A stretch of 64,000 nt of DNA from Opitutaceae bacterium (GTDB lineage Bacteria > Verrucomicrobiota > Verrucomicrobiia > Opitutales > Opitutaceae), in assembly GCA_028284385.1 (NCBI GenBank), contig JANQRT010000059.1, positions 124,001-188,000 on the forward strand, in the 5' to 3' direction. A program made the translations under genes and the position numbers. Below the pieces are notes generated by a model, which was not told the DNA's origin, made no database searches, and worked only from the letters and a program-made list of their open reading frames with translations. Positions within the stretch are counted from its first letter, which is position 1, and every line of letters begins with the position of its first letter. Shown in pieces: positions 1-64,000 of this stretch.

Positions 1-2
1 CC

Positions 3-2012
3 GCTGTTGGTCTAGAGCCGCTTGCCTTTCAATGGTATCAAGGAGAAAGTGGCGATGTATCGAATCCTATCGAAGGCGCAATCGATGCTGCTTTAAATCT
101 GAAGCCTGGCCCTGGCCAGGCGTCGTTCTGGGCTCGGATCTCGAATGCGGAAGGCTCGGTAGATAGCGAAACGTTTCTGATCGATCCTTACTTGTCCACG
201 GTTCGTCGTGTTGAAGATGATGAATCCCTTGAGCAAGCGATTGCCCTTTCTCTCCCTGGCGATACCATACTCATGGCTGAGGGCATCTGGCAGGATACCG
301 TTATCGAATTCGAGGCTACTGGTCTGAGTGATGCTCCTATCACGCTCAGAGCCGAGATTCCTGGAAAAACAATTCTGACCGGGGAGTCTCGACTTGAGAT
401 CGGAGGAGAATGGCTTGTTGTAGATGGGTTGGTTTTCACAGGGCCGTATTCAGGAAATGACGACGAAGTCATTCAGTTTAGAGCGAATGGCGTTGAAGCG
501 ACCGATTCTCGGCTCACGAATGTCTCCCTATTCGATTACGTTCCATTGAATGGAGACAGTACCGACTGGGTCTCTCTATACGGGGAGAGGAATCGAGTAG
601 ACCATTGCTATTTCACTGGTCACGACGTAAATGGTGTTACACTGGTTGTTTGGCTGGATGGCGAGCCCGACGACCATTTGATTGACCATAATCATTTCGC
701 TAATCGGATAGATGGAAATGAGAATGGCTGGGAGACGATTCGTATTGGAACTAGCGAGACATCCATGACCTCCTCTCGAACCGTCGTGGAACGGAATCTT
801 TTCACTCGGGTAGATGGAGAGATCGAAATCATTTCGAACAAGTCAGGAGATAATGTATATCGCTACAACACTTTCGAGGAGTGCCGCGGAACGTTGACGC
901 TACGCCATGGCGATCGCTGCCTTGTTGAAGGCAACTATTTTCTTGGCGGCTTCCTTAGCGAAACGGGAGGCGTTCGCGTCATCGGGCGTGATCATGTAGT
1001 GATAAACAACTACTTCCAAGGTACAACAGGAAGGGATGGAGCTGCCATCACGGTTTATGCTGGCGTTCCCAACTCGGAGCTAAACGAATACTTTCAGGCG
1101 GATAATGCTCTGATAGCCTTCAATACTTTCTATGATATTTCAGGGCCGTATTTGGATATCGGAACCGGCTTTGGAACTCGTGATCGCGCCATTCTTCCGC
1201 AGAATGTGACCGTGGCGAATAACATCCTGCATGCGGGTTCTCGTTCCTCAGGAGTATTTGTCTCGGGCATCAATCCTGGAGAACAGACGTGGATAGGAAA
1301 TCTCGTTTTCGGTAGGGAAATGGGGAGCAATCTGGTTTCTGGATACACGGAAATCGATCCCAAGTTGATCGTCGATAGCTTTGGTGTGGCTCGTCTTGCA
1401 TTGGACAGCCCTGCTCTCGATGCGAGTCTCGGCTCTTTCAGTCAAGTGTCGATGGATATCGATGGCCAAACACGCGATAATCTCCCTGACGTAGGAGCCG
1501 ATGAAGTATCCACTTTTCCGATGCGTTTCAATGGTCCTATGACTCCTTCACAGACCGGACCTTCCTATCTTGATGCCAATCGTCAATTTCTTGATTCGGA
1601 CTCTCGCATGACGAATCAGTCCGCTCGTGGAAGAATCACTAGTGGCGATGGAATTCTCATTAGCGGATTTGTAGTGGGAGGATCGGGAACGAGCAGAATC
1701 CTGATTAGAGGCATCGGCCCTTCGCTCGAACAACAGGGCGTTTCCGGAGCGGCAAGCGATGTGATGATTTCGGTTTTCGACGCTCAGGGCAATCTCGTTG
1801 CCGAGAATGACGATTGGGGTCAGTCCGCTGATTTTCTTGCCATCTCGCAAGCGGCTAACGCCATCGGAGCCTTCGCGTTATCGCCCGACTCAAGAGATGC
1901 CGCGGTTCTTTTGGATCTTGGCCAGGGATCCTATGGCATTCTTCTCGGTGGTTCTAGTGGAGAGACTGGTATCGGACTTATAGAGATATACGATTTGGAT
2001 TTCTCCCAATAA
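3..2012 (+). CDS. Secreted PL6-family polysaccharide lyase (alginate/chondroitin B type), 5' end outside window
   Basis: The frame is open to the left edge, so only the last 669 residues are present. Residues 1 to about 62 look like the end of an Ig-like domain (FQWYQGESGD near the start). Residues 65-445 form a right-handed beta-helix with the PL6 signature: Lys280 in SNKSGDN and Arg301 in TLRHGD (fragment numbering) match the family's catalytic Lys/Arg pair, and a VEGNYFLGG motif follows. Residues about 505-669 are the GRITSGDGILISGF / RILIRGIGPSL domain frequent at the C-terminus of Opitutae exoproteins. PL6 enzymes cleave alginate or dermatan/chondroitin by beta-elimination outside the cytoplasm. 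The exact substrate cannot be read from sequence. Starting translation at the internal TTG near 192 would cut the Ig-like domain and is not favoured. Confidence 0.85.
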   Translation, partial: AVGLEPLAFQWYQGESGDVSNPIEGAIDAALNLKPGPGQASFWARISNAEGSVDSETFLIDPYLSTVRRVEDDESLEQAIALSLPGDTILMAEGIWQDTVIEFEATGLSDAPITLRAEIPGKTILTGESRLEIGGEWLVVDGLVFTGPYSGNDDEVIQFRANGVEATDSRLTNVSLFDYVPLNGDSTDWVSLYGERNRVDHCYFTGHDVNGVTLVVWLDGEPDDHLIDHNHFANRIDGNENGWETIRIGTSETSMTSSRTVVERNLFTRVDGEIEIISNKSGDNVYRYNTFEECRGTLTLRHGDRCLVEGNYFLGGFLSETGGVRVIGRDHVVINNYFQGTTGRDGAAITVYAGVPNSELNEYFQADNALIAFNTFYDISGPYLDIGTGFGTRDRAILPQNVTVANNILHAGSRSSGVFVSGINPGEQTWIGNLVFGREMGSNLVSGYTEIDPKLIVDSFGVARLALDSPALDASLGSFSQVSMDIDGQTRDNLPDVGADEVSTFPMRFNGPMTPSQTGPSYLDANRQFLDSDSRMTNQSARGRITSGDGILISGFVVGGSGTSRILIRGIGPSLEQQGVSGAASDVMISVFDAQGNLVAENDDWGQSADFLAISQAANAIGAFALSPDSRDAAVLLDLGQGSYGILLGGSSGETGIGLIEIYDLDFSQ

Positions 2013-2146
2013 GGGAGCTTGTTTTCTTCGCCATTATCTCAGGGTGAGACAGCTGCTGTACCACAGTTCTGCTTAGGATTGCGTTTGCCCATCTAAGATC
2101 GTTGCCAAGGTAGCTCGTCAGGCTCATATCTGGTTTCGCAATTTCA

Positions 2147-5100
2147 ATGTCCTCAGTCGTCGAATCTCGCTTGTCCCTTTTTCACCCTGTTATCCAGGAA
2201 TGGTTTGCGGCTAAGTTTGGCGAGCCGACCGACATTCAGGAAAAGTCTTGGGAGCTGGTTGCGAATGGAGAGCATGCTTTAATTTCCGCTGCAACGGGAA
2301 GTGGCAAGACGCTGGCCGCGTTTTTGTGGGCAATCAACCAGCTAGCAGCCGAAGAGTGGGAGGCTGGCCAAACAAGAGTTGTCTACATCTCGCCTCTCAA
2401 GGCGCTCAATAACGACATTCGGCTAAACTTGCTCGAGCCCTTGGCGGAGTTGGAGGAGGTCTTTCGAAATAAAGGGTTGGATTGGCCTAACATTCGAGTC
2501 ATGACGCGTAGCGGAGACACGGATCAAAGCGATCGTCGCAAGATGCTCCGCAAGCCTCCAGAGATACTCATCACGACGCCGGAGAGCTTGAATCTCATGC
2601 TCACTTCTGGGGATGGTCAGCGCGCTCTGCTTGGAGTGAAGTCGCTGATTTTGGATGAAATTCACTCGGTGGTTGGGAGCAAGCGTGGGGTTTATCTGAT
2701 TACGGCGGTTGAGCGACTGGCTCATTTAAATGGCGAATTTCAGCGTATCGCGCTTTCCGCTACAGTAAGGCCGATGGAAACCGTCGCCAAGTTTATTGGA
2801 GGATTTGCTCAAGAAGACGATCGCTTTCGTCCACGCGACGTAAAGCTGGCCAGTTCGTCACAAATTAAAGAATACGCAATCGAAACGCGTTTCCCTGAAG
2901 AGGCTAAAGAGGATTTGTCCGAAGACGATTTCTGGCACCCCATCGTGTTGGAACTAAAGCGGATCGTAGCCGAAAACAATTCGACGCTCATTTTCGTAAA
3001 CAGTCGGCTCCTGTGCGAGAAAATCGCCCATAAGATCAATATAGACGAACCCGCTCCTATAGCGTATTCACATCATGGATCGCTTTCGAGAGAGATTCGC
3101 TTCGCCGTCGAGCAGCGCCTTAAGAACGGAGATCTCAAAGCGATTGTGGCCACCAATTCCCTGGAGATGGGAATCGATATTGGAGCGTTGGATCGGGTAA
3201 TTATGGTGCAATGCCCTGGTTTGGTGTCTTCGGCTGTCCAAAAGGTGGGTCGAGCTGGCCACCAGGTGGGAGCTGTAAGCCAGGCTACGCTTTTCCCGAC
3301 GCATGGTAGAGATTTTCTAGAGGCAGCTGTATTATCGAAGGCGATACAGGATCGCGATATTGAACCTGTGCGTCCCATTGAGTGTCCTCTGGATGTCTTG
3401 GCTCAGATTATTGTGTCCATGACAGGTTCGGGTAGTTGGGATATCGATGAGCTATTTTCAGTAATAAAATGTAGTTATCCCTATCGTGATCTTCAGCGAG
3501 AGCCTTTCGATCTGGTGCTAAACATGCTCGCTGGACGCTATGCGGCGAGTCGGCTTCGGGAACTAAAGCCGCGCATCTCGATTAATCGTAGTGAGAATTC
3601 AGTGACGATTCGAAAGGGTGCTCTACTTGCCTATTATTTTTCGGGTGGCGTCATTCCAGATCGAGGCTATTTTCACCTTCGTTTGGAAGGACCGGGATCG
3701 CGTATTGGAGAATTGGATGAAGAGTTCGTCTGGGAGCGGGTGATTGGCGACGTTTTCACTTTAGGAGTGCAGACCTGGCGGATCGAGCGCATCACCTACA
3801 ACGATGTCTTCGTGTCGCCCGGAGAAGGGAAGAGCCTCATGCCCCCTTTTTGGCGAGCGGAGGAGTTCAATCGGGATTTTCACTATTCCTCCCTCATTGG
3901 AAGTTTTCTGGAATGGGCCGATGATCTTGTCGAAGACAAGGACTTTGCTGAAACCCTGGAAAAGGAATACGCATTCGATCCTGTTACCTCCAATGCTTTA
4001 ATGGATCATCTGCGTAGGCAAAAACTGAGTACGAGACAGTCTTTGCCTCATAGACATCATATTCTCGCCGAGCTTATCGATGCCGCCCCCAGCGGAGCGC
4101 CTGGCCAGCAACTGGTGTTGCACACTCACTGGGGAGGGAGAGTGAATCGGCCTTTCGGGCTAGCTCTCGACGCGGCATGGGAAAAAAAGTTCAAGCATCG
4201 AACCGAAGTCTACGTAAACAATGACTGCGTTGCTGTTATGATTTCGGAAGATATCTCAGTCGATGAAGTCCTACGGCTTGTTCACAGCTCGAATGTGGAG
4301 GAAATGCTTCGTCTACGACTCGAGAACTCGGGATTCTTTGGGGCTCGCTTTCGGGAAGCTTCGGGTACGGCTCTTCTAATAACTCGCCAGCGAGCAGGGC
4401 AGAGATTGCCCCTATGGCTAAGCCGCATGCGATCGAAGAAACTGCTGGATTCCGTCCGCCGTTACGAGGACTTTCCCATTATGCTCGAGGCTTGGCGGAC
4501 GTGCTTGAAGGACGAGTTCGATATGGAATCCTTGAAACAGGTGCTGGCCGAATTGGAGCAAGGTTTGATTGAAATCTCGTTCGCCAAGACATCTGTCGCG
4601 AGCCCATTCGCTTCTTCCGTTGCTTGGCGTCAGATTAACGACGAGTACATGTATGACAGCGACAATCCTGCGGCTTCGGAAAACTCGAATTTGCGTGAGG
4701 ATCTGATTCGTTCAATAGCTTTTGATGATGCGGTGCGGCCTGCGATATCCGAAAAGATGATACGCGAATTTGAAGCTAAGCGGCAACGTCTTGCTCCAGG
4801 CTATGCTCCTTCAGATGAACTGGAATTGAAGGAATGGTTGAGAGATAGGATCGCCATTGAGAACGAGGAGTGGGAGCTGCTTTTGGAAAGGGTAGGGACG
4901 ACTGGCTCAGTCGGCCTGGATGATGAAGAAAAAGGCCGACTGAGCCAGTCGTCCTTACCAATCGTGAATAAACATGGCTTCGTCTATCTTGAGGAAGAAT
5001 CCAATCGTTTTGAATCTCTATTCTCGTCTGAGCCCGAGCCCGATCTTTTTATCGAATGGATCTCCTATTTTGGTCCTGTATCCATAGGGCGGATCTCTTC

Positions 5101-6541
5101 TCTATTTCCTCTGGGGGATGAAAATGCGAGCAGCTTGTTCGACGCTCTAGTCGACGAGCGTCGATTAGTTGTTGGGAAAATCGTGGAAGGTTCTGACGAG
5201 TCTTACATTTGCGATTACGAGAATTTCGAGACTTTGCTGCGTATGCAGCGGGCTAGGAATCGCCCAACCTTTGACCCTCTGCCTCTTCAACAATTGGGGC
5301 CGTTTTTGGCTGAACGCCAAGGTATTATAAAGCCGGAAAAGGGAGAGGATGGCGTTTATCAAGCATTGGAGTCGCTTTCTGGATACGTTGAGCGAGCGAC
5401 GCTATGGGAGGAGGAATTTCTTCCGGCTCGCGTACATCAATATCAACCTTCGTTGCTGGATAGTCGGATGGTTTCGGACCCTATCGATTGGGTTGGCAAT
5501 GGAGAGCGGCGCCTGACTTTCGGTTTTAGTGATGAACTCGATTTGGTTCGCTCGTCACTATCCGAAGATCAATTTTCATCTTCGGAAAGCGTCGTTTTGA
5601 ACGCAGTTACTTCCTCGCGAGGTGGACGTTTCGCTTTCCACGACCTCTTGAACGATTTGGAACTAGATGCCAGTGAGCTCGAAGAGGCTTTATGGTCGCT
5701 TGTTTGGAAAGGAATAATCAGCAATGATTCGTTTGCCGCAGTCCGGAAGGGGGCTGCCGCCGATTTTTCCATTGGCGATGCAACGAAAGCCCAAAACCGG
5801 AAAAGGGAGGCGATCGCTCCTGTCAGGGCAAGAATGGGTCGTCGCACGCGTATGCTTTCGGTTGCGAATACTATTATGTATCCAGGAAACTGGTATGCCC
5901 TGCCAGAGATTGAAAATGCAATCGATGAGATAGCGGATCTTGAAAAACAGAAAGAGAGAGTCCGCATCTTGTTCGATCGGTATGGCGTTTTATTTCGAGA
6001 GCTTCTTGCGAAAGAAACAAACGGCTTTCAATGGAAGGATGTATTCAAGGCTTTGCGGCTCATGGAATTGTCTGGCGAAGTTCTTTGCGGTTCTTTTTTC
6101 CAAGACATTTCTGGACTGCAATTTTGCTCGCAGGAAGCTTTCAGACGTTTGCGAAAAGGCTTTGAGCCTAATCCTGTCTACTGGATCAACGCTTGTGACC
6201 CTGCTTCCTTATGCGGAATTGGTCTTGATGCTCTCAAAGGAGCTTTGCCTAAACGGCTAGCGTCTACGCGAATCGTTTTTCGTGGTTGCGATTTGGTAGC
6301 AGAGGTTCATCGAAATGGAAAATCGCTTTTCTTTCATGTTCAGCCGGAAGACGAAGATATGTCGCAAATTCTTGAAGTTCTCCGAGATTTTTTTGTCCGA
6401 TCCTTCAATCCGTATAGCAGTATCACCCTTGAGCTAATCAACGATGAGGATGCTCGAAATAGTCTTTATCTGGATTCGATCAGCAGTCACTTCCGGCTGC
6501 ACAGCGACCACAAGCGTGTGGTGATTGAAGGGATTAGGTGA
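2147..6541 (+). CDS. lhr: Large ATP-dependent DNA helicase, Lhr family
   Basis: This 1464-residue protein matches the length and order of long Lhr helicases (E. coli about 1540). RecA1 carries Walker A ATGSGKT with Lys54, the Walker B box DEIH at about 170-173 and the ALSATV motif. RecA2 carries NSLEMGIDIGALD and the arginine-finger motif QKVGRAGHQ. The winged-helix and DEAD-associated regions follow, then a long C-terminal extension. Lhr is a 3'-5' superfamily 2 helicase tied to DNA repair. Residues about 915-938 are encoded by a near-perfect DNA palindrome (4891-4959) that looks like an in-frame insertion at a domain boundary. The 3' end overlaps the convergent downstream gene by 8 bases. 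No Shine-Dalgarno sequence precedes the ATG. Confidence 0.93.
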   Translation: MSSVVESRLSLFHPVIQEWFAAKFGEPTDIQEKSWELVANGEHALISAATGSGKTLAAFLWAINQLAAEEWEAGQTRVVYISPLKALNNDIRLNLLEPLAELEEVFRNKGLDWPNIRVMTRSGDTDQSDRRKMLRKPPEILITTPESLNLMLTSGDGQRALLGVKSLILDEIHSVVGSKRGVYLITAVERLAHLNGEFQRIALSATVRPMETVAKFIGGFAQEDDRFRPRDVKLASSSQIKEYAIETRFPEEAKEDLSEDDFWHPIVLELKRIVAENNSTLIFVNSRLLCEKIAHKINIDEPAPIAYSHHGSLSREIRFAVEQRLKNGDLKAIVATNSLEMGIDIGALDRVIMVQCPGLVSSAVQKVGRAGHQVGAVSQATLFPTHGRDFLEAAVLSKAIQDRDIEPVRPIECPLDVLAQIIVSMTGSGSWDIDELFSVIKCSYPYRDLQREPFDLVLNMLAGRYAASRLRELKPRISINRSENSVTIRKGALLAYYFSGGVIPDRGYFHLRLEGPGSRIGELDEEFVWERVIGDVFTLGVQTWRIERITYNDVFVSPGEGKSLMPPFWRAEEFNRDFHYSSLIGSFLEWADDLVEDKDFAETLEKEYAFDPVTSNALMDHLRRQKLSTRQSLPHRHHILAELIDAAPSGAPGQQLVLHTHWGGRVNRPFGLALDAAWEKKFKHRTEVYVNNDCVAVMISEDISVDEVLRLVHSSNVEEMLRLRLENSGFFGARFREASGTALLITRQRAGQRLPLWLSRMRSKKLLDSVRRYEDFPIMLEAWRTCLKDEFDMESLKQVLAELEQGLIEISFAKTSVASPFASSVAWRQINDEYMYDSDNPAASENSNLREDLIRSIAFDDAVRPAISEKMIREFEAKRQRLAPGYAPSDELELKEWLRDRIAIENEEWELLLERVGTTGSVGLDDEEKGRLSQSSLPIVNKHGFVYLEEESNRFESLFSSEPEPDLFIEWISYFGPVSIGRISSLFPLGDENASSLFDALVDERRLVVGKIVEGSDESYICDYENFETLLRMQRARNRPTFDPLPLQQLGPFLAERQGIIKPEKGEDGVYQALESLSGYVERATLWEEEFLPARVHQYQPSLLDSRMVSDPIDWVGNGERRLTFGFSDELDLVRSSLSEDQFSSSESVVLNAVTSSRGGRFAFHDLLNDLELDASELEEALWSLVWKGIISNDSFAAVRKGAAADFSIGDATKAQNRKREAIAPVRARMGRRTRMLSVANTIMYPGNWYALPEIENAIDEIADLEKQKERVRILFDRYGVLFRELLAKETNGFQWKDVFKALRLMELSGEVLCGSFFQDISGLQFCSQEAFRRLRKGFEPNPVYWINACDPASLCGIGLDALKGALPKRLASTRIVFRGCDLVAEVHRNGKSLFFHVQPEDEDMSQILEVLRDFFVRSFNPYSSITLELINDEDARNSLYLDSISSHFRLHSDHKRVVIEGIR
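4891..4959. repeat. Near-perfect palindrome inside the lhr reading frame
   Basis: Two 27-base arms (4891-4917 and 4933-4959) are inverted copies of each other with a single mismatch, separated by 15 bases. The arms begin GGTAGGGACGAC and end GTCGTCCTTACC. The element keeps the lhr frame open and encodes about 23 residues (VGTTGSVGLDDEEKGRLSQS region) low in hydrophobic content. Such long arms are not needed for coding and resemble mobile palindromic elements such as REP or rickettsial palindromic elements. I saw no second copy in the window by eye. Confidence 0.85.
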
Positions 6542-6944
6542 CTTCGCTAGCTTGATTCGACTGGATCAAAAAATTGGATACGTCCTTGCCTAGATAGCCT
6601 GACGCTCCTTCGATAGTGGAGAACAGTTCGAGATTGTGTTGAGGCTTGACCGTATTTCTGTAAATCGTCCCCAAGGCCGTTATCATTGGCCCGGATACGA
6701 GCCCTGCCCATCGGCCGCTCGAAAGTTTCATATCGACTACGAGGTAAGCAAGCTGCTTCGTCTCTTCCGGAGTCATCGTTTGCGTTATGCCTCTCCAATC
6801 GCCAATGCCACCAAACGAGGAGTCGAACGCGGCGTCTCGACTCAGGTTTAGATACGACTCCTTAGCAAACTCCAGTGTTACCGGCCCAGCGCATCGGAAG
6901 GAAACCAATCTATCCTCAGAGAATATCTTGTAGTTGAATTCCAT
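6534..6944 (-). CDS. SpoIIAA-like (STAS-fold) small protein of unknown role
   Basis: A protein of 136 residues with a pattern resembling the SpoIIAA-like/STAS-like family: an N-terminal strand region, a central helix with EETKQLAYLVVDMK, then a strand-helix ending LELFSTIEGASGYLGK, like the FrdleeAlaWL ending of that family. No clear phosphorylatable DS motif is present, so a classical anti-anti-sigma role is not supported. The start is placed at the second in-frame ATG because GGAGGA lies 6-11 bases before it. The first ATG (6959) overlaps that ribosome site. The stop overlaps the convergent lhr stop by 8 bases. Family assignment is tentative. Confidence 0.6.
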   Translation of the reverse strand: MEFNYKIFSEDRLVSFRCAGPVTLEFAKESYLNLSRDAAFDSSFGGIGDWRGITQTMTPEETKQLAYLVVDMKLSSGRWAGLVSGPMITALGTIYRNTVKPQHNLELFSTIEGASGYLGKDVSNFLIQSNQASEVT

Positions 6945-7087
6945 TGACTCTTCCTCCATAAAATACTTTTAATCGTATTCTAGTTCGAGTGTCAATTTAA
7001 GAGTCCCGCGACGCCGAACACTGCTATGAAAGCTTATCGGCTTCATGCTTGCGAATTGCGTTTTACGCACGAGCCCTCCCACTCCGT

Positions 7088-8371
7088 TTATTCCAAAGTC
7101 AGGGCCGCGTAGTTCTTCTTGCCACGTCTGAGCAAGATGTATTGGTCGAAATGGACGTCGCTGGTGGTCAGCTTTGCCTGTGGGTCTTGTACCCGAATGT
7201 TGTTTACGTTGACGCCTCCTCCTTGAATGTCTTTGCGGGCTTGACCTTTGGATGAAGATAGCCCTGCGGCTACCAGAGCTTCGATGACAGGAACTCCTTC
7301 GCCATCCAGCTCCGATTTCTGGATACTTGCGTTCGGAATTTCCGCAGCCACGTCTTTGAAGGCGCTTTCGGTTATTCCTTCGAGACCGCCTCCAAAAAGA
7401 ATTCTGCTTGCCTTGATGGCATCTTCCGTGGCGGCTTGTCCGTGTACCAGAGACGTCATTTCCAGTGCCAAAGCATGGTGGGCTTCTCTAGCTCCTGGAT
7501 TTTCCTGGTGTTTATTTTCCAGTTCGTCGATGGCTGCACTATCGAGGAAAGTGAAGTATTTCAGGTATTTGATTACATCCCTGTCGTCGACGTTTATCCA
7601 GTATTGATAAAACCGGTACACGCTCGTTTTCGATGGATCCAGCCAGACGGCGCCATCCACGCTCTTCCCAAACTTGGAGCCGTCCGAGTTCGTTATCAAG
7701 GGGAGCGTAAGGCCGTATACGGTGTTGCCCGACTTCTTGCGGGTGAGCTCGGTCCCTACGGTTATGTTACCCCATTGATCGCTTCCCCCAATCTGCAGTT
7801 CGCAGTTTTCTTCCTTGTTGAGATGGTAGAAATCGTGGCCTTGCAATAGCATGTAGGAGAATTCGGTGAAACTGATCCCCACCTCTCGATCTTCCATGCG
7901 GGCCCGCACGCTTTCCTTGGCTACCATGGAATTTACCGTGATGTGCTTCCCCACTTCGCGCAGGAAATCGAGAAACGAAATGGGCGCGGTCCACGACGCG
8001 TTGTCGACCAGTTTGGCTGCGTTGGGAAGGCTTTCGTCAAAATCAAGGAGCCTGGCCAATTGCGCTTTCACCTTCGAGATGTTGTTTTGCAACATCTCTG
8101 TAGTTAATAGCTGCCGCTCCGAAGCCCTTCCAGAAGGATCGCCGATACTGCCGGTGGCGCCGCCTGCCAAAGCGATGGGTCGATGACCGTGTATCTGAAA
8201 ACGACGCAAGGCGAGAAGTGGTACCAAATTGCCGATGTGCAAGCTGTCTGCCGTAGGATCGAAACCGCTGTACAAGGCGAGGGGACCTTTTTCCAGCCGC
8301 TCAGCCAATTCGTCTTTGGCCGTGCAGTCGCTTACGAGTCCTCTCCATTGCAGATCTTCCAGGATGGTCAT
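7088..8371 (-). CDS. tyrS: Tyrosyl-tRNA synthetase
   Basis: Class I aminoacyl-tRNA synthetase that attaches tyrosine to tRNA-Tyr. From the ATG at 8371 it has 427 residues, the usual bacterial length. Motifs: YSGFDPTADSLHIGN (HIGH-type motif at about residue 45), the tyrosine pocket GGSDQWGN, KFGKS (KMSKS-type) at about 233-237, and a C-terminal S4 RNA-binding domain (VAAGLSSSKGQARKDI). A GTG at 8401 would add ten residues without family support, so the ATG is preferred. It is divergent from the peroxiredoxin gene, with a shared upstream region of about 150 bases. Confidence 0.96.
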   Translation of the reverse strand: MTILEDLQWRGLVSDCTAKDELAERLEKGPLALYSGFDPTADSLHIGNLVPLLALRRFQIHGHRPIALAGGATGSIGDPSGRASERQLLTTEMLQNNISKVKAQLARLLDFDESLPNAAKLVDNASWTAPISFLDFLREVGKHITVNSMVAKESVRARMEDREVGISFTEFSYMLLQGHDFYHLNKEENCELQIGGSDQWGNITVGTELTRKKSGNTVYGLTLPLITNSDGSKFGKSVDGAVWLDPSKTSVYRFYQYWINVDDRDVIKYLKYFTFLDSAAIDELENKHQENPGAREAHHALALEMTSLVHGQAATEDAIKASRILFGGGLEGITESAFKDVAAEIPNASIQKSELDGEGVPVIEALVAAGLSSSKGQARKDIQGGGVNVNNIRVQDPQAKLTTSDVHFDQYILLRRGKKNYAALTLE

Positions 8372-8524
8372 AAGGGGGAAGGTTCTGGAAGGAAAAGACA
8401 CAGGTGTCGAGATTTCTCATTGTATCGATTTCCTGCGCGACGCTGCGCTTTCGATTTGCCTCGGATTTCGAAATCGCAATGCTTTACGTTTCCATTTCGA
8501 CCTAATCCTTAACTAACTGTTATT

Positions 8525-8998
8525 ATGGCAATCGCAACTGGCGTGAAGGCGCCTGATTTCACCCTAAAATCCAAAAACGATGAAGGTCTGGCCGACATCA
8601 CTTTGAGCGACAATTTCGGAAAGACGGCCACGGTGCTTCTCTTCTTTCCACTGGCGTTTACCAGCGTTTGCGAAGAAGAGCTTTGCTCCATTCGAGACTC
8701 TCTTGCCGATTACGAAGGCCTTGATGCCCAGGTTTACGGAATCAGCGTTGACAGTCCATTTGCCCAGGAAGCCTTTGCCAAGGCTAACGGATTCAATTTC
8801 CCGCTTCTGAGCGACTTTAACAAGGACGTGAGCGCCGCCTACGATGTCCTCTTCGAAGACCTGCTAGGCTTCAAAGGCGTATCCAAGCGGTCTGCCGTTG
8901 TCGTCAGCAAAGACGGTGACGTCGTCTATAGCGAGTCTAGCGACGATCCCAAGCAGTTGCCTAATTTCGATGCCCTTAAAGCGGCCTTGGCTGGCTAA
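8525..8998 (+). CDS. Peroxiredoxin, AhpE/BCP-like thiol peroxidase
   Basis: A 157-residue AhpC/TSA-fold protein that reduces peroxides. The active-site stretch is PLAFTSVCEEELC, with the peroxidatic cysteine at Cys49 and a second cysteine at Cys54 on the same helix. The PLAFT...C context is closest to the AhpE group. The C-terminal half has the expected LLSDFNKDVSAAY and RSAVVVSKDG strands. Cys54 could act as a resolving residue or the enzyme may work as a 1-Cys type; sequence alone does not settle it. A strong hairpin follows 19 bases after the stop, so it is probably a single-gene transcript. Confidence 0.92.
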   Translation: MAIATGVKAPDFTLKSKNDEGLADITLSDNFGKTATVLLFFPLAFTSVCEEELCSIRDSLADYEGLDAQVYGISVDSPFAQEAFAKANGFNFPLLSDFNKDVSAAYDVLFEDLLGFKGVSKRSAVVVSKDGDVVYSESSDDPKQLPNFDALKAALAG

Positions 8999-9017
8999 CT
9001 TGCTGACGCTTTAATAG

Positions 9018-9040
9018 ACGGTTTCCGTGACGGAAACCGT
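9018..9040 (+). terminator. Rho-independent-type terminator after the peroxiredoxin gene
   Basis: A perfect 10-bp stem (ACGGTTTCCG / CGGAAACCGT) with a 3-base loop, followed by a modest T-rich stretch TTCACTTTAT. It lies between two genes on the same strand. Confidence 0.75.
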
Positions 9041-9084
9041 TTCACTTTATTCCAAAAGAGGAAGCTGATTTTCTTCCTTTTTAC

Positions 9085-9102
9085 TAAAGCGGACTCGCTT
9101 TA
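9085..9102. other. Short hairpin in the acnA upstream region
   Basis: TAAAGCG and CGCTTTA form a perfect 7-bp stem around a GACT loop, about 100 bases before the acnA start. It has no T tract. It could be a leader structure or an operator; function unknown. Confidence 0.35.
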
Positions 9103-9198
9103 GATGAAAAACTGGAATACTTTCATTGACCATATTTCCTATTTCAACGCTTTGATCCGCGAGTCATGCTGAAGTAGAAATCTGAGTACATAATTTCA

Positions 9199-11910
9199 AT
9201 GAGTAATCTACCCAATCCGTTAAATTCACTGAAAACGTTCAATTCCGGTAAGGAGGGCGAGTCCTATCTTTATTCGCTGCCTTCCCTGGAGGAAAGTGGT
9301 ATCGGACCCGTTTCCAAGCTTCCCGTCAGCATTCGTATCGTATTGGAATCGGTATTACGCAATTGCGATGGGTCTCGTATAACTGAAGAAGACGTTAAGA
9401 CTCTGGCTAACTGGAAGGCCGCTTCTCCAGCTAAGGTGGAGATACCTTTTGTCCTTTCCCGCATTGTGTTGCAGGACTTTACCGGAGTCCCTCTATTGGT
9501 CGATTTGGCTGCCATGCGCTCGGCCGTTGATCGTCTTGGTAAAGACGCTTCCATGATCGAGCCTTTGGTTCCGGTTGATCTTGTAGTGGACCATTCAGTA
9601 CAAGTGGATAAGGCGGGAACGGCGCAGGCTTTTCAGCAAAACATGGCCATCGAATTCCAACGCAACATGGAGCGCTATGAATTTCTGAAATGGGGACAGC
9701 AGGCATTCGATACTTTCCTGGTTGTCCCTCCGGGAATAGGAATCGTTCACCAGGTTAATCTGGAATACCTTGCCAAGGTGGTGCATGGCAAGGAAGTCGA
9801 AGGTGGAAGTATCTTTTATCCGGATACGCTGGTTGGAACGGATTCGCATACCACTATGATCAACGGATTGGGAGTCGTTGGCTGGGGTGTTGGCGGTATC
9901 GAAGCGGAAGCTGGAATGTTGGGTCAGCCCGTCTATTTCCTCACTCCCGAAGTGGTTGGCGTTGAGCTCAAAGGAGCTCTGAAGGAAGGGGTAACAGCTA
10001 CCGACCTGACTCTTACCATAACGCAAAAGCTGAGAGAGCTCGGCGTAGTGGGCAAGTTTGTCGAGTACTTTGGCGACGGAGCTCGCAATCTCTCTTTGGC
10101 CGATCGGGCAACCATCGCCAACATGGCTCCCGAATATGGAGCGACCATGGGCTTTTTCCCGATCGACGAGAGGTCGCTTGACTACCTTCGCGAATCGGGT
10201 CGCAGCGAGGATCAAATCAAGATTATTCAGTCCTATTGTGAAGCTCAGGGAATTTTCGGCATACACGATGCAGGAGAAATTGAATACACGAAAACGCTGA
10301 CCATTGATCTTGGCGAAATAGAGCCGAGTGTAGCTGGGCCCAAGAATCCAAAGGAACGTGTTTCCGTTTCGGAACTTAAGAGCGCGTTCAACGAACTATT
10401 TGATAAGCCAGTAGCGGAAGGTGGTTTCGGATTGGAAAGCTCCCAACGTGAAACGAGTATCGACCTAAATGGGTCTGGAGCCATTGGGCACGGTTCGGTG
10501 CTCATCGCAGCTATAACTTCATGCACCAATACCTCCAATCCCGGCGTGATGCTCGCGGCTGGTTTGGTAGCCAAAAAGGCTGTCGAAAAAGGTCTAGCCG
10601 TTCCGGCTTACGTCAAGACTAGTCTCGGCCCTGGATCGCGTGTGGTAACTGATTATTTGAACGAAACAGGACTCCAGCAGTATCTCGACCAAATCGGTTT
10701 CAATCTCGTAGCTTACGGCTGCACAACCTGTATTGGAAACAGCGGTCCTCTTGCCCCTGAAATCGAAGGGGCGATCAAGGAAGGCGAGCTGGTTGCGGCG
10801 TCCGTTCTTTCAGGAAATAGGAACTTCGAAGCGCGGGTTCATGGTTCCATCAAATCCAACTTCCTCATGTCGCCTCCACTTGTTGTGGCTTACGCTCTGG
10901 CAGGGCGAGTCGACATTGATATGTACAACGAACCGATCGGGCAAGGCGACGACGGTCAGGACGTTTTCCTGAAGGATATTTGGCCGAGCAACGACGAGGT
11001 TAACGAGGCTATTGGGTCAGGTTTGAAAACCGAAATGTTCGACCAGCAGTACTCCGATGTTGCCAACTCCAGCGAGGAATGGACGCAGATCCAATCCTCC
11101 ACTGGCGCTATCTATCAATGGAATTCGGATTCGACCTATATTCATGAACCGCCGTTCTTTGATGGCTTTTCTATGGAGGTCGGGACAATTCAGCCAATCG
11201 AAGGCATGAGGCCTCTCGCTATTCTAGGTGATTCCGTGACCACAGATCACATTTCTCCGGCTGGAGCCTTCAAGCCTGAGACTCCAGCAGGACAATTCCT
11301 GATTTCGCGAGGCGTCGAACAGAAGGATTTCAATTCCTATGGATCCCGTCGTGGCAACGACTTAATTATGACGAGGGGTACGTTTGCTAATGTGCGCGTC
11401 AAGAACGCTATGGCCGATGGCAAGGAAGGCGGGTTCACGAAAATCATGCCGGAAGGCGAACCGGCCACCATCTTCGATGCGGCTCAGGAGTACAAGAAGC
11501 GTGGCGTTCCTTTGATCATTTTCACTGGAATCGAATACGGTACGGGAAGCTCGCGCGATTGGGCGGCCAAAGGCACTAATCTCTTAGGCGTTAAGGCGGT
11601 TGTCGCTCGAAGTTACGAGCGTATCCATCGAAGCAATCTGATTGGGATGGGCGTTTTGCCCTTGGAATTTCCTGAAGGACAGAGCGCTCAATCGTTGGGA
11701 CTTGATGGGTCGGAAGTCGTGTCGCTCCCTGGCCTTAATGACGACCTGAAGCCGGCCCAAATGCTAAAGGCGGTCATCCAACGTTCCAATGGCGACGTTG
11801 AGGAAATCGATTTGAAGGTGAGAGTGGATACGCCGATCGAAGTGGAGTATATTAGGCACGGAGGTATTTTACCATTTGTCTTGAGAGATATTATAAATGC
11901 GTCAGAGTAA
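9199..11910 (+). CDS. acnA: Aconitate hydratase A
   Basis: A 903-residue AcnA/IRP-type aconitase that interconverts citrate and isocitrate in the TCA cycle. The [4Fe-4S] ligands are Cys442 ([11 protein letters not shown]), Cys508 and Cys511 ([11 protein letters not shown]), with the expected spacing. [11 protein letters not shown] and the C-terminal swivel domain with [12 protein letters not shown] are present and intact. Length equals the family norm. The start ATG is preceded by an AT-rich stretch with no Shine-Dalgarno sequence, the same AATTTCA-ATG context as lhr. A signalling pair (STAS/PP2C) follows 41 bases downstream on the same strand. Confidence 0.97.
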
Positions 11911-11951
11911 TGAATACGCCTGAAGCATAGGTCTCGAGCCTGATACTGATT

Positions 11952-12461
11952 ATGCCAGACGAGGCACCTGTTTTCCAAGTCGATCCCTATTCCAACCCCG
12001 TCGTCGTCAAGATTGTCGGCAGGGCTTCGTTCCAAAATGTAGTCCCGTTGAAGGAATTCCTCAAAGCTTCCTATGAAGCGGGCAAGAGTACATTCGTCTT
12101 CGACTTCCATCAGTGCACGGGCATGGACAGTACGGTATTGGGCGTTCTGGCAGGCTGCGCTCTTGAATTGAGGAGGATGGAGCCTAAAGGTTCACTTGTC
12201 TTATCTCGTTTAGGAGACCGCAATATGGAGCTGGTAAGGAATTTGGGTCTTCATCGTATTGCTACTGTGGATATGGGTAATAGCGATTTAAGTCGTAATG
12301 CTACGACTTCCCTGACTTCCGAGCAGCTCAACGAGATTGAAAATGCCAGACTATGCTTGGAGGCCCATGAAAATCTAATCGAGGCTGATGAGAGTAATCG
12401 CGAGAAGTTCCAAGACGTTATTACGTATTTGAAAAACCGAGTCGATGAGAACGGCAGCTGA
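11952..12461 (+). CDS. STAS-domain protein (anti-anti-sigma factor type)
   Basis: A 169-residue protein. Residues 10-110 are a STAS domain with the signature FDFHQCTGMDSTVLGVLAG, where Ser60 sits at the position phosphorylated in SpoIIAA/RsbV. An extra C-terminal stretch of about 50 residues (charged, helical) is longer than in minimal RsbV proteins. The stop overlaps the start of the downstream PP2C phosphatase by one base (TGATG), implying coupled translation. The likely job is as the substrate of that phosphatase in a partner-switching pathway. No RsbW-type kinase is seen in the window. Confidence 0.87.
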   Translation: MPDEAPVFQVDPYSNPVVVKIVGRASFQNVVPLKEFLKASYEAGKSTFVFDFHQCTGMDSTVLGVLAGCALELRRMEPKGSLVLSRLGDRNMELVRNLGLHRIATVDMGNSDLSRNATTSLTSEQLNEIENARLCLEAHENLIEADESNREKFQDVITYLKNRVDENGS

Positions 12462-13903
12462 TGTTGATATTCCTCGTAGGCCTTATTGTTGGCGCCTTTT
12501 GCGTATTCGGCCTCTTTTATAGAGAGCGTCGGCGCAATTCCGATTTGGAAGACAAGGCTCGGCTTATCCAGCAGGAGAAGCTGATTGTCGTGGATTTCAT
12601 GCACAACATGGTTGAGGCCTTAGGCGAAGGCCTCAGTCGCGAAGAACTTTATCAGCGTATCGTGCATGCGTCTATTGTAAGCACGGGGGCTCTCAGCGCT
12701 TGCGTGTTTGAGAAGACCTCTAAAAACACGATGAAAGGTGTAGCGGTTGAGGGCCTGTTTCCTCCGCATAGGCCCCTTCCGGCTGGTTCCCGCGTCAAGC
12801 TGGCTACCCGGGCGAAGTTCATCGAGCAGATTCTTAGATCCGAAGAGTTTCCTATGGGGGAGGGTGTAGTTGGTTCCGTGGCCAAGGCGGGCAAAGCCGA
12901 ACTCATTGCCGATGGCGAGTCGGACGAACGAATCGTGAAGCATGACGACCCTGCGCTGGTGGTTAAGACGGCGATCTGCGCTCCCATTATGTTCCGCAAT
13001 CGTTTGATTGGGGTGCTGACGGTCTGTAATTCTTCGGATGGGCTTCCTTTCACGCAAACCGATTATTCGCTCGTCCAATCGATTGCCGAACAGGCGGGAA
13101 TGGCCATCCATAACAACGAGTTTCTGAGCCTCCAAATCGAAAAGAAGCAAATCGACGTTGATTTGACCCTGGCTCGAAATATCCAGCTGATGCTAGTGCC
13201 TCAGGAGTTGCCCGTAATCGAGGGAATCGATATGGACGCTCGCTACGTCTCGGCAAAAGAAGTGGGCGGCGACCTCTATGATTTGATCCAGTTGGGGCCG
13301 ACCAAATTTGGCGTTGCGGTCGCTGATGTATCAGGAAAAGGAATACCTGCTTCTATCATAATGGCGATCTGCCGTACGAACTTAAGGCATTACGCTCACC
13401 GTATTCACTCGCCGGCCGAAGTCTTGAAGCGAGTTAATAAAGCCATGGCGGGCGAGATGCGGCAGGGAATGTTCATCACTGTGCTTTACGCGATCATCGA
13501 TCTCGAGAAAGGTATGATCGAGTTCGCTCGGGCAGGCCATGAGCAGGCGATTCTCTGTCGTATGGATAAAGAGCGTCGGACGCCTATTACCGAATCGCTT
13601 TCGAGCGAGGGTATGCCTGTCGGCCTAGTGGATGAAGAGATTTTCGACGAGGTCATTGAGGAGAGAGCTGTTCCCTTCGAAAGGGACGATGTTTTTGTGG
13701 CCTACACCGACGGTCTCACTGAAACGCCCAATGCGGACGGCAAGGAATTTTCATCATCCCGCTTGTCGGATGTGATAAAGGTTTTGAGAAAAAGAGAGGC
13801 CTGCGATCTGAATGAAGGCGTTTTCGAAAGTCTCGAGCGTTTCACGGGAAGTAGGCGTTTTGGAGACGACTTGACGTTGGTAACGATAAAGCGGGTTTCA
13901 TAA
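12461..13903 (+). CDS. Membrane-anchored GAF-PP2C (RsbU/SpoIIE-type) serine phosphatase
   Basis: A 480-residue protein. Residues 2-21 form a transmembrane anchor (MLIFLVGLIVGAFCVFGLF). Residues about 45-225 are a GAF sensor domain with GEGVVGSVAKAGK and ICAPIMFRNRLIGVLTV. Residues about 230-475 are a SpoIIE/PP2C domain with the metal-binding motifs EVGGDLYD and VADVSGKG and a terminal GDDLTLVTIKR. Such phosphatases dephosphorylate STAS partners in response to a ligand or redox signal. It begins inside the stop codon of the STAS gene, so the two form one unit. The membrane anchor and GAF domain suggest a signal input, but the ligand is unknown. Confidence 0.92.
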   Translation: MLIFLVGLIVGAFCVFGLFYRERRRNSDLEDKARLIQQEKLIVVDFMHNMVEALGEGLSREELYQRIVHASIVSTGALSACVFEKTSKNTMKGVAVEGLFPPHRPLPAGSRVKLATRAKFIEQILRSEEFPMGEGVVGSVAKAGKAELIADGESDERIVKHDDPALVVKTAICAPIMFRNRLIGVLTVCNSSDGLPFTQTDYSLVQSIAEQAGMAIHNNEFLSLQIEKKQIDVDLTLARNIQLMLVPQELPVIEGIDMDARYVSAKEVGGDLYDLIQLGPTKFGVAVADVSGKGIPASIIMAICRTNLRHYAHRIHSPAEVLKRVNKAMAGEMRQGMFITVLYAIIDLEKGMIEFARAGHEQAILCRMDKERRTPITESLSSEGMPVGLVDEEIFDEVIEERAVPFERDDVFVAYTDGLTETPNADGKEFSSSRLSDVIKVLRKREACDLNEGVFESLERFTGSRRFGDDLTLVTIKRVS

Positions 13904-13975
13904 CCCTCTTTTTGCCCTTTGGCCATTAGCCAGAAATCAGTTGATTCTTCTGAATGCTATCGGGATATTGCCGCT

Positions 13976-15199
13976 ATGACGATTAGCGCCGGCCAGACAG
14001 TAAACAAGGACACCCTTCCAACCGATTCCGGTCGCTTTGGGCAGTTTGGCGGATGCTATGTGCCCGAAACCTTGATGACGGCTCTTGACGATCTCGGCCA
14101 GGAATACGAAAAGGCTAAGCAGGATCCAGATTTCCATCTAGAGCTGGAGTCCTATTTGAGAGAGTTTGCCGGGAGACCCACGGGTCTGTATTTCGCCGAG
14201 CGGCTTACTGAAGAGCTGGGTGGCGCAAAAATCTACTTCAAACGCGAGGATCTGCTCCATACGGGAGCTCACAAGATAAATAACGCCATTGGCCAAGCCT
14301 TGCTTGCCCGGCGTATGGGCAAGAAGAGGATTATTGCTGAGACCGGAGCGGGTCAACATGGCGTGGCCACGGCGACGGTTTGCGCCCGCTTTGGGCTGGA
14401 GTGCGTCGTTTATATGGGCGCTGTCGATATGGATCGACAAAGGCTTAATGTCTTCCGAATGGAGCTGTGTGGCGCCGAAGTGAGAAGCGTAAACTCCGGC
14501 CAGAGGACGCTTAAGGATGCCGTTAATGAAGCGATGCGAGATTGGGTGACCAATGTTCGAGACACCCACTACATCCTGGGTTCGGCCTTGGGAGCCCATC
14601 CCTACCCAATGATGGTGCGCGACTTCCATCGCGTCATTGGCAAGGAGACGCGTGCTGAGATTCTAGAAAAGGAAGGAAGACTGCCAGATGAAATGGTGGC
14701 CTGCGTTGGAGGTGGTAGCAATGCGATCGGACTGTTCTTCGAGTTTCTGGATGAAACGGATGTGAGACTGGTTGGCGTTGAAGCGGGCGGTCATGGAATT
14801 GAGCCTGGGCAACATGCGGCTCGCTTCGAGGGTGGGCGACTAGGAGTTCTCCAAGGTTGTAAGACTTATATTCTGCAGAACGAGGATGGTCAGATCGAGC
14901 TGACGCATTCGGTATCCGCCGGGCTCGATTATGCCGCTATCGGTCCGGAACACGCCTACTATCGAGACATGGGCCGAATCGAATACGCCTATGCTACCGA
15001 TAAAGAAGTGCTCGACGCTTTTCAACTGCTCTGTCGTGTCGAGGGCATCATTCCAGCCCTCGAATCAACCCATGCTCTAGCCTATGTGATTAAACGCGCT
15101 CCAAAAATGGATACGGATCAAATTATCGTCATGAATCTCAGTGGACGTGGCGACAAGGACGTGGCCCAAGTCGCTAAGCTGTTAGGAGAGAAAGTATGA
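13976..15199 (+). CDS. trpB: Tryptophan synthase beta chain
   Basis: PLP enzyme joining indole and serine to make tryptophan. Motifs: [16 protein letters not shown] at the start, [13 protein letters not shown] with the PLP lysine near Lys100, [12 protein letters not shown], the phosphate-binding loop GGGSNAIG, and the C-terminal SGRGDKD. The ATG at 13976 gives 407 residues, the family norm. An upstream in-frame TTG at 13919 would add 19 residues unlike TrpB. There is no trpA or other trp gene beside it. Its stop overlaps the yicC start by 4 bases (ATGA). Confidence 0.96.
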
Positions 15200-16068
15200 A
15201 AAGCATGACCGGCTTTGGCCGGGCTGAAAGCGGATCAAACGGCATTGTCGTGTCTGCTCAAGTATCCTCTGTCAACCGTCGCAATTTCGAGGCGATATGC
15301 TCGCTTCCCAAGGAATTTCAGCACCTTGAAAGAAAGGTTGTCGAGCTTACTCGCGGAGTAGCTGCACGAGGCAGGTTTCAGTTTTCTATTGAGATACGCG
15401 ATGAAACTGGGGCGGCTAGCGGTCTGCCCAGCGAGGATCAGCTTGCCAGCGCTATCAAGCGTTTGAAGGAAATAGCCATTAAGAATGATGTATCCTTTAG
15501 CTTGGATACACTCGGTTTGATTGAGCTTTCAAGGCTAATCGAGGCGGAACCAGCTTCGATCTCAGATGATACGGTTGAGAAAAGTCTCCTGGAAGCCGCC
15601 AAAGGCGCATTAGATAAGCTCGTTTCCATGCGTATCCAAGAAGGAGGTACCTTGCAGTCGGATTTGAAGGCTAGAGGGAATCGTCTGCGAGAACTCGTTG
15701 TGAAGGTGCGTGAGGTCGCTCCAGGCATGCTTGAGAAGCATAGAGAGAATCTACTCTCCCGCCTGGAGCAGGCTGGGCTAACTATCTCGACTGATGACGA
15801 GCGGGTCTTGAAGGAATTGGCGCTCTTTGCCGACCGATGTGACATTTCGGAGGAGCTTACGCGTTTGGAGAGCCATTTCGAGCAATTCGAACAGCTTCTT
15901 GACAAGGAGGAGGCTGTCGGCCGGTCTTTGGAATTTCTTGTTCAGGAAGTGGCTCGCGAGATCAACACGACTGGCAGCAAATCTTCTTCCATAGAAGTAT
16001 CCAGGCTGGTTCTGGAAATGAAAAACGAGTTGGAGCGGATTCGCGAGCAAGTCGCGAATGTTGAGTAG
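15196..16068 (+). CDS. yicC: YicC-family endoribonuclease-like protein
   Basis: A 290-residue protein starting with the family hallmark [11 protein letters not shown] and ending with the DUF1732 domain ([10 protein letters not shown] and [13 protein letters not shown]). YicC proteins are stress-linked and reported as endoribonucleases. The conserved glutamate/helix-rich C-terminal part ([19 protein letters not shown]) is intact. It overlaps trpB by 4 bases with an AGGAG site 8 bases before its ATG, one of the few clear ribosome sites in the window. In many bacteria yicC lies next to gmk; that neighbour is absent here. Confidence 0.93.
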
Positions 16069-16109
16069 TGATTGTTTACCTACGTGGACTTTCTGAAATA
16101 GAAAATCTC

Positions 16110-16601
16110 CTAGTTTTTCGCTTGTCCTAGAGCGAACGAAAAGATCGCGTAGATCGTGACTCCTACGGTTATGCACGAATCGGCAACATTGAAACTGGGG
16201 AAGTGGTAGCCGTTGTAATGAAAATCGAGAAAATCGATGACGTGTCCAATGCGGATACGGTCTGCTAGATTTCCGAGAATGCCCGCTATTATGAGACCGA
16301 AAGCCCACTGGGAGGGTTTGAGCTCCAGTTGCAGGTGTTTCCGAAAAAGCCAGATTAGAACAAGGGCCAATACGGCGACCATGGCTAAAAAAGAGCTGTA
16401 TCCCGTAAGTAGGCTCCAAGCGGCCCCGGTGTTGCCTACGTGCACGATATTGAAGAACCCGGGAATCACCTCGATGCTGTCAGGCGGAAAGAATGCTCCA
16501 AGCGGCAAGCTTTCGGACACGATCCACTTGGTGGCCTGGTCCAACATCAGCATGACAAGAGCCAAGCTAAATAGAATTCGATACTTGGATAAAGAAGACA
16601 A
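16110..16601 (-). CDS. lspA: Lipoprotein signal peptidase (signal peptidase II)
   Basis: A 163-residue inner-membrane aspartyl protease that removes signal peptides from prolipoproteins. Four hydrophobic segments are visible. The catalytic aspartates are Asp123 in GHVIDFLDF and Asp141 in FNVADS, and GNLADR and DQATKW are conserved. The only start that keeps the first membrane helix whole is a TTG at 16601. The next ATG (16553) would cut it. It is the third gene of an ileS / DksA-like / lspA operon, 32 bases after the preceding gene, an arrangement typical for ileS-lspA. Confidence 0.95.
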   Translation of the reverse strand: MSSLSKYRILFSLALVMLMLDQATKWIVSESLPLGAFFPPDSIEVIPGFFNIVHVGNTGAAWSLLTGYSSFLAMVAVLALVLIWLFRKHLQLELKPSQWAFGLIIAGILGNLADRIRIGHVIDFLDFHYNGYHFPSFNVADSCITVGVTIYAIFSFALGQAKN

Positions 16602-16633
16602 GTCTTAGTAATCCATCCTATAATTGTCCTGTA

Positions 16634-17539
16634 TCAGGAATCTGGATTTTCATCACCGAAAGACATCGAATCGTCCGAAGTAGCTTCCGCGAAAGCTCCC
16701 CCTCGCTGCACGCTTCTGTGCGTATTCTTTTCGATTTGCGATTGGGTTTCGACCGAGTAGCGAGTGAAGGGAACCGCCATCAGGCGTTCTTCTCGGATTT
16801 GCTTGCCCGTCATTTCGCATATCCCGTATGTGCCATTGTGGATACGCTCAATGGCTTCTTCGACTTCGTGCAGGGCTTCCTGTTCATTAGAAACCATGCT
16901 CAAGGCGAAATCCCGGTCGAAAGTGTCGGTACCTGCATCCGCCATGTGCTGGCTGTAGCCTGAGAGATCTCCAGTGTCCTCTTTACTCGAGCGCTTTAAG
17001 GTTTCCTCCGTGTGCATGCTCAATCCCGATTGAACGTGGTCCCGCAATTCCACAAGCAGCTTGTAGAACTTCTCGTATTTCTTTGGCACCTTTTGCTGTG
17101 GGCGTATTGAGGTCTGAGCTGACTCGCCTGGATTGTATCCAAGAATATCCGCCAATGAAGCTGCTCCCAGCACTCGTTTTTCCGCTTTTCGTTCCGCCTC
17201 CTCGATGGCTTTCCTGGTCTTTTCCCGTTCCGCCTTTTTCGCGTCGACTACGCTAATCTCCTTTTCGCGTTTCTTGGCGATGGACATTGCCTCTTCTAGA
17301 GAGAAGGAGGTTGAGGCCGCCGTCGCGTTTTTGGCAGCGGATGCCTTCTTCGGGCTTTTTTTCCGAGTGATTATCTTTTTCAGCTCCTCCGAATTCGCGC
17401 TTGCCGCTTTCTTTTTCGCCACCTTCTTGGCTGCCTTTTTGGCAACCTTTTTAACGACTTTCTTGGCAGCGACTTTCTTTGCGGCTTTTTTCGCTACCTT
17501 CTTAGTCGCTTTCTTGGCAGTGGATTTCTTTATGGGCAT
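16634..17539 (-). CDS. DksA/TraR-like protein with histone-H1-like N-terminal tail, zinc ligands mostly lost
   Basis: A 301-residue protein. Residues 1-70 are a Lys/Ala-rich tail (AKKVAKKAAKK repeats) like H1-type DNA-binding tails. Residues about 80-125 are a charged coiled-coil segment. Residues 150-270 are a DksA/TraR-like domain with GTYGICEMTGKQIREERL. At the four zinc-ligand positions only Cys241 remains: Thr244, Ser262 and Thr265 replace the other three at exactly the C-x2-C-x17-C-x2-C spacing. Relatives of this kind are known in Planctomycetes-Verrucomicrobia-Chlamydiae. It probably binds RNA polymerase or DNA without zinc. It sits 5 bases after ileS and 32 bases before lspA. Confidence 0.85.
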   Translation of the reverse strand: MPIKKSTAKKATKKVAKKAAKKVAAKKVVKKVAKKAAKKVAKKKAASANSEELKKIITRKKSPKKASAAKNATAASTSFSLEEAMSIAKKREKEISVVDAKKAEREKTRKAIEEAERKAEKRVLGAASLADILGYNPGESAQTSIRPQQKVPKKYEKFYKLLVELRDHVQSGLSMHTEETLKRSSKEDTGDLSGYSQHMADAGTDTFDRDFALSMVSNEQEALHEVEEAIERIHNGTYGICEMTGKQIREERLMAVPFTRYSVETQSQIEKNTHRSVQRGGAFAEATSDDSMSFGDENPDS

Positions 17540-17544
17540 AGTGT

Positions 17545-20337
17545 TTAAACGGTTAATTTTAGTGCTTCTTCACAACGAGGGCAGAGCTGTTCGTTTTCTA
17601 TCCCGTTGAGGAGATCGGGTTCCCATCTCCAGCATCGAGGGCAGCGTCCACCGGTCGCTTGGCTAACGGAAATTGTGAGGTCCTCCTGATTTGAAGAGGT
17701 CAATGTGACTCTCGAAACAATCAAGAGTTCCTCGAGAAAGTGGCTATACTTGGATAATGTTGAGAAAACGCTATCCTCCTGGCTCCCAGCTACTTCGAGA
17801 TAAGCGTCTAGCGATCTTCCGATTTCTCCCGATGCGCGGAGGCTTTCCAGCTTTTCGTTCACTTGATCGCGGAACGTTAGCAGAGTCTCGAATTCATTTG
17901 CCAGGGAGTCATTAGCCCATTCTTTCGCATCGCTTGGCCAGCCTTGCAGGATGAGAGAGTCGTCTGTGAAATCGCTGTCACTGGTGAAGTAGGACCATAC
18001 TTCATCCGAGGTGAATGGGAGCAATGGCCCCAGGATGCGTACCAAGGTGTTGAAGATCTTCAAAATAGCCGTTTGCGATGATCTTCTTAGCGGATCGTTG
18101 GCTGCGAACGTGTACAGCCGATCTTTTAGAATGTCATGATAAAGCGAGGACAAGGTTACCGAGCAGAACTGATTGGCCAGCTGATAGACCTTGTGGAACT
18201 CATATCGGTCGTAAGCGGCTTCGCACGCTTCTACAAGCTCGGCTGTCTTGTGTAGGGCCCATCGGTCGAGCACATGAAGTTCATTCTCGGATACGGAATC
18301 AAGCTCGGCATTGAAATCGTAGAGATTCGAAATCAGAAATCGCAGCGTGTTGCGCATCAGGCGGTAGGTGCCGCCGACGTGTTTAAGAATTTCGTCCGAA
18401 AGGGGAATGTCCGTTCTGAAATCCTCCGATGCGATCCACAGGCGGATTACATCCGCTCCGTACTTCTTGATAAAGTAGTCCGAGTTTTGCGGTTTCCCGT
18501 CGCTCTTGCTTATCTTGCGCCCGTCTTGTCCTACAATGAATCCGTGTGTAAGGATTTGTCGATACGGGGGTTGATCTGTAGCTGCGAGACTAGACCAAAG
18601 CGATGATTGAAACCAGCCACGATGCTGGTCGCTACCTTCCGAATACAGATCGGCAGGCCAGTTTAAATCGGGATTTCGCTTTAAAACGGCCGCTTGGCTC
18701 GTTCCGGATTCGATCCAAACGTCCAGGGTGTCGGTCCCCTTGGTCAGAGTCTTTCCTTTCCAGTCTTCGGGAACCTCAATTCCTTCGAGGAGCTCATCAG
18801 CGGTTTGGCTAAACCAGATGTTGACGCCATCCTTTTCGAACTTGTCAGCCAGCTGTCGCAAAACGCTGGTATCGATATAGGCTTTCTTCTCCTCGTCAAA
18901 GAAGGCGGGAATGGGCACGCCCCATGAGCGTTGCCGGCTGATGCACCAGTCCGGTTTGCTTTCCACTGCTCCGCGGATACGATTCTTGCCGTTGGCTGGC
19001 ATCCACTCCACGGTCTCGATAGCGTCGAGCGCCTTTTGCCGCATATCGTTCTTGTCCAGGGTGATGAACCATTGATCCAATGCTCTGAAAATGATGGGCG
19101 TTTTGGAACGCCAGCAGTGCGGATAGCTATGTTCGAGTTTCTTAAACTGAAGGAGATTTTCCGTCTCCTCGAGAATCTTAAGAACCGCGACATTCGCCGG
19201 CGATCTACCTTTGGTCTCCAAAATGTCTATACCTACAAGCTCCTTTGGAATTCGACCATCGTCGACGTATTTGCCCTTGTCATCGACTGGGCAATAGATC
19301 TCCAAGCCGTAGTTCAAGCCAGTTTGGTAATCCTCAGCTCCGTGGCCGGGCGCCGTATGGACACATCCGGTACCGGAATCGGTTGTCACGTACTCCGCTA
19401 GTACGATCGGACTTTCACGGTCGATAAAAGGATGTCGCGTTTTCTGTCCTTCCAGAGATTCCCCTTTAAAAGTCTTAATTACCTGGACATTTTCCAGTTC
19501 GCAGTCGTTGGAGAAGCTTTCGAACAGTTCTTCGGCAACAATGAACACGCCCTTGTTTGAGTCGACCGCGACGTAGTTGAGTCGTGGATGCACGGCTACA
19601 GCCAAGTTCGCGGGAATCGTCCAGGGCGTAGTTGTCCAGATGACGACGGAAGCTTCTTTCTCGAGTCCCAAAGAGGCGTGGTCCTCGAGACGAAATTTAA
19701 CCCAGATCGAAGGACTGACGTGATCCTTATATTCAATCTCCGCTTCAGCCAGGGCGGTTTCGCAAGGGATCGACCAGTAAACGGGCTTTTTACTGCGAAA
19801 GACCAGATCCTTTTCCACGAAGTGAGCCAAAGTCCTGACGACTTCCGCTTCATATTCCGGAGACATGGTCTTGTATTCATTTTTCCAATCGCCCTGAACG
19901 CCGAGTCGGACAAACTGTTCCCTCATGGTTTCGATGAAACCGGCTGAAAAGCTGGCGCACGCTTCGCGCAGCTCGTGGGCTGGAAGATCTTTTCCTTGTT
20001 CGCGGAGTTCGCTAGTCACTTTGGCTTCAATAGGCAATCCATGGCAGTCCCAGCCAGGAACGTAAGGAGCGTAGAAGCCGCGAGCGCTCTTGTAGCGCAC
20101 GATGATATCCTTTATGACCTTATTAAGAGCTGTGCCAATATGAACGTGACCGTTGGTGAAGGGAGGACCGTCATGCAGTATGAAGCTTTGATTGCCTCGG
20201 TTTTTCTCCAGGATTCTCGAATAGAGATTCGTCTTCTCCCAATGATCGATCCTCTCTGGCTCCCTCTGCACTAGATTCCCTCTCATGGGAAACGAAGTCT
20301 GCGGCAGGTTCAGGGTATCTTTATAATTCTCGGCCAT
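17545..20337 (-). CDS. ileS: Isoleucyl-tRNA synthetase
   Basis: A 930-residue class I synthetase that charges tRNA-Ile. It has the HIGH-type motif (GHVHIGTALNK), the WDCHGLPIE motif, the CP1 editing domain (TTTPWTIPANLAVAVHP), KISKS (GRKISKSDGKP) and the C-terminal zinc ribbon CPRCWRW...CPRC typical of bacterial-type IleRS. Length is that of the family. It is the first gene of the minus-strand ileS / DksA-like / lspA operon. No T-box leader is apparent in the 106 bases upstream. Confidence 0.97.
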   Translation of the reverse strand: MAENYKDTLNLPQTSFPMRGNLVQREPERIDHWEKTNLYSRILEKNRGNQSFILHDGPPFTNGHVHIGTALNKVIKDIIVRYKSARGFYAPYVPGWDCHGLPIEAKVTSELREQGKDLPAHELREACASFSAGFIETMREQFVRLGVQGDWKNEYKTMSPEYEAEVVRTLAHFVEKDLVFRSKKPVYWSIPCETALAEAEIEYKDHVSPSIWVKFRLEDHASLGLEKEASVVIWTTTPWTIPANLAVAVHPRLNYVAVDSNKGVFIVAEELFESFSNDCELENVQVIKTFKGESLEGQKTRHPFIDRESPIVLAEYVTTDSGTGCVHTAPGHGAEDYQTGLNYGLEIYCPVDDKGKYVDDGRIPKELVGIDILETKGRSPANVAVLKILEETENLLQFKKLEHSYPHCWRSKTPIIFRALDQWFITLDKNDMRQKALDAIETVEWMPANGKNRIRGAVESKPDWCISRQRSWGVPIPAFFDEEKKAYIDTSVLRQLADKFEKDGVNIWFSQTADELLEGIEVPEDWKGKTLTKGTDTLDVWIESGTSQAAVLKRNPDLNWPADLYSEGSDQHRGWFQSSLWSSLAATDQPPYRQILTHGFIVGQDGRKISKSDGKPQNSDYFIKKYGADVIRLWIASEDFRTDIPLSDEILKHVGGTYRLMRNTLRFLISNLYDFNAELDSVSENELHVLDRWALHKTAELVEACEAAYDRYEFHKVYQLANQFCSVTLSSLYHDILKDRLYTFAANDPLRRSSQTAILKIFNTLVRILGPLLPFTSDEVWSYFTSDSDFTDDSLILQGWPSDAKEWANDSLANEFETLLTFRDQVNEKLESLRASGEIGRSLDAYLEVAGSQEDSVFSTLSKYSHFLEELLIVSRVTLTSSNQEDLTISVSQATGGRCPRCWRWEPDLLNGIENEQLCPRCEEALKLTV

Positions 20338-20443
20338 GCCCTATGATTTGGAATGGGCGGATATTGTTGATCCGCTTTGACGTGTCAAGGACGTACGCGG
20401 CAATCATTTACATGCGTTTTTTCATCCGCATTTTGCCGTTTTT

Positions 20444-20917
20444 CTAAAGGGTAGTGGCGAACTCGATTTGCGAGTAAAGTCGATTGGTGTTTTCCGGTAC
20501 GATACGGTCCGTGACGATGGAAGGATCGATTTCGAAACTGGTATCGAGCCTTAAGCCATCCTCGGCTCCTGGACGAACGAAATCCTCGACGAAATCCATA
20601 CCGCCTCTTGGCTTGAGCCACTTATAGTAGATATCGATGTTTTCGCTCTCGATTACGATGTCGGTGTGCAACCGCATGTTGCATATCAGAGTCAGATCCC
20701 GGAACGATGAAAACCATGAAGGCGGGTTCACCAATTCGTCTTTGATAATCAGGATCATAGTGGGGTAGGTGATAGCGGTTTCAGCGCCAATCGTCATCTT
20801 TTGTAACGGATTTGGACCGTTTATCGACGAATCTTTTGATCGCCGCTCCGCTTTTGACCGCTTCTTTTTAATAGTTTTTCGCAAAAGATCCGCTAATCGG
20901 ATGCGCCCTTTTGGCAA
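20444..20917 (-). CDS. Hypothetical protein, 157 residues
   Basis: I do not recognise the family. The ORF has a basic N-terminus (KTIKKKRSKAERRSK), then a mixed alpha/beta-looking part with MILIIKDELVNPPSWFSSF and an acidic second half (DFVEDFVRPGAEDG). No signal peptide or membrane segment is visible. The longest start is a TTG at 20917. The next candidate, an ATG at codon 41 (about 20797), would remove the basic tail. It lies between ileS and the divergent aspS. Coding status is likely but not certain. Confidence 0.45.
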   Translation of the reverse strand: MPKGRIRLADLLRKTIKKKRSKAERRSKDSSINGPNPLQKMTIGAETAITYPTMILIIKDELVNPPSWFSSFRDLTLICNMRLHTDIVIESENIDIYYKWLKPRGGMDFVEDFVRPGAEDGLRLDTSFEIDPSIVTDRIVPENTNRLYSQIEFATTL

Positions 20918-20974
20918 TTGGGTTTGCTATCTGCCTCGAGATTCCCCCAATTACGCAGTCTTTTTATAAAAGCT

Positions 20975-22777
20975 ATGAAACGTACTCATCATTGCAGCCA
21001 GCTTCGTAGAGACGACGTTGGAAAAACGGTATCGTTGGTCGGCTGGATCGAATCGATTCGCGACCACGGCGGTATCCTCTTCATCGATTTGAGGGACCGT
21101 GAAGGCCTGACGCAGGTCAAGGCCAATCCCAATAGCAATGACAATAATTTCAATGCTCTGGTGAATAGCCTTAAGGATGAGTCGGTTATCGCCATCTCTG
21201 GTCAGGTCGAGGCTCGTTCGGAAGAAAACGTTAACTCAAATCTTCCAACCGGCGAAATCGAAGTGGATGTCTCCGAGATCCTAGTTCACAATCTCTCGGA
21301 AACGCCCCCGTTTCCCATCGATGACGAAAAGGGCGATCGAGTGAACGAAGACCTTCGCTTGACCTATCGCTACCTGGATCTGCGTCGCAACAAAATGCGA
21401 AATATTCTCAGACTCCGTAGCAACACCAACAAGGCGATTCGTGGATACATGGACGAGTTTGGATTCACGGAAGTCGAGACGCCCACGCTATTTAAAAGCA
21501 CGCCCGAGGGGGCTCGTGAATATCTGGTGCCAAGCCGCATTCAGCCTGGCCACTTTTACGCTCTCCCGCAATCGCCTCAGCAATACAAGCAGATGCTGAT
21601 GGTCGGGGGCATCGAGCGCTACTATCAAATCGCTCGTTGCTATCGGGATGAGGATGGGCGAGCGGATCGCCAACCGGAGTTTACCCAGCTAGATATAGAG
21701 ATTTCCTTCGTTGATCGCGAGGAAATGTATTCTCTAATCGAGGGCCTGATGCAGCGAGTCTGGAAGGAGACGATGGGCATCGACATCCCCAAGTCGTTTC
21801 CGCGCATGTCTTTCAACGACGCTATGAATCGCTTTGGTATTGATAAGCCAGATACGCGCTTCGAGATGGAGCTACAGGATTTTTCAGCTGTCTTCGAATC
21901 TTCTTCCTTCAAGGTGTTTTCCGGGACGATCAAGAGTGGAGGAGTGGTCAAAGCGTTGAAGGCTCCTGGCTTGGCCGATGTCACCCAGGGAGAAATGAAG
22001 AATCTGGAAGATTCCGCCAAGTCGCTTGGAGCTAAGGGGCTGGCCTTCATAAAGGTTGAAAATGGGGAGTGGAAATCTCCCATCGTCAAATTCTTCTCTG
22101 ACGAGGAAAAGCAGGCTTTGCAGGAAGGCTTGGCCATAGAAGACGGAGATATCGTTTTCTTTGCCGCTTCCGAATGGGAGCAGGCTTGCACAATTCTGGG
22201 CAGAATTCGCCTCGACTGCGCGGAGCTCTTGAAGAAGCGCGGCAAGCTATCCTTCCCAGTCGACCAGTACAATTTCCTTTGGGTAACGGAATTTCCGTTG
22301 ATGACCTACGAAGAGGAAGAGGGTCGTTATGTAGCCTCGCACCATCCCTTTACGGCGCCCGTTCCCGAAGACATCGAATTACTGGATACGGATCCTAAAG
22401 CCGTTCGTGGGCAGCATTACGATCTGGTGCTCAATGGGGTTGAATTAGGTGGCGGCAGTATTCGTATTCACCAGACGGATGTACAACGGAAGGTTTTTCA
22501 GGACGTTTTGCAAATTCCCGAGGATGTCGTCCAGAGTCGCTTCGGCTATATGCTGGAAGCCTTCAAGTACGGAGCCCCGCCACACGGCGGTATCGCCTTC
22601 GGTCTTGATCGGCTTGTGATGATTCTGGCTGGGATGAACAGCATTCGCGACGTGATCGCATTCCCGAAAACCCAGAAGGGTCAGTGCCTGATGACGGAAA
22701 GTCCGAGTCCTGTAACGGATCGCCAGCTAAAGGATCTCCACATCATGACTACGATCCTGGAAGAAGAACCGGTCTAG
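20975..22777 (+). CDS. aspS: Aspartyl-tRNA synthetase, bacterial type (probably non-discriminating)
   Basis: A 600-residue class II synthetase with an N-terminal OB-fold anticodon domain, class II motifs (QSPQQYKQMLM, RCYRDEDGRADRQPEFTQLD), a GAD insertion domain (about 290-410), HHPFTAP, and the motif 3 region FGLDRLVM. The start ATG at 20975 matches the family; the frame runs 19 codons further upstream without homology. Position 31 is His (SIRDHGG), as in AspRS enzymes that also charge tRNA-Asn (established for Pseudomonas aeruginosa), whereas E. coli has Leu. That predicts a GatCAB-dependent Asn-tRNA route elsewhere in the genome. Confidence 0.95.
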   Translation: MKRTHHCSQLRRDDVGKTVSLVGWIESIRDHGGILFIDLRDREGLTQVKANPNSNDNNFNALVNSLKDESVIAISGQVEARSEENVNSNLPTGEIEVDVSEILVHNLSETPPFPIDDEKGDRVNEDLRLTYRYLDLRRNKMRNILRLRSNTNKAIRGYMDEFGFTEVETPTLFKSTPEGAREYLVPSRIQPGHFYALPQSPQQYKQMLMVGGIERYYQIARCYRDEDGRADRQPEFTQLDIEISFVDREEMYSLIEGLMQRVWKETMGIDIPKSFPRMSFNDAMNRFGIDKPDTRFEMELQDFSAVFESSSFKVFSGTIKSGGVVKALKAPGLADVTQGEMKNLEDSAKSLGAKGLAFIKVENGEWKSPIVKFFSDEEKQALQEGLAIEDGDIVFFAASEWEQACTILGRIRLDCAELLKKRGKLSFPVDQYNFLWVTEFPLMTYEEEEGRYVASHHPFTAPVPEDIELLDTDPKAVRGQHYDLVLNGVELGGGSIRIHQTDVQRKVFQDVLQIPEDVVQSRFGYMLEAFKYGAPPHGGIAFGLDRLVMILAGMNSIRDVIAFPKTQKGQCLMTESPSPVTDRQLKDLHIMTTILEEEPV

Positions 22778-22868
22778 GCTCTCTACTTCTGCTTCTTCTC
22801 CAAAAAAGAAGAAGATCAAGAAGCATAAGGAGTTAGAAGATCTCTAGTTCTTCTCAATTTCCCCATCG

Positions 22869-22890
22869 GACCGCTCAATTTAGAGCGGTC
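22869..22890 (+). terminator. Terminator after aspS
   Basis: A perfect 8-bp stem (GACCGCTC / GAGCGGTC) with a 6-base loop, followed by TCTTTGTCTT. The 330-base gap between aspS and amtB otherwise holds a purine/pyrimidine-rich stretch (22788-22850) and the sigma-54 site listed next. Confidence 0.7.
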
Positions 22891-23017
22891 TCTTTGTCTT
22901 GGCAGTTGAAAAGATGACATTTAAGCGCCGTCCCTTCCTGCGGACTCATGCATAAAAGTAATACTTTCCCGTAGTTTTGCGCACGTTGTAAGCAATTTGT
23001 TAACTAACAGGGACTCC

Positions 23018-23033
23018 TGGCATGCCAGTTGCT
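23018..23033 (+). promoter_or_regulatory. Sigma-54 (-24/-12) promoter for amtB-glnK
   Basis: TGGCATGCCAGTTGCT matches the sigma-54 consensus TGGCAC-N5-TTGCW with one change (T for the last C of the -24 box) and exact GG-to-GC spacing. It lies about 75 bases before the amtB ATG, which fits a transcription start near 23045. Sigma-54/NtrC control of amtB-glnK is well established in other bacteria. I did not find an unambiguous NtrC palindrome upstream. Confidence 0.75.
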
Positions 23034-23107
23034 CAAGGGGTTGCGTCTTTTGGGCTGCGTTGCCGCGCAGCTTCAATTCCTGAATCAAAATAACGCAACT
23101 GAACGAC

Positions 23108-24424
23108 ATGAAAAAACTCCTCCATTTATTACCAGGGATTCTTTTCTTTGGTCTCATGGCTGCTCCAGCTTCCGCCCAAGAGGGCTTATCGCTGGATTCG
23201 ATTAGCACGACTGCTTTCTTCACGGTAAGCAACTTGTGGCTCCTCATCGCCGCAGCTCTCGTGTTTATCATGCACCTGGGCTTTGCCACCCTTGAGGCTG
23301 GTCTGACCCAACAGAAGAATACGGTGAACATTCTCTTCAAGAATGTATTCATTATCTGCATGGGCACCTTGGCCTATGCCATTTACGGCTTTAATGCGAT
23401 GTATCCTGATCAGGATACCTTCAACAACTTCTTCGCTTTCGGTTCCGCTATCGGAAACTCCGCTTCCGATGCCGATCTGTCGCCAGAGTATGCCGACTAC
23501 ACGATCTGGACCGATTTCATCTTCCAGGCCATGTTCGCCGCCACCGCCGCAACCATTATATCCGGAGCGGTCGCCGAGCGCATCAAGCTTGGCAGCTTCA
23601 TGATCGCCGCGACAGTTATCGTCACTTTCTGCTATCCAATCACTGGTTCCTGGGAATGGGGCTACGGCTGGTTGGACGATCGCGACTTCGCCGACTTCGC
23701 CGGTAGTTCGCTTGTTCACGCCTTTGGCGGTTTTGCTGCGCTCGCAGCAGTTATCGTCCTCGGTCCGAGAAAAGGCAAATACACGGCTGACGGAAAAATT
23801 AAGCCAATCCTCGGTCACAGCATGCCGCTAGCAACCATTGGGGTCTTCCTCCTCTTCCTCGGCTGGTTTGGATTCAATGGCGGTTCGGTTCTGAATGCCG
23901 ATCCTGGTCTTGTATCCCTAGTCTTCGTGACTACTGCTATGGCCGCTTGTGCCGGTGGTATCGTCTCTATTTTCACTTCTTGGATCGTTCTTAAGAAACC
24001 CGATCTTTCGATGGCTCTTAACGGTATCCTGGCTGGTTTGGTAGGCATTACTGCCGGAGCCGATTCCATGGGTCCATGGTCTGCCGTTATCGTCGGCGCG
24101 ATCGCTGGTGCGATTGTAGTCTTCTCGATTATCTTCTTCGACAAGATCAAAATCGACGATCCCGTCGGCGCGATCTCCGTTCACGGTATCTGCGGTATCT
24201 GGGGCACGATTGCGGTTGGCATCTTTGGTGGTGGCAACTTCGGAATCCAGTTGCTCGGTACGCTATCGATTTCTGCGACAGCTTTCGTCCTCGCCTTCAT
24301 CGTGTTCACTGTAGTGAAAATGATATTCGGTCTGCGCGTTTCCGAAGAAGAGGAATTTGAAGGTCTTGATGTAGGTGAGCATGGTCAGGAAGCCTATCCC
24401 GACTTCTCTATGTCATCCCGCTAA
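23108..24424 (+). CDS. amtB: Ammonium transporter AmtB
   Basis: A 438-residue polytopic membrane protein with an N-terminal signal peptide (FFGLMAAPASAQ), as in E. coli AmtB, and about eleven membrane helices. The twin pore histidines are His204 (SSLVHAFGG) and His359 (ISVHGICG). GAVAERIKL and the W/F gate residues are conserved. It conducts ammonium across the inner membrane under nitrogen limitation. A PII gene follows 78 bases downstream, the standard amtB-glnK operon, and a sigma-54 site precedes it. Confidence 0.97.
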   Translation: MKKLLHLLPGILFFGLMAAPASAQEGLSLDSISTTAFFTVSNLWLLIAAALVFIMHLGFATLEAGLTQQKNTVNILFKNVFIICMGTLAYAIYGFNAMYPDQDTFNNFFAFGSAIGNSASDADLSPEYADYTIWTDFIFQAMFAATAATIISGAVAERIKLGSFMIAATVIVTFCYPITGSWEWGYGWLDDRDFADFAGSSLVHAFGGFAALAAVIVLGPRKGKYTADGKIKPILGHSMPLATIGVFLLFLGWFGFNGGSVLNADPGLVSLVFVTTAMAACAGGIVSIFTSWIVLKKPDLSMALNGILAGLVGITAGADSMGPWSAVIVGAIAGAIVVFSIIFFDKIKIDDPVGAISVHGICGIWGTIAVGIFGGGNFGIQLLGTLSISATAFVLAFIVFTVVKMIFGLRVSEEEEFEGLDVGEHGQEAYPDFSMSSR

Positions 24425-24484
24425 TTGGATTACATAAAGCATTTACTTGCATAACGATAAGCAATCAACTTACATCACTATTAA

Positions 24485-24841
<357 letters not shown>

Positions 24842-24877
24842 CTCCCCCTAGATCTCTTCTAGTATAAACATTTTTCA

Positions 24878-24900
24878 AGCCGGTCCGCTCTGGGCCGGCT
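24878..24900 (+). terminator. Strong rho-independent terminator after glnK
   Basis: AGCCGGTCC and GGGCCGGCT form a 9-bp stem (one G-U pair) with a 5-base loop, followed directly by TTTTTTATTT. Confidence 0.92.
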
Positions 24901-25005
24901 TTTTTTATTTCGGGATCCCTAGCGAGAAAATTTATCTTGCCCCTGAAATTCAACTTCAGCACGTTTTCCGCTCTCGAAAGCCAGCAACCTCGTTTGGCTC
25001 ATCTT

Positions 25006-25082
25006 GGGGGATTAGCTCAGTTGGTTAGAGCGCTTGCATGACACGCAAGAGGTCCCGAGTTCGAATCTCGGATCTCCCACCA
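25006..25082 (+). tRNA. tRNA-Val (anticodon GAC)
   Basis: A 77-base cloverleaf with an encoded CCA end. The acceptor stem GGGGGAT pairs with ATCTCCC (one G-U pair). The D arm is GCTC...GAGC. The anticodon stem CTTGC/GCAAG holds the loop ATGACAC with anticodon GAC. The T arm contains GTTCGAATC. GAC reads valine codons GUC and GUU. Confidence 0.97.
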
Positions 25083-25322
25083 CGCTTCGCCGTAACGCAA
25101 TGCAAGAGAAGCGTGCCCTGCGAAGCTCTTGGGCTAAGCTCGGGCAAAATGTCATGGCTCACAGGCTACGCTCGGCTGGCGCCACCACATATCCAAGATG
25201 AAACTTACAGAGTTCGATGAGGCGATCCTGCAGCAAATTTGATCTGTCGGATCCCACATCTCGTTTCCGACTTGCTGGTTGTTCGCTGGCAGTGATAACT
25301 ATCGGTTCTCGGTTAATTTATC

Positions 25323-26984
25323 ATGCTTCAGCTTCTCAAAATTCGGAATCTCGCCTTGTTGGAGTCGGCGACAATCGAATTCGAGTCTGGCTTCACGGTG
25401 GTCACTGGTGAAACGGGAGCCGGTAAGAGCGTCTTTCTCGGAGCATTGAGTTTACTCTCCGGATCGAGGGGAGATAAGAGTGTCATTCGAGCTGGCAGCG
25501 AGTTTTGCGAAGTGGAGGCTAGCTTGTGGTTCGAAGACAGCGCTCAATTGGACCAGGAACTGGAAGAGATGGGTCTACCGCTTTGCGAAGAAGGAGCTCT
25601 CTTGCTCAAACGATCGATACGTGTGAATAAGCCGAGTCGGATTTCCATTAATGGAAGCTTGGCGACACTTTCAAATCTGCAGCAATTAGGTGGCTACTGG
25701 ATCGATTTTCACGGACCTGGAGAGCCCCAACGTCTGCTCAAGAGCGAGTGTCAACTCGAGCTGATCGACCTTTATGGAAACCTGGGGAGCGAGTTGGCTT
25801 CTTATGGAAAAACGTATCGGGAATGGCGCGACGTTTTGCAGAGCATCGATCGCTTGCGAGGCGAGTCTCAGCTTTCCGATGACCAAATCGAATTTTTGAA
25901 GATGCAGATAGCCTCGATCGACGCGTTGGAGCTATCCGAAGAGCGTATCCAAAAACTGGAACAGGACTTCAATCGTGTTTCGAGCAGTCAGGAATTGCTT
26001 GGGCTTTCCCAGGAAATCCTCGAAGGTATTTCAGGCGATCATGGAGCTCTCACTTCTTTGGCTCAGGCTTCTCAGTCTGCCCGGCAAGCGACCCAACTGG
26101 ACCCGAGTCTCAACGAACTTGAGGAAAGGCTATCTTCTATCGTTATCGAGATCCAGGAGCTTGCAGGCGATTTCGAGGCGGTTGGAACATCGCTCAACTT
26201 CGAGCCCGAGTTTGCGCGCGAAACGGAAGAGAAAATGTCCTCATGGCAGGAGTTGCGTCGAAAGTATGGTCGCAGCGTGCAAGGCGTCCTGGATGCTAGG
26301 GATGAGATGTTTAGCAAAATCGAGAACCAGGGTGATATCGAGGGTTCGCTGGCTCGACTGAATGACAAAGCCGATTCGCTCGAACGTTTGCTCAAAACGC
26401 AGGCTAATCTTTTAAATGAAAAGCGACTCAAGGCGGGCAAGTCGTTAGCCAGAGAAACGGAAGCGTCTCTCTTGGAACTCGGATTCAAAAAGGGAAAATT
26501 CGATGTGGTTATCAACTCGGGCGGCGAGTTGAAATCCTACGGCAGCGGTTTGCCGGAGCTTCATTTTTCGCCCAATGTTGGAGAGCCCTTGAAGCCTTTA
26601 TCGAAGATCGCCTCGAGTGGCGAGCTAGCTCGAGTGATGCTAGCTTTAAAAACGATTTTAGCGGAAGTCGACGAGGTGCCGGTTTTGGTCTTCGACGAAG
26701 TCGATGCCAATGTGGGAGGCGAGATCGGTAGAATTGTCGGAGAGAAAATGAGAAGAATTGCCGGGAATCATCAGGTGATCTGCATCACCCATCTCCCGCA
26801 AGTCGCTTCGCTGGGCTCGAATCACTACGTGGCGATTAAAGACCAGGACGGAAGTCGAGCGATTGTATCGATTGAAAAACTACCAAATGATGGAGATGAA
26901 CGAGTAGGGGAATTGGCTCGCATGCTGGGAGATCGTTCGGCTCAGTCCGCCTTATCGCATGCTCGCGATCTTTTGGCTGTATAG
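25323..26984 (+). CDS. recN: DNA repair protein RecN
   Basis: A 553-residue SMC-like ATPase for double-strand break repair. It begins MLQLLKIRNLALLESATIEF, carries Walker A GETGAGKS at about residue 31-38, a central coiled-coil arm (about 150-380), and the C-terminal signature SSGELARVMLALK followed by Walker B VPVLVFDEVDANVGGE. Length is the family norm. The 240 bases between tRNA-Val and recN show no gene. An SDR gene follows after 27 bases and could share the transcript. Confidence 0.96.
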   Translation: MLQLLKIRNLALLESATIEFESGFTVVTGETGAGKSVFLGALSLLSGSRGDKSVIRAGSEFCEVEASLWFEDSAQLDQELEEMGLPLCEEGALLLKRSIRVNKPSRISINGSLATLSNLQQLGGYWIDFHGPGEPQRLLKSECQLELIDLYGNLGSELASYGKTYREWRDVLQSIDRLRGESQLSDDQIEFLKMQIASIDALELSEERIQKLEQDFNRVSSSQELLGLSQEILEGISGDHGALTSLAQASQSARQATQLDPSLNELEERLSSIVIEIQELAGDFEAVGTSLNFEPEFARETEEKMSSWQELRRKYGRSVQGVLDARDEMFSKIENQGDIEGSLARLNDKADSLERLLKTQANLLNEKRLKAGKSLARETEASLLELGFKKGKFDVVINSGGELKSYGSGLPELHFSPNVGEPLKPLSKIASSGELARVMLALKTILAEVDEVPVLVFDEVDANVGGEIGRIVGEKMRRIAGNHQVICITHLPQVASLGSNHYVAIKDQDGSRAIVSIEKLPNDGDERVGELARMLGDRSAQSALSHARDLLAV

Positions 26985-27011
26985 TTTTGGTTTCCCGGTA
27001 TTCGAAGTCTG

Positions 27012-27812
27012 ATGGATCTTGGCGGAAAGAAAGTCCTAGTCACGGGCGCTAGCCGAGGGATTGGGCAAGCGATAGCCGAGGCCTTTCTCCTCGAGGGAGC
27101 TTCGGTTTGGGGCACTTCTCGAGATGCTTCTAGCGTGAATTGGGAAGACGGAGTTCAAGGCATCTCTTTGGATCTTAGTAGCGCGACCTCCATTGAAGAA
27201 TGCTGGGCGAGTCATAATCTAGACGAGATCGGCTTTGATGTTCTGATCAACAACGCAGGATCCTGCCATTTTGGATCCTTTTCGAAATGCGATCATCAAG
27301 CCTGGCATAGCGACATTGAGATTCTCTTGCTTGGAGCCATGCGACTATCGCATTTGGCCCTGCCGGGGTTAATTCAACGACGGGGCTATTTGGTAAACGT
27401 CAGTTCAATGGCCAGTGAGTTTCCCATTCCTTTCATGTCGGGATATAATGCGGCCAAGGCTGGTCTGAGCGCGTTTTCGGAGAGCCTTATGATGGAGCCA
27501 GCCTCAGGACTGAAGGTTCTCGATGTTCGCCTTGGCGATTTCAGAACAGGTTTCAATGCCGACATGCAACGACCTTCCACCTTGAGTTCGGCTGAAGATC
27601 GCGTTTGGAATGCTGCTTTGCAGAGAGTTGAACGCTCGCCTGAGCCTGAAAAGGCTGCCAAATCATTGATTCGAGCAATCAGGAGAAACAGAACGGGAAT
27701 CCTTAGGGAGGGATCATACTTTCAGACTATTTTTGTACCTTTCTTTGCTCGCTTTTTTTCAAGGAGCCTGCAACGGTACGCCAATAAGCTATACTACAAG
27801 CTTCAAGACTGA
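27012..27812 (+). CDS. Short-chain dehydrogenase/reductase
   Basis: A 266-residue classical SDR. The Rossmann motif GASRGIGQA binds NAD(P), NNAGS follows strand 4, and the catalytic residues are Ser in NVSSMAS and the Y-x3-K in SGYNAAKAG. The C-terminus has an extra amphipathic or hydrophobic segment (FQTIFVPFFARFFSRSL), suggesting membrane association as in lipid-acting SDRs such as 3-ketosphinganine reductases. It is 22 bases upstream of a diacylglycerol-glucosyltransferase-like gene, so a lipid substrate is plausible. The substrate itself is inference. Confidence 0.85.
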   Translation: MDLGGKKVLVTGASRGIGQAIAEAFLLEGASVWGTSRDASSVNWEDGVQGISLDLSSATSIEECWASHNLDEIGFDVLINNAGSCHFGSFSKCDHQAWHSDIEILLLGAMRLSHLALPGLIQRRGYLVNVSSMASEFPIPFMSGYNAAKAGLSAFSESLMMEPASGLKVLDVRLGDFRTGFNADMQRPSTLSSAEDRVWNAALQRVERSPEPEKAAKSLIRAIRRNRTGILREGSYFQTIFVPFFARFFSRSLQRYANKLYYKLQD

Positions 27813-27834
27813 GAATTAACCGACCAAGAATTAG

Positions 27835-29040
27835 TTGTCTGCTCTAAGAATACTTGTTTTAACTTCGAGCACGGGGGGAGGCCATGACGCTCGAGCCATC
27901 GCTTTTCGAAGATGGGTGCGAAAGCTTTACGGCTGGGAAGTTGAAGTGCGTGTCGAAAGCATGCTGGAGGATTCCTCGCCCGTCACGCGGTTCGGCGTGA
28001 ATCTGTACAATTTTATCCAACGTCACTTTCCCTGGCTGCACCATCCCTACTACCTGATCATCGAATTGCTCAGCTATCTCAATAAGGATCGCGTCACTTT
28101 CGGGCACAAGTATTACGAAGAAGTCGTTCGAAATTATCGACCCCATTTGGTTTTCAGCGTCCATGACTGTCTCAATCGAGGCTATTTCCAAGCGGCGAGG
28201 GAAATTCTAGGTGAGGATAACGTCCGCTGCGCAACTTACTGTTCCGAGTTTTCAGGCGGGTATGGATACAGCCGGAATTGGGTCGAGCCTACGGTCGATT
28301 TCTATATTTCACGCACCGAGACCGCTAAGAATTTCGCTATCCAGAACCTGGGATTGGACCCCTCCCGTATCAGTGTTCGCGGTCACTTTCTCCCCCCACG
28401 CGTCTATGAAGAAACCCTTTCTCCCTTGGAGCGGCATCGATTCATCACCGAACGTTTAGGTTTAAGATCGGACCGGAAAATCATTTTCGTGGCTACAGGC
28501 GGTACTGGGGCGAACAACCATCTCGCGATACTCCCGGTCATCAAGAAGTTCTCCGATCAATTCCAAGCCTTGGTAGTCTGCGGTCGGAATCAAGATGCGT
28601 TTCTGAAGGTCACTAAATGGCAGCGAGACAATCCGGAACTGTCTTGTCACGTTGAAGGCTATTGCAACGAAATGCACCTGTTTATGCAGGTGAGCGACAT
28701 GGTCATCACTCGTGGCGGCACAACGACCTGTTCCGAGGCCCTTCACTTCCAATGCCCCATCATATTCAATAGTTTTGGTGGCATCATGCCTCAGGAAAAG
28801 TTGACCGCGAAGTACTTCATGCAGGACGAAGCTGCGGAGAGAATCTCAAGTCCTGGCGATTTGGAGCAACTGCTTGGCGACTGGTATCGATTCCCCGAAA
28901 AGTTCAAGAACTTGAAGCGCGCTTTCGCAGCTATGAGATTCAAAGGCGACCCCAGTAACGCAATCAGAGATCTGGTCAGCCTGGCTGAGAATGCTGTTGA
29001 CGAGTCGGAAAAGCCGAGACTAAAGGTTGTAGGCGAGTAG
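27835..29040 (+). CDS. MGDG-synthase/UgtP-like glycosyltransferase (GT28 type)
   Basis: A 401-residue two-Rossmann glycosyltransferase. The N-terminal domain opens ILVLTSSTGGGHDARA, the lipid-acceptor loop of MGDG synthases and UgtP. FSVHDCLNRGYF follows, and the C-terminal donor domain has FVATGGTGANNH and VITRGGTTTCSEAL (nucleotide-sugar site). Such enzymes transfer a sugar from UDP- or related donors to diacylglycerol or another lipid at the cytoplasmic membrane face. The start is a TTG at 27835, since it alone keeps the first beta strand; the next ATG lies 42 codons in. It follows the SDR by 22 bases. Confidence 0.82.
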   Translation: MSALRILVLTSSTGGGHDARAIAFRRWVRKLYGWEVEVRVESMLEDSSPVTRFGVNLYNFIQRHFPWLHHPYYLIIELLSYLNKDRVTFGHKYYEEVVRNYRPHLVFSVHDCLNRGYFQAAREILGEDNVRCATYCSEFSGGYGYSRNWVEPTVDFYISRTETAKNFAIQNLGLDPSRISVRGHFLPPRVYEETLSPLERHRFITERLGLRSDRKIIFVATGGTGANNHLAILPVIKKFSDQFQALVVCGRNQDAFLKVTKWQRDNPELSCHVEGYCNEMHLFMQVSDMVITRGGTTTCSEALHFQCPIIFNSFGGIMPQEKLTAKYFMQDEAAERISSPGDLEQLLGDWYRFPEKFKNLKRAFAAMRFKGDPSNAIRDLVSLAENAVDESEKPRLKVVGE

Positions 29041-29118
29041 AACCTGCAGCTTGACCCGAGCTTCCGATACTGCCTAAGTCTTCGTTCTCCTTTCCTCGAT
29101 GAAAGAGGGACACCTCGT

Positions 29119-30348
29119 ATGCGTATCCTCTATGTAACGACAACCTTTCCCGTTTACTCCGAAACATTTTTGCAGAGAGAGGTTCGCGCTTTGAAAGAAC
29201 TGGGGGTCGAACTTCACATAGTATCTCTACATGGGGGCGAAGAGCTATTCGACAATCTGCGCATCTTCAGATTTTCAAAACTCAGGCTCCTGAGCGTGCC
29301 CTGGCTTTTGATTCGTCTATCTTGGCTTAAAACCGTTCGTTTCTTTGAATTCCTCCGAGTTCTGCAAGCTACCCCGGTTCGGTCCTGGCTTAATTTTTGG
29401 GAAAACCTGCTTGGCTTTGGAGCCGCTCTCGTAATGGAAAGAGAGATACGTGATCGAAAACCTGATCTCATCCACTGCGTTTGGGCGAGCGCTCCGGCCG
29501 CTTTCGGCAGATTCGCTTCTTTGCTTTCCGCCATACCTTATTCAATGGGCGCGCATGCTTACGATGTTTTCGAGTTCGGGGGAGATTGGCTGTTGGAAGA
29601 GAAAGCTCAAAATGCCATGCTGATACACACTACCACCCACTCTGCACTGAATCGTTTGCTGCATTTTGTAGCGAAAGATAAGATACGGTTGATTTATCGC
29701 GGCATGAATGATTTGCCTGTATTCAAAAAATTAAGAGCAGAGCGTGGCCATCTGAGAATCGTTTGCATAGGACGACTGGTAGAAAAAAAGGGATTTCCCC
29801 ATCAACTCAGAATTTATCGAGCTCTGCTCGATGCAGGGATTTCCTTTGAAGCCCGCATCATTGGTCCTGGCCCTCTGCGCGATTGGATAGAAACCGAAGT
29901 GGTTAAACTGGGTCTGAGTGATACCGTGTCGTTGCTCGGTAAGCTGACTCAGCAGGAGACTTTGGATCAGTTGCAATGGGCTGACGCGCTCTTCCATACA
30001 GGAGTGGTTGCAGAATCTGGAGATAGAGACGGTCTGCCGAACGTGATTCCTGAAGCCATGTCGAGTGGCGTTATAGTAGTTGCCTCAGATGTCTCAGGCG
30101 TCGTCGAGGCCATTTCCGACGAAAAGACCGGTTTTCTGCAGAAGCCAACTGACCCTTCTGGTTGGGTTGAGGTTTGCCGGCGTATTCAATCCGATGATGC
30201 GCTTTGCGAGAAAGTGCGAACAAGCGCCAGAGATTGGGTTGATAAGAACTTTAGAGCTTCCGTCAATTCGGCTCGATTGTTGTCCGAGATGGAGAAAGCC
30301 TTGGAAAGTCGCAATCAAGTCAAATTGCTTGAGACTTCCGTATTTTAG
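29119..30348 (+). CDS. Glycosyltransferase family 4
   Basis: A 409-residue GT-B protein. The N-terminal half begins MRILYVTTTFPVYSETFLQREV, the PxxSETF pattern of colanic-acid WcaL-like enzymes. The C-terminal half has the GT4 donor site: VCIGRLVEKKGF, then GDRDGLPNVIPEAMSSG with the E-x7-E type motif. It is expected to act on the cytoplasmic side in capsule, exopolysaccharide or glycolipid assembly. It lies 78 bases after the MGDG-like enzyme and 40 bases before another GT4 gene, so it is probably part of the same unit. Confidence 0.88.
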   Translation: MRILYVTTTFPVYSETFLQREVRALKELGVELHIVSLHGGEELFDNLRIFRFSKLRLLSVPWLLIRLSWLKTVRFFEFLRVLQATPVRSWLNFWENLLGFGAALVMEREIRDRKPDLIHCVWASAPAAFGRFASLLSAIPYSMGAHAYDVFEFGGDWLLEEKAQNAMLIHTTTHSALNRLLHFVAKDKIRLIYRGMNDLPVFKKLRAERGHLRIVCIGRLVEKKGFPHQLRIYRALLDAGISFEARIIGPGPLRDWIETEVVKLGLSDTVSLLGKLTQQETLDQLQWADALFHTGVVAESGDRDGLPNVIPEAMSSGVIVVASDVSGVVEAISDEKTGFLQKPTDPSGWVEVCRRIQSDDALCEKVRTSARDWVDKNFRASVNSARLLSEMEKALESRNQVKLLETSVF

Positions 30349-30388
30349 GTCATTCTGATAAACAGCGGATCGCAACAACTCCTTGTGG

Positions 30389-31477
30389 ATGATTAACGGA
30401 AGACTTTTATTCGACGTCACCAAAGCTTCTCGTCAGAAGCACAAGTCTGGTCTGACTCGCGTTTCCAGCTGCTTGCGGCGCGAGATGGGTTCGATGTTGG
30501 GCAAGCATTTCCTGGAAGTGGAATGGAGCGAACGAGCGGAAATGTTCAGGCCCTTGTCGCGATCGAAGAGCTTTCAAATAACTCCCGATGACGTATTCTT
30601 GACTAGCGAGTTATTTTGCGAATACGAGCGGCCTGGCTTTGAAGCCTTTCTTTCATCTCGAATCTGCAAGTCGTATGTGATTTTTCATGACGCCATTCCA
30701 TTGCAGCATCCTGAATTCACTTGGCCTCATAGTGTGCAGAGACATCCGAGCTATATGAAAATGCTGGCCAACTTTTCAGGGGCTTTTGCCGTTTCCCAGC
30801 ATAGCGCGATCCTTTTGGAAGAATACTGGGAGTGGCTTGGCTTCGAATATTCTCCATCGGTTAAATCAATTCAATTGGGTTCTGACGGTTTTTTCCTGGA
30901 ATCTTCGGCTCCGAAATCCGAATTCAATGACCGACCCCAGGTATTGAATATCGCGATACTCGAAAAACGTAAAGGTCAGGATCTTGCCCTTACAGCCTGC
31001 AAAAGGCTCTGGGATGAGGGCGTCGAGTTCGATCTCCATCTTGTCGGAAGAGCTAATCCGTACTTCGGAAAGACGATCGAGAAGTCTCTTAAGAAGGCAG
31101 TCAAAGAAGGCTATCCCATCCATCTGCATGGTCAAATCGAGGACGGCGCATTGCAGACGCTTTTGGAGAAAATCGATCTTACTTTTTTTCCGACACGCGC
31201 CGAAGGTTGCGGTTTGCCTGTCCTTGAGTCCTTATGGCGCGGCATACCTGCGCTTTGCAGCAGCCTAGCCTCTATCCGCGAAAGCGCTCGCTTTGGTGGC
31301 TGCCGTCTTTTCGAAAAAGAGAACGAACAATCGCTCTACGAAGCGCTTCGGACGTTAATGACTGACAAGGAAGCGCTTCTAACGTTAGGCCAGGGAATCC
31401 AAACTGAGATGCTTCCTCGTTGGCGATCTACGGTCGAAGAGATAATGAATCACATTCGATCAGAGTGCGACTCATAG
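30389..31477 (+). CDS. Glycosyltransferase family 4 (mannosyltransferase-like)
   Basis: A 362-residue GT-B enzyme. It starts MINGRLLFDVTKASRQKHKSG, which resembles the DVT pattern of GT4 mannosyltransferases. The donor motif is FFPTRAEGCGLPVLESLWRG. FHDAIPLQHPEFTW and FAVSQHSA are typical of this subgroup. The ATG at 30389 is preferred over the TTG two codons earlier. It is the last plus-strand gene of the glycosyltransferase series, followed by a small hairpin and a convergent PLP-enzyme gene. Confidence 0.85.
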   Translation: MINGRLLFDVTKASRQKHKSGLTRVSSCLRREMGSMLGKHFLEVEWSERAEMFRPLSRSKSFQITPDDVFLTSELFCEYERPGFEAFLSSRICKSYVIFHDAIPLQHPEFTWPHSVQRHPSYMKMLANFSGAFAVSQHSAILLEEYWEWLGFEYSPSVKSIQLGSDGFFLESSAPKSEFNDRPQVLNIAILEKRKGQDLALTACKRLWDEGVEFDLHLVGRANPYFGKTIEKSLKKAVKEGYPIHLHGQIEDGALQTLLEKIDLTFFPTRAEGCGLPVLESLWRGIPALCSSLASIRESARFGGCRLFEKENEQSLYEALRTLMTDKEALLTLGQGIQTEMLPRWRSTVEEIMNHIRSECDS

Positions 31478-31490
31478 GGGCCAATTGATC

Positions 31491-31509
31491 GTATCTAGAA
31501 ATTAGATAC
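31491..31509. terminator. Hairpin between convergent genes (possible bidirectional terminator)
   Basis: A perfect 7-bp AT-rich stem (GTATCTA / TAGATAC) with a 5-base loop in the 36-base gap between a GT4 gene and the convergent SPT-like gene. There is no T tract, so termination is unproven. Confidence 0.4.
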
Positions 31510-31513
31510 AAGC

Positions 31514-32713
31514 TTAGAGCTTGCTAGCAGCGTAGCGAATGGCCTCTTCGAAAATCTCGAAGTCTTCATCGCTGTGCTTGGCGGATACGGAGGTGCGGAT
31601 CAGATCCTTTCCTGGTGGTACGGCCGGTGGAGTCGAAAGGATCGTGAACACATTCTTATCCCATAGTCGCTTCCAGAAATAGTAGGCTCGTTCTCGTGAG
31701 CCTAGAACGATTGGAATGGCTGGCGATTCGCTTTCCCAAGTATTGAGATTCAACTCGTCGAGCAAAGCTTTGTAGCGTTTGGTGTTGCTCCAAAGTCTTT
31801 CCAGCCATTCAGGCTCCGATTCCAGAATATCAAGAGCGGCCATAGCGCAGGCTGCCTGGCTAGGGCTAATGGCGGCGCTGAAGATCGTCTGCTTGGAGTG
31901 GGTTCTCAGGTAGTCGATCATCGACCTGTCCCCAGCCACATAACCACCAGTGCTGGCTAGCGATTTCGAAAGGCTGCCGGATATCACGTCGACTTTTTCT
32001 GTAAGGCCAAAATGATTTGCCGTTCCCCGTCCGTTTTCACCCAAGACACCCAGACCATGGGCGTCGTCCATGACTAGGAAGCATTGGTATTGCTGGGCGA
32101 TGTCCACAAATTCAGGCAGTTTGCCAATGTGGCCCTCCATCGAGTAGATGCCTTCGATGGCGATTATCTTTGCGACTTCCGGATCTAGATTGTCCAGCAG
32201 AGCTCTCAAATGATCCGGATTGTTGTGGCTAAAGCGTTCAACGCTGGCCATCGAGAGCTGTGTCCCGTCCCAGACGCTTGAGTGCATGTTCTTGTCTACC
32301 AAGACGACGTCTCCTCGTTGAGCGAATCCAGTGATGCTGGACATTAGCGAGAGGTACCCGGCTGCTGATACATGGCAGGCTTCCTTTCCGAGAAAATCGG
32401 CCAGACGTTCTTCCAGTTGGTGGTGGAAATAGCGTCCTCCATTAGCCGCCCTCGACCCCATGGTTCCGCTGCCCCATTGATCGAGCGCTTTTTTGCCAGC
32501 TTCGATTACCTTCGGATGATCGTGAAGGCCCAAGTATTCGTTGCTGGAAAACATCACCAGCTGCTTGCCATCAACCGTTACGCGCGTCCCCTGCTGGTTC
32601 TCTATGATGTGGTAGAGGATGTCGTACTTTTTTCTAAGCCGCGTTAGACTATCCTCTTGGCAGCGTTCCTGGATGCGATTTCGCGTTTTGGATTTAAAGA
32701 GGGAGCGGATCAT
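31514..32713 (-). CDS. Alpha-oxoamine synthase: serine palmitoyltransferase-like / BioF-like PLP enzyme
   Basis: A 399-residue fold-type I PLP enzyme that condenses an amino acid with an acyl thioester. The PLP lysine is Lys250 in SGSLSKSLAST. Asp216 and His219 lie in MDDAHGLG, and His144 (KNMHSSVWDG) stacks on PLP. The stretch HSSVWDGTQ...RFSHNN resembles bacterial serine palmitoyltransferases (HASIYDG...RFRHN) more than BioF, though BioF and Kbl are close relatives. If it is SPT, the product is 3-ketosphinganine. There is no other biotin gene around it and its neighbours are glycosyltransferases. Exact substrate uncertain. Confidence 0.75.
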   Translation of the reverse strand: MIRSLFKSKTRNRIQERCQEDSLTRLRKKYDILYHIIENQQGTRVTVDGKQLVMFSSNEYLGLHDHPKVIEAGKKALDQWGSGTMGSRAANGGRYFHHQLEERLADFLGKEACHVSAAGYLSLMSSITGFAQRGDVVLVDKNMHSSVWDGTQLSMASVERFSHNNPDHLRALLDNLDPEVAKIIAIEGIYSMEGHIGKLPEFVDIAQQYQCFLVMDDAHGLGVLGENGRGTANHFGLTEKVDVISGSLSKSLASTGGYVAGDRSMIDYLRTHSKQTIFSAAISPSQAACAMAALDILESEPEWLERLWSNTKRYKALLDELNLNTWESESPAIPIVLGSRERAYYFWKRLWDKNVFTILSTPPAVPPGKDLIRTSVSAKHSDEDFEIFEEAIRYAASKL

Positions 32714-32812
32714 TGTCTGTTTAGCTACGACCTGTAAGTAGAAATCATCTAACGCGTTATGAAGCGCGATATGAAGAAAAAACGTGATTATTTCGCGCTC
32801 CGCCTAGTACAA

Positions 32813-32830
32813 AACGCTAGGCTTAGCGTT
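32813..32830 (-). terminator. Terminator overlapping the stop of the GT2 gene
   Basis: On the minus strand AACGCTA and TAGCGTT form a 7-bp stem around AGCC, followed by TTGTACT. The hairpin includes part of the stop codon of the GT2 gene (ending 32829). It would separate the ispA-GT2 pair from the SPT-like gene. Confidence 0.45.
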
Positions 32831-33683
32831 ATCCTTTCCTATTGGAAGGTAAAAGAAGCATGAGCATTGCTCGCGCGAATTTCGAGGGTTCCATTCGCCA
32901 CCAGTAGCGAGCGTAGCGGGCAAGATACTCCTTTGGCCATTCCTCGGTCCCCAGTTTGCTGGTCGTGGTTGTCCATTTTTCCCGAAATCGTCTAGAGTTG
33001 GCTTCATTGTTTTCATGCCGTCCTGGCGACATGCTAACGTGGTGCAAAACGATGCTCTGGTGGGAAACGAAGTTCCTGAACCCGTGTTGCTTCAGTCGAA
33101 CGCAAAGATCTACGTCCTCCATCCCGTTTAAATAGCCTTCATCAAATCCTCCCATTTCTTCGAAAACCTCTTTTCTTACGGCAGCGCATGCCGCGGTCAC
33201 TGCATTTCTTTCACGATACTCTCCGCTTGGAGGTCGCTTTCTCGTCTTCCAGGCGTGTGTCGGCATCCCTTCTAGATCGAAGAAAATACCTGCGTGATCG
33301 ACTAGCCCCGTTTTGTGATTCAATTGGATGTTGCCCACGATCCCCACGTCGCTTTCAGCTTCGAGCACGGCCAGGATTGGTTCCAGCCAATTGGGTTTTA
33401 AAACCAGGTCGTTGTTGAGAAAAACGATCAGTTTCCCGGTTGCCTGTTTGGTTCCGAGATTGTTCGATTTCGCGAAGCCGAGATTAGTTTCGTTTCGGAA
33501 GACTTTGTAGGGAGATTTTAATGACAGCAGGAAATCGTTAGTTCCATCGGTCGAAGCGTCGTCTACCAGTATGACTTCGTCCTGTCTTAAATCTACCGTT
33601 TCCTCCAGGCTCTCCAACATCGCTTTGGTCAGCTCTACGCAATTAAACATCGAGCACACGAAGGATATGCGTACCGAAGCCAC
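32829..33683 (-). CDS. Glycosyltransferase family 2 (rhamnosyltransferase-like)
   Basis: A 284-residue GT-A enzyme. ILVDDASTDGTND and the DxD-like LIVFLNNDLVLKPNW bind the nucleotide sugar and metal. GGFDEGYLNGMEDVDLCVRL is the acceptor/catalytic ED motif of this family. A C-terminal tail with basic and aromatic residues may sit at the membrane. The start is a GTG at 33683, only 5 bases after the ispA stop, so the two are surely cotranscribed. Polymer or lipid target unknown. Confidence 0.87.
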   Translation of the reverse strand: MASVRISFVCSMFNCVELTKAMLESLEETVDLRQDEVILVDDASTDGTNDFLLSLKSPYKVFRNETNLGFAKSNNLGTKQATGKLIVFLNNDLVLKPNWLEPILAVLEAESDVGIVGNIQLNHKTGLVDHAGIFFDLEGMPTHAWKTRKRPPSGEYRERNAVTAACAAVRKEVFEEMGGFDEGYLNGMEDVDLCVRLKQHGFRNFVSHQSIVLHHVSMSPGRHENNEANSRRFREKWTTTTSKLGTEEWPKEYLARYARYWWRMEPSKFARAMLMLLLPSNRKG

Positions 33684-33688
33684 CAGAG

Positions 33689-34567
33689 CTAGTTGAGTCG
33701 ATTGTTAAGATGAGAGGCCAGGCCTGAAAAGAACGAGGAATCGCCGGGAAACGCGTTGCATATTTCGATGGCTTCTTCGGTTAGGTCGTTGGCAATGTTG
33801 CTAGCCTTGTCCAAGCCATGGACCGATACGTAGGTCGTTTTCTTTAGATGAGCATCTCCTCCAACGTCCTTTCCCAGCTCCTTCGGACTGCTGGTGGCAT
33901 CTAGAATGTCGTCAATCACCTGAAATGCCAATCCGATGCGGCGGCCGTATTCTCGGAGCGAGTCGATTAGAGGCGTTTCCGCTTTGCCGACGAGACCTCC
34001 CATAGCAATGCTGCTTTCAATGAGAGCGGACGTCTTATTCAAATGGATGTATTCAAGCTGTGACGCATCTAGAGATTGATTTTCTCCTAGGATATCTTCC
34101 ATCTGGCCGCCAATGAGCCTTTCACTTCCAGATGCTGTGGCCAGTTCGGCGATCAGTTTTTCACCCAACCCAGGGCGGCTTGAATACTTCGAAGACAGAA
34201 GTTGGAAGGCGAAGGTAAGAAGCGCGTCTCCGGCCAATATGGCGGTTGGTTCGTCGAAGGCCGTGTGGCAAGTAGGAACCCCCCTCCTTAAATCGGCATT
34301 GTCGATTGCCGGCAGATCGTCGTGTATCAAAGTGTAAGTGTGTAGGCATTCGATGGCTACGGCTGCGGGTAGGGCATCCGTTTCGCTTTCCATCATTTCA
34401 TTAGCTGCCAGGGCTAAAACGGGTCTTATGCGCTTCCCTCCTGCTTTCATGCTATGCCGCATCGCCTGGTGCAGACGTGCGGGTCGGGTGTTTTCGTTTG
34501 GAAGGTGAAAATCGATTCCGTTTTCGACGGTATTTACATAGCTGGATAATTTCTCTTTGAACTCCAT
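33689..34567 (-). CDS. ispA: Polyprenyl diphosphate synthase (farnesyl/geranylgeranyl type)
   Basis: A 292-residue all-alpha isoprenyl synthase that condenses IPP onto allylic diphosphates. The first aspartate-rich motif is DDLPAIDNAD (Asp83-Asp84), with RRG downstream. The second is DDILD at 219-223. KAGGKRIRP and GGQMED are conserved. Small residues ahead of the first motif do not fix product length, so FPP or GGPP are both possible. It is divergent from a DUF4013 gene with 47 bases between starts and is followed 5 bases later by a GT2 gene. Confidence 0.94.
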   Translation of the reverse strand: MEFKEKLSSYVNTVENGIDFHLPNENTRPARLHQAMRHSMKAGGKRIRPVLALAANEMMESETDALPAAVAIECLHTYTLIHDDLPAIDNADLRRGVPTCHTAFDEPTAILAGDALLTFAFQLLSSKYSSRPGLGEKLIAELATASGSERLIGGQMEDILGENQSLDASQLEYIHLNKTSALIESSIAMGGLVGKAETPLIDSLREYGRRIGLAFQVIDDILDATSSPKELGKDVGGDAHLKKTTYVSVHGLDKASNIANDLTEEAIEICNAFPGDSSFFSGLASHLNNRLN

Positions 34568-34614
34568 GCGAAATGTGCGAATCTGAGCAAGAAACTGGTT
34601 CCTAGCTATTTCTG

Positions 34615-35208
34615 ATGCCGACCCTCGAGCAATTAATAAAACGCTTATTTTCCGACTCCAAGTGGTTTAGTAAAGTTATGATTGGGGGTTTTTTAACCCT
34701 ATTGCCAATCATAATCACCCAAATAATCGCCTTTGGCTACCTCTATCGTCTCTTCTTGGCGGGCAAGGAAAAGCGAGAGTTCGAGCTTCCCGAGTGGGAA
34801 GACTGGAAAGGGCTTTTGGTCGATGGATTGAAATTCTTTCTGCTCTTTCTTGTCTTCATTTCCCTTCCATTGTTTTTAGCCTGGCTCCTATCATGGCCGT
34901 TTGCCGGCAATCCGATCCTCGCTCGCCTGCCCCTAATCCCTGTGATGTTTATCGTAGGGCCACTTATGTCGGCCTCTCTCTACCTCTACTTGGTTAGGAT
35001 GGAGTGGAAGGATTGCCTGCAGTTTTCCGCGATTGGAATCATGTTGAAGCGAGGCGTTTTCAGTTATGCGGTTCCCACCCTGGCTTTCCTAGGTCTTCTT
35101 CTCCTAGGGGGACTGGCAATTGTTCCTTTTGTCTTCTTTTTTGGCGCGACTATCTATTTCTATATAATGGGATATACCTATAAAGAATTAGAGATTTCGA
35201 GTCGATAG
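34615..35208 (+). CDS. DUF4013 multi-pass membrane protein
   Basis: A 197-residue membrane protein with about five hydrophobic segments. The pattern GGFLTLLPIIITQIIAFGY followed by FELPEWEDWKGLLVDGLKFF is the DUF4013 hallmark (LPeWdDw). The function of the family is unknown. It is followed after 11 bases by a single-pass membrane protein gene, and these two probably form an operon divergent from ispA. Confidence 0.8.
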   Translation: MPTLEQLIKRLFSDSKWFSKVMIGGFLTLLPIIITQIIAFGYLYRLFLAGKEKREFELPEWEDWKGLLVDGLKFFLLFLVFISLPLFLAWLLSWPFAGNPILARLPLIPVMFIVGPLMSASLYLYLVRMEWKDCLQFSAIGIMLKRGVFSYAVPTLAFLGLLLLGGLAIVPFVFFFGATIYFYIMGYTYKELEISSR

Positions 35209-35219
35209 AAGGAAGGTTC

Positions 35220-35894
35220 ATGAGATTGCGGAAAATAAAGGAGCCTAGCTTAGTCGCGCTGCTTTTCACAGCTGTCAGCGGTTCGATTCTTGGGCTGTTG
35301 TTGGGAATGTATCTTCTCATCTCCGCTCCTGCAACGAAGGCGACGGTTGAGCCAAGCGAGAGTCAGGCTGCCAAGCCAGGCCGGTATCAGGCTTACTACA
35401 TACCGGGACAGCCAGGAACGTCCGAAACCAAGAATTTTCGTCTTAGTATCAACCGACTGGTACGTCAAATGCCTGGGCAGGTTGTTTTTCTGGAGCGCGA
35501 GATCAATTATTTCCTCGCTCAATTCAAAGGAGCGGAGAAAACGGCTGACGGCGAGGAAACCAACGTTCGAATGGGATCACCTAACATTCGGATTCTTGAT
35601 GAGGGCTTCGTGCTTTCCTTGCCAATCACCATCAATCCCACAACTGATCGCTTTGACCTGACAATCCAGTCTTACGGCCATTTCGAGAAGTCCAGCAACG
35701 GTCCTCGTCTTGTAGTTGATAAACTGCTACTTAATTCGTTACCTATACCGCTAGGAATAGGAGGGTCGATGATCGTCGGTTCTTTTCTGTCGCAAGTTCC
35801 TCTTGAGGAGGACATGGTTAACGCCTGGAAGGCTATCCAGCAAATCGATTCGAAAGACGGGTCTTTTGTTATCCAGGTCGGCAGCGCGAGCTAG
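35220..35894 (+). CDS. Hypothetical membrane-anchored protein (possible DUF2140/YpmS-like)
   Basis: A 224-residue protein with one N-terminal transmembrane segment (VALLFTAVSGSILGLLLGMYLLIS) and a large extracytoplasmic part. The periplasmic part has a Pro/Gly-rich linker (35-65), then FRLSINRLVRQMPG, FLEREINYFLAQF and strands ending VPLEEDMVNAW, which loosely recall YpmS-like lipid-binding folds. That resemblance is only suggestive. A clear GGAAGG ribosome site precedes the ATG. It probably works with the DUF4013 protein 11 bases upstream. Confidence 0.6.
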   Translation: MRLRKIKEPSLVALLFTAVSGSILGLLLGMYLLISAPATKATVEPSESQAAKPGRYQAYYIPGQPGTSETKNFRLSINRLVRQMPGQVVFLEREINYFLAQFKGAEKTADGEETNVRMGSPNIRILDEGFVLSLPITINPTTDRFDLTIQSYGHFEKSSNGPRLVVDKLLLNSLPIPLGIGGSMIVGSFLSQVPLEEDMVNAWKAIQQIDSKDGSFVIQVGSAS

Positions 35895-35932
35895 CCGCCA
35901 TCAATTCGAGAAACTGGCGACGGCTGCCTCTT

Positions 35933-37096
35933 TTACAAGAGACTTGCTATCAAGTCGAGGTCGACGTTTTCCTGTATCATATTTTTGATTACGGGAATCT
36001 TGTCTTGATCTTCTGGCTGAGTTTTGACTGTCATGCTGTGGATGCGAGAAGCCACATTGTAGCTGTCCTGCTTTGCCAGGAGCACGGGAATGTGGCTCTT
36101 GGCTATCATATCGCTGAGACGTTTGTGGGGAACAATGCCTCGCGTAAGCACGATTCCGGAAATAGCCTCCACTCCTGGCGTGGCGGCGTAGGAAATTACC
36201 GCCATTATGATATCTTCCCTATCGCCTGGCGTTATGATCAAGGCTCCAGGAGTAAGCGTATCCAAAATTCCTGTAGCCGTCATAGCCCCGATGATTATTT
36301 TGCTGACTCGATTCCAGGTAAGATCCTTCTCTTCATGAAGCCATTCGCCATTGATCCTTTCCGCCACCTGATGAAGGTTGGGTGACGATAAGGCTTTCAC
36401 TTCCGGGAGCAGACCGAGCAAGGGAATCCCTAGTCTTTTCAAGCCAATGCCGGTATATTTTCGGATGAATTCCATCTTATCGGTCTGCACCTTATTGATA
36501 ATCGCTCCCACGACTTCCACTCCTTCCTTGTCGAAAAGAGCCTTGTTCATCGCAATTTCATCAATCGGCTGCCCGATTCCCCCTCTGCTTACGATAATGG
36601 CTTTAGCGTCTAGAAGCCTTGCTACATGGGCATTTGACATGTCGAAAACCGAACCCACGCCCGCGTGTCCGCTTCCCTCAATCAGCGTGAAGTCCTTTTC
36701 CCATGACGACCTGTCAAACGCTCGGCAAACGCGATCAGTAAGGCGAGCCTTCGTCTGGTCTGGCTGTTCTAAATAACGACGGGTAAAGTTCCCGTCGATC
36801 GCGATGGGACTCATGCTCGTGATGGGCACCTCGACGTTGTAGGTTCGCTCCAGTAGTACTGAGTCTTCGTCGATCAGCTGACCTTCGATTTCGACGAATC
36901 GTTGTCCTACCGGCTTGATAAAGCCAACTTTGCCAAATCGATGCTGGAGCGCCGAGAACAAGCCAAGACAAGTGGTCGTCTTTCCATCGTTCATACGTGT
37001 CCCGGCCACGAATATCCGCTTGGTTTCCGTATTGCTGGGCTTGGTCAACAAGGCATTGTTTGGCTTCCTGCCTGCCGTTTTTCGCTTTGCTTCCAT
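35933..37096 (-). CDS. Stand-alone Pta N-terminal-like protein (BioD-type P-loop + DRTGG domain)
   Basis: A 387-residue protein matching the N-terminal regulatory half of long enterobacterial Pta, which lies fused to the catalytic domain there. Residues 25-240 are a dethiobiotin-synthetase-like P-loop domain (AGTRMNDGKTTTCLGL; TLIEGSGHAGVGSVFD). Residues 250-370 are a DRTGG domain (PGDREDIIMAVISYA; GIVLTRGIVPHK). In E. coli this region modulates Pta activity allosterically. Here it starts 9 bases after the catalytic pta gene, so it is likely a trans-acting regulator or partner. Role is inference from the fusion. Confidence 0.82.
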   Translation of the reverse strand: MEAKRKTAGRKPNNALLTKPSNTETKRIFVAGTRMNDGKTTTCLGLFSALQHRFGKVGFIKPVGQRFVEIEGQLIDEDSVLLERTYNVEVPITSMSPIAIDGNFTRRYLEQPDQTKARLTDRVCRAFDRSSWEKDFTLIEGSGHAGVGSVFDMSNAHVARLLDAKAIIVSRGGIGQPIDEIAMNKALFDKEGVEVVGAIINKVQTDKMEFIRKYTGIGLKRLGIPLLGLLPEVKALSSPNLHQVAERINGEWLHEEKDLTWNRVSKIIIGAMTATGILDTLTPGALIITPGDREDIIMAVISYAATPGVEAISGIVLTRGIVPHKRLSDMIAKSHIPVLLAKQDSYNVASRIHSMTVKTQPEDQDKIPVIKNMIQENVDLDLIASLL

Positions 37097-37105
37097 CGAA
37101 ATCGG

Positions 37106-38143
37106 CTATCCTTCAGGATGGTAAAGCAAGTTATGGTCGATTGCCTGGCAGCCGACAATCGCTGCCGCTCCTAGAATATCGTGAGCGCTTGCTCCTCTAC
37201 TGATCTCCGCTGCCGGCCTTTTAAGGCCCATGATTATTTGTCCGTAGTTGTTGGCTCCGGCCAAAATTTGAACCAGTTTTGAAGCGATATTACCGCTATT
37301 CAAGTCTGGGAAAATGAGCACGTTGGAGTTACCGGCAACGGGACTGGAATCGATTCCCTTGGTAATGGCGGTTGCCATGTCCAAGGCTGCATCTACCTGT
37401 ATATCTCCCTCGACTTCCAGATCGAAGGCCAGTGTGCGGGCTTTTTCCTTAGCGATTCGAGTAGCTTCCTTAATTTTCGCGATGGGAGCATGCTTTTCAT
37501 TTCCATGAGTCGAAAAGCTGAGCATGGCGACCTTGGGCAAGGCATTGGTCAAATGATTTGCCAGGCGAGCGACATTCAAGGCTATGTCAGCCAACTGCTT
37601 TGAATTCGGATCAGGTATCACTCCGCAGTCTCCCATGAAAAGGGCGCCGTCAATGCCAACCGGCTTCTCTTCCATCTCTAAAATCACCAAGGATGAAGCT
37701 ACCTCTACGTTTTCCTGCGTTCCAATGATTTGAAACAAAGGTCGCAAGGCGCTGGAGGCTTTGGCGGTCGCTCCCGAAATGATGGCTTCCGCCTGGTTGC
37801 GCTTAAGCATCAGAGTTGCGAAGATGTTCGGATCGAGGACAAGTTTTCTGAGTTCTTGCGGTTCGTTCTCTTTGTAGCGTTCCACCTCTTTTAGGTCCTC
37901 TACAAAAGCTTCGATATCGCTGCTTCGAGCCGGCTCGACCAGGCGCATCCCTTTCGTTGTAAGATCCAGCTTCGCGGCCTTGTCCTTTATCTTGGTTCGA
38001 TCGCCTATCAGGATCGGAACCCCCATCCCAAGGGATACGATCTGCCTAGCGGCCTGCAGGATTCGGGCGTCGTCACCATCCGTAAAAACGATCCGTTTGG
38101 GATGGTTGCGCAGCTTTTCCACTAATCTATCTATCAAATTCAT
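37106..38143 (-). CDS. pta: Phosphate acetyltransferase, short catalytic form
   Basis: A 345-residue phosphotransacetylase that converts acetyl-CoA and phosphate to acetyl phosphate. It opens MNLIDRLVEKLRNHPKRIVF and has DGDDARILQAA, GAT at ISGATAKAS, and the C-terminal signature LNSGNIASKLVQILAGANNYG...GLKRPAAEISRGAS. Length equals the single-domain Pta of Bacillus and Methanosarcina. No ackA is adjacent. A BioD-P-loop/DRTGG protein gene starts 9 bases downstream, re-creating in two polypeptides the parts of long Pta in the reversed order. Confidence 0.94.
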   Translation of the reverse strand: MNLIDRLVEKLRNHPKRIVFTDGDDARILQAARQIVSLGMGVPILIGDRTKIKDKAAKLDLTTKGMRLVEPARSSDIEAFVEDLKEVERYKENEPQELRKLVLDPNIFATLMLKRNQAEAIISGATAKASSALRPLFQIIGTQENVEVASSLVILEMEEKPVGIDGALFMGDCGVIPDPNSKQLADIALNVARLANHLTNALPKVAMLSFSTHGNEKHAPIAKIKEATRIAKEKARTLAFDLEVEGDIQVDAALDMATAITKGIDSSPVAGNSNVLIFPDLNSGNIASKLVQILAGANNYGQIIMGLKRPAAEISRGASAHDILGAAAIVGCQAIDHNLLYHPEG

Positions 38144-38366
38144 CAGGGTAAAATAGGTATAGGCCGTTAGTCAGCAGGATGGGGACCATGTTCAGTCGTG
38201 GAGAGCTAGTTTCGAGAGGATTCTACTTTCTTTGGGGCAACTGTTTAACTAGGAACGATGAAGAAGCTGTCAAACGCGTTAGCCCGTTTGAAGAGGTCTA
38301 TCATTCGCTGATGACGGAGCCTCAAATGTCTTGCTCGACTGCGGGGATTAAGCGAGAAGGAAATCG

Positions 38367-39917
38367 ATGTCAAAGTTGCTGTCTCGGATAGGCCTAGTAT
38401 CCGTCTTCACTCTCTTTTCGCGCGTTTTGGGATTGGGTCGAGACATGCTTACCATCGCCATTTTTGGAGCCTCTGTTTGGAACTCGGCTTTCATCACGGC
38501 CTTCACTTTGCCCAACCTTTTTCGCAGGCTGTTGGGGGAGGGCGCTTTGACGGCCGCGTTGATGCCGAACTTGAGTGAAGAGCTGGAGCAAGGCGGTCGA
38601 GAAGCCGTTCACGCATTGGTCAATAAGACGCTTAGCTGGCTGCTTGTAATCTGTTCCGCGATTATCGTGATTGCCTGGATAATTCTTTTTTTCGTTCAAA
38701 ACGCGAGTGTATCAGAAAAATGGGTGCTGAAAGCTCAGCTAGGAATCATACTTTTTCCTTACATCGCCTTAATATGTCTGGCTGCCATTCTTGCGGCTGT
38801 ATTGAATTTATTCGGACGATTTGGAGTGCCCGCTCTTACGGCGGTTTGGCTTAATGCCAGCATCATTATTTTCCTTGGCGGTCTTGGCTCTTTATTCGGC
38901 GAATCGCCTTTCGAGAAAATGATGTTCCTTTGCGCGGGAGTCTTGATTGGCGGACTTTTCCAATTGGCTGTACCCGTCTGGGCCCTACGCAAGGAAGGAT
39001 GGAGGCCGCACCTGGACTTCGCTGTTTCGGATCGCTTGCGAAGCGTCATGCTTCTTACTTTACCGGGCATCTATGGGGCGGCTGCCTACCAGATTAATAT
39101 TCTGATATCTCGCGAACTAGCTTTCTACATCAATGACCAGGGAGCCTCTTTACTCTATTATTCCAACCGCCTTGTGGAGCTGCCTTTAGGGATGTTTACC
39201 ATCGCAATATCGACGGTTATATTTCCAGCGTTGGCTAAAGCGGTTGCTGGCGGAAGGGATGAGGAGTTTGCCCAAACTCACCGGAAGGGAATCTGTCTTT
39301 CTTCGATGATGGCCTGTCCGGCCGCTGTCGGCCTTGCTTTGCTATCTCATGAAATCATTCAGACTCTTTTCCAACACGGTTTGTTCAAGAGCGCCGATAC
39401 GGAATCCATGATTCCCATTCTCATCATTTTCGCGATGGGCTTGCCCTTCTACTCCTTCGTATCGGTTGAAACGCGCGCGTTCTACGCCATTAAGGATGTG
39501 AAATCTCCAGTCAAAGCAGCCACGTTTGCCTTATGCGTCAATCTCGTCCTGAGTTTGGTCCTTATGACTCGATTTGAGACCATAGGCTTAGCCGTGGCCA
39601 GCAATACGTCGGTGGTGTTTCAATGCCTCGTTTTGCATTGGATGTTGCGAAAAAGGCGGACTGATGTCCAATTGCGAAAGCTGTTGCCGGATTTTGCTAA
39701 AATCCTTTTGGGCTCCACCGTTATGGGGCTGTCTCTTTGGGCTGTTCAAAAGGGAATCAGCCCCTACTTGTCCGCTGGACACGTGGGTAGCCTTATAAAG
39801 TTGATTCTGCTCATTCCGCTTGGAGCTTTCATCTACTTCGTCATACTTAAATTGATACGTATGGAAACCGCAAACGAGGCAATCGCCTTGTTTCTTAGGC
39901 AAAAGAATCGAGCTTAA
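38367..39917 (+). CDS. murJ: Lipid II flippase MurJ (MviN)
   Basis: A 516-residue protein with about 14 membrane helices of the MOP superfamily. It begins with VSVFTLFSRVLGLGRDMLTI, the MurJ N-terminal signature, and has LPNLFRRLLGEGALTAALMP, conserved in this family. It moves the peptidoglycan precursor lipid II across the inner membrane. A GAGAAGG ribosome site precedes the ATG. The 223 bases between pta and murJ are a divergent promoter region in which I see no gene. A flavoprotein gene follows 24 bases downstream. Confidence 0.95.
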   Translation: MSKLLSRIGLVSVFTLFSRVLGLGRDMLTIAIFGASVWNSAFITAFTLPNLFRRLLGEGALTAALMPNLSEELEQGGREAVHALVNKTLSWLLVICSAIIVIAWIILFFVQNASVSEKWVLKAQLGIILFPYIALICLAAILAAVLNLFGRFGVPALTAVWLNASIIIFLGGLGSLFGESPFEKMMFLCAGVLIGGLFQLAVPVWALRKEGWRPHLDFAVSDRLRSVMLLTLPGIYGAAAYQINILISRELAFYINDQGASLLYYSNRLVELPLGMFTIAISTVIFPALAKAVAGGRDEEFAQTHRKGICLSSMMACPAAVGLALLSHEIIQTLFQHGLFKSADTESMIPILIIFAMGLPFYSFVSVETRAFYAIKDVKSPVKAATFALCVNLVLSLVLMTRFETIGLAVASNTSVVFQCLVLHWMLRKRRTDVQLRKLLPDFAKILLGSTVMGLSLWAVQKGISPYLSAGHVGSLIKLILLIPLGAFIYFVILKLIRMETANEAIALFLRQKNRA

Positions 39918-39941
39918 TTCGACGACCACGGTTTGTACTTC

Positions 39942-41444
39942 ATGACCAGGAAACGCTTAACGAAAAAAAAGGACTCTGCCAAGAAGGCTACTCTCCGACT
40001 GCTAAATAGTCTTGGTAGTCGAAAAGTCATTACTCAAGGAAACGCCAAGTACATGGGGTCCTTTGATAGTAGTAAGCTGGCTTTCGATTACGATGCTTTG
40101 TTACGGGCTCGTAGCGAAAATGACGTCTCAGTCTGCCTTAAATTGGCAAACGAATACGGAGTCCCTGTCACTACTCGAGGAGCCGGAACATCCTTGACGG
40201 GATCAGCGAGTCCTGCCGGAGGCGGCTGGGTGCTGGACGTTACTCTGATGAATCGAATTGCTATAAAAAAGGACAAGGCGATGGCGATTGTTCAGCCAGG
40301 GGCAATCGTTAGTTCGATTCAGGCTGCGGCGGAAGCGGAAGGCCTTTTCTATCCTCCCGATCCTTCTTCCCAGAAGTATTGTACCATCGGGGGCAATATC
40401 GCTTGCAATGCCGGGGGCATGCGTTGCGCGAAGTACGGGGTGACACGCGACTATGTCCTGGCCCTCGAAGGCTTTCTTCCCAATGGAGAAAAAGTGTCTT
40501 GGGGCGGCGAATACAGGAAATACGCTACTGGCTACAATATTCGCGATCTGTGGATTGGAAGCGAGGGGACATTGGGGGTTGTTACTAAGGCGGTGTTGAA
40601 ACTCCTGCCGAAGCCAGAGAAGACTTGGACTTTGGTGGCAGCTTTCGATAGCGATGAAGATGCCTTGAGAGCCGTCCAACGTCTGCTAGAGGAGGGATTT
40701 CATCCGTCGATACTCGAATTTCTTGATAAGCGAACTATTTATTGCGCAGAAGAGATTGCAGGCGTCCGTCTCTTCAAGAACGTATCCGGAAAACCCTTGC
40801 TTCTTGTCGAATTTGATGGCCCCAAAGCGGCTCTGACTAAGCTCAAACCAAAAGTCCTTAATTGGGCAAAGAGAACGAGCAGAGCCTATAAGCAGGCTAA
40901 AAACGATAGAGAGGCGGAAATGCTCTGGGAAACCAGACGCAAATGCTCTGGCGCGATGTTCGCTTTGGGCGATACCAAAATCAATGAAGATATCGTTGTT
41001 CCTCTAGAGAATCAGGTTCGTTTTGCCAAATTTTTGGATACGCTCGTTAGGCGATCTCGATTACCCATCGCCACTTTTGGTCATGCGGCGGATGGCAACT
41101 TTCACGTCAATATCATGTATCATCGAGATAATGACGATGAAATGGCTCGAGCCAAGTGGGCGGTTAAGGAACTCATGCAAAAAATTGTAGGCCTAAAAGG
41201 TACGATTTCAGGAGAGCATGGTATTGGTTTAGCCAAGACGCCGTTCATGAAGATCGCCCGAAACGAAGCGGAAATGGATGCCATGCGTGCGATAAAAAAA
41301 GCCCTCGATCCGAATAACATCCTCAATCCAGGAAAGATCTTCGATGTGTATGAGGTTTGGAATCACACTCCCGAAACGGTAAGCCTTCCATGGGACAAGA
41401 AACGACCTGAAGGTCGACGGATTTTACCTGAGCATTTGTTTTAG
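39942..41444 (+). CDS. FAD-linked oxidase, GlcD/D-lactate dehydrogenase type
   Basis: A protein of about 500 residues with the PCMH-type FAD domain (VPVTTRGAGTSLTGSASP; CTIGGNIACNAGG; WIGSEGTLGVVT) and the C-terminal oxidase domain (FGHAADGNFHVNIM; GTISGEHGIGLAKTPFM). Family members oxidise glycolate, D-lactate or related 2-hydroxy acids. Without a GlcE/GlcF partner nearby the substrate is open. The ATG at 39942 is preferred over the TTG three codons upstream. It follows murJ by 24 bases and converges on serC. Confidence 0.88.
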   Translation: MTRKRLTKKKDSAKKATLRLLNSLGSRKVITQGNAKYMGSFDSSKLAFDYDALLRARSENDVSVCLKLANEYGVPVTTRGAGTSLTGSASPAGGGWVLDVTLMNRIAIKKDKAMAIVQPGAIVSSIQAAAEAEGLFYPPDPSSQKYCTIGGNIACNAGGMRCAKYGVTRDYVLALEGFLPNGEKVSWGGEYRKYATGYNIRDLWIGSEGTLGVVTKAVLKLLPKPEKTWTLVAAFDSDEDALRAVQRLLEEGFHPSILEFLDKRTIYCAEEIAGVRLFKNVSGKPLLLVEFDGPKAALTKLKPKVLNWAKRTSRAYKQAKNDREAEMLWETRRKCSGAMFALGDTKINEDIVVPLENQVRFAKFLDTLVRRSRLPIATFGHAADGNFHVNIMYHRDNDDEMARAKWAVKELMQKIVGLKGTISGEHGIGLAKTPFMKIARNEAEMDAMRAIKKALDPNNILNPGKIFDVYEVWNHTPETVSLPWDKKRPEGRRILPEHLF

Positions 41445-41460
41445 CTTTCCGCTTCGCAAT

Positions 41461-42606
41461 CTAGTCTTTGATCTGCTCGAAGGCCCAGTCAAGCCAGGGT
41501 AGAAGCAGTCGGGTGTCGTCCGCATCGACCGTTGCTCCGCCCCAGAGTCGAACTCCTGGAGGAGCGTCACGATAGGATCCGAAATCGTAAGCCACCTCTT
41601 CTTCTTCAAGGATCTTCACTAGCTGCTTCGCCTTTACGGCTTGCTCTTCCTTGGGAAGCGATCGATACCACGCATCCACAATTTTCATACAAATCGAAGT
41701 ATTTGAGCGGGTCGCTCGATCATTGGCCAGGAAATCGATCCATGGCGTTTTGGAAACCCAGTCTTCTACAGCTTGAAGATTCGACTGAGAGCGACCAATC
41801 AATGCGGGAAGCCCGCCGATTTCCTCCGCCCATCTTAGCCCGTCTAGCGCATCCTCGATGCAAAGCATAGAGACGGTGTTAATCGTGTCTCCCTGAAATA
41901 TGCCTTGAATCAGCTTTCCGTTTTTCGTCAGGCGAAAGATTTTCGGAAGCGGCCAGGGTGGGGTATAGGTTTCCAGGCGACGCACAGCTCTAGGGCTCAA
42001 GACAAGCATGCCATGTGCCGCTTCGCCTCCCATCACCTTCTGCCAAGACCAAGTGGCTACATCCAGCTTGTCCCATGGCAAATCCATAGCGAAAGCCGCT
42101 GAGGTAGCGTCGCAAATACTCAAGCCTTCTCGATTATCCCAAATCCAGTCTGCATTTGGCACTTTCACTCCCGAAGTGGTGCCGTTCCAGGTGAATACCA
42201 CGTCATTTGACCAACTCGCCGAGCTGAGGTCTGGCAAGTCGCCGTAATCCGCTTTGAGGACGCGTACATGCTCGAGCTTCAATTGTCTAATAACGTCCGT
42301 TACCCAGCCCGAACCGAATGACTCCCAAGCGAGCATGTCCACGCCGCGTTCTCCCAGAAGCGACCAAAGGGCTATCTCCACTGCTCCCGTATCCGAAGCG
42401 GGCACGATACCGCACACGTAGTCGTCCGGTATGCCAAGCAGCGTTATAGATCGTTCGATAACTTCCTGTATACAAGCCTTCGCCTCCTTAGAACGATGGG
42501 ATCGGCCGACGAGCGCGTTTTTCAAATGGTCTGGCGACCAGCCTGGTCTCTTTGAGCAGGGTCCCGATGAGAAATGCGGGCGTTTTGGCTTTTGCGTGGG
42601 TTTCAT
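41461..42606 (-). CDS. serC: Phosphoserine aminotransferase
   Basis: A 381-residue PLP aminotransferase of the second SerC type (the alpha-proteobacterial/Methanosarcina group). It converts 3-phosphohydroxypyruvate and glutamate to phosphoserine. It starts with [17 protein letters not shown] and contains [10 protein letters not shown], the [13 protein letters not shown] pocket and the PLP lysine in [20 protein letters not shown]. Length matches. It is monocistronic, or in a unit with surE (86 bases upstream), and serA is not in the window. Confidence 0.92.
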
Positions 42607-42692
42607 GAATCGAATAACGAAAGGCCGCTATAGAAAGCTTAACCAGCTGTCAATCATCTGGCTAATTCGATCTCCGCGTAATCGAAAAATTG

Positions 42693-43457
42693 TTACAAGG
42701 CACTGGATATGCGAGAGTAATCGAGACGCGTGTAGCTTATGTGACCGTCTTTCAGACATTTCAGGTCTGCGAGATGATCTTCGCGCAGCTCTCTCAAATG
42801 CGAGTATTCGAATGAAAATTCGTCTCCGTCTCGTTTATATAGGCAGCTCGAAACAGTGTTCATCGCTGTGGTTTCACGAATCTCGGCCTTCGTGAAATCG
42901 GTAAAAGGAAAGTTCAAACTATGCACGATGGCATAGTTTTCCGACTGGTCTCGGAGCATGTCTTTGGCGAATGTCACTAGTCGCGAGGACGCTTCCTCGG
43001 CTCTCTTGATATATTTTGGATCGATGGCTTCGTCTCGATTTTGCAGATCCTGGTACTCTTCCGGTCTTAAGGCCATGGAAGCGGCAATCGATGGGATTTC
43101 GTGCAGCGCTGCTTCCAAAGCTGCTCCTATAGTGCCGGAAGATGCTATAAATGAGAGTCCTGTATTATGACCGACGTTGAGCCCTGAAACTACCAAGTCG
43201 GGCTTCCCTTCAAGAAGATGCCCGAGAGCAATGTTTACGCAATCCGCTGGAGATCCACTTAGGCTAAAGGCAGAGTAGGGAAAGCCTTCGCGACGCTTCA
43301 AGCTGATTTTCTTAAAGCGGCTCATAGCCTTGCTGATCCAGCTTTGCTCTTCAGCTGGAGCGGCAATCACAACCTCTCCCAAGTCCATAAAAGCCTTCGC
43401 CAATGGCAACATGAAAGGAGAATCTATGCCATCGTCATTGGTAATTAGAATTCTCAT
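42693..43457 (-). CDS. surE: 5'/3'-nucleotidase SurE
   Basis: A 254-residue metal-dependent phosphatase acting on nucleoside monophosphates. It begins MRILITNDDGIDSP with the metal-binding Asp8-Asp9, then VVSGLNVGHNTG and SGTIGAALEAALHEIPSIA, all family hallmarks. It lies downstream of the pnp terminator on the same strand and 86 bases ahead of serC. Confidence 0.95.
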   Translation of the reverse strand: MRILITNDDGIDSPFMLPLAKAFMDLGEVVIAAPAEEQSWISKAMSRFKKISLKRREGFPYSAFSLSGSPADCVNIALGHLLEGKPDLVVSGLNVGHNTGLSFIASSGTIGAALEAALHEIPSIAASMALRPEEYQDLQNRDEAIDPKYIKRAEEASSRLVTFAKDMLRDQSENYAIVHSLNFPFTDFTKAEIRETTAMNTVSSCLYKRDGDEFSFEYSHLRELREDHLADLKCLKDGHISYTRLDYSRISSAL

Positions 43458-43494
43458 ACGTTTTAGAATTTCCTGAGAGATTTATGGAAGAAAA

Positions 43495-43521
43495 AAGGCC
43501 AGCGCGATAAGCGCTGGCCTT
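43495..43521 (-). terminator. Strong terminator after pnp
   Basis: A perfect 11-bp GC-rich stem (AAGGCCAGCGC / GCGCTGGCCTT) with a 5-base loop. On the minus strand it is followed by a T run, so it ends pnp transcription before surE. Confidence 0.93.
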
Positions 43522-43545
43522 GAAATTCATAGGCTCAGCTAATGA

Positions 43546-45753
43546 TTAGGAAGACGCTTGCGCCGTTTCCTCTTCAGGTTCTTCCGAACTCTCGGGTTCC
43601 GCGGCAGCTTCCTCTTCCTTCGCCTTTTTGCGCTCCTCTAGTTCTTCCAAAGCGGCGCGGCGACTCAGGCGTACTCGACCCTTTTCGTCGATGCCAATGC
43701 ACTTGACCACCATCTCGTCGCCAGGCTTGCACACGTCTTCGGTTCTACGAACGCGAAAGTCGGCCAGCTCCGAGATGTGAACCAGTCCTTCTTGGCCTGG
43801 TAGCACTTCAACAAAGCAACCGAAGTCCTTTACGCCCTTGACGATACCTCGATAGATTTTGCCTTCTTCGATTTCGCCGCAAACCAGATCGATTTCCTGC
43901 AAGGCTCGATCCATGGAGTCCTGACTGGTCGAGTACACGCTGACCTTGCCGCTATTATCTTCGGCAATGTCAATTTGGGCTCCGGTGATATCCACGATGC
44001 GACGGATATTCTTCCCGCCGGGACCGATGAGCGCTCCGATCTTTTCAGGATTAATTTGAACCGTCGTTATGCGCGGCGCGTGTTCGCTTACATTTTCTCT
44101 AGGAGCTGGAATGGCTTCCGCCATTGCGGCCAGAATCTGCAAACGAGCTTCACGTGATTGCATGACAGCCTCTTTTGTGATATCAAATGGGAGGCCGTTT
44201 ATTTTCAGGTCCAGCTGGAAGCCGGTAATGCCTTTTTCACTACCAGCAATTTTGAAATCCATATCGCCAAAATGGTCTTCCTCTCCCAGAATATCAGTAA
44301 GCGTTACGTGCTTGGTGATATTTCCTTCACTATCAGTTTCCGTTACGAGACCGCAGGAGATTCCAGCCACGGGGTTGCTGATGGGAACGCCCGCATCCAT
44401 GAGAGACATACATCCGCCGCAAATCGAAGCCATGGAAGTCGAGCCATTCGAAGCCATGATTTCGGATGTTATGCGTATGGAGTAAGCGAATTCGTCTTCT
44501 GGCGGAACAACTGGCAAAAGCGATCTTTCAGCTAGGGCGCCATGGCCGATTTCGCGACGGCCAGTAAAGCCGAAGCGTCCTGTTTCTCCAACGGAGTAAG
44601 GCGGGAAATTGTAGTGCAAAATAAACGACTTCGTTTTCGGACCGCCTGTAATGGCGTCAAGGCTTTGCGACTCATTCGTCGGCCCAAGCGTAGTCATCAC
44701 TAGAGCTTGAGTCTCGCCGCGTGAGAAGAGAGCTGAACCGTGAACGCGTGGTATTAGGCTAACGCTTCCTTTAAGTTCTCGAAGTTCGTCTGGCCCACGA
44801 CCGCCTGCGCGGACGCCTTTCTCTAGAATAGGGGAGCGATAGGCATGCTCCTGCAGCTCTTCCATGGCCATTGATAGCTGGGCGGGATTGTATTCATCTT
44901 CGCCTAGCTTTTCAATCAGAGCAGCTTCCGCTTCCTCTTTTAGCGCATCCATGGCGGCATTACGTTCCGTCTTGTCACCAAGACGAGCAGCTTCTGTGAT
45001 CTTATCGCCAATAAGATTGCTCACGAGATCACGAACATCGTCATCAAGCGTTACCAACGGAAATTCAGACTTCTGCTTGCCGGCTTCGCTTACCAGTTCT
45101 TCGATGCCTTCTATAACGGGCTGAATGGCTTTGTGAGCGAATTCAAGAGCGTCGATGAAATCGGATTCAGGGATCTGATCGGCGCTTCCTTCGATCATTA
45201 GCATCTCCTTTTTGGTGCCAACGTAGATCAAGTCTAGATCGGATTCGTATTGCTCTTCGATGGTTGGATTCGCGACGAAGTTTCCGTCAATCCGAGCGAC
45301 ACGAACCGCTCCAATGGGTCCATTCCAAGGAATGTCTGAAATGGCGAGAGCCGCGGAAGCTCCATTGATCATCAGAATGTCGGCTTCGTTCTGCTGGTCA
45401 GCGGACAGAAGAAAACCGATGATTTGGACTTCGTTGAGGAATCCCTTGGGGAAGAGAGGTCGGCATGGCCGGTCGCAGAGGCGAGAGGTTAGGATTTCCT
45501 TTTCGCTGGGACGGCCTTCGCGCTTGAAATACCCTCCTGGGATGCGGCCGGCGGCCGCGTATTTTTCTCTATAGTCGACGGTGAGTGGAAACCAGTCTTG
45601 GCCTTCTCTCACCGAGCTGGCCACTTGAGCTGACACGAAGAGGCTGGTTTCGCCTATCATGACCGTCACTGTTCCGCTTGCTAGTTGAGCTAGATCGCCA
45701 GTGGAAAACGTCATTCCATAATCGTCGATCGTTACACTGTGTTTTTGTATCAT
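43546..45753 (-). CDS. pnp: Polynucleotide phosphorylase
   Basis: A 735-residue 3'-5' phosphorolytic exoribonuclease. Two RNase PH-like domains (about 10-215 and 310-540, with [17 protein letters not shown] and the metal site [15 protein letters not shown]) flank an alpha-helical linker. A KH domain ([15 protein letters not shown], about 565-615) and an S1 domain ([21 protein letters not shown], about 630-700) follow. An acidic tail ([17 protein letters not shown]) of about 35 residues is extra. It is in the conserved order rpsO-pnp, with a terminator between them. Confidence 0.97.
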
Positions 45754-45903
45754 TTCTGTATTAACAGTTTGGCGACTGAATGGGCTCGATGTATAGAGAG
45801 ATTTCCGGATAAGATCGCGTCCGACTGACCTGCGATAGATCTCATTCGGAAATTTCTCAATCGTGGCGCCATTCAGCGCATTGGGATTTCAGTTATATAA
45901 AAA

Positions 45904-45946
45904 GGACCTGTGGAACCCTGACAATTCGCAGAGTTTCAACAGGTCC
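45904..45946 (-). terminator. Terminator/attenuator between rpsO and pnp
   Basis: On the minus strand GGACCTGT pairs with ACAGGTCC, with a further interrupted GAA.CTG extension and a loop of about 10 bases. It is followed by TTTTTATATAA. It lies 80 bases after rpsO and 150 bases before pnp, so pnp is either read through or has its own promoter. Confidence 0.75.
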
Positions 45947-46025
45947 GCCAAAGTTAGAACTTCGTGTTCAAATTGCAAACGACGAAGCGTGAAAGCTGTA
46001 GCTTTGCCTGGGTTTCTTGTCGCAA

Positions 46026-46298
46026 CTATCGGCGAAGATTCAGTCGCTGCAGCATTTCGTTGTACTTGTCGAGGTCGTGCTTCTTCAAGTAGTCGAGCAG
46101 CTTACGTCGACGACTGGCCATTGCGAGAAGGCCGCGGCGGGTGTGGAAGTCCTTGCGATGAGTCCGGAGGTGCTCCGTGAGGTGATTGATGCGGGCGCTC
46201 AGAAGAGCGATCTGCACATCGCATGAACCAGTATCAGAATCGTGCGTTTTGAAGTCGCCGATAATTTGAGTTTTATCGATAGCTTTGCTTTTTGCCAT
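46026..46298 (-). CDS. rpsO: 30S ribosomal protein S15
   Basis: A 90-residue S15 protein that binds 16S rRNA in the central domain. It carries the signature motif [20 protein letters not shown] followed by [18 protein letters not shown]. Length is the norm. It is upstream of pnp as in most bacteria. The 218 bases before it have no gene and may hold its promoter. Confidence 0.98.
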
Positions 46299-46516
46299 TT
46301 AGTTACGGTTGAAGTTCACGGAATTCAGTTCCTCGTTGGAGGAACCGCTAGCCAGGGTTTTAGCCGAGCTAGCCGCTGGAGCCCTTAAAAATTCGGGGGC
46401 AATTCCGAGGAGGAGAGCGGTGTTGCCGCAGACCTCTAGCGTGAAAGGAGACCACAAGAATCGTTTTTCGTTGCGGCGCAACAAAATTTTCAGGCTTCTG
46501 GAAGATTGGAAAAGCT

Positions 46517-46915
46517 TTAGCTAGCCAGTTTTTGCAGGTCTTCGACCTTTGCCGCGAAGTCGTCGAAAGTGAAAGGCTTTTTCAAGAAGGCGGAGCCGTC
46601 CTTGATTGTCTTTTCCAAAAAGGAGAGATCTTCGGTAAAGCCGGAAATGATAAGGATCTTGTCGCACTTTCCGGAAGAGCGAGCCGATTGCACGACCTCA
46701 GCTCCTCCCGCCTTTGGCATGACGAGGTCGGTGACGATGAGTTTCAGGTGGTCTTCCTTCTGATCCGCAATCAGATCGATCGCCTCTCGGCCATCGCTGG
46801 CCTCGAGAACCTGGTAGCCCATTCTGTCGAGATAAAGAGCGACGAGCTCTCGAATCATGGCGTCATCCTCGGCTATCAGCGCAGTGGATTTCGAGTTTTC
46901 GATTTGGTCGACCAT
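46517..46915 (-). CDS. Single-domain response regulator (CheY-like)
   Basis: A 132-residue receiver domain with no output domain. The acidic pocket is Glu16-Asp17-Asp18 (AEDDAM), the phospho-acceptor is Asp63 in VTDLVMPKAGG, and the switch residues are Ser91 (IISGF) and Lys113 (LKKPF). It resembles CheY-like or hybrid-kinase receivers. No histidine kinase lies nearby. It follows two NarL-type regulators on the same strand. Confidence 0.9.
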   Translation of the reverse strand: MVDQIENSKSTALIAEDDAMIRELVALYLDRMGYQVLEASDGREAIDLIADQKEDHLKLIVTDLVMPKAGGAEVVQSARSSGKCDKILIISGFTEDLSFLEKTIKDGSAFLKKPFTFDDFAAKVEDLQKLAS

Positions 46916-46940
46916 GCGGAATGGCGAGACTGTCTGGTCT

Positions 46941-47597
46941 CTAGTAGGCAGCGCTCTGCAGCTTCATCGCGAAACGAACCAGTTCATTTGGACTTCCAAG
47001 CTGTAACTTGGCTTTGATGCGAGAGCGATGCGACTCTATGGTCTTTACGCTGATTTGCAGCTCATTCGCGATTTCTTTATTGTTTTTTGACTGACCGATG
47101 TGCTGGACGATGAGCAGCTCTCTATCTGAAAGGCGATCGAATTTCTTTTCCTCATCCACGGTTGCGGCTCCGCTTAACCGGCTTAACATACGTTCTCTCA
47201 TACGTGAGCTGACGTGAAGATTTCCTTTAGAAACGTCCACTAAGGCGAGAATTACCTCATCCCTACCAGCGGTTTTCATAATGTAGCCTGTCGCTCCGGC
47301 TTTTAAGCAACGCTCCGCGAATAGAAGCTCGTCGTGATTGGTTATGACGAGTATGGATGCGTTAGAGAATCTGGACTTCATGTCCTTCAATGCCGCGATG
47401 CCTTTGGTTTTCGCTGTCGAGATATCTACAGCGATGATGTCGGGAGCGTCTTGCCGGAAAGCTTCTTCCAACGTCTTGACGTAGGATTTGATCTCAAACT
47501 CTGGATGCTCGGCAAGCATTCGTTGCAATCCGTAACTGCAGACCGGCTGGTCATCGACAATGAGAATGGTTTTGGTATTGGTATTCTTTCTATCCAC
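46941..47597 (-). CDS. NarL/FixJ-family response regulator
   Basis: A 218-residue regulator. The receiver domain (8-125) has the phospho-acceptor Asp58 in IIAVDIS and the switch lysine in GYIMKTAG. The LuxR-type HTH (about 150-212) has LSDRELLIVQHIGQSKNNKEIANEL and VKTIESHRSRIKAKL. The start is a GTG at 47597. It ends 25 bases before the CheY-like gene. The gap of 282 bases upstream shows no gene. Confidence 0.92.
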   Translation of the reverse strand: MDRKNTNTKTILIVDDQPVCSYGLQRMLAEHPEFEIKSYVKTLEEAFRQDAPDIIAVDISTAKTKGIAALKDMKSRFSNASILVITNHDELLFAERCLKAGATGYIMKTAGRDEVILALVDVSKGNLHVSSRMRERMLSRLSGAATVDEEKKFDRLSDRELLIVQHIGQSKNNKEIANELQISVKTIESHRSRIKAKLQLGSPNELVRFAMKLQSAAY

Positions 47598-47879
47598 GCC
47601 TTCGAGAATTCAGCGTAGATGGTAAGAAATTGACTAATTATTAACAATCGGGGCCTAGCTGCTGTTATAGCTGGGCAAGACTTGCAGATTAAAAGAGCCG
47701 ATTGATGAGGGGGTATCGGCAATTCGCTTGTTTAGTCACTACAAGCAAGTACCTAGGGGAGAAATCGATTCAAGGATCTACAGTTGGAGACTATCCTCTT
47801 GGCCAATCTTCAATCCTAATTGCAATCCCGTCTCCTCTAAAATCGATAAACGGTATCCAATCTCTTGGAAGAGAAGGAT

Positions 47880-48530
47880 TTACATTACCTGCTGGTCAAC
47901 CCACTGAACGGAGAACTGTACAAGCTCGGTGGCGTTTCGCAGGTTTAGTTTCTCCTTAACGTGAGCACGGTGCGATTCGATGGTCTTAACACTCAGATTA
48001 AGGCTGTCCGCGATTTCGCGCGTGGACAATCCACGTCCGATCAGTTGAACGACCTCTAGTTCTCGATCTGTAAGGCGATCGATTGGCGAGGTTGAAACGT
48101 TGTTTGGACCATTCACGATTTGATGAAGCACCTGGTCAGCAACAGAGGGGCTCACGAAAATTTCACCCTTCGTGATCCGATGGATGGCATCCACGATCTT
48201 GGTCGAAGGCTCTTTTTTCATGACGTAGGCCTTGGCTCCGGCTCTCAGGGCTCGCTGAGCGTAGATGGTCTCGTCATGCATTGAAAATACGAGAATCGGT
48301 ATATTTTCATATACCGCCTTTATGTTCTTTATCAGCTCAAGGCCGTTGTTTCCTTGCAGCGAAATATCCACGATGACGACATCCGGATTTGTTTCGCCTA
48401 CGCCCTTCATAGCTCCTGGCGAATTTTCCGCTTCGCCGCAGACTTCCATGTCCGCCTCTTTTTCGATAATTTGAGCCAAGCCTTGTCTTACCAGCGGGTG
48501 ATCATCGACTATGTAGATTCTTGTGGCCAT
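47880..48530 (-). CDS. NarL/FixJ-family response regulator
   Basis: A 216-residue regulator. The receiver (1-122) opens MATRIYIVDDHPLVRQGL, has the phospho-acceptor Asp55 (VVIVDISLQG) and Lys in YVMKKEP. The LuxR HTH (about 148-210) has LTDRELEVVQLIGRGLSTREIA and VKTIESHRAHVKEKL. It resembles the regulator at 46941-47597 closely enough to suggest a duplication. No cognate kinase is in the window. Confidence 0.93.
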   Translation of the reverse strand: MATRIYIVDDHPLVRQGLAQIIEKEADMEVCGEAENSPGAMKGVGETNPDVVIVDISLQGNNGLELIKNIKAVYENIPILVFSMHDETIYAQRALRAGAKAYVMKKEPSTKIVDAIHRITKGEIFVSPSVADQVLHQIVNGPNNVSTSPIDRLTDRELEVVQLIGRGLSTREIADSLNLSVKTIESHRAHVKEKLNLRNATELVQFSVQWVDQQVM

Positions 48531-48830
48531 TTTTGCGCAAATTCGTAGTGGAAAAGATGACGGTATTTAATGAAAGGTCTTACTTCAAGTAATAATAAAG
48601 CGAGGAAAAACGGCTAAGGGCGCAAGTTTCCCTTAAGAGCTATATTCGGTCGATGTTGCCCTCTCTTTAGTCGTATTAGGGTAATGACCTTCCAATTGAC
48701 CAAAACTTAGTAATCCGGCTGATCACCCGTCCATTGAGGAGGCTAGCCCTGACTCTTCTTAGATGAGCATTTTCCACTTTCCGGGATGCTCGGCCAAGTT
48801 GCTGGATCTAAAAGATCGAGAAATCAGCGG
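48531..48830. other. 300-base gap between a response-regulator gene and the subtilase-like gene
   Basis: No ORF of credible composition, RNA gene or strong hairpin is seen. It probably holds the promoter of the response regulator on the minus strand. Nothing else is evident. Confidence 0.5.
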
Positions 48831-50495
48831 CTAATTTGATGGCGATTTGTAGCCGACGCTGAAGCTTACCTCTTTGGATTTGTAAATCTCTCCGGTCTCG
48901 GTGATCGCCATAGCATAGGCCTTATAAGTTCCTGCGGTACTGGCCTCCCATTTCAAGAGAGCCTGTCCGTATTTCTCTGTGGCTACAATCATTCCATTGA
49001 GAAACAGAAAGGTCTCAATACCGTCATAGTCGCCTGGGTGAATTTGGCATTTTAGTGTCCTTGATTCGCCTAAATTGATGGAGCTGCCATCAGCTAGACC
49101 GCTTAAGCTCACGGCGAATGGACTTCCTGGTTCTATGATTTGGATTTGCCCTTTGAACGTATCTGTTTTGCTTATACCTGACGCTATTTGAATGGAAAGG
49201 TCGTTTACGCTGACGTTTGTTAAGTCCAGCCGCCAGGCCAGGCCATAATCCACTTCCTGGCTTCTCCCTTCCACTTCCAGGATATAGTAGCCGGAAGAAA
49301 GGTCGGTCTCGAAAACGTGTTCGACGTTATCAATCTCGCTTCTGCTTTCGTAAATCAGTTCTACTTCTTCGCCGTTCGTGTTGGATCGCCATAAGCTTAA
49401 ATCAAGATTCGCTAGATAGGACGACAATTGTCTCCAATTTTCACCTACAGGAATAATAACTCGATTCCATGAGAGAATAGCCGAAAGCTTTCCCTTCCTG
49501 CCTTTAGGGATCTCGATAAAGTAGATGGGATTGACTTCTCCGGTCCTCCCGAAATCCCATCCTGAATGGTTTGCCATTTCGTCATGGTTCTGGATTTGCT
49601 CTCCTCCCATCAGAATGTCGAAGCTGTGAAAGACATTAGCTTCTCCAACTCCGTAAACCGAGTCTAGCGGACGATTCGAGCTATGCTCCCATTTTGGTAG
49701 GCCATCCTTTTCCGCTCCTGCCAAGATAATCGCTTTCATGACTTCCGTGTTCAAGGCGTTATTGAGTTCAGCTTCTTCTTTCGCTTTGCTAATCAAAAGA
49801 CCTGCTATCGAGCTTACGATGGGGGTTGCGTAGCTCGTGTAAACTTCGTCTGCCACAATATCGGGCTTCTGCCGATCCTCTCCGTCGAGGATCGTTCCGC
49901 CGAGACTGTGGCTACCTGATGACGATCCAACTACAATCGCGTTGTGGCTATTTGCTAGCAACGATGGAAAGGTTGGATTGTTGTCGACTCCCGTTACCTG
50001 AAGAACGTTGTAAACGTCGATCATGTAGTCTACTCGTTGAAGTACCTGTTCTGGGTCCGAAATCGTATTCGCAATCCAACTATGATTCATGAGATCCATT
50101 CCGAGATCTTCCGGAGGATCTTCCCCATTCTCCACGACGAGATACAACCATGAACTTGCTTCGAAGACGAGGCTGTCAGAGATTCCTTCGAGAAGGCTAT
50201 CCTTGCCAAAGAATCGTTTTCCAACTTCAGTCGCATGACTGGAATTCCCCACGGAATTGAAAATCGCTTGAGTGATACGCGTTCCCGCTAGAAGTTCGTG
50301 CGATTCGTCGGGCGCCCATACCCCGTTTCGCATAGCTTCAGCCATGCCAATATTCAGATTGTCAATTTGCGGAAGAGAATTTCCGTACTTTTGAACAAGT
50401 TCATTGTATCCAATTTCCCATTTCGAACCAAAGCCATTGATCGAATTGAGAATACAAAGAAATATGAATAGAATGTGGGAGATTCCGAGACGCAT
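48831..50495 (-). CDS. Subtilase-like (S8) secreted protein with atypical active site
   Basis: A 554-residue protein with an N-terminal signal peptide (ISHILFIFLCILNSINGFG). His87 in SSHATEVG matches the S8 histidine motif and Ser221 in YTSYATPIVS matches GTS-x-ATP, with KPDIVADEV just before. At the first catalytic position the usual Asp is replaced by a Glu-containing NIGMAEAM (Glu53), and a VNH-type strand (MNHSWI) is present. The C-terminal 200 residues are strand-rich with Ig- or P-domain-like sequence. It is either an active protease with a variant triad or a degenerate homologue. It is monocistronic. Confidence 0.7.
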   Translation of the reverse strand: MRLGISHILFIFLCILNSINGFGSKWEIGYNELVQKYGNSLPQIDNLNIGMAEAMRNGVWAPDESHELLAGTRITQAIFNSVGNSSHATEVGKRFFGKDSLLEGISDSLVFEASSWLYLVVENGEDPPEDLGMDLMNHSWIANTISDPEQVLQRVDYMIDVYNVLQVTGVDNNPTFPSLLANSHNAIVVGSSSGSHSLGGTILDGEDRQKPDIVADEVYTSYATPIVSSIAGLLISKAKEEAELNNALNTEVMKAIILAGAEKDGLPKWEHSSNRPLDSVYGVGEANVFHSFDILMGGEQIQNHDEMANHSGWDFGRTGEVNPIYFIEIPKGRKGKLSAILSWNRVIIPVGENWRQLSSYLANLDLSLWRSNTNGEEVELIYESRSEIDNVEHVFETDLSSGYYILEVEGRSQEVDYGLAWRLDLTNVSVNDLSIQIASGISKTDTFKGQIQIIEPGSPFAVSLSGLADGSSINLGESRTLKCQIHPGDYDGIETFLFLNGMIVATEKYGQALLKWEASTAGTYKAYAMAITETGEIYKSKEVSFSVGYKSPSN

Positions 50496-50892
50496 TTAGA
50501 CTTGTTCCGTAAGGCGTGAACGCATTGCGCAAACGCTTCATTGAACACGGTTTACAAAGACCTGCTTTGAGTCTCTCCTCTAGAAGTGGCGTTCTTTTAG
50601 ACTTCATTCTCTATGCTTCGAATCCGCATATCCGTAAGCCTACTTGCGCTCGGCGCCCAATACGTTACTCAGGCGATGAGCGTAGGCGCTCGTTCAGTTG
50701 GTATGAGTCCGCCTGACCAACTAGGTTTCTAAGGCGGTTGCTTGCTCGATATTGAGATGCGATGAAAGACTCTGCTAATAAATTGCTAATTAAATGCCCA
50801 CAATATTATTGGGCAGGATCTTGTATGTTAGAGGCAACTACCTAGCCAAAAGGAGCGGAAAAAGCCTATCGCTTTTATATCCTTAACAAGGC
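50496..50892. other. 397-base gap with no gene seen
   Basis: No credible coding ORF or RNA gene. A short hairpin with stem TGCCCA/TGGGCA (50795-50815) lies in an AT-rich part near the right end. The rest is unremarkable. Confidence 0.5.
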
Positions 50893-51585
50893 CTAGCTTA
50901 AAACGAGCGAGCTGAGGACTCCGATGACTCCTCCAAAGACTCCTCCCCATACGACGAGCCAACCAAGATGCTCTCGAATCATTCGTTCGATAATGAGCTT
51001 TACCTCTTGAGGATTAAGTTGATCAAGTTTGCCCTGGACCAGCTTTTCCACGGTTGGCTTAAACGATTCGAAGCTCATCTCCCCTTTGGTCAGATCGAGA
51101 TTTTCGATCACCTCATCGATCTTTTTTTCAAATTCCACTTTGAAGGGGCTTCTCAATGGTTCGAGCGCCTTCAATCCACCCACGAAGGAAAGCATGCTTC
51201 CGAATTTAGAAGCCTCGATTGCGCCTAGAAAACCGTTAAAGACCGAATCGAGATCGATCATCTCATGTATTGACTCGGGGGTTACTCCTTCATGCAGAGC
51301 GGCGTCGGTGAACATCTTGAAGTTTTCTTCCGTAAAGAAATTCTCCATCACCAGAGTTTGAATGCCATTCTTGAACTCCTCAAATCGGTCGACGATCACC
51401 CCCGAGCCGTATAGGCCTGGGATTTTCTCAAACAGCATCTGAACTGCAATCCAGTTGGTAAGAGCTCCTGAGAGAGCGAACAGTCCAGCGTGAAGCACAT
51501 ATCCCTTCAGCTGATTTTCCGGCGTGAAGAGCCCCGCGAGGCAGACTCCAGCGGCAACTAGATTAGTGATTAGGCTTTTGTTCAT
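50893..51585 (-). CDS. DUF445 family membrane protein
   Basis: A 230-residue protein. The N-terminal part has two hydrophobic segments and the DUF445 signature GALTNWIAVQMLF. The middle is helical and charged, and the C-terminus ends in another membrane segment (WLVVWGGVFGGVIGVLSSLV). Members are inner-membrane proteins of unknown function. It lies 89 bases downstream of an exonuclease gene on the same strand. Confidence 0.85.
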   Translation of the reverse strand: MNKSLITNLVAAGVCLAGLFTPENQLKGYVLHAGLFALSGALTNWIAVQMLFEKIPGLYGSGVIVDRFEEFKNGIQTLVMENFFTEENFKMFTDAALHEGVTPESIHEMIDLDSVFNGFLGAIEASKFGSMLSFVGGLKALEPLRSPFKVEFEKKIDEVIENLDLTKGEMSFESFKPTVEKLVQGKLDQLNPQEVKLIIERMIREHLGWLVVWGGVFGGVIGVLSSLVLS

Positions 51586-51674
51586 CTACGCGAAACGGAA
51601 CAAAAACCGCTATGCCTTTTGCTGGTCAACTCGCAATTTCGAGCTAGACCGCTGTCGAGTGGGCTTCGCTTGAA

Positions 51675-52328
51675 CTAGTTTAGTCCTGGGTTGGTCGAGA
51701 ATGCTGGCAGCCGACCCGTATGGATCGGAACGTTGCTAGCAATGCCCTCCAATCGCGGATCAGTCTGTATCCGATGGAAAATACGCGTGAGCAAAGCGGC
51801 GTCTCCGTCCGCTCTATGGCGCTTGAGGGTGTTTAAGCCTGTACCTAGTCGTTCTGCGATTTCATCCAATCCGTGATGGAGTCTAGAGAAGTCAGACCAC
51901 ATCAAAGTGAAGATGTCCATTGTGTCTATGAATCTGAACTCGTCTGCTTCCTGCTGTTTTGGCGTCACATGCTTCTTTATAAATTTAAAATCAAAGCGAT
52001 AGATGTCGTGACCGAAAAGCACAGCTCCATTCGCGAATCGGCAAAACGCTTGTAGGGCTTCCAAAGGCGATGGCGCGTCCTTCACATCTTCGTCAGTGAT
52101 ACCGGTTAGCTTGCGAACTCGATTGGGTATGGGCTTTCCTGGGTTAACGAAAGTGTCAAATGTATCCACGATTTCCATATTCCATCCACCAATGCGAATA
52201 GCCGCGATTTGCGTTATCTCATCCTCCGAGGCTCTTAAGCCAGTCGTTTCCAAATCGAATATAACCATAGGCTCAACACCCATCAGAGGATGGATGGAGC
52301 TTTTTCTGAACGAGGGGTAGCGTTTCAT
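51675..52328 (-). CDS. DnaQ-like 3'-5' exonuclease
   Basis: A 217-residue DEDD exonuclease. ExoI is IFDLETTG, ExoII is GHDIYRFDFKFI and ExoIII is HRADGDAALLTRIF (DEDDh type). It resembles the DNA polymerase III epsilon subunit or a stand-alone RNase T-like enzyme. The longest start adds 20 residues with no motif; MVIFDLETTG at about 52268 may be the true start. The N-terminal extension is not typical. Confidence 0.82.
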   Translation of the reverse strand: MKRYPSFRKSSIHPLMGVEPMVIFDLETTGLRASEDEITQIAAIRIGGWNMEIVDTFDTFVNPGKPIPNRVRKLTGITDEDVKDAPSPLEALQAFCRFANGAVLFGHDIYRFDFKFIKKHVTPKQQEADEFRFIDTMDIFTLMWSDFSRLHHGLDEIAERLGTGLNTLKRHRADGDAALLTRIFHRIQTDPRLEGIASNVPIHTGRLPAFSTNPGLN

Positions 52329-52415
52329 GTCGGTTAAAGGTTTCCATCGGTGAGAATGCGGAATCCTTTACCTGGATGCTATTAGCTGAAAGATTTTCCA
52401 GCTGTCGTTTCCCTC

Positions 52416-53192
52416 TCACTCAAGTGGAAGCCAGTCGAGAACGCGTCGAATTTGCTGATCCCATAGTCCCCAATCGTGCTCGCCTGGGCCTTCTTCGTAG
52501 TCGATCTCCACACCCAGCCTCTTCGCTTCCTTCAAGAAGCTGAGGTTGCTTTCGTAAAGAAAGTCATCCGTCCCACACCACTGATAAAGCCTGGGTTTCG
52601 GATCTGAATGCTCGGCGAATGACTTGAGTCCTGAGAGCAGATCATTCTCGCTTCCTTGAAAATCCTCGCTGTCCCCGAAAATCATCTGCCAATCGGGCAG
52701 TCGTTCTTCCTTTAACTGGGATGCCTCTGATAAATCGAGAGCCCCCGATAAACTAGCTGCGGCGGCGTAGCGGTCCGGTAAAGCTAAGGCCAACTTGAAA
52801 GCTCCATATCCACCCATCGAGAGCCCGGCGACGAACGTTGAAGCAGGATCCTCGCTGATCGGCAGCAGAGCTTTTGCGATTATGGGCAACTCCTCGGAAA
52901 TGAAATTCCAATATCTCAAGCCGTAGGCCATGTTTGCGTAGAAGCTTCGGTTCACGGCTGGCATGACTACCGCTATTTCTTTTTCAGTGGCATAGCGTTC
53001 GATTGAGGTCATTCGAGTCCAGGTGGAATGATTGTCCGACAAGCCGTGCAGCAAATAGAGAACGGGAAACCCTTTTTCCGCTCGATCTTTGAAAGCGTCC
53101 GCCCCGTCTCCTTTTATCTGAGGCGCTATCGCGTTCATTGAACAGGTCAGGCCCAGTTCGTCGGAAAAGAATTCGCATTGGATGAATGCCAT
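52416..53192 (-). CDS. Alpha/beta-hydrolase, esterase D / S-formylglutathione hydrolase-like
   Basis: A 258-residue serine esterase of the esterase D group. The nucleophile is in GLSMGGYGAF, the Asp in CGTDDFLYE and the His in GEHDWGLWD. VLYLLHGLSDNHSTW forms the oxyanion loop. The start is set at ATG 53192 (MAFIQCEFFSDELGL), which aligns with relatives; a TTG at 53228 would add 12 residues. It lies 87 bases upstream of the exonuclease gene. It may act on acylated sugars or formylated thiols; substrate unknown. Confidence 0.88.
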   Translation of the reverse strand: MAFIQCEFFSDELGLTCSMNAIAPQIKGDGADAFKDRAEKGFPVLYLLHGLSDNHSTWTRMTSIERYATEKEIAVVMPAVNRSFYANMAYGLRYWNFISEELPIIAKALLPISEDPASTFVAGLSMGGYGAFKLALALPDRYAAAASLSGALDLSEASQLKEERLPDWQMIFGDSEDFQGSENDLLSGLKSFAEHSDPKPRLYQWCGTDDFLYESNLSFLKEAKRLGVEIDYEEGPGEHDWGLWDQQIRRVLDWLPLE

Positions 53193-53228
53193 GGCGAATA
53201 ACAAAAGTGAAATTGCATTGGGAATCAA

Positions 53229-53804
53229 CTACGCAGCTAACATTCGAACACGCCTATTCCATGATCTCCGTTGAAACCCATAGGCCTCATCGGCAAAGGT
53301 ATCGATAGCGTATCAAGACTTAGTATGGCCTGCCCAAGTAGATTAGGCGCTTCGGCCCAGATTTCCGATTTAATAAGTAGGTTCCTTTCTCAAAACGAAC
53401 GTCATGCTCTATTCAATCCGTCTTAGAGAGATGCTATACTAGCAGCTTCTCGAAATACTAATAATACTGAATATGAGCTCAGAGGGAAGAGTGGGACCAG
53501 CTTTACAGCCATCGCCGAGGCGGATCAACCTGTCCGCCATTGCGAAAGCTAAAGCTGCCGCTGCCGATAAACCGGATCCGATGGTCAAAGGGAAGGGTGT
53601 TATGCTGGCAACACAGCCAATACAGCCAAGTGAGATCATGCCGGGGATGGGTAGCGGACCGGGTCGTATTCTAATCGCACGAGCGTAGTTGAATAATACA
53701 TACTCTATAACCATCGCAAAAAATGAAATCATCGATTTCCACATAAATCCGCAACCTCCGTTTTGAATGAAACCTAAAACTACAGAACATAAATAACATC
53801 TGCC
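53229..53804. other. 576-base gap with ambiguous overlapping small ORFs
   Basis: Two overlapping candidates occupy 53439-53744 in opposite directions. The plus ORF (53473-53688, 71 residues, Ala/Pro-rich, starting MSSEGRVGP) has no ribosome site. The minus ORF (53439-53744, 101 residues, hydrophobic, starting MWKSMISFFAM) has a GGAGG ten bases before its ATG. Neither is recognisable. The minus one is slightly favoured by its ribosome site. The rest of the gap shows nothing. Confidence 0.3.
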
Positions 53805-54659
53805 ATGGAAGTCATCGAATTCGAAAAAATGAGTTCGGATGACATCTATGAATTACTGGAAGAGATCCCCGCTCCGTCAGCGCTCCTCAGTGAACTACAA
53901 AGCTTGCTAGGGCAAAACGAAGTGTCTCCCGACAAAGTCGAGAGTTTGGTACAGCAAGATCCCGTAATTGCCGCAGATGTGATCCGATATTCCAATTCCG
54001 CGTCATTCGGTTGTCGCGAGAAAGCGGCGTCGCTCAACGATGCCATTGCCATTATTGGCTACGCGAAACTGAATCGATTCGTTAGCGCCAAGGCTTTCAA
54101 GAGATTGGCTACCATGCCTCTCGACATGTATGGACTTTCTGCTGACGAATTCTACGTCAAGTCGGTCGCCGCGGCCATCGCTATGGATGAAATCTCGGCC
54201 GATGAGACTGATATTGGAGGCATCAATTATACTATTGGGCTAATGCATGGAATGGGCGAGGCCCTCATTAACCAGTATCTCGTCAACGCCAATCATTCGA
54301 GCGATTCCCTCAACTTCGCGGAAACCCCGTTTAGAAGGCTTTCCATGCTGGAAAAAAGCGTCATTGGTATGGACCAGGCTCAAGTCGCGGCCATCGCCTT
54401 GCGAAAATGGAACTTTGCGGAACGCGTCGTCCAGCCCATCGAGTGTCAGTTCGAACCCATGAAATGTCGAGAAAACATGGAAAAAGCCAATGCTCTTAAC
54501 GCTTCGCGCTACGTTGCTCGCACGCTTTTGGACGAGCACCGCGGGATTCTTTCTCCAAGCAAGGCGATGTACCAATTATCGTTTCAGAATAAGACGCTTA
54601 TCGCTGTCTATGAAACGGTCAAAGAGGAGATCGCTCGTTACAACGAAATCGCGGTTTAG
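53805..54659 (+). CDS. HDOD-domain protein
   Basis: A 284-residue protein built around an HDOD domain (about 20-220): LLEEIPAPSALLSELQSLL, VIAADVIRYSNSASFG and LNDAIAIIGYAKLNRFV are the family pattern. HDOD proteins lack full HD catalytic residues and act as signalling scaffolds, often linked to c-di-GMP or chemotaxis-like control. There is no GGDEF or EAL domain here. It is followed by a strong terminator, so it is monocistronic. Confidence 0.87.
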   Translation: MEVIEFEKMSSDDIYELLEEIPAPSALLSELQSLLGQNEVSPDKVESLVQQDPVIAADVIRYSNSASFGCREKAASLNDAIAIIGYAKLNRFVSAKAFKRLATMPLDMYGLSADEFYVKSVAAAIAMDEISADETDIGGINYTIGLMHGMGEALINQYLVNANHSSDSLNFAETPFRRLSMLEKSVIGMDQAQVAAIALRKWNFAERVVQPIECQFEPMKCRENMEKANALNASRYVARTLLDEHRGILSPSKAMYQLSFQNKTLIAVYETVKEEIARYNEIAV

Positions 54660-54697
54660 AATATACTTTCATCTGTAAAGGCACATTCGGACAGAGG

Positions 54698-54718
54698 AAG
54701 GGGCTCTCAGAGCCCCTT
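54698..54718 (+). terminator. Strong terminator after the HDOD gene
   Basis: A perfect 9-bp stem (AAGGGGCTC / GAGCCCCTT) with a 3-base loop, followed by TCTTTTTTGC. Confidence 0.92.
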
Positions 54719-54753
54719 TCTTTTTTGCAAAGAAGGGTTCGATTCTTCCAGCT

Positions 54754-55560
54754 TCAGATTCGCTCTTCAATAACTGGATTCGTCAATTTCCCGATCTTTT
54801 CGATTTCGATATCAACAGTGTCTCCAGAGTTCAGATACTGAGGGGGACTCATGCCCCCGCCTACCCCGGGAGGGGTTCCTGTTAGAATGACCGTTCCTGG
54901 TAGCAAGGTCTTGCTGCCGCTCAGAAACTCGATAAGCGTGGCTACGGAAAAAATCATATCGCTAGTCGAGCTCGATTGCCTGACCTCTCCGTTTATGCGG
55001 GTTTCGATTTTGAGGGCATTAGGATTTTCGATTTCATCAGCGGTTACAATCCATGGGCCCAAAGGGGCGAACGTATCGAAGCTCTTTCCCTGGCAATACT
55101 GCTTGTTTCCCCATTCCCATTGCCAGTCACGAGCGCTCACATCATTGGCAGCCGTGTATCCAAAAACATATTCCAAAGCGTCCGCTGCCGAAACATTCTT
55201 AGCCGCTTTTCCCATGACGACTGCCAGCTCTCCCTCGTAGTCGACTTTCGCCGATTCCAGAAATCGCGGCAGTTCGATGGGCCTTCCGGGATCTTGGAGA
55301 GTGTTGGGAGACTTAATGAACAGCATCGGGCGTTCAGGGGGTTCCTTGCCCGTCTCGGCTGCATGCTCCTTGTAGTTCAGGCCGATGCAGAGCAGGCACG
55401 TCGGCTCGATTGGGGCGAGTAAATCAGCGTATTCGATTTGTCGATTGGATCGTACGAATCCTTTTTCCACGCTTCCCTCCAAAATGGTTCCCTCTCTCTC
55501 GGAGATAGGTTCTATGTATTCAATTTTCCCTGAAGGGTCCTGAACGCGTGCGATTTTCAT
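54754..55560 (-). CDS. Fumarylacetoacetate hydrolase-family protein
   Basis: A 268-residue FAH-fold enzyme. The metal-binding acidic residues lie in DYEGELAVVMGK, and FGYTAANDVSARDWQ, GKSFDTFAPLGPWIV and LTGTPPGVGGGM are family signatures. Members hydrolyse or isomerise acylpyruvates and homoprotocatechuate intermediates, or decarboxylate oxaloacetate. The N-terminal 65 residues form the lid domain. Substrate cannot be set from sequence; the neighbours (purL, HDOD) do not help. Confidence 0.9.
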   Translation of the reverse strand: MKIARVQDPSGKIEYIEPISEREGTILEGSVEKGFVRSNRQIEYADLLAPIEPTCLLCIGLNYKEHAAETGKEPPERPMLFIKSPNTLQDPGRPIELPRFLESAKVDYEGELAVVMGKAAKNVSAADALEYVFGYTAANDVSARDWQWEWGNKQYCQGKSFDTFAPLGPWIVTADEIENPNALKIETRINGEVRQSSSTSDMIFSVATLIEFLSGSKTLLPGTVILTGTPPGVGGGMSPPQYLNSGDTVDIEIEKIGKLTNPVIEERI

Positions 55561-55747
55561 TTATTTTGGTCAGGTTTCTCGTTGCTTTAATCTACTTAGG
55601 CAAAGGAAAAATTTCGATAGACGCGGCGCGTTCAGATCTGAAACCAGAAGAAATGACGGTGATCGGTTTCGCTGCTTCAATCAAAGGTTTCATTCCTCGA
55701 TTCCGCGCTTGCCGGAGCAGAGGTAAGCTTTCAAGTTTCCTGGCGAT

Positions 55748-58700
55748 ATGATGATCCTTCGTGGCGCGCCGTCCCACTCAGAATTTCGCTTACAAAAACT
55801 GTTGGCTGACTTGAAGTCGCAAGATCTCCCCGTTGGAGGTATTTACGCCGAGTACTTGCATATTGCCGAGACGACCGAGCAACTTTCAGATGAAGAGCAC
55901 TCCATTCTAAAACAGCTCTTGACCTACGGTCCCAGGTTGGCTTCTCACCAACCGGAGGGTCTTCTGCGGATTGTCGCTCCTCGTCCGGGGACGCTTTCGC
56001 CTTGGTCTTCGAAGGCGACTGACATCGCTCGTATCTGCGGTTTGAAAACGGTGATCCGGATTGAGCGTGCGACGACCTTCTATCTAGAGCTTGATGATGA
56101 TCTGACTTCAGAACAATCGAGGACACTAGACGGTTTTCTGCACGATAGAATGACGCAAGCTGTGTTTGGAAAACCCGAAGAGCTTGAAGTTCTATTTCGT
56201 CATGAAGAGCCTCGAACGCTTACGACAGTTCCTGTGCTTTCCGGAGGTCGAGCAGCTCTCGTGGATGCTAACAAATCTTTGGGGTTGGCTCTAGCCGAAG
56301 ACGAGATCGACTATCTGGTGGACAGCTTCCAAAAGCTTGAGCGCGATCCGACTGATATAGAGCTGATGATGTTCGCCCAGGCAAACTCAGAGCACTGTCG
56401 TCACAAGATTTTCAATGCGTCGTGGGAAATCGATGGAGAGGAACAAAAGCTTTCGCTTTTCAAGATGATCAAGAACACCTTCGAGATGCGAAGCGATGGC
56501 ATTCTGTCCGCCTACAAGGATAACGCCGCTGTTTTCGAAGGGAGTAATGCTGATCGCTTTTTTCCGGACTCGAAATCGAACGAATACCATTCGATCCTCG
56601 AGGATATTGCCATTCTCTGCAAGGTAGAGACTCATAATCATCCAACGGCCATTTCTCCATTCCCCGGAGCTTCGACAGGTTCGGGAGGCGAAATTCGAGA
56701 CGAGGGCGCGACAGGTGTAGGTTCGAAGCCCAAGGCAGGCTTGACGGGATTTTCTGTATCCAATTTAAAGATACCTGAAGCCCTCCAGCCTTGGGAAAAG
56801 GATTTTGGTAAACCGGAGCGGATCGTTTCGGCCCTCGATATCATGATAGAAGGGCCCCTTGGTGGCGCGGCCTTCAACAACGAATACGGGCGTCCAGCGA
56901 TCCTTGGCTATTTTCGAACCTTCGAACAGCAGGTTCCTGCAAAAGGCAATGGTTCGACGGAGAAAACCGAGCTTCGAGGCTATCACAAGCCGATCATGGT
57001 GGCCGGGGGTCTTGGAAATATCCGAAGAGAGCACGTTGAAAAGGGAAAGGTTGAGGCCGGCGATAAGCTGGTCGTTCTTGGCGGTCCTGCTATGCTCATC
57101 GGTCTGGGTGGTGGAGCTGCGAGTTCCATGGATAGCGGTTCAGGGGAGGAGGATTTGGATTTCGCGAGCGTTCAGCGTGACAACCCGGAAATGGAGCGTC
57201 GCTGCCAGGAAGTCATTGATCGCTGTTGGGCTCTGGGATCGGAGAACCCCATCTCCTTCATTCATGACGTAGGGGCGGGCGGGCTTTCCAATGCTATGCC
57301 GGAGTTGGTTAACGATGCAGGAAAGGGGGGTCGCTTTGAGTTGCGAAAGATTCCTAATGACGAGCCGGGCATGAGTCCTTTGGAAATCTGGTGCAACGAG
57401 TCGCAAGAGCGCTATGTGATGGCTATTCCTTCCAATCGTATTGATGATTTCGAGACAATTTGTCGTCGTGAACGTTGTCCCTTCGCCATTATCGGAGAGG
57501 CTACGAATGAGCGACAGCTTGTCCTCGAAGACTCTCATTTCGAAAACCGACCCATCGATATTCCACTCGAGGTTTTACTAGGAAAGCCGCCCAAGATGCA
57601 TCGTAGAGAGACTTCGTTCAATCGTCCGCAAACCCCTCTTTCTCTAAATGAGGTTTCTCTTTCCGATGCCGTCAAACGGGTGCTTTCACATCCTACGGTG
57701 GCTGACAAAACCTTTCTCATCACGATTGGGGACCGTACCGTAACGGGTCTAATCCACCGTGATCAAATGGTTGGTCCTTGGCAGGTGCCCGTAGCCGACT
57801 GCGCGGTAACGACGTCTTCATTCGATGGATACGCTGGGGAAGCGATGTCGATGGGCGAACGTACTCCGATTGCAGTCAACAATGCGGCAGCATCGGCTCG
57901 ACTCGCCGTCGGCGAGGCGTTGACCAACCTTGCAGCAGCTCAAATCGGCGAACTCGCCAAGGTCAATCTTTCAGCTAACTGGATGGCCGCTCCTGCGGTT
58001 CCCGGAGATGGGGCGGATCTTTACGAGGCGGTTCAAGCGGTGGGTATCGATCTGTGCCCCAAACTCGGCGTTACCATTCCCGTTGGCAAAGACTCCATGA
58101 GCATGAGTACCGTTTGGAGTGACGAGTCCGGCGAAAAACGCATGACCGCTCCCATTTCGCTGATCGTTTCCGCATTCGCTCGTTGCGAAGATATCCGTTT
58201 TTCCCTTACGCCTCAGCTGGTTCAGGACGAGAAAACGATTCTCATGCTCGTTGATTTGGGCAGGGGTCAAGATCGACTTGGCGGCTCTATTCTTGGACAA
58301 ACCTATTCGCAAATGGGCGAGGAAACGCCTGATGTCGATAATGCTGAGGATCTCAAGAATTTCTGGAACGTCATTCAGCAACTAGGAAGGGAAGAGAAGA
58401 TTCTTGCCTACCATGATCGTTCGGATGGCGGTCTGCTTGCAGCCGTGGTGGAGATGGCCTTTGCTGGTAACGTGGGTGTGAACCTTGACCTGCTGATCGA
58501 TGGTGATCCTCTCGGTCCTCTTTTTTCCGAGGAGCTGGGCGCGATTATCCAAATCAATGACAATCATTTGCCCGATCTTTTCGATGCCTTTAGAAAGCAT
58601 AAACTGGATACATGCTTAAAGCCAGTTGGCCAGATTAACGACGAATATAGATTTAATGTCCGACGCGGCGGAGAGATCCTCTTTAGCGAAAGTCTGGACA

Positions 58701-59647
58701 AACTTAGGGGAATTTGGTCAGATACGACCTATCGTATGCAGAGCATGCGAGACAATCCGGAGTCGGCTGCATCAGAACATCAACTACGTCAGGATGGTAG
58801 CAATCCTGGCATCTCTCCCAATGTAGCCTTCGATCTTCAGCCTTCAGGCTTTAATATATCGGATTCCGGAGTGAAACCTTGTATGGCCATTCTTCGCGAG
58901 CAGGGAGTCAATGGCCAAGTCGAGATGGCAGCCGCTTTCCATCGAGCCGGTTTTCAGTGTATTGATGTTCATATGACGGATATTCTGAGCGGCGGTCTTT
59001 CGCTTGAAGGTTTTCAAGGCCTTGCCGCTTGTGGGGGCTTTAGCTACGGCGATGTCTTGGGAGCGGGGGAAGGCTGGGCGAAAAGTATTCTCTTCAACCC
59101 TACCGCTAGAGACGCGTTTCAGGCCTTCTTCGAACGCGACGAAACGTTTTCCCTCGGGGTTTGCAATGGCTGCCAGATGCTTAGCAATCTTCACTCTCTT
59201 ATTCCCGGTACGGATCATTGGCCACGTTTTGTTCAGAATCGGAGCGAACGCTATGAAGGCCGACTTGTATCCGTGAAAATCGAAGAAAGCCCTAGCGTTC
59301 TATTTGCAGGGATGGAGGGTAGTGTGCTCCCGATAGCCGTCGCTCACGGAGAAGGTCGAGCCGAATTCGAAAGTGACCAGGATGCTGAAGCTTGCAGCGC
59401 TTCCGGCTTCGTGGCCGCCCGTTATGTTGATAATCATGGCAGTCCGACCGAAACGTATCCACTTAATCCTAACGGTTCGCCAAGCGGTATCACGAGTCTG
59501 GCTAGTCGAGATGGTCGAGTAACGATTATGATGCCCCATCCCGAGCGCGTTTTTCGCACTACCCAATTGAGTTGGGCTCCAAAAGACTGGGGCGAAGACT
59601 CGCCTTGGATGAGATTGTTTCTAAATGCGAGAATGTATGTTAGCTAG
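55748..59647 (+). CDS. purL: Phosphoribosylformylglycinamidine synthase, single-chain
   Basis: A 1299-residue large PurL as in E. coli (1295). It converts FGAR, ATP and glutamine to FGAM in purine synthesis. The linker domain is followed by the FGAM synthase core ([58 protein letters not shown]) and a class I glutaminase domain with nucleophile Cys1139 in LGVCNGCQM and a C-terminal MPHPERVFR. The ATG is at 55748, immediately next to a second ATG. A TetR gene follows 47 bases later. Confidence 0.97.
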
Positions 59648-59694
59648 CTTGCTGTAGCTGGAAAAATTGCCATGGTGGATTGCCATCTGGACTA

Positions 59695-60399
59695 ATGACT
59701 AGTGTGCGCGATGAGAAACTGGCCAGTGTTGGCTCGCAAAAACGTAATTTAATCCTGAGCGTAGCTGAGAAGCTATTCGCTCAACATGGTATTGAGAGTA
59801 CTTCCGTTCGCTCGATTACCGAGGAAGCGGGTGTTAATGTTGCCAGCATCAATTACTATTTCGGTTCCAAGGACGGTTTAGTTGAAGCCGTTGTCGAGAG
59901 ACGCACCGAAGCTCTTTCTTCCGAGGCGATGACTCGTCTGGACACCTTAGAAGAGCAAACCGAGAATCCGAGTCTCGAGAGTATCGTCGGGGTCTTTGTC
60001 GATACTATGTTCGAACTAGCAGCGTCAGATAAGGGAACCGGAATTCGGTTCCTGCGCTTGATGTATCGCATGATGATGGAGGAGCCTCACATGATTCCCG
60101 ATGCTATTCCGCGCAAGGGGCCTCCAAAGCACATCATTCGATTTCAAGGACTCATCAGTAACGCCTTGGGCCGCCAGCGTTTCGATCTCGAAGCCTCCTT
60201 TTGGGATTTCCATTTCATGCTTAGCACGACTATTCATGCTGTAAACTTGGTGAGCAGAGGTCAAAGCGGGATAAAAATGCTGCCCCAGATCTTTAACGAG
60301 AAGGTTCTGGAGGCAAAAAATGTCCGTACCATCGTGATCGATTACATAGCCTCTGGCATTCGAGGGGTTTTCCGGTCAGGGGAGAAAAACATCATTTAA
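59695..60399 (+). CDS. TetR-family transcriptional regulator
   Basis: A 234-residue repressor. The N-terminal HTH is ILSVAEKLFAQHGIESTSVRSI with TEEAGVNVASINYYFGSKDGL, the standard TetR DNA-binding unit. The C-terminal part (about 90-220) has a ligand-binding helix bundle resembling the CerR/YbiH group (GIRFLRLMYRMMMEEPHMIP). The ATG at 59695 is preferred to a TTG at 59680. The target is unknown; the nearest gene after it is a small EF-hand protein 111 bases downstream. Confidence 0.9.
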   Translation: MTSVRDEKLASVGSQKRNLILSVAEKLFAQHGIESTSVRSITEEAGVNVASINYYFGSKDGLVEAVVERRTEALSSEAMTRLDTLEEQTENPSLESIVGVFVDTMFELAASDKGTGIRFLRLMYRMMMEEPHMIPDAIPRKGPPKHIIRFQGLISNALGRQRFDLEASFWDFHFMLSTTIHAVNLVSRGQSGIKMLPQIFNEKVLEAKNVRTIVIDYIASGIRGVFRSGEKNII

Positions 60400-60510
60400 A
60401 ACGAAAATTCAAACAATGTTTCAATTTTTGGCTGCCTTCTTGCTTTGAAGGGTTTGTGGACCCCTTGGGTCCATTCAAAATACATAACAAACTCACAACC
60501 TAAAACGCCA

Positions 60511-60960
60511 ATGATAGATGGAATAGGAGGACCCGGTGGGTATAATCCTACCCAGTTCGCTCAAATGAAGGAACAAGCCTTCAAGACGGCGGACGCCAAC
60601 GCTGACGGTTCGATAACGAAAGGCGAGTTCAGCGAAGCCCTGTCCGAGAAAGGATTCTCGACAGAAAAGATAGACTCCATGTTTAACCGGATCGACTCAA
60701 GCGGTGACGGCAGTATCAGCCGCCTTGAATCCGATACGGCGATGGAGGAAATGAAGAACAAGATGCAAGAAATGATGAATATGATGAAATCCAAGGGAGG
60801 CGGCGGCGGAGAATCCCTATCGCTTCTGGATTTTCTTCAGGATTCCGAGAGCAATGATTCAGATGAAGATGATTCATCGGACGATCTTCGCTCGTACCTT
60901 GAAGATCTAGAGCGCTCCGGCGCCGGATCTGCGGGTAATTTCTTTAGCGTCTCAGCCTAG
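60511..60960 (+). CDS. Small EF-hand calcium-binding protein
   Basis: A 149-residue protein with two canonical EF-hand loops, DANADGSITKGE (about residues 27-38) and DSSGDGSISRLE (about 63-74), with matching flanking helices. A Met-rich segment (MKNKMQEMMNMMKSKGGGGG) and an acidic tail (SNDSDEDDSSDD) follow. No signal peptide is present, and it is rich in Gly at the start (MIDGIGGPGGYNP). A TTG-start extension to 60445 is not supported. Such bacterial EF-hand proteins are found in proteobacterial effectors and in Opitutae, but the role is unknown. Confidence 0.8.
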   Translation: MIDGIGGPGGYNPTQFAQMKEQAFKTADANADGSITKGEFSEALSEKGFSTEKIDSMFNRIDSSGDGSISRLESDTAMEEMKNKMQEMMNMMKSKGGGGGESLSLLDFLQDSESNDSDEDDSSDDLRSYLEDLERSGAGSAGNFFSVSA

Positions 60961-61003
60961 CTTGGCTCGGCGTTTAGACGCTCTGCAAGCTTGATTCAGC
61001 ATT

Positions 61004-61033
61004 TCGCCTCTCCTTAGGGAAGGGGAGAGGCGA
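61004..61033. terminator. Hairpin between EF-hand gene and kdgK (bidirectional)
   Basis: A 10-bp GC-rich stem (TCGCCTCTCC / GGAGAGGCGA) with a 10-base loop, between two convergent genes. It has no long T run on either side, so it may act weakly as a terminator in both directions. Confidence 0.55.
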
Positions 61034-61063
61034 TCTCGGTATTCAAATCAGTCCAGCAGGATT

Positions 61064-62155
61064 TTATCTGACGACTCTTCCAGAGCCGCCGGATTTCAGA
61101 AGTGCTTCGGCCTCGGCTCGCGTGGTGTAGTTGAAATCTCCATATATGCTGTGAGCTAGGCACGAAGCGGCAGTCGCGAAGGCGATGGCTTGCGATGGTT
61201 TGCTTAACTCCGGGGTGTTGAGCGCGAAGATCAGACCAGCTCCGAACGAGTCGCCTCCTCCCACGCGATCGACGATATTCCGTATCTCATAGGGTTGATA
61301 GTCGCCGTCTGCATTGGGAGCGAGTTGAGCGGAATCGCTTGCTGCATCGTAGAGCATAGCTCCCCAGTTATTGTGAGAAGCGGAAATGCTTTCTCGTAGC
61401 GTGATGGCTACTTTGGATACGTTTGAAAACCGCTCTACAATTTTTTGAGCTACCTGCTTGTATTTGGATGCATCAATCTTTCCTGAATGAACATCCGTAT
61501 TATCCGCTTCAATGCCGAGAGTATCCGAGGCGTCTTCCTCGTTGGCTATGACGAGATCAACGAAGGGCAGTAGCTTGGCGATAGTCTCTCTAGCCAATTC
61601 TCTGGCCGATTTCCCTTCTTCCCACTTCCAAAGCTTGTTGCGGAAGTTCAGGTCCAGCGAGGTTTGAAGTCCTCTGGATTTCGCTTCTTTTAAAGCGGTT
61701 AAAGTGGCATCGGCCGCGTTTTTAGACAAGGCGGGGGTGATGCCAGTTGTGTGCAGCCATGCCGCGTTTTCGAATGCAGCTTCCCAATTGTATTCGTTCG
61801 GCGGAGTCAGGCTTACTGATGAGTAATCTCTATCGTAGATCACGCGACTGGGCCTCTGGTTGGCTCCCGTTTCTAGAAAGTAGAGCCCTAATCGTCCTTC
61901 GTTTGATCTAACAATGCAACTGGTATCGATGCCTACTGTCACAAGGGAATTGATACATGCCGTGGCGATATCGTGATTTGGAAGCGCAGTGACGAATCGG
62001 GTGGGAATGCCAAGAATCGCTATTGATGCGGCGACGTTTGCCTCTGCTCCAGCAAAAGTAAGATCGACTTCTCCGGGCATAGCTTGTCGAAAGCGTTTAA
62101 AACCTGGAGGGCAAAACCTTCCCATAACCTCTCCAAAAGTGACGACGTGTTTCAT
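61064..62155 (-). CDS. kdgK: 2-keto-3-deoxygluconate kinase (PfkB family)
   Basis: A 363-residue ribokinase-fold sugar kinase phosphorylating KDG to KDPG. It starts MKHVVTFGEVMGRFCPPGF, has the N-terminal GGN-like motif AGAEANVAASIAILG, and the catalytic base Asp302 in DRVGGGDSFGAGLIF (the PfkB signature 2, with GGGD instead of GAGD). It lies 3 bases after the aldolase gene eda, so the two are cotranscribed. The assignment as KDG kinase rests on that neighbour and sequence; other PfkB substrates are possible. Confidence 0.87.
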   Translation of the reverse strand: MKHVVTFGEVMGRFCPPGFKRFRQAMPGEVDLTFAGAEANVAASIAILGIPTRFVTALPNHDIATACINSLVTVGIDTSCIVRSNEGRLGLYFLETGANQRPSRVIYDRDYSSVSLTPPNEYNWEAAFENAAWLHTTGITPALSKNAADATLTALKEAKSRGLQTSLDLNFRNKLWKWEEGKSARELARETIAKLLPFVDLVIANEEDASDTLGIEADNTDVHSGKIDASKYKQVAQKIVERFSNVSKVAITLRESISASHNNWGAMLYDAASDSAQLAPNADGDYQPYEIRNIVDRVGGGDSFGAGLIFALNTPELSKPSQAIAFATAASCLAHSIYGDFNYTTRAEAEALLKSGGSGRVVR

Positions 62156-62158
62156 GAT

Positions 62159-62812
62159 TTAATTTGAATTTAGATTTTCCAGAAGGGTAGTAGCCTGATG
62201 AGCGGATGCCTCGATAGCGTTCCAGTCGTGAGCTGCAATTAGATCGCGTTTGGCAATCCAGGAACCTCCTATGGCGCTGACAATCGGACTTTCCAAATAA
62301 GTCCCCGCGTTTTGCGGGTTGAGTCCTCCCAATGGTATGAAGTCGATATCCAAGTGCTTGTAAGGGGCTGACATGCTTTGCAAGTGCGGTAGTCCTCCTG
62401 AAGATTCGGCTGGAAAGAATTTCATGGTCCTGCAACCCAGCTCTAGAGATAGTTCGATTTCGGATGGCGTCATGATTCCAGGAGCGAAGGGCAGGCCGAT
62501 ATCTTGAGCTTTTTCCACTACCCTTCGATTTAATCCCGGAGCTACGCCAAAAGCCGCTCCTGCTTTGGAAACCTGCTCGGCTTGTTCCGGAGTAAGGATG
62601 GTGCCTACTCCTGCCAGTACTTCGGGAACCTCTGACACGATTTGCTTAAGACTATCGAGGGCCGCTCCCGTTCGCAAGGTAAGCTCAATAGCTGTGATAC
62701 CTCCTCTTAAAAGGGCTTGAGCGAGGGGTACTGCATCTGAGGCGTCATCGATAACGAGCACCGCTACGATCTTCGCTTCCGAAAGTCTGCTGTGTATTTC
62801 CTTGGTAAACAT
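62159..62812 (-). CDS. eda: KDPG (2-dehydro-3-deoxyphosphogluconate) aldolase
   Basis: A 217-residue class I aldolase cleaving KDPG to pyruvate and glyceraldehyde-3-phosphate. The Schiff-base lysine is Lys131 in RTMKFFPAE, and Glu43 (AIELTLRTG) is the catalytic acid. GVGTILTPEQA and PLGGLNPQNAG are conserved. It is the first gene of the eda-kdgK pair on the minus strand, divergent from an IclR-type regulator. A 14-bp-arm palindrome ends one base before its ATG, and no ribosome site is present. Confidence 0.95.
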   Translation of the reverse strand: MFTKEIHSRLSEAKIVAVLVIDDASDAVPLAQALLRGGITAIELTLRTGAALDSLKQIVSEVPEVLAGVGTILTPEQAEQVSKAGAAFGVAPGLNRRVVEKAQDIGLPFAPGIMTPSEIELSLELGCRTMKFFPAESSGGLPHLQSMSAPYKHLDIDFIPLGGLNPQNAGTYLESPIVSAIGGSWIAKRDLIAAHDWNAIEASAHQATTLLENLNSN

Positions 62813-62813
62813 C

Positions 62814-62851
62814 TGTCTAAATAATTGACAATATTAACAATTATTTAGACA
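62814..62851. promoter_or_regulatory. Palindromic operator between eda and the IclR gene
   Basis: Perfect 14-base arms (TGTCTAAATAATTG and CAATTATTTAGACA) are separated by 10 bases. The site sits one base before the eda ATG and 17 bases before the iclR-type gene ATG. It is AT-rich, symmetric and in the divergent gap, as expected for an IclR-family operator controlling both genes. TTGACA at 62825-62830 could be the -35 element for the regulator gene. Confidence 0.72.
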
Positions 62852-62868
62852 ATAGAGTCTTTGGAATC

Positions 62869-63597
62869 ATGTCAATTGAGAAGAAGAATTTAGCGACTTC
62901 CCTTTTTAAGGCCCTGGATCTGCTGACTCTGATCAATTCTCGAAGCTCGGGGGTTGGGATCTATGAAATGGTCGATTCCATGTCCTTGCCCCGCAGCAGC
63001 TTGATCCGAATGTTGGATAGTCTTATTCATTACGGGCTCGTGGCGAGAGATGCCGACAAGCGTTATCACGTTACGTCCGAGTTTCGAAACTGGAAATCCG
63101 AAGGCGCCAATGAAAAACTGATTTCCCGATTCGAGCCTTTGATGAAGACCGTCTGTGATGCGGTTGGGGAGATGGTGGTTCTTGGTAAACTGGAAGGGCG
63201 GAAGATCAGACATGTCCATTGCGTGGAACCCGATCGACGCGTGCGTGTAGTGCCTCCGCTTGGACGCGAGTTTAAACTTGAGACCATGGCGATGGGCAAG
63301 CTTGCTATCAGCCAGCGTGGCGATTTGCTGAAATCACGTTCGTCTAAAGAAAGGAAAGCGGAAACTGCTCAAGCCGGTCGCGATGGATTTGCCTGGAATC
63401 GCGCGGAATCCGAAGAAGGAATCATCGCTTGGGCCACTTGGCTAGGAAGAGCATCAACATTGACGCCTATGATGGCGGTAACTTGGCCTGAGCATCGATT
63501 TTTGGATACACAGGTTAATAAGATCGTTAAGTTGTTAAAGAAATACGATCGAGAACTAGGCCCGTTCGAGATTTTTGCTAGAGATGCTTCTAGATAA
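62869..63597 (+). CDS. IclR-family transcriptional regulator
   Basis: A 242-residue regulator. The N-terminal winged HTH is SLFKALDLLTLINSRSSGVGIYEM with DSMSLPRSSLIRMLDSLIHYG. The C-terminal effector domain (about 85-235) is of the IclR type, with VGEMVVLGKLEGRKIRHVH. It is divergent from eda-kdgK and probably controls that pair in response to a uronate-pathway metabolite such as KDG; the ligand is inference. It is convergent with the downstream lactonase gene. Confidence 0.9.
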   Translation: MSIEKKNLATSLFKALDLLTLINSRSSGVGIYEMVDSMSLPRSSLIRMLDSLIHYGLVARDADKRYHVTSEFRNWKSEGANEKLISRFEPLMKTVCDAVGEMVVLGKLEGRKIRHVHCVEPDRRVRVVPPLGREFKLETMAMGKLAISQRGDLLKSRSSKERKAETAQAGRDGFAWNRAESEEGIIAWATWLGRASTLTPMMAVTWPEHRFLDTQVNKIVKLLKKYDRELGPFEIFARDASR

Positions 63598-63624
63598 AAT
63601 TCGTAATAGAAGTTCTAATACGTA

Positions 63625-64000
63625 TCATTCCTTGAATACAATGCAAATGCTTCCGGGAACGTTAATCACGTTTCGTGTTTGGAAGGTGAGCTCGCCGCTG
63701 TCCTGATCAACGGCAAATACGGATATCGTATTGGAGTGGGCTCCTGCGGTAAGCAGCCACTTGGCAGTCGGATCAAGGTTTATGTTTCGTGGCCAAGATC
63801 CCCGTATGGGTTCAACTTCTTGTACTTCAAGCTGACCGGTTTCCGAATTGGCGTGGTAGACGGTAACGGTGTCGTTGCCACGATTTGCTGAATACACGAA
63901 TTTCCCGTTCGGGTGGACCAGAATCTCCGATGCTGAGTTGAAGGCCTCCTTGCTTTTGACTTCTTTGCTCAGAGCGGGGGTAGTGGATAGGCGTTTGGCC
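63625..64000 (-). CDS. Beta-propeller lactonase-family protein, 5' end outside window
   Basis: The frame remains open to the right edge (residues before the visible GTG, such as [19 protein letters not shown], clearly continue the fold), so only the last 124 or so residues are present. [27 protein letters not shown] and [10 protein letters not shown] are repeat blades of the seven-bladed YbhE/lactonase family (PF10282 type). Members hydrolyse 6-phosphogluconolactone or other sugar lactones. Next to eda-kdgK it may belong to a sugar-acid pathway. It converges on the IclR gene, with 27 bases between. Confidence 0.85.

Follow-up and report, generated by a model that had tools for sequence, protein, structure and literature searches.

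GTAG-type REP elements are known to lie within genes. The available sections of Di Nocera et al. (2013; PMC3733652) describe head-to-head dimers of GTAG REPs that lie in frame, add 20 to 30 residues and are frequent in repair genes. They present Opitutus terrae (Verrucomicrobia) as the richest in intragenic GTAG repeats, with RNA helicases among its tagged genes, and report that two Xanthomonas species have different REPs at nearly the same position in recB. According to the same sections, CGTC is the terminal tag of RPE-type repeats, and repeats with this tag have no transposase dedicated to them. A REPIN is a mobile REP doublet whose two units, inverted relative to each other, can fold into a single hairpin (Within-Genome Evolution of REPINs, 2011; PMC3116915).

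The locus described here shares with the GTAG dimers (PMC3733652) the GTAG tag, the short stem-loop, the inverted dimer arrangement and the in-frame peptide in a repair-type gene. It differs in that the O. terrae genes named in the available sections are RNA helicases rather than lhr or hrpB, and in that a same-site pattern was found here across 91 genomes, with empty sites. In-frame REP dimers in repair and helicase genes are already known from that work; it is their recurrence at one helicase loop that is new, as far as the searched literature shows, PMC3733652 being represented in it by part of its text. The inverted REP doublet is also common to REPIN/RAYT systems, but REPINs are described in extragenic space (PMC3116915). 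Rickettsial palindromic elements likewise are in-frame palindromes in protein genes, but their tag is CGTC rather than GTAG. The locus is a case in which the conversion of a mobile element into coding sequence can be counted cleanly, with empty sites and several independent insertions at one loop. The long-standing remark that intragenic REPs favor repair and helicase genes thereby becomes testable, the options being that chance together with tolerance, target choice or a benefit lies behind it.

The window, i.e., the whole stretch of 64 kb that was analyzed, has its strongest inverted repeat at 4891-4959, inside an open reading frame identified as lhr by matches to DEAD_assoc, WH_Lhr, WH3_Lhr and WH4_Lhr and by full-length homologues at 89, 61 and 57% identity. 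The features are as follows.

2147 to 6541, plus strand: lhr, coding for the Lhr helicase (1464 aa) and carrying the element in frame (open reading frame, domain matches, full-length homologues).
4891 to 4916, plus strand: REP unit 1, family A, GGTAGGGACGACTGGCTCAGTCGGCC (covariance model R1, 43.5 bits; covariation), with the GTAG tag at 4892-4895, a stem pairing 4896-4904 with 4908-4916, and the loop GCT at 4905-4907.
4918 to 4932, no strand: 15-nt spacer between the arms (inverted-repeat scan).
4934 to 4959, minus strand: REP unit 2, family A, inverted, GGTAAGGACGACTGGCTCAGTCGGCC, with the tag GTAA (covariance model R1, 39.5 bits).
4892 to 4960, plus strand: Lhr codons 916-938 (VGTTGSVGLDDEEKGRLSQSSLP) contributed by the element, in a loop modeled with low confidence that joins a helix to a beta-hairpin.

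The original prediction of two 27-base arms with one mismatch, 15 bases apart within a reading frame, was exact in position and geometry: the arms (4891-4917 and 4933-4959) are complementary at 26 of 27 positions, and the palindrome encodes residues V916-P938. Its further claim that random coding sequence does not produce such arms was borne out. The best palindrome in 200 synonymous-codon shuffles of lhr scored at most 12, against 23 for the real gene, and a scan of 90 Lhr loci (384 kb of open reading frame) yielded an internal palindrome of at least 15 only in this gene and in lhr of a congener; a chance origin is therefore excluded. A separate, AT-rich inverted repeat of 19 nt with zero spacer, possibly an operator, lies at 62814-62851 of the window.

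By its sequence, the lhr palindrome consists of two REP units of the GTAG type joined head to head (REPIN/BIME). BLAST searches with the 69-mer revealed a family dispersed in this genome, with the unit GGTAGGGAYGACnnGCYnnGTCRTCC, in which an unpaired GGTA(G) head adjoins a 9-bp stem with the loop GCY; the head is GGTAG in lhr unit 1 and GGTAA in unit 2. Compensatory changes were found at four stem pairs among 20 units, with a covariation of 0.408 versus 0.121 in shuffles. A covariance model detected 37 family-A units at about 23 places in this genome, rather than the single occurrence that would have spoken against a mobile repeat, and four, weaker, in the congener G001. Most lie in inverted pairs about 60 to 70 nt long, of which the lhr copy is one, and its two units have private changes in common (GGCC end) and match each other better than most other pairs. 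The element thus combines an unpaired GTAG tag beside a short stem-loop and many dispersed, mostly intergenic copies, as in the GTAG REP superfamily, with two inverted units forming one hairpin, as in REPINs. Among the roughly 23 places, only lhr has its family-A copy clearly within a gene; no other site of family A or family C was clearly intragenic, a few lying in long frames near the frame's upstream end. Empty sites suggest that family-A pairs have moved.

The prediction that about 23 residues were added holds for the coding length of the element, not for the net gain: the linker is only 15 residues longer than in the uninserted Lhr of Pelagicoccus. As the element codes for 23, the insertion seems to have cost the linker a small number of its native residues. 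No palindrome was present at the insert position in the Lhr of Pelagicoccus (61% identity), G009 (61%) or G019 (57%), and residues at about 915-938 are missing in homologues outside the genus rather than being shared by them at the protein level. Linker length is highly variable among the aligned Lhr homologues. In the AlphaFold model the insert lies between a helix and a beta-hairpin, with a pLDDT of 58 to 64 over most of its length, and Foldseek hits were the C-terminal domain of mycobacterial Lhr and, at a weak level, winged-helix proteins of the MarR type; the insert loop may be part of a winged-helix domain. The extra peptide is likely to be neutral or almost neutral.

The only congener compared, G001, has an Lhr that is 89% identical, with an insert starting at the same codon. 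There the dimer consists of GTAGGAGTGGCTCTACGCCGCGAT, 11 nt, and the perfect inverse of GTAGGAGTGGCTCTACGCCGCGAT, and belongs to a different REP family (family C, consensus GTAGGAGCGGCTTTACGCCGCGAT), for which G001 gave 26 matches and this genome gave none. Around the insert, the two lhr genes have a nucleotide identity of 0.51-0.68, whereas most of the gene reaches about 0.8-0.95; replacement of the neighboring linker along with the insertion would be expected to have this effect. We compared 15 orthologous REP sites between the two genomes. A family-C REP was found at the counterpart of none of six G001 sites, and one of nine family-A sites of this genome had a family-A unit in common, two others having other repeats (C34:92095, where these are other REP families, and C11:40948); the rest of the 15 were empty or not comparable, most without a REP. 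At the G001 counterpart of one family-A site (L254), the same intergenic space holds two other inverted REP-like pairs. The different dimer of the congener most likely represents a second, independent insertion, although the common start codon in itself fits shared ancestry equally well. GTAG was considered as a target motif and rejected: it is present at the same codon of the uninserted Pelagicoccus site and at one intergenic empty site, and absent from the other clean empty sites.

That one loop can receive insertions independently and more than once is seen more directly in HrpB of the same bacterial family. Six relatives had 43 family-C sites, of which one, in HrpB of G015, was accepted as intragenic. 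It was the only one retained of eight sites spanned by a long frame; two others (L353 and L356) lacked a Pfam match, and the remaining ones were judged by inspection to be spurious or upstream of the start. The loop, which follows LLADLGA, has at most 9 residues in 42 of 91 genomes, 10 to 19 in 21 and at least 20 in 28. It contains a palindrome scoring at least 14 in 16 genomes, with a REP-dimer look in 14 of these; the others are an AT-rich tandem (G059) and an unclear case (G011). Many of the inserts (L364, L365, L366, L408 and others) are unrelated in-frame REP-type dimers, and at least about ten sequence types were distinguished by eye. Empty loops occur within the genera that have inserts; one genus (g15) has two different inserts and two empty loops. 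For the HrpB inserts of G004, G015 and G006, matching copies were found elsewhere in the respective genome, and no other copy of the G083 insert was found in 200 kb of that genome. In 37 full-length HrpB proteins this loop is the only internal site beyond the N-terminal 80 residues with insertions of at least 4 residues. Clear REP-type palindromes also occur at the matching loop of HrpA in G071, G044 and G004, and further ones near residues 640 and 850-885 of HrpA (L500, L521, L522).

As controls, 864 kb of this genome and G001, in which the window is not a random sample, contained lhr as the sole intragenic palindrome, and 400 kb of G004 and G083 contained 19 palindromes. These yielded four candidates spanned by a frame, in G083, all of which lacked a Pfam match and were not accepted as intragenic copies. 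Comparing 15 of 91 HrpB loops with four of about 350 genes gave p = 4e-8, with the gene number estimated from length and thresholds differing slightly between the scans.

We favor, with a probability of about 0.8, the explanation that the lhr palindrome is a REP dimer inserted by a RAYT (REP-associated tyrosine transposase) and tolerated in frame, the dimer of the congener being a separate insertion. The RAYT would move the element as a single-stranded hairpin into lhr, where it would survive because the orientation and phase of its arms are free of stop codons, its length keeps the reading frame and the loop tolerates extra residues. Most likely, RAYT-mobilized REP dimers land widely and survive in genes only in disordered, length-tolerant loops. 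That the SF2 helicase loops of Lhr, HrpA and HrpB are preferred or selected landing sites, through RAYT target choice or a benefit from the hairpin in their own mRNA or loop, is doubtful. We also find it unlikely that these loops are a selected home in which the hairpin or peptide tunes the three helicases, e.g., as a structured substrate in their own mRNA. The contrast between 16 of 91 HrpB loops plus several HrpA genes and 400 kb of two relatives without a single confirmed intragenic palindrome would fit such a role, as would the prominence of repair genes among REP-tagged genes in the available sections of PMC3733652. Yet the inserts are diverse in both sequence and length, with signs of decay in many, the HrpB loop is short and has no insert in 42 of 91 genomes, and tolerance alone explains the use of the only internal, insertion-taking site of HrpB away from its N terminus.

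A single ancestral dimer in the genus, later replaced in place by the dominant REP family of each species, is rather unlikely. It would account for the common start codon and phase of the two lhr palindromes, and for both being rare intragenic copies of their families; against it, exchange of family A for family C occurred at 0 of 15 orthologous sites, the linker DNA flanking the insert cannot be aligned, and HrpB shows the empty state in the same genus as two different inserts. The original prediction had left the choice between a rickettsial palindromic element and a REP/RAYT repeat. The latter part stood, with the dispersed family, the GTAG tag, the covarying 9-bp stem, the absence of the residues outside the genus and REP-flanked RAYT-like genes in related genera all pointing to it. 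An element of the rickettsial type would also be an in-frame palindrome adding a peptide, but would need the tag CGTC where GTAG was found in a family resembling RAYT-associated REPs, which makes this origin extremely improbable. Hardly tenable, too, is the view that the palindrome arose by chance in a native, conserved region of Lhr; the dispersed copies, the absence in relatives, the scan of Lhr genes and the synonymous shuffles all speak against it.

The search for a mobilizer, also proposed in the original prediction, gave candidates flanked by REPs of the matching types in related genera only. A RAYT gene flanked by family-A-type REPs was found in G005 (NF047646, 95 bits, cutoff 80), and RAYT-like genes flanked by family-C REPs in G040 (one at 66 bits, below that cutoff, with PF01797 above its own). 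No RAYT flanked by family-A REPs was detected in this genome, whose PF01797 proteins of 335 to 353 aa (L025, L026, L028) had no clear nearby REP among the short motifs searched. Because the RAYT-like genes of this genome go with other REP families, we only infer that a RAYT moved the lhr element. One of them (L024/L277, C72:129511) is flanked by another REP family, GGAGGTTGGACTTTAGTCCGACC, and the REPs GTAGCGGCCAGCGTCCTCGCTGGCC flank a short gene (L266, C11:57510) that is RAYT-like, with a match at the margin of the Pfam cutoff.
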